A stretch of 18,091 bases of DNA from an uncultured Clostridium sp. (lineage in GTDB: Bacteria; Bacillota; Clostridia; Peptostreptococcales; Peptostreptococcaceae). The translations under genes were made by a program, and so were the position numbers. Below the pieces are notes generated by a model. That model made no database searches and was not told the DNA's origin. It was given only the letters and a program-made list of their open reading frames with translations. This document shows, in pieces, positions 1-18,091 of this stretch. How positions within the stretch are numbered: the first letter of the stretch is position 1; the number at the start of each line of letters is the position of its first letter. The stretch spans positions 1-18,091 of the forward strand of contig URRU01000016.1 in assembly GCA_900550335.1 (NCBI GenBank). Direction: 5' to 3'.

Positions 1-491
1 ATATAAAGAGATTTTATCCACAGGAGTTTCAGCTTGCATTAAAGGCATTAGATATAATTAATGAAAAATTACATGTATCTTTACCAGAAGATGAAGCAGG
101 TTTTATAACACTTCATATAGTCAATGCAGGTATGGAAAATGACGATATGCATCAGACTATTGAAATTACAAAGATAATGCAAGAAATATCTAATATAGTT
201 AAATACCATTTTTCAGTAGAATTTGATACAGACTCTGTGTATTATTACAGATTTATAACACATTTAAAATTCTTTGCACAGAGATTGCTTTCAGACAAAA
301 TAATAAAAGACACAGATGAGGATGATTTATTAGATATTGTAAAAGTAAAATACGCATCTTCTTATGCATGTGTCGAAAGAATTACAGAGTTTATATCACG
401 CAAATACAAATATGAATTATCAAAGGAAGAACAGTTATACCTAACAATTCATATAGAGCGTGTTATATATAAAAGTCAAAATGAAGAGTAA
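1..491 (+). CDS. licT: BglG/LicT-family transcriptional antiterminator, 3' part
   Basis: This is the C-terminal portion of an RNA-binding antiterminator of the LicT/BglG/SacY family; the frame is open from position 3 and the RNA-binding domain lies outside the window. The visible part holds the end of PRD1, with the typical LPEDEAGFITLHIVNA stretch and its conserved His at 114-116. All of PRD2 follows, with conserved His codons at 261-263 (ITHLKFF) and 450-452 (LTIHIERV). In this family those histidines are phosphorylated by HPr or the cognate EII and set the dimer's activity. An internal ATG at 132 falls inside PRD1 and is not a plausible start. The gene is followed on the same strand, with no terminator, by a beta-glucoside PTS permease and a phospho-beta-glucosidase, so those two are the likely targets. 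Family assignment is firm; the exact symbol is by analogy. Confidence 0.9.
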   Translation, partial: IKRFYPQEFQLALKALDIINEKLHVSLPEDEAGFITLHIVNAGMENDDMHQTIEITKIMQEISNIVKYHFSVEFDTDSVYYYRFITHLKFFAQRLLSDKIIKDTDEDDLLDIVKVKYASSYACVERITEFISRKYKYELSKEEQLYLTIHIERVIYKSQNEE

Positions 492-527
492 AAAATAAAT
501 TCAAACAGGTAACTTTATTTTGACAAA

Positions 528-554
528 GGATGGTAACATTAAGTTGGCTAAACC
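528..554 (+). promoter_or_regulatory. RAT-like antiterminator site in the bglP leader (tentative)
   Basis: The stretch GGATGGTAAC...GGCTAAACC resembles the ribonucleic antiterminator target bound by LicT/BglG proteins, recalled as GGATTGTTACTG...GGCAAAACC. The closing GG/CC ends and the GGC-AAACC 3' half are kept, and AAC/GTT (535-537 with 543-545) can form the upper stem. The element is about 2 nt shorter than usual. A weak terminator-like fold, AAAcCTT (550-556) with AAGTTT (562-567), overlaps its 3' end, which is the mutually exclusive arrangement expected. That fold has little G+C and only a short T run, so the call is tentative. Confidence 0.4.
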
Positions 555-577
555 TTCAGATAAGTTTTTATACTTAA

Positions 578-2479
<1,902 letters not shown>

Positions 2480-2488
2480 GGAGCGTGA

Positions 2489-3958
<1,470 letters not shown>

Positions 3959-3965
3959 AAAATAA

Positions 3966-4003
3966 TAAAAAGCTGCATGGTTTAAACTATGCAGCTTTTT
4001 TAA
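3966..4003 (+). terminator. Intrinsic terminator of the beta-glucoside operon
   Basis: A 10-pair stem, AGCTGCATGG with CTATGCAGCT (3971-3980 with 3987-3996), encloses the loop TTTAAA and is followed by a T tract. The stem is flanked by A and T runs that can extend the pairing. It separates the sugar module from the next transcription unit. Confidence 0.9.
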
Positions 4004-4036
4004 TGAATTAAATATTTTAAAAATTCTAAAAAAACG

Positions 4037-4065
4037 TTTACCTAAATAAAAATAAATGAGATAAT
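4037..4065 (+). promoter_or_regulatory. Putative sigma-A promoter for the DUF3592/hscC operon
   Basis: TTTACC at 4037-4042 and GATAAT at 4060-4065 are separated by exactly 17 nt, about 30 nt ahead of the next start codon and just after the preceding terminator. Four of six bases match the -35 consensus and five of six the -10 consensus. Confidence 0.6.
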
Positions 4066-4096
4066 AAAAAAAAGAGATAAGTTCGGGGGAATTAAT

Positions 4097-4648
4097 ATGC
4101 TTAAGATAGGATTGCTTATAATAGGTCTAGGAATTTTTATAATAGCTATGTCTGGTAGTAAATACAGCAAAAATGAAGATGATTCTAAAAAAGTTGGAAT
4201 TGCTATTACAATATTTGGGATAGCATTTCTTGCAACAGGACTAGATAGTTCTGGAAGGGCAAGTTTTGCACTTATAGGAATAACATTTGGTGGATTTATG
4301 GTATATGTAGGCATAGAAGAAATAAAAACTATATTAAAATGCAATCAAGAGGTAGATGCAAAACTAGAAGGATTCTTAGAGAAAAAGGGCAGAAGTAGCA
4401 TTTATTTTCCTATAATGAGCTTTAATTATAATGGTAGAAAATACAAGATAAAATCGGAAAATTCAATGTATGAGGGTGCTATGAAATCATATCAAGACAC
4501 AGAAACTCATACTGTTTATATAAATCCAAGTGATCCAAGTCAGATGAGATATAATAGAAAGCCTTCTATATACATGTACACAGGATTTATATTAGGATGT
4601 TTATTTTTAATAGCGAGTATAAAAATTTTATTAATAGGTAGAATCTAG
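4097..4648 (+). CDS. DUF3592-like integral membrane protein
   Basis: This is a 183-residue protein of unknown function. Hydrophobic segments lie near residues 2-18, 33-49, 57-73 and 161-180, giving three N-terminal membrane spans, a soluble segment of about 85 residues, and one C-terminal span. The soluble part contains a pattern of the form YFPIMSFNYNGRKYKIKS followed by TVYINPSDPSQMRYN. That 'Y-P-x-F-x-Y-x-G ... Y-x-N-P-x-x-P' layout is what I associate with DUF3592. There is no signal peptide cleavage pattern. A GGGGGA ribosome site lies 8 nt upstream of the ATG. It is the first gene after a promoter, and no terminator separates it from hscC 64 nt downstream, so co-transcription with the chaperone pair is likely. 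The domain name is a recognition by eye, not a search result. Confidence 0.75.
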   Translation: MLKIGLLIIGLGIFIIAMSGSKYSKNEDDSKKVGIAITIFGIAFLATGLDSSGRASFALIGITFGGFMVYVGIEEIKTILKCNQEVDAKLEGFLEKKGRSSIYFPIMSFNYNGRKYKIKSENSMYEGAMKSYQDTETHTVYINPSDPSQMRYNRKPSIYMYTGFILGCLFLIASIKILLIGRI

Positions 4649-4712
4649 AATATAAAATAAAATTTTATAAATTAAGTAAAAATAAAATTTCAAGAAAAGG
4701 AGAGTTGATATT

Positions 4713-6494
4713 ATGGCTGTGATAGGTATAGATTTAGGAACTACAAATAGTATAGCTGTTGTTTTTAGAAATGGAGAAGTAGAGATGATACCTAATTCAT
4801 TTGGCGAATATCTTACTCCTAGTGTAGTTACAATAGAAAATAATGAACTTATAGTTGGAAAAATAGCAAGACAAAAGCTTGTTACTAGTCCAGAAAATAC
4901 AACATCTCTGTTTAAAAGAGATATGGGAAATGACAAGAAAATAAAACTAGGTAAAAAAATGTATTTACCTCAAGAATTATCTGCATTGCTTTTAAAACAG
5001 CTTATAAATGATGCAGAAAAATATTTAAATGAAAAAGTAGAAGAAGTTGTTATAAGTGTACCTGCATACTTTAATGCAAAACAGAGAAGAGCTACAAAAC
5101 TAGCAGGAGAAATAATAGGGGTTAAGGTTGATAGGCTTATAAACGAGCCATCAGCAGCTGCAATTGCATGTCATGAAGAAGAGTTTGAAACATTTATAAT
5201 ATTTGACTTTGGTGGAGGAACACTTGATGTTTCTGTTGTGGATTGTTTTGAAAATGTAGTTAGTATATGCTCAATAGCTGGAAATAATAGACTAGGTGGA
5301 ATTGATTTTGATAGGGCAATTGCGATGTATTTCTGTCAACAAAATAAAATAGACTATAATTCTCTTATAAGAGCTGAAAAAGAAAGTCTATTTTTAGCAT
5401 CAGAAAGAACTAAAATATCTCTACAAAATAAGGATGAAGCTGGTATGAGTATGTCTATAAGAGGAAAATCATACTCTACAAAAATTAGCAATGAAGTATT
5501 GGCATTAATTTCTAAGCCTATTTTAGACGAAATTAGAGAAGTTATAAGAAGGGCTGTAAAAGATAGTGGCTTTGAACCTTCTGAAATAGACAAGATGATA
5601 ATGGTTGGTGGATCTAGCTATATGCCTGTAGTTAGAGATTATTTAGAAAAACTTTTAAAGATACCTGTATCATCAGCAGATGATATAGATTGTATGGTAG
5701 CAAAGGGCTTGGGAAAATATTTAGGAATTAAACAAAGATGTAGCGAGGTAAAGAACTTAGTTGTTACAGATATTTGTCCGTTTTCATTGAGTACACCTAT
5801 AGTAAATGAGTCTGATAAAGGAAATCCTCTAGCAAAAGTTATAATACCTAAAAATACAGTACTTCCATCAAGCAAGACTGTAACACTTCAAGCGTATAAA
5901 AGAGGACAAAAGAATATATTAATATCAGTGTATCAAGGCGAAGAAATGTATGAAAGTGATAATATATTACTTGGGCGCACAGATATAAAAATTCCTCGAA
6001 ACTTCAAGGAAAATGAACAGTTTAATATAACATATTCTTATGATATAAACAGTATGTTATATGTAGAAATTGAAATAATATCTACTGGAGAAAAGAAAGT
6101 ATTTATAGTAGGAGAAGATAAAAAATTAGAATCAATAAAAGAAAATAAACAGCTAAAGGCTATAAAAGAAATATCTATAAAATTAAACAGTAGCCCAGAG
6201 TATGATGCATGTAAAGAGAGAACAAAAAGGATATTTAAGGAATTATCTCCTGAGTATAAAGATATTTTACGGGAAAGAATGGAATCTTTAGATATTATGT
6301 ATAATGACTGTGTAAATAATATACAGAAAAAAAGAGCAATTGTAGAAGAAATGGACAGAATACTGGATATATTCGATAGTTTTTCTAGATTTGATGAATC
6401 TGATATATTTTCTGATTTAGAAAATGAAGAAAAAAATAGTATATTGAAGGATGATATTAAGGTATTTGATGGTACAGGAGGGAGAGTATCATGA
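4713..6494 (+). CDS. hscC: HscC-type Hsp70 chaperone
   Basis: This 593-residue Hsp70 is an ATP-dependent cytoplasmic chaperone, but of the HscC branch rather than housekeeping DnaK. The ATPase domain has the phosphate-1 loop GIDLGTTNS (residues 5-13), the VPAYFNAKQR and NEPSAAAIA stretches, the phosphate-2 loop FDFGGGTLDV, and the adenosine motif MVGGSSYMP. HscC-like traits are FGEYLTPS near the N-terminus, SLFKRDMG, and a linker/SBD junction reading VVTDICPFSL instead of DnaK's DVTPLSLG. The C-terminal lid is short and charged, with no EEVD-like tail. AAGGAGAG (4697-4704) supports the start. The stop overlaps the start of the J-domain gene (ATGA), implying translational coupling and a fixed partnership. 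In E. coli, HscC likewise works with membrane-anchored J proteins (DjlB/DjlC). The substrate is unknown. Confidence 0.88.
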   Translation: MAVIGIDLGTTNSIAVVFRNGEVEMIPNSFGEYLTPSVVTIENNELIVGKIARQKLVTSPENTTSLFKRDMGNDKKIKLGKKMYLPQELSALLLKQLINDAEKYLNEKVEEVVISVPAYFNAKQRRATKLAGEIIGVKVDRLINEPSAAAIACHEEEFETFIIFDFGGGTLDVSVVDCFENVVSICSIAGNNRLGGIDFDRAIAMYFCQQNKIDYNSLIRAEKESLFLASERTKISLQNKDEAGMSMSIRGKSYSTKISNEVLALISKPILDEIREVIRRAVKDSGFEPSEIDKMIMVGGSSYMPVVRDYLEKLLKIPVSSADDIDCMVAKGLGKYLGIKQRCSEVKNLVVTDICPFSLSTPIVNESDKGNPLAKVIIPKNTVLPSSKTVTLQAYKRGQKNILISVYQGEEMYESDNILLGRTDIKIPRNFKENEQFNITYSYDINSMLYVEIEIISTGEKKVFIVGEDKKLESIKENKQLKAIKEISIKLNSSPEYDACKERTKRIFKELSPEYKDILRERMESLDIMYNDCVNNIQKKRAIVEEMDRILDIFDSFSRFDESDIFSDLENEEKNSILKDDIKVFDGTGGRVS

Positions 6495-7816
6495 TAGAAA
6501 GTATTTGGGATATTTTGGGCATAGAGCCGACGAGTGATAGAAAGAAAATAAAAAAAGCCTATGCTGAAAAGACAAAGATATACCATCCTGAGGATTATCC
6601 AGAAGAATTTAAAATAGTCCAGGAGGCATATCAATGGGCTATGAAATATGCAAGTAAATCCGTAGTAAATAATTCTATAGAATCTGAAAAAGTTGAACAT
6701 TTATTTGATAATAATGTAGAAATTACTTCCAAGGATATAGAGCCGAATTATAGTACTGTAGAAAATATTTCGACTAAATCTCAAAATGAAAAAACACAGA
6801 TAGAAGTAGATTATTCAGACTTAGAAGAAGAAAATCTAGAATTTAAAAATAAGAAAATAGAAGAAGTAGAAAAAATAGAGGAAAAAAATTCTGATAGCAA
6901 AACATTTACAGGCGGAGAAATTTTTAATGAATTATATGATGAAAGAACTAGGGATGATGAAATTGATCAAATGAATTATTTTCTAAATTATATAGAAAAG
7001 AAAATCCCTAAAAAGATAAATATGGAAATGTTTAGGCTAATTTTATCTAATTCGTATGTAAAATCGTATTTAGAACAGCCAGATTTTAAAATTAGATTTG
7101 AAGAAATAATGGTAAATAAATCTTATGCAGATACTTTATATACAGAAAAGAAAATGTCTGAGATAGCAAGAAAATATAATTTATACAAGGTTGCTAGAGC
7201 TATAGATAAGGCGACTAAGCAGCGTTATATACTTGGAATGAGAACGCCTGTATTTATTTTAGGAGTTTTGGTAGTTATATCAGGATTATTCTTAAAAATA
7301 GAAAGTAAAAAGGCTGAAAAAGCAGAACAAATATCTAAAACTATTTCTCAAAGTATAGAAAAAAGTGGAGAAACTGTACATAAGATAAGAGAATCTATGC
7401 TAAATACATCTTTAATAATAAATAGAGATTTTATAAATGGATATGATGTAAAAGTTGAAAAGGATGATGGATACTATACTATATTAAACTCTGATGAAAA
7501 GCCCGTTATTGATAAGGTGAATAAGATAGAATTTACTATGTCTAACTTAATACTATTAAATAAAGGTGGGGTGTATAGCATATTAGATACTAAAAATGGA
7601 AATATAGTAAATACAGATTATAAGGATTTAAAAGTGGCAGATATTATTGAAGATGGAGAAAAAAGATACGGTATTTTGGGAATGGATCAAAATAAAAATT
7701 GGTACATAGTTGATGATAAAGGAAATAGTATAAAAAAGGTAAATGGAGAGGAAACCATTGGAAAATTAAAAGTTGAGCTAAAAGATGGAAAAGCTATCTT
7801 TGCTAATGAAGAATAA
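6491..7816 (+). CDS. Membrane-anchored J-domain co-chaperone with HPE in place of HPD
   Basis: This 441-residue protein starts inside the hscC stop codon (ATGA, with GGAGGGA at 6478-6484). Residues 1-50 read as a compact J domain, with WDILGIEPTSDRKKIKKAYA as helices I-II and a loop H32-P33-E34. The usual HPD aspartate, which contacts the Hsp70, is glutamate here. Helix III follows (FKIVQEAYQWAMKYA). An acidic, Lys/Glu-rich, probably disordered stretch occupies about residues 55-150. One transmembrane segment lies at about 253-269, followed by positive charges and a predicted helix. The C-terminal part (about 310-441) is beta-rich with repeated Ile/Val-Leu-Asp/Asn-x-Lys/Gly-Gly units, reminiscent of WG-type repeats. 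The likely topology is J domain inside and C-terminal part outside. It would direct HscC to the membrane, but its client is unknown. Confidence 0.8.
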   Translation: MIESIWDILGIEPTSDRKKIKKAYAEKTKIYHPEDYPEEFKIVQEAYQWAMKYASKSVVNNSIESEKVEHLFDNNVEITSKDIEPNYSTVENISTKSQNEKTQIEVDYSDLEEENLEFKNKKIEEVEKIEEKNSDSKTFTGGEIFNELYDERTRDDEIDQMNYFLNYIEKKIPKKINMEMFRLILSNSYVKSYLEQPDFKIRFEEIMVNKSYADTLYTEKKMSEIARKYNLYKVARAIDKATKQRYILGMRTPVFILGVLVVISGLFLKIESKKAEKAEQISKTISQSIEKSGETVHKIRESMLNTSLIINRDFINGYDVKVEKDDGYYTILNSDEKPVIDKVNKIEFTMSNLILLNKGGVYSILDTKNGNIVNTDYKDLKVADIIEDGEKRYGILGMDQNKNWYIVDDKGNSIKKVNGEETIGKLKVELKDGKAIFANEE

Positions 7817-7828
7817 CAGAAGAATTTT

Positions 7829-7875
7829 AAGAGATAACTATAAATTGAAAAAAACTATAGTTATCTCTTTTTTTA
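7829..7875 (+). terminator. Intrinsic terminator after the hscC / J-protein operon
   Basis: AGAGATAACTATA (7830-7842) pairs perfectly with TATAGTTATCTCT (7856-7868) across a 13-nt A-rich loop, and a run of T follows. It lies 14 nt after the J-protein stop codon. Confidence 0.88.
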
Positions 7876-7917
7876 TAGAAAAATGTTTATCTAATATACT
7901 TGGGGGTATAAGGTAAA

Positions 7918-7939
7918 TATACTCAAAATAGAGTATAAT
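7918..7939 (+). promoter_or_regulatory. Operator-like palindrome overlapping a -10 box
   Basis: TATACTC (7918-7924), a 6-nt spacer and GAGTATA (7931-7937) form a perfect 7-bp inverted repeat. It overlaps a consensus -10 TATAAT (7934-7939). No good -35 is visible at the usual distance: AGGTAA lies 17 nt upstream and TTGGGG further away. A protein bound at this dyad would block the -10, so repression is plausible. The regulator is unknown. Confidence 0.5.
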
Positions 7940-7968
7940 GGTAGGATTTCTTAAATAGGAGGGAAAAA

Positions 7969-8412
7969 ATGATTCAGTTAATACTAGTTGTATTTGTTGT
8001 GATGCTTATTTATTCATTTATGAGATCTAAAAAAGAGATGGAAAGACAACAAGCTCAGAGAGATGAGATAAATGCTAAAAAAAATACTGCTATTGATAGA
8101 TTAGGCTTAAATGAAAAAGCTTCAGCAAAAGATAAAGAGGATAGAGTATTTATACTTGCAGAAAATAATGAAGTATATGTATTCAATCCAAAAGATGATT
8201 CTATTGATAAAATAGAGGGTATAAAGAAAATAAGTTCTAAGAGAAGATATGCAACAGCTAAAGCTGGTTGAGCCACTTGTACTCAGCTGCAGGATGCAGT
8301 TTTAAAGATAGAATTAGAAGATGGAGAATATCTATCAGAATTTGATGTTTATGAGGTTAGGGCTGTTGAAAAATTTGAAGAATTAGTTTCAGAAGAATTA
8401 GGACTAATATAA
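7969..8412 (+). CDS. Small membrane protein with in-frame TGA: candidate selenoprotein
   Basis: From the ATG (ribosome site AGGAGGG just upstream) the frame runs 100 codons to a TGA at 8269-8271. It then stays open for 46 more sense codons to TAA at 8410-8412, giving 147 residues if TGA is read as selenocysteine. Residues 2-18 form one transmembrane segment. A charged helical stretch follows (19-60), then a soluble domain with beta-type alternation (VFILAENNEVYVFNP ... VLKIELEDGEYLSEFDVYEVRAVEKFEELV) that crosses the TGA without loss of coding character. The reinterpreted site reads Gly-Sec101-Ala-Thr-Cys104, a redox-type UxxC motif. A SECIS-like hairpin follows the TGA. The rest after the stop has no start codon or ribosome site of its own. 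The alternatives are a nonsense mutation in a CxxC or Gly-type gene, or a genuine 100-residue product. I recognise no named family. Confidence 0.55.
8269..8303 (+). promoter_or_regulatory. Candidate bacterial SECIS element
   Basis: Immediately after the in-frame TGA, CTGC (8287-8290) and GCAG (8296-8299) form a stem around the loop AGGAT, extendable by G-T and A-T pairs below. The loop starts 19 nt after the TGA and has a G at its second position, fitting the general bacterial SECIS description (an apical loop roughly 16-37 nt from TGA with an early G). It resembles the E. coli fdhF apical hairpin TTGCAGGTCTGCA. The 29 nt after the TGA are about 55% G+C in a strongly AT-rich window and use rare codons such as GCC and CTG, suggesting selection on RNA structure. 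Confidence 0.5.
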
Positions 8413-8483
8413 AAGATTTAAAATGCAGGATAGCATTTAATAATATATAAAAATATCAAAAAACTTATAAAAACCTTATTGTC

Positions 8484-8522
8484 AAACACATGTGATTTAC
8501 ATTCATATGTGTTTCTTTTTTT
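8484..8522 (+). terminator. Intrinsic terminator after the candidate selenoprotein gene
   Basis: AAACACATGTGA (8484-8495) pairs with TCATATGTGTTT (8503-8514), 12 pairs with one G-T, around the loop TTTACAT. It is followed by CTTTTTTT. It lies about 70 nt after the TAA at 8410-8412, so the transcript covers the whole extended reading frame rather than ending after the TGA. Confidence 0.88.
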
Positions 8523-8526
8523 GAGA

Positions 8527-8555
8527 TTGTTGTAATATTTTTTGAATGTTATAAT
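8527..8555 (+). promoter_or_regulatory. Putative promoter for the 257-residue gene
   Basis: A consensus -10 TATAAT lies at 8550-8555, 39 nt ahead of the next start codon. A weak -35, TTGTTG, lies at 8527-8532 with a 17-nt spacer. The site comes right after the preceding terminator. Confidence 0.5.
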
Positions 8556-8594
8556 AAAATCATGATAAAAAATTTATAGAAAGAGGCGTTATAT

Positions 8595-9368
8595 ATGAAA
8601 ATAGCTTTAGATGAAGTGGAATCACTTTTAAATATGATAGAAAAAATAGAGTTGCATGAAAGTAGAAAATTATTAAGAGTAGGTGCTGGAATAAAAATAC
8701 TTTATCGTGGATACAAAGAAGGAAGCAATGATAGAACATTTTTAGATGATGCTAGAGTGGACTTATTTTTAATATATGAGGAAGATGGAGAGGAATATTT
8801 AACAAAGCTAACTCAAAAAGTTGGCTACAGTACAATAAATTATACAAATAGTGCATTTAAAGTAGATGATTTATACGATGCGACAATAACGATAGATGAT
8901 ACTGAAAAATGGCGGTTAAATAAACAGATAAAGGACTTTATAGAAGACTTTAAAGCCAAAAATTTCTTTAGCAAAGTAAGATATTTTACTGATAGAAATA
9001 GTGTAAATATGCTTGTAGAGGATATATCTAAGCTAAAAGAAATGACAATGTTTAGTAGATATACTGGTGAGGATATGACAAAGATAGAGTATATGACTAA
9101 TTTTATGTACTACATAGAAAAAGAATTTAATGGTGTAAAAACTAGCGATATAGATAAATATAAAATGGAAGAATTTGAAAATATGGACTTTATAGGTTGG
9201 CTTATAAAATCTGGTGAAATGGGAGATTACTTAGAGTGGAGAAGTGAAAAAAGTGATCTAGGTGGATGTATAATTCAGGTTGATGAAGGTAAAGTTAATC
9301 CTAAAGTATTTGAAAAAATGTTAGAAAATGAAAATATAAGAGAGCTAAATATAAAATTTAGACGATAA
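8595..9368 (+). CDS. Uncharacterised 257-residue soluble protein
   Basis: I do not recognise a family. The product has no signal peptide or transmembrane segment and is rich in charged residues (Lys, Glu, Asp). It looks alpha/beta. The N-terminal helix (DEVESLLNMIEKIEL) is followed by strands around residues 27-40 and 52-62. A pattern EEYLTKLTQKVGYSTINYT follows, then alternating helices, with a final strand segment around GCIIQVDEGKVNP. Only one Cys is present (in GGCII) and there are no obvious metal or nucleotide motifs. The ATG has an AGAGGCG-type ribosome site 8 nt upstream. It stands between a promoter and the HAD gene 76 nt downstream, and no T-tailed terminator separates the two, so they may be co-transcribed. 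Codon use looks like its neighbours. It is a real gene on length and signals, with unknown function. Confidence 0.75.
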   Translation: MKIALDEVESLLNMIEKIELHESRKLLRVGAGIKILYRGYKEGSNDRTFLDDARVDLFLIYEEDGEEYLTKLTQKVGYSTINYTNSAFKVDDLYDATITIDDTEKWRLNKQIKDFIEDFKAKNFFSKVRYFTDRNSVNMLVEDISKLKEMTMFSRYTGEDMTKIEYMTNFMYYIEKEFNGVKTSDIDKYKMEEFENMDFIGWLIKSGEMGDYLEWRSEKSDLGGCIIQVDEGKVNPKVFEKMLENENIRELNIKFRR

Positions 9369-9444
9369 TAATTTTAATTAATATGAATATAAAAATATAC
9401 TAATCATTAAAATTTGATAGTTGTAATAAAAATAGGGGGAAGTT

Positions 9445-9912
9445 ATGATAAATATAGAAATTCCAGGAAGAGGAGAATATGAAATAAAAAATGCTGTATT
9501 TGACTATAATGGAACAGTAGCTGTAAATGGGGATATGAGTGAAAATACTATGGAAAATTTAAAAAAACTTAGTGAATTTGTGAATATATACATTCTTACA
9601 GCAGATACATACGGTACTGTTAAGAAAAAATGTGAAAATCTTCCAGTATCGGTTGAAGTATTTCCAACTCATGATGCAGCAGACTATAAAGAAAAGATCG
9701 TAAATTCTCTTTTGGGACAGAGTATATGTTTTGGAAATGGATATAACGATATAAAAATGTTTGATGTAGCGGATTTATCTGTATGTGTAATAGAAGGAGA
9801 AGGATGTTCAGGAAAATTAATATCACATAGTGATATAATAGTTAATTCTATTGACGATGCATTTGGATTAGTATTTAATACAGATAGAATAAAAGCAACT
9901 TTAAGAGGTTAA
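9445..9912 (+). CDS. HAD-family hydrolase, soluble P-type ATPase-like
   Basis: This 155-residue protein has the core motifs of the HAD phosphatase superfamily. Motif I is FDYNGT, with nucleophile D20 and N22 in the position usually held by the acid/base Asp. Motif II is LTAD with T52. Motif IV is GNGYND (97-102), followed by a VADLSVCV strand. In P-type ATPases motif I is DKTGT, motif II LTGD and motif IV GDGxND, so this resembles an isolated P domain. It fits the group I know as 'soluble P-type ATPase' (COG4087), small proteins without the membrane or actuator domains. The missing second Asp suggests slow or altered phosphoester hydrolysis. A conserved Lys for motif III is not obvious; K65/K66 or a lysine in DYKEK are candidates. 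AGGGGGA precedes the ATG. The substrate is unknown. Confidence 0.8.
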   Translation: MINIEIPGRGEYEIKNAVFDYNGTVAVNGDMSENTMENLKKLSEFVNIYILTADTYGTVKKKCENLPVSVEVFPTHDAADYKEKIVNSLLGQSICFGNGYNDIKMFDVADLSVCVIEGEGCSGKLISHSDIIVNSIDDAFGLVFNTDRIKATLRG

Positions 9913-10056
9913 ATGATTAAAGTGAAATATATTGGGTATTAATATAATATACAAATAATTAACTTCAATATAATTAAGTTTTAGCGATAAAAAATGTGTA
10001 GATAATTTGGAAACTAAACAAATATTAAAAAATATTTTTAAAAATTATTGATTATA

Positions 10057-10085
10057 TTGCAAAAAAAGTTTTTTAGTGTTATCAT
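10057..10085 (+). promoter_or_regulatory. Putative promoter for the universal stress protein gene
   Basis: TTGCAA (10057-10062) and TATCAT (10080-10085) are separated by 17 nt, about 68 nt ahead of the start codon, within a very AT-rich 240-nt gap. Nothing else is recognisable in that gap apart from short AT-only repeats. Confidence 0.5.
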
Positions 10086-10152
10086 AATATTAATAAAAGA
10101 ATTTTTAGTAAATTTAGAAAACTTATTCTAAATTTTGAAAGGAAGATGTGTT

Positions 10153-10563
10153 ATGGCTAAAAAGAAAATATTAGTACCAATAGATGGAACTGAAAGAAGT
10201 ATGCATTCTCTAGAGTTTATAAAAGGAATATTTGACAAAGATTCTGTAGATATCGAGATAATGAATGTCAAAGAGCTAGTATTTATAGATGGCATATCAC
10301 TATCTGAAGAAATTAAAAATTCTGAAGCACTAGGTAGAAAAATTCTAGATAGAGCAGAAGAAATAATGGAAGGATACAATGTAAGTGTATACTTTACATT
10401 TGGATACCCAGGTGATGAAATAATTAGAAAATCAAAAGAAGACGATATAGACATAATCGTTATGACTAAATCAACTAAGAAGGGACTAACTAGAATGATA
10501 GGATCTGTTACAGCAAGTGTTGTTAAACAGGCTAAATGTATAGTTATGATAGTTCCAGAATAG
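10153..10563 (+). CDS. Universal stress protein, UspA family
   Basis: This is a 136-residue single-domain USP. The N-terminus KKILVPIDGTERSMHSLEF is the typical first strand plus the Asp-containing loop. The C-terminal part IIVMTKSTKKGLTRMIGSVTASVV ends with KCIVMIVPE, the usual last strand. The ATP-binding consensus G-x2-G-x9-G-S/T is only partly kept: Gly-Ser in MIGSVT is present, but the first Gly is replaced by Ser/Thr, so nucleotide binding is uncertain. I chose ATG 10153 over the in-frame ATG at 10135. AAGGAAG (10139-10145) lies 7 nt before 10153, and the six extra residues would consist of the ribosome-site region. USPs are usually induced by growth arrest or stress; here the neighbour is rubrerythrin. 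Confidence 0.88.
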   Translation: MAKKKILVPIDGTERSMHSLEFIKGIFDKDSVDIEIMNVKELVFIDGISLSEEIKNSEALGRKILDRAEEIMEGYNVSVYFTFGYPGDEIIRKSKEDDIDIIVMTKSTKKGLTRMIGSVTASVVKQAKCIVMIVPE

Positions 10564-10602
10564 GATATGAGAATATTAATTTAAGTGTAATATAGTAAAT
10601 TT

Positions 10603-10628
10603 AACCCCATATTTTTAATATGGGGTTT
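10603..10628 (+). terminator. Hairpin between usp and rubrerythrin (weak terminator or attenuator)
   Basis: AACCCCATATT (10603-10613) pairs perfectly with AATATGGGGTT (10617-10627) across a TTT loop. The T tract after it is only TTTCT. Only 37 nt separate it from the rubrerythrin ATG and no clear promoter is visible there. Read-through or attenuation from the usp promoter is therefore possible. Confidence 0.6.
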
Positions 10629-10664
10629 CTATAAATTTAAAATAAAAAATAAGGGGGTTTTACA

Positions 10665-11204
10665 ATGGAATTAAAAGGAAGTAGAACTGAACAGAACTTA
10701 TTAACTGCATTTGCAGGGGAATCACAGGCAAGAAATAAATATGATTATTTTGCATCAAAAGCAAAAAAAGAAGGTTATAATGAAATAGGTGAAATATTTG
10801 CTGAAACTGCAGGCAATGAAAGAGAACATGCAAAAATATGGTTTAAATTATTAAATGGAATAAATTCAACTGAAGAAAACTTAAAAGCAGCTGCTACAGG
10901 TGAAAACTACGAATGGACTGATATGTACGCAGGATTCGCTAAAGTAGCTAAAGAAGAAGGATTCGATCATATAGCATACTTATTTGAAGAAGTAGCTAAA
11001 ATAGAAAAAGAACATGAAGAAAGATATCTTACTCTATTAAAGAACTGCGAAGAAGAAAAAATATTTGAAAAAGACGCAGAAGTTACAGCTTGGGTATGTA
11101 CTAACTGTGGACATATACACTTTGGTAAAAAAGCTCCAGAACTATGTCCAGTATGTGAACATCCAAAAGGATACTTCAAAGTTAAAGATGAATCTTACAA
11201 ATAA
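10665..11204 (+). CDS. rbr: Rubrerythrin
   Basis: This 179-residue cytoplasmic non-haem iron protein reduces hydrogen peroxide in anaerobes, taking electrons through rubredoxin or an NAD(P)H oxidoreductase. The N-terminal four-helix diiron domain carries ligands at E19 (AGESQAR) and E52 with H55 (NEREHAKIW). The second ExxH-type helix lies further on ([14 protein letters not shown]). The C-terminal rubredoxin-like domain binds Fe(SCys)4 through C145, C148, C161 and C164. Length and domain order are those of classical rubrerythrin. AAGGGGG (10651-10657) supports the start. It follows a universal stress protein and a stable hairpin, and ends at a bidirectional terminator facing a helicase gene. 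Confidence 0.96.
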
Positions 11205-11209
11205 AAACT

Positions 11210-11251
11210 CATATAAAAAAGCTGTTGCGATTTGCAACAGCTTTTTATATG
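11210..11251. terminator. Bidirectional terminator between rubrerythrin and helicase genes
   Basis: AAAAAGCTGTTGC (ending 11229) pairs with GCAACAGCTTTTT around the loop GATTT, with outer CATATA/TATATG pairs (11210-11251). There is an A run on one side and a T run on the other, so it can terminate both the plus-strand rubrerythrin and the minus-strand helicase transcripts. The helicase stop codon is only 8 nt away. Confidence 0.9.
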
Positions 11252-11258
11252 AAATAAA

Positions 11259-12374
11259 TTATTTTTCTGTATCGTCAAATCTTACTTTTATTTTAAATCC
11301 TAGTTTATTTTCCACATCTTCAAGTACTTTTGTATTTTTATCTGTTACAAATGCACAAGTATCTCCATTTTCTCCAGCACGTCCAGTTCTTCCTATTCTG
11401 TGGATGTAGTCCTCTGCAGTTTCTGGGAAGTCGTAGTTATATATATGTGTAACCCCAGTTATATCAAGTCCTCTAGATGCAACATCTGTTGCTATTAGAT
11501 ATTGAGTTTTCATATTTCTGAAGTTCTTCATAATTCTTTCTCTCTTTGCCTGAGAAATATCGCTATGTATTTTTTCGCAGTTATATCCTCTAGCACCCAT
11601 ATCTTCCTCTAGTTTATCAGCTCTTCTCTTAGTTCTACAGAAGATAATAGCCATAAAAGGATTGTCTTCATCTAAAACCTTGCATAAACTGTCGAATTTT
11701 CTTCTATCTGTAGTTTTTACAATAGATTGGTTTATTTTTTCTAATGTTACTTCCTGACTTTTTATTTCGATAAAAGCAGGGTCGTTTGTATATCTATAGG
11801 CAAGTTTTTTAACTTGTGAATCCATTGTAGCAGAGAAGAAAAGAGACTGTCTTTTCTTATTTGTTTCTTTAAGAATAGCATCTATTTCATTTTTAAATCC
11901 CATAAGAAGCATCTGATCTGCTTCATCTAATATAAATAAATCTAGATTTTTTAAGCTTATTGTTTTTCTATCTAAATGATCTAAAAGTCTACCAGGAGTA
12001 GCTATTACTAAGTGTATGTTTCCTTTTAGTTTATTTACCTGAGATTTTATATCCTTTCCTCCATAAGCAGATAAGATGTTTAGTCCTAGTGGTTCTGCTA
12101 GTTTTTCAGCTTCGGTAGAAATCTGAAGTGCAAGTTCTCTTGTAGGAGTTAGGATAAGTGCAGAAACGTCCTTTTTATTTTTGTTGATTTTTTCAAGTGT
12201 AGGAATTAAGAATGCAAGAGTTTTACCTGTTCCAGTCTGTGACTGAGCTATTACATCTCTACCGTCCTTTATAATACCTATACACTCTTCTTGAACTGGG
12301 GTAGGTTTTGTTATTCCAGATTTTTTTAAAATATCTATAATTTCTTCTTTTATGTTTAAATCTTTAAAATCCAT
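11259..12374 (-). CDS. DEAD-box ATP-dependent RNA helicase
   Basis: This 371-residue helicase unwinds RNA duplexes with ATP and probably acts in ribosome assembly, mRNA decay or cold adaptation. All core motifs are present in order: Q motif around PTPVQEECI (Q28), Walker A SQTGTGKT (45-52), PTRELA (77-82), GG (105-106), TPGR (126-129), DEAD (150-153), SAT (181-183), RGLDI in the second RecA domain and HRIGRTGR (325-332). The protein stops soon after the second RecA domain. It therefore lacks the C-terminal RNA-binding extension of DbpA, CsdA or CshA types and is a minimal core. GAAAGGAAATAG ahead of the ATG on the minus strand supports the start. It is monocistronic, diverging from the citrate synthase operon. 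I do not assign a symbol because several paralogues usually exist. Confidence 0.93.
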   Translation of the reverse strand: MDFKDLNIKEEIIDILKKSGITKPTPVQEECIGIIKDGRDVIAQSQTGTGKTLAFLIPTLEKINKNKKDVSALILTPTRELALQISTEAEKLAEPLGLNILSAYGGKDIKSQVNKLKGNIHLVIATPGRLLDHLDRKTISLKNLDLFILDEADQMLLMGFKNEIDAILKETNKKRQSLFFSATMDSQVKKLAYRYTNDPAFIEIKSQEVTLEKINQSIVKTTDRRKFDSLCKVLDEDNPFMAIIFCRTKRRADKLEEDMGARGYNCEKIHSDISQAKRERIMKNFRNMKTQYLIATDVASRGLDITGVTHIYNYDFPETAEDYIHRIGRTGRAGENGDTCAFVTDKNTKVLEDVENKLGFKIKVRFDDTEK

Positions 12375-12942
12375 AATCTATTTCCTTTCAAATTAATATT
12401 ATTTATTGAACCTATCACAACTAAAGTCATGAGTATTTTTGTCTAGTTTTATAAAATTTTAATAAATTAAAAATTACTTACTAAGCATTATAAATTATTA
12501 TAACACGAAATCTAATTATTTAATGGAAATGTATCAAAAAATGAATAATTGAGAGAAAATTATTTGATTGAATGTGAAATTAATGTTTGAATTAGGCATT
12601 AAATCTATGTAAATTATTTTAAAAAAAGTGAATAATTTTAAAAAAATTATAATAAATTGCAATGTAGAATTATAAATTAGTCAAAAAAAGACATAAAAAA
12701 TGATTTTTTTAGAAAAAAATGCAAGAATTTAAAAATAAAATTCAAAAAGGTATTGATTTATTTTTGTTAAAGTACTATTATATACCCAAGAGATAAATGC
12801 AAGATTATAAAAATAAATTGCATAATTCAAAAAAGTTGTAAATTAGTGTAAAGTCTAAATAATATATTTTAAAACACTAAAAAGGGAATTTGTTAGGGAA
12901 AATAAAAAAGGAATTTAGTTTTAAATTTAGGAGGTATTTAAA
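12375..12942. other. 568-nt AT-rich divergent intergenic region
   Basis: No coding frame with a ribosome site is visible. For the minus-strand helicase, two ATTATA stretches (12487-12492 and 12497-12502) could be -10 boxes, without a clear -35. For the plus strand a good promoter sits at 12753-12781. An inverted repeat, AATAATT/AATTATT with a 7-nt gap (12544-12564), holds AATTGAGAGAAAATT. That is three mismatches from the CodY consensus AATTTTCWGAAAATT as I recall it, which is easy to meet by chance here. AATAAATTGCA occurs twice (12651-12661, 12812-12822). Confidence 0.6.
12753..12781 (+). promoter_or_regulatory. Putative promoter of the citrate synthase operon
   Basis: TTGATT (12753-12758) and TATTAT (12776-12781) are spaced by 17 nt. 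Transcription would start near 12788, leaving a leader of about 155 nt before the citrate synthase start. No recognised riboswitch or terminator fold is evident in that leader. Confidence 0.6.
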
Positions 12943-14100
12943 ATGTGTGTAGTTGATAAATTAAAAAATAGAGAGATAAAGATAGTAGATACAACACTTA
13001 GAGACGGTGAACAGACAGCCGGAGTTGTTTTTGCAAACAATGAAAAGATAACAATAGCACAGATGCTTAGTGATTTAGGCGTTGACCAGTTAGAAGTAGG
13101 AATACCTGCAATGGGTGGCGATGAAAAAGATGCAATTAAAAAAATTTGCAAGAGAAATTTAAAATCAAGCATAATGGCTTGGAACAGAGCAGTTATTGGC
13201 GATATTGAACAGTCTATTGATTGTGGTGTTGATGCTGTGGCAATCTCTATTTCAGTATCAGACATACACATTCAGAACAAACTTAGAACTTCAAGAGAAT
13301 GGGTTATAGAAAATATGGTAAAATCTGTTGAATACGCTAAGAAAAACGGACTTTACGTATCTATAAATGGTGAAGATGCTTCTAGAGCAGATGATGATTT
13401 CTTAATACAGTTTATAGAAGCTGGTAAACGGGCTGGAGCGGATAGATTTAGATTCTGCGATACAGTTGGAGTTATGGACCCATTCACAATAAGAAATAAA
13501 ATAGAAAAAATTCATAAAGCAACTAATTTTGATATAGAAATGCATACTCATAATGATTTTGGTATGGCTACAGCAAATGCAATAGCAGGGGCTATAGGTG
13601 GAGCAAATCATATAGGTGTTACAGTAAATGGACTTGGAGAAAGAGCTGGAAATGCTGCATTAGAAGAAGTACTAATGGCACTAAAACATGTTTTCAAATA
13701 TGGTATGGACATAGATACTAAAAAATTCAAAGAGTTATCAGAATATGTATCAAATGCATCAGGAAGAGAATTACCAGCTTGGAAGGCAATAGTTGGAAGC
13801 AATATGTTCAAACATGAATCTGGAATACATGCAGATGGAGCCTTAAAAGATCCTAAAAACTATGAAGCTTTCGAACCAGAAGAAGTAGGACTACAGAGAC
13901 AGATAGTTATAGGAAAACATTCAGGAAAAGCAGCTATAATAAATAAATTCCTTGAATACGATATAGAATTATCTCCAGAAATGGCTTCAAAAGTATTAGA
14001 AGAAATAAGATCAGTATCAGTTAGATTGAAGAGATCTTTATTCGACAAGGAAATAGTTGGAATATACTACGATTTATTAGCTGATGAAGAAAATGCTTAA
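12943..14100 (+). CDS. Re-type citrate synthase (homocitrate synthase/isopropylmalate synthase family)
   Basis: This 385-residue enzyme belongs to the DRE-TIM metallolyase group (LeuA/NifV/AksA). The N-terminus has DTTLRDGEQ (16-24), where R20 and D21 are the catalytic Arg and the first metal ligand. The metal-binding HTHND lies at 201-205, and GLGERAGNAALEEV follows. By homology alone it could be called homocitrate synthase. However, it is followed by aconitase and NAD-type isocitrate dehydrogenase and there is no nif or lysine gene nearby. In Clostridium kluyveri a protein of this family was shown to be Re-citrate synthase, and C. difficile is recalled as having the same gene order. I therefore infer condensation of acetyl-CoA with oxaloacetate to citrate. 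There is no C-terminal leucine-type regulatory domain. AGGAGG (12929-12934) supports the start. Confidence 0.85.
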   Translation: MCVVDKLKNREIKIVDTTLRDGEQTAGVVFANNEKITIAQMLSDLGVDQLEVGIPAMGGDEKDAIKKICKRNLKSSIMAWNRAVIGDIEQSIDCGVDAVAISISVSDIHIQNKLRTSREWVIENMVKSVEYAKKNGLYVSINGEDASRADDDFLIQFIEAGKRAGADRFRFCDTVGVMDPFTIRNKIEKIHKATNFDIEMHTHNDFGMATANAIAGAIGGANHIGVTVNGLGERAGNAALEEVLMALKHVFKYGMDIDTKKFKELSEYVSNASGRELPAWKAIVGSNMFKHESGIHADGALKDPKNYEAFEPEEVGLQRQIVIGKHSGKAAIINKFLEYDIELSPEMASKVLEEIRSVSVRLKRSLFDKEIVGIYYDLLADEENA

Positions 14101-14182
14101 TAATAAGAAAATACTTAAAATAAAAATATAAAAGTTTTAATAAATAATAATAAATTGTCTAAAAAATAAGGTAGAAGATATA

Positions 14183-14210
14183 AATTAGACTAAGTATGAA
14201 TTAGATTAAG
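14183..14210 (+). repeat. Near-perfect tandem repeat ahead of aconitase
   Basis: AATTAGACTAAG (14183-14194) and AATTAGATTAAG (14199-14210) match at 11 of 12 positions with a 16-nt period. The second copy abuts the aconitase ribosome site. It may be chance in AT-rich DNA or a regulatory site. The 121-nt gap between citrate synthase and aconitase holds no terminator. Confidence 0.45.
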
Positions 14211-14221
14211 AGGGTGAGAAA

Positions 14222-16147
14222 ATGGGAGAGAATCTCGTATATAAAATATTAAAAAAACATCTAGTAGATGGAGAAATTAAAGCAGGAAATACTATAAGTA
14301 TTAAAATAGATAATACACTTACACAGGATTCAACAGGAACAATGGCGTATCTTCAGCTTGAAGCAATGGGAATAAAGAAAGTTAAAACAGAAAAAAGTGT
14401 AGCATTTATAGACCATAATATGCTTCAGCAGGGATTTGAAAATGCAGATGACCATAGATATATACAGACCGCAGCAGATAAATACGGGATATATTTCTCA
14501 AGACCTGGAAATGGAATATGTCATCAGGTATATCTTGAAAGATTTTCTAAACCGGGAAATACTTTACTAGGCTCAGATAGCCATACTCCAACAGCAGGTG
14601 GCGTTGGAATGATAGCTATAGGTGCTGGAGGTCTAGATGTAGCTCTTGCAATGGCAGGAAAAGCATATAGTATAAAAGCACCAGAAGTAGTAAAAGTAAA
14701 CTTAATAGGGAAATTAAATAATATGGTAGCTTCAAAAGATATCATATTAGAAGTATTAAGACGTGAAACTGTAAAAGGTGGAGTTGGAAAAGTATATGAA
14801 TACGGTGGAGAAGGACTGAAATATCTTTCTGTACCGCAGAGAGCTACAATAACAAATATGGGTGCAGAGCTTGGTGCTACAACATCTATATTCCCAAGTG
14901 ATGAAAAAACTTTAGAATTTTTTAAAGCACAGGGAAGAGAAGATGAATGGATGGAATTAAAACCAGATGCAGATGCTATATACGATAGAGTAATAGATAT
15001 CAATTTAGATGAATTAGTTCCAATGGCAGCAAAACCTCACAGCCCAGATAATGTAGATACAATAAAAAATATAGGAAAAATAAAAATAAATCAGGTAGCT
15101 ATAGGAAGTTGTACAAACTCTTCTTATGAAGATTTAATGAAAGTAGCTCAGATATTAAAAGGAAAGAAAGTTCATAAGGATGTAAGTTTAGTAATTGCAC
15201 CAGGTTCAAGACAGGTTATGGAAATGATTTCAAGAAATGGAGCTTTAGCGGATATTATATCATCTGGAGCTAGAATACTTGAAAATTCATGTGGGCCATG
15301 TATAGGTATGGGTCAATCTCCAGGAACAGATGCGGTATCTTTAAGAACATTTAATAGAAACTTCTACGGAAGAAGTGGAACACTATCAGCTAAGGTATAT
15401 TTAGTTAGCCCTGAAACAGCAGCTGTGAGTGCAATAACAGGTGTACTTACAGATCCTATGGAAATGCCTGTTGAATTTGAAAATTTATCTGTTGATGAAT
15501 TTATAACTGATGATAGCATGATAATCAAACCAGCAGAGGATGGAGATAAAGTGGAAGTGGAAAGAGGGCCAAATATAAAACCATTCCCACTAAATACAGA
15601 GCTTGCTGAATCTGTATCTGGTAAGGCAGTTCTAAAAGTAGGAGATAATATAACTACAGACCACATAATGCCATCAAATGCAAAATTACTACCATATAGA
15701 AGTAATATTCCGTATCTTTCTGGATTCTGCTTCAGCACAATAGATGAAGATTTTCCAAAGAGAGCTGAGGAAAACGGCGGTGGATTTATAGTAGGTGGAG
15801 ATAACTACGGACAGGGATCTAGTAGAGAACACGCAGCACTTGCACCACTTTATCTAGGAATAAAAGGTGTAATAGTTAAGAGTTTTGCTAGAATACATAA
15901 AGCAAATCTTATAAACAGCGGAATAATACCGATGGTATTTGAAAATCCAGACGATTACGACAGAATAGACCAGATGGATGAACTTTTAATAGAAGATGCT
16001 ATAAATAAAGTAGAAAGTGGAAAAATAACAGTTAAGAATGTTACTAAAGGATTTGAATTTGATGTAATAGTTGAATTATCAGATTCAGATGTAGAAGTAA
16101 TAAAAGCTGGTGGAAAATTAAATTACACAAAAAAGACAACTAACTAA
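14222..16147 (+). CDS. acn: Aconitate hydratase
   Basis: This 641-residue [4Fe-4S] enzyme isomerises citrate to isocitrate through cis-aconitate in the cytoplasm. The cluster is held by C297 (IGSCTNS) and C357/C360 (SCGPCIG). Substrate-binding and catalytic stretches are GSDSHTPTAGG, TTDHIMPSNAK at the start of the swivel domain, and GGDNYGQGSSREHAALAP with the catalytic Ser. Length places it in the short, IPM-isomerase-like aconitase group rather than the roughly 900-residue AcnA/IRP or AcnB types. AGAGGGTGAG precedes the ATG. It sits between citrate synthase and isocitrate dehydrogenase, so the three enzymes catalyse consecutive steps. The iron-sulfur cluster makes it oxygen-sensitive. Confidence 0.95.
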   Translation: MGENLVYKILKKHLVDGEIKAGNTISIKIDNTLTQDSTGTMAYLQLEAMGIKKVKTEKSVAFIDHNMLQQGFENADDHRYIQTAADKYGIYFSRPGNGICHQVYLERFSKPGNTLLGSDSHTPTAGGVGMIAIGAGGLDVALAMAGKAYSIKAPEVVKVNLIGKLNNMVASKDIILEVLRRETVKGGVGKVYEYGGEGLKYLSVPQRATITNMGAELGATTSIFPSDEKTLEFFKAQGREDEWMELKPDADAIYDRVIDINLDELVPMAAKPHSPDNVDTIKNIGKIKINQVAIGSCTNSSYEDLMKVAQILKGKKVHKDVSLVIAPGSRQVMEMISRNGALADIISSGARILENSCGPCIGMGQSPGTDAVSLRTFNRNFYGRSGTLSAKVYLVSPETAAVSAITGVLTDPMEMPVEFENLSVDEFITDDSMIIKPAEDGDKVEVERGPNIKPFPLNTELAESVSGKAVLKVGDNITTDHIMPSNAKLLPYRSNIPYLSGFCFSTIDEDFPKRAEENGGGFIVGGDNYGQGSSREHAALAPLYLGIKGVIVKSFARIHKANLINSGIIPMVFENPDDYDRIDQMDELLIEDAINKVESGKITVKNVTKGFEFDVIVELSDSDVEVIKAGGKLNYTKKTTN

Positions 16148-16175
16148 AATATATTATGATTGGGAAGTGAAGCTA

Positions 16176-17168
16176 ATGCATAAAATAACACTTATACCTG
16201 GGGACGGAATAGGACCTGAGGTAACTGCAGCTATGAAAAAGGTAGTGGCAAAAGCAGGTGTAGAAATAGAATGGGAAGAAGTAAAAGCTGGGATGGAGGT
16301 AATAGATGAGTACAATACTCCACTGCCAGACTATGTAATAGATAGTATAAAGAAAAATAAAATTGCAATAAAAGGACCTATAACAACTCCTGTTGGTAAA
16401 GGATTTAGAAGTGTAAATGTTGCACTTAGAAAAACTTTAGATCTTTATGCTAATGTAAGACCAGTAAAAAGTTTTAAAGGAATAAAAAATAGATACGAAG
16501 ATGTGGATTTAGTTATAGTAAGAGAAAATACAGAAGGTTGCTATACAGGAATAGAGCACAAAATAGGTGACTATGGTGCAGAAACAATAAAAATAATAAC
16601 AAGACCTGCATGTGAAAGAATAGTAGACTTTGCTGTAGATTATGCTAAGAAAAACAACAGAAAAAAAATAACTGGTGTACATAAAGCAAATATAATGAAA
16701 TTGACAGATGGATTATTCTTAGACGTATATAGAGAAAAAGTAGAGGGATTAGATATTGAAGCAGATGATTTAATAGTAGATGCAGCTGCTATGAATTTAG
16801 TATTAAATCCAGAAAAATACGATGTAATGGTTATGCCAAACCTTTATGGAGATATACTTTCAGACTTATGTTCAGGACTTGTTGGAGGACTTGGACTAAT
16901 ACCGAGTGCCAATATAGGTAAAGACTATGCTGTATTTGAGGCTGTACATGGAAGTGCACCTCAGATAGCAGGACAGAACATAGCTAATCCAACAGCGATA
17001 ATACAGTCTGCAGTTATGATGCTTAGATACATAGGCGAAAATGATGCAGCAGATAGAATAACAAATGCTTTAGAAAAAGTATTTGAAGATGGAAAAGTAC
17101 TAACTGTTGATTTAGGCGGAGATGCAAGCACTGACAAATTCGCCGATGAAATTTGCAAATATCTTTAA
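16176..17168 (+). CDS. icd: Isocitrate dehydrogenase, probably NAD-dependent
   Basis: This 330-residue member of the isocitrate/isopropylmalate dehydrogenase family oxidatively decarboxylates isocitrate to 2-oxoglutarate. Visible features are LIPGDGIGPEV at the N-terminus and the substrate loop GKGFRSVNVALRK. Also present are VRENTEGCYTGIEH with its catalytic Tyr, the metal-binding NLYGDILSDLCSGLVGG, and the cofactor loop HGSAPQIAGQNIANP. That loop has Gln-Ile where NADP-dependent E. coli Icd has Lys-Tyr (344-345), which suggests NAD. The context (aconitase 28 nt upstream) excludes isopropylmalate as the main substrate. I start at ATG 16176. GGGAAG (16162-16167) lies 8 nt upstream, and an in-frame GTG at 16167 overlaps that site, so it is unlikely to be the start. 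Confidence 0.93.
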   Translation: MHKITLIPGDGIGPEVTAAMKKVVAKAGVEIEWEEVKAGMEVIDEYNTPLPDYVIDSIKKNKIAIKGPITTPVGKGFRSVNVALRKTLDLYANVRPVKSFKGIKNRYEDVDLVIVRENTEGCYTGIEHKIGDYGAETIKIITRPACERIVDFAVDYAKKNNRKKITGVHKANIMKLTDGLFLDVYREKVEGLDIEADDLIVDAAAMNLVLNPEKYDVMVMPNLYGDILSDLCSGLVGGLGLIPSANIGKDYAVFEAVHGSAPQIAGQNIANPTAIIQSAVMMLRYIGENDAADRITNALEKVFEDGKVLTVDLGGDASTDKFADEICKYL

Positions 17169-17190
17169 TAAACTAAATTCCCTATATTAA

Positions 17191-17226
17191 AGGAGTTGTT
17201 ACATTATTGTAACAGCTTCTTTTTTA
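17191..17226 (+). terminator. Intrinsic terminator of the citrate synthase-acn-icd operon
   Basis: AGGAGTTGTTAC (17191-17202) pairs with GTAACAGCTTCT (17209-17220), 12 pairs with two G-T wobbles, around the loop ATTATT. A T run follows. It lies about 22 nt after the icd stop codon and closes the three-gene unit. Confidence 0.88.
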
Positions 17227-17302
17227 TTTATAAAACATCAATAATATTGAGTATATCTATACAAAAAGTTGAAACTCCAGAGTAAAAAAAAATTGTTATT
17301 TT

Positions 17303-17359
17303 TTTAATTAAAGCTATTTTTTATAAATATATATAAAAAATCTTTAATTAAAGTATAAT
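17303..17359 (+). promoter_or_regulatory. Promoter region of the nitroreductase gene with paired palindromes
   Basis: Two identical copies of TTTAATTAAAG (17303-17313 and 17343-17353) lie exactly 40 bp apart, each containing the perfect palindrome TTTAATTAAA. The second touches a consensus -10 TATAAT (17354-17359), and no good -35 is visible. A spacing of about four helical turns would place two bound proteins on one face. The arrangement is seen directly; its function is inferred. Confidence 0.45.
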
Positions 17360-17404
17360 GTAATTATAGGAATTAAATATTTCAAAAATGAAGGGGGTAT
17401 TTTT

Positions 17405-17926
17405 GTGATAGATTTTGTTAAAACAAGAAGAAGTTGTAGAAAGTATTCTGACCTTCCAGTGCCAGAAGATAAACTTAAAAAAGTTCTAAAAGCCGGACTT
17501 TTAGCTCCATCAGGAAGATCTAAAAGACCATGGGAATTTGTAATAACTACAGATTCAAAAAAATTAGAGCTTTTATCTAACTGTAGAACACGGGGTGGAG
17601 GATTCTTCCTAAAGGATGCACCAGTAGCGATTGTTATAGCTGCTGATCCAGAATTGACTGATGTTTGGACTGAAGACTGCTCAATAGCAGCATCATATAT
17701 GCAGCTTGAAGCTCATAGCCTAGGTCTTGCAACTTGTTGGGTACAGGTTAGAGAAAGAGCACACGATGAAAATCAGACAGCTGAAGATTATATAAAAAAT
17801 GTTATGGAAATACCAGAAAACTACAAAGTGCAGTGCATATTAGGTCTTGGATATTCAAATGAGGATAAAGAATCATACACAGACAAAGATGTAGTTTGGG
17901 AGAAAGTTCATTTAGAAAAATTCTAA
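17405..17926 (+). CDS. Nitroreductase-family FMN oxidoreductase
   Basis: This is a 173-residue flavoprotein of the nitroreductase superfamily, normally a homodimer binding FMN and reducing nitro compounds, quinones or related acceptors with NAD(P)H. The N-terminal TRRSCRKYSDLPVP (7-20) is the FMN phosphate-binding Arg-rich motif. It is followed by LLAPSGRSKRPWEFVI, the family's 'APS/APN-xQPW' region. The C-terminal LGLATCWVQV and ILGLGYSNED match the usual pattern. The short length fits the small NfnB-like or BluB-unrelated group. Translation starts at GTG 17405: AAGGGGG (17391-17397) is 7 nt upstream and no in-frame ATG lies between. It is monocistronic, bounded by terminators. The physiological substrate is unknown. 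Confidence 0.9.
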   Translation: MIDFVKTRRSCRKYSDLPVPEDKLKKVLKAGLLAPSGRSKRPWEFVITTDSKKLELLSNCRTRGGGFFLKDAPVAIVIAADPELTDVWTEDCSIAASYMQLEAHSLGLATCWVQVRERAHDENQTAEDYIKNVMEIPENYKVQCILGLGYSNEDKESYTDKDVVWEKVHLEKF

Positions 17927-17958
17927 CAATAGAAATTTTAAAATTGAAAATAGTTATT

Positions 17959-17990
17959 AAAAAAGAGTCTAAAGAGGGCTCTTTTTTATT
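17959..17990 (+). terminator. Intrinsic terminator after the nitroreductase gene
   Basis: AAAAAAGAGTC (17959-17969) pairs with GGCTCTTTTTT (17977-17987) around a 7-nt loop, with the T run in the descending arm. After it, up to the window end, no gene is visible. TTTACA (18009-18014) and TAGAAT (18034-18039) could be part of a promoter for a gene beyond the window, but the 19-nt spacing is long. Confidence 0.85.
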
Positions 17991-18091
17991 GTAATTTTAT
18001 GCAAAATTTTTACAAAATATAGCTTTATTGTAGTAGAATAGAAAAGTAAAGCTTTATATAGAAAAAAACTAATAATAAGAAAATTACAATA

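Follow-up and report, generated by a model that had tools for sequence, protein, structure and literature searches.

Relation of the locus to described selenoproteins

Bacterial selenoproteins with a U-x-x-C motif, represented in Table 1 of PMC13188914 by selenocysteine (Sec)-containing thioredoxin, glycine reductase B, and D-proline reductase, share with the gene analyzed here an in-frame UGA followed by a hairpin, the motif itself, and a Sec machinery. This gene lies in an 18,091-nucleotide stretch of DNA from an uncultured Clostridium sp. (the window) and encodes a protein in which no similarity to these selenoproteins was seen beyond the short motif, with no Pfam domain over the cut-off, a single N-terminal anchor, and no Cys homologue found in the genome and protein searches described below. 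The ORF 7969-8271 encodes 100 amino acids up to a TGA; read through, it yields 147 residues with a single TGA, at residue 101. From comparative sequence analysis, we conclude that 7969..8412 is very likely a selenoprotein gene whose TGA is recoded to Sec and that it very probably represents a new selenoprotein family restricted to Peptacetobacter. The features of the locus are collected in the table.

Features of the recoded locus, with positions in the window
Feature	Position	Strand	Basis
Ribosome-binding site AGGAGGG	7957..7963	+	Read from the sequence, 5' of the ATG
Predicted recoded gene, 147-residue protein with Sec101	7969..8412	+	Stop TAA at 8410-8412; ORF and homologue alignment
Predicted transmembrane anchor at the N-terminus, about residues 1-18, with a K/R-rich stretch after it	7969..8022	+	Hydropathy and charge count; topology inferred
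In-frame TGA, predicted to be read as selenocysteine (U101)	8269..8271	+	TGA in the same column of G001, G002, and G003
C-terminal part of 46 codons, protein-conserved past the TGA	8272..8409	+	Identity of 77% to G002 and 67% to G001; NG86 dN<dS
TGT encoding Cys104, partner in U-x-x-C	8278..8280	+	Invariant in seven aligned members; only Cys of the soluble domain
Candidate bSECIS hairpin AGCTGCA-GGA-TGCAGTT	8285..8301	+	7-bp stem, 3-nt loop, 20 nt from TGA to loop
Terminator-like hairpin past the TAA	8484..8514	+	One found, against 0.1 expected on shuffling the region
Neighbor gene, 257 amino acids	8595..9368	+	Adjoins the recoded gene in four of four genomes; in 3 of 71 family genomes, this genus only

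The GrdB-type proteins of the same genomes carry the Sec site S-T-U-G-T-C-T-R-C in five of six near-full-length loci (a scan of the sixth, L034, gave nothing), as against A-G-U-A-T-C-T-Q-L around Sec101 of the recoded protein. The GrdB U-G-T-C-T and the window U-A-T-C-T sites are alike in both protein and DNA. The deep-Sep selenoproteins DG, DW, and DF, as excerpted from PMC12013277, are likewise hypothetical proteins that lack a conserved domain and whose TGA is followed by a SECIS-like structure. In contrast to the clostridial gene, for which our searches found none, these three have Cys homologues in various organisms and belong to Desulfosediminicola and Desulfosarcina (excerpt of PMC12013277).

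The original prediction held that the protein fits no known selenoprotein family, and our searches agreed. No Pfam or NCBIfam model scored above its cut-off for the recoded protein, and no Pfam or NCBIfam match linked it to the 119 catalogued prokaryotic selenoprotein families of PMC13188914 Table 1, a comparison that covered the Pfam and NCBIfam models of the table (a few of its models are from CDD or PANTHER). No entry of that table, which gives models and motifs rather than full architectures, was recognized as this protein. Among the literature matches listed, which were judged by titles and the starts of abstracts, with subscription papers and preprints mostly outside their range, no paper was recognized as being about the recoded gene. 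The PDB contained no relative below E 0.9 (there was one hit at E 0.9), and searches bearing on a thioredoxin-like fold gave neither a Pfam match over the cut-off nor a PDB sequence match. A PH-like fold was considered as a possible candidate for the protein. Residues 55-119 aligned with the end of a neighboring J-domain protein at E 0.027, a match too weak to use.

Hydropathy analysis bore out the single N-terminal anchor that had been proposed from the sequence, with one N-terminal hydrophobic stretch in each of the four proteins that we could compare (the window protein and those of genomes G001, G002, and G003, all Peptacetobacter of the family Peptostreptococcaceae). Four to six Lys or Arg residues occur in the 15 residues after this stretch and none before it, the latter being trivial where the stretch starts at residue 1 or 2. 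By the positive-inside rule, these charges predict an N-out/C-in orientation with the domain facing the cytosol. Sec101 and Cys104 are the only Sec or Cys residues outside the anchor in all four proteins, and Cys104 is invariant in seven aligned sequences.

Conservation of the reading frame across the TGA

Reading of the ORFs upheld the observation on which the original prediction was built, namely that the frame stays open for 46 sense codons past the TGA at 8269 and ends at a TAA, and that the part after the TGA has no start codon of its own: neither the sequence nor the ORF list contains an ATG, GTG, or TTG in frame after the TGA. A terminator after the TAA had also been proposed, and a terminator-like hairpin indeed lies about 70 nt 3' of this stop. 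Under a first-order Markov model, the probability that 46 codons stay open by chance is 0.0097 with whole-window composition and 0.0053 with intergenic composition. The open run after the stop is zero to nine codons for 13 of the 14 other window genes tallied and 38 codons for the remaining one. The length of the open frame is modest evidence alone, and the matter is settled by homologues.

We found matches in 3 of 61 genomes around G001, the nearest genome examined, all from a single genus and each with exactly one internal stop, a TGA. In the alignment, the codon is TGA in the same column of all four genes, the Cys at +3 is kept, and a TAA ends the frame in every case. The original reading of the window site as Gly-Sec-Ala-Thr-Cys, a UxxC motif, was borne out. 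Protein identity to the window was 63% for G002, 63% for G001, and 29% for G003, with corresponding values of 57%, 61%, and 27% before the TGA and 77%, 67%, and 33% after it; in all six pairs, conservation was higher beyond the TGA than before it. An in-frame TGA with protein conservation on both sides was thus found in four of four genes. Estimates of dN and dS by NG86 for the part after the TGA were 0.19 and 0.70 for the window and G002, 0.26 and 0.84 for the window and G001, and 0.26 and 1.24 for G002 and G001. By this method, dN was below dS in all six pairs, with the G003 pairs near saturation. YN00 gave a single usable pair for this part, the saturated window-G003 pair, with dN (0.93) above dS (0.64).

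Database records provide a second view of the site. Protein searches giving 5, 19, and 20 rows yielded 29 different records, 18 of which stop immediately short of the TGA column (one of these is titled ‘hypothetical protein [Peptacetobacter hiranonis]’), as anticipated by the claim that gene callers cut the protein to 100 residues. Such records are what would be seen if the TGA were a true stop, with a 100-residue product and a downstream frame that is a decayed remnant or open by chance, and standard gene calls do stop there. These homologues that end at residue 100 also end where the TGA would cut them, and the downstream frame is protein-conserved and TAA-ended in four genomes, offers no in-frame start past the TGA, and contains a covarying hairpin fixed at +20 (see below). 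With identity down to about 30%, a decayed remnant would hardly have retained its frame, the TGA, and the Cys at +3. We consider a true stop highly improbable and favor recoding to Sec.

Ten of the 29 records read through the site, with W in nine and G in one (these are protein records, from which codons can only be inferred), and one ends differently, at 81 amino acids. Taken at face value, the read-through records would mean that tryptophan (or glycine) is inserted at the TGA, whether by suppression or because the code has changed. All ten sit on contigs of 534-3457 bases. Six (P0002, P0003, P0005, P0006, P0012, and P0024) have a TGA-cut twin record in which 97-100 of the first 100 residues are the same, and for two others (P0010 and P0011) a TGA-cut record agrees in 91 of the first 100; of the final two, P0025 starts internally and P0026 carries a deletion. 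P0025 also contains two tandem copies of the Sec domain, possibly as an assembly artifact. P0002, a W record, is 99% identical to the window protein, in which the codon is TGA. The W and G residues suggest that gene callers, faced with short contigs, translated the TGA with code 4 or 25. Furthermore, in a published code screen the codon listed as changed in Peptacetobacter is CGG (excerpt of PMC8629427), TGA ends 1 of 13 tallied window genes, and Sec is the residue indicated by both the hairpin and the Sec machinery. A reading as an ordinary amino acid thus appears improbable in the extreme. As for the question of whether homologues have an ordinary residue at position 101, all four genes read as DNA have TGA, and the W and G records are most simply explained by the use of another code.

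A candidate bSECIS hairpin and the Sec machinery of Peptacetobacter

The original prediction did not include a hairpin whose loop lies 20 nt past the TGA. In the excerpt of PMC13188914, the bSECIS consensus consists of a loop of 3-9 nt, an upper stem of 4-16 bp, a G in the first two loop positions, and a distance of 16-37 nt from the UGA, together with a minimum free energy (MFE) of at most -7.5 kcal/mol. All four genes fall within the limits for loop, stem, G, and spacing: the loop is 3 nt long (GGA in the window and G002, AGA in G001, and GTT in G003) with a G in position 1 or 2, it starts exactly 20 nt after the TGA, and the stem has 6-7 bp. Results for the MFE were mixed. G001 (-9.0) lies within the limit with the candidate hairpin as the lowest-energy fold, and the window folded at -8.1 through the candidate hairpin when the TGA was included and at -7.9 through another fold when only the 48 nt after the TGA were used. 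G002 (-5.8) misses the limit and has another structure as its lowest-energy fold, and G003 reached -11.3 but through another fold. The stability of the hairpin is unremarkable (z of 0.13-0.15 for the window and -0.11 for G002).

The shared position of the hairpin was more distinctive. In 100,000 rounds of synonymous-codon resampling, this geometry (with a stem of 5 or more) arose in all four genes together 14 times, and some geometry common to the four arose 25 times; both figures are flattered because the four genes were treated as independent. At the observed register, 27 of 28 cells were paired (96.4%), versus at most 42.9% when the register was slid. Two of the seven pairs change on both sides among the four genes, and RNAalifold picks the same stem. 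A shuffle control of pairing is weak with four sequences, and 68 of 500 shuffles reached the observed value. Rfam gave no match at the gathering score in the window.

The best control for the hairpin was a census of TGAs on both strands and in all frames of seven Peptacetobacter stretches. The geometry of a 3-nt loop at 20 nt with a stem of at least 6 followed 9 of 3968 TGAs, of which four were those of the recoded gene, three were those of selD, and two were others. As the stretches were chosen for holding the recoded gene or selA, the census speaks to the rarity of the geometry elsewhere and not to the number of selenoproteins in the genus. The two other TGAs, at L013 2849 (+ strand) and L014 12971 (- strand), have stems of 6; both look like background, since by their coordinates they are out of frame inside other ORFs. 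The selD gene has its own in-frame TGA (G-G-U-A-A-K) in all three genomes, followed in each by a 3-nt loop (GGT, GGT, and AGT) exactly 20 nt on with a stem of 6-7 bp; selD, which encodes an unrelated protein, thus serves as a SECIS model for the recoded gene, with the same geometry. This common geometry would be a signature for finding further selenoproteins of the genus. The GrdB hairpin has a 3-nt GGT loop at 18 nt and a stem of 5 in five of five loci (L029-L033). GrdA has one in-frame TGA in all three genomes, and no hairpin of the simple model was found for it in any of the three.

The original prediction made the selenoprotein reading depend on selA, selB, selC, and selD, and all four are present in each of the three congeners examined (G001-G003). 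SelA was identified by PF03841, and SelB (TIGR00475) and SelD (TIGR00476) scored above the NCBIfam cut-offs. A tRNA-Sec with the anticodon TCA was detected in each congener with ARAGORN, which we used for this tRNA; the Rfam tRNA-Sec search also responds to ordinary tRNAs. One ‘tRNA-Pyl’ reported by ARAGORN in G001 was by eye a tRNA-Arg(UCU). By established bacterial Sec decoding, SelB would bring Sec-tRNA(UCA) to the TGA via the downstream hairpin.

Distribution, possible function, and genomic neighborhood

We searched overlapping samples of genomes at the family (71), order (393), and class (391) levels. The gene matched 3 of the 71 family genomes; five order-level genomes matched, comprising the same three and two weak matches that were rejected, as did five class-level genomes, comprising G001 and four rejected weak matches. 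G097, G339, G696, G630, and G694 were dismissed as relatives since they matched only the side of the N-terminal anchor and coiled coil (profile positions up to 87). G444 matched at profile positions 71-145 through a segment (HELKTPLSS) that we take to be that of a histidine kinase and that lacks the Cys pair, and it was likewise rejected. A single-protein search of genome contigs gave no match, and an alignment search led to two Peptacetobacter loci.

In none of these 71, 393, and 391 genomes, nor among database proteins at E<=10, did we find a Cys homologue, and the same genome and protein searches revealed no Cys or Sec relative beyond Peptacetobacter. The original prediction proposed a check of whether homologues have TGA or Cys at position 101; all four genes readable as DNA have TGA, and no homologue with Cys was found. 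Distant Cys relatives may exist, because such searches are weak for a 147-residue protein whose members are already only about 30% identical within the genus. Nearly all known selenoproteins have a Cys homologue (excerpt of PMC13188914). A Cys homologue is a usual feature of selenoproteins and not a required one, and its absence counts against the selenoprotein reading. One of the two main routes of searching for bacterial selenoproteins needs Cys homologues (excerpt of PMC13188914), as does the filter of the newest tool (excerpt of PMC12013277). Being restricted to one genus and having no detected Cys relative, the family would escape Cys-based searches. The gene is also relevant to the question of whether a protein can acquire Sec other than by replacement of Cys. 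We tentatively raise, as a speculation that we would not expect to hold in full, that this is a Sec-only family born as a selenoprotein in one genus without a Cys ancestor, that it acts as a membrane-tethered selenium or redox switch with a 100-residue and a 147-residue form, and that more lineage-specific selenoproteins lie beyond searches based on Cys/Sec pairs. Since Peptacetobacter includes culturable species (excerpt of PMC8629427), the selenoprotein question is directly testable.

The predicted product would be a small single-pass membrane protein in the N-out/C-in orientation. We lean toward a putative UxxC redox role, in which a reversible Sec101-Cys104 selenenylsulfide would be the most likely mechanism and the protein, tethered to the membrane of an anaerobe, may work on the cytosolic side as a thiol-selenol oxidoreductase or a redox switch. 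A smaller but appreciable chance is that Sec is real but has its role outside a thiol redox cycle, either as a ligand for a metal or selenium or as a switch that responds to selenium, with a 100-residue form made without selenium and a 147-residue form made with it. The lack of a Cys version would be in keeping with a protein that needs selenium as such. The invariance of Cys104 at the classical UxxC spacing argues against this alternative, as does a soluble domain with no further Cys to complete a metal site (by a count of Sec and Cys alone).

The terminator-like hairpin past the TAA and an inverted repeat with a T run, seen by eye at about 7831-7875 after the J-domain gene, suggest that the recoded gene is its own transcription unit. 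The 257-residue neighbor, which had no Pfam, NCBIfam, or PADLOC match and no similarity to the recoded protein, is our best guess for a partner, held with considerable doubt. PADLOC reported nothing for the recoded gene and four neighbors. An association of the recoded gene with the upstream Hsp70/J pair was considered and dropped, as the J-domain gene is not a conserved neighbor: among the 18 family genomes with a match to the J protein, G001 alone has it at full length and the remaining 17 show short, mostly N-terminal matches, and no match was found in G002 or G003. In the G003 stretch, other genes lie upstream of the recoded gene, and the G002 contig ends just upstream of it.

Several other observations concern the window itself. 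The Hsp70-like gene (4713-6494) overlaps the J-domain gene (6491-7816), whose product has a hydrophobic stretch, by 4 bases. The block from 4009 to 8412, containing the DUF3592, Hsp70, J-domain, and recoded genes, has 73-84% DNA identity to G001, versus 95-98% over most of the sequence beyond about 10.1 kb, which suggests that the block was exchanged or is fast-evolving. Downstream of the 257-residue neighbor, the window encodes a HAD-type hydrolase, a Usp protein, and rubrerythrin. Finally, CGG occurs four times in 13 tallied window genes. A published screen predicts that CGG encodes glutamine in Peptacetobacter (excerpt of PMC8629427), so standard translations, such as that of 8595-9368, may carry a wrong Arg.
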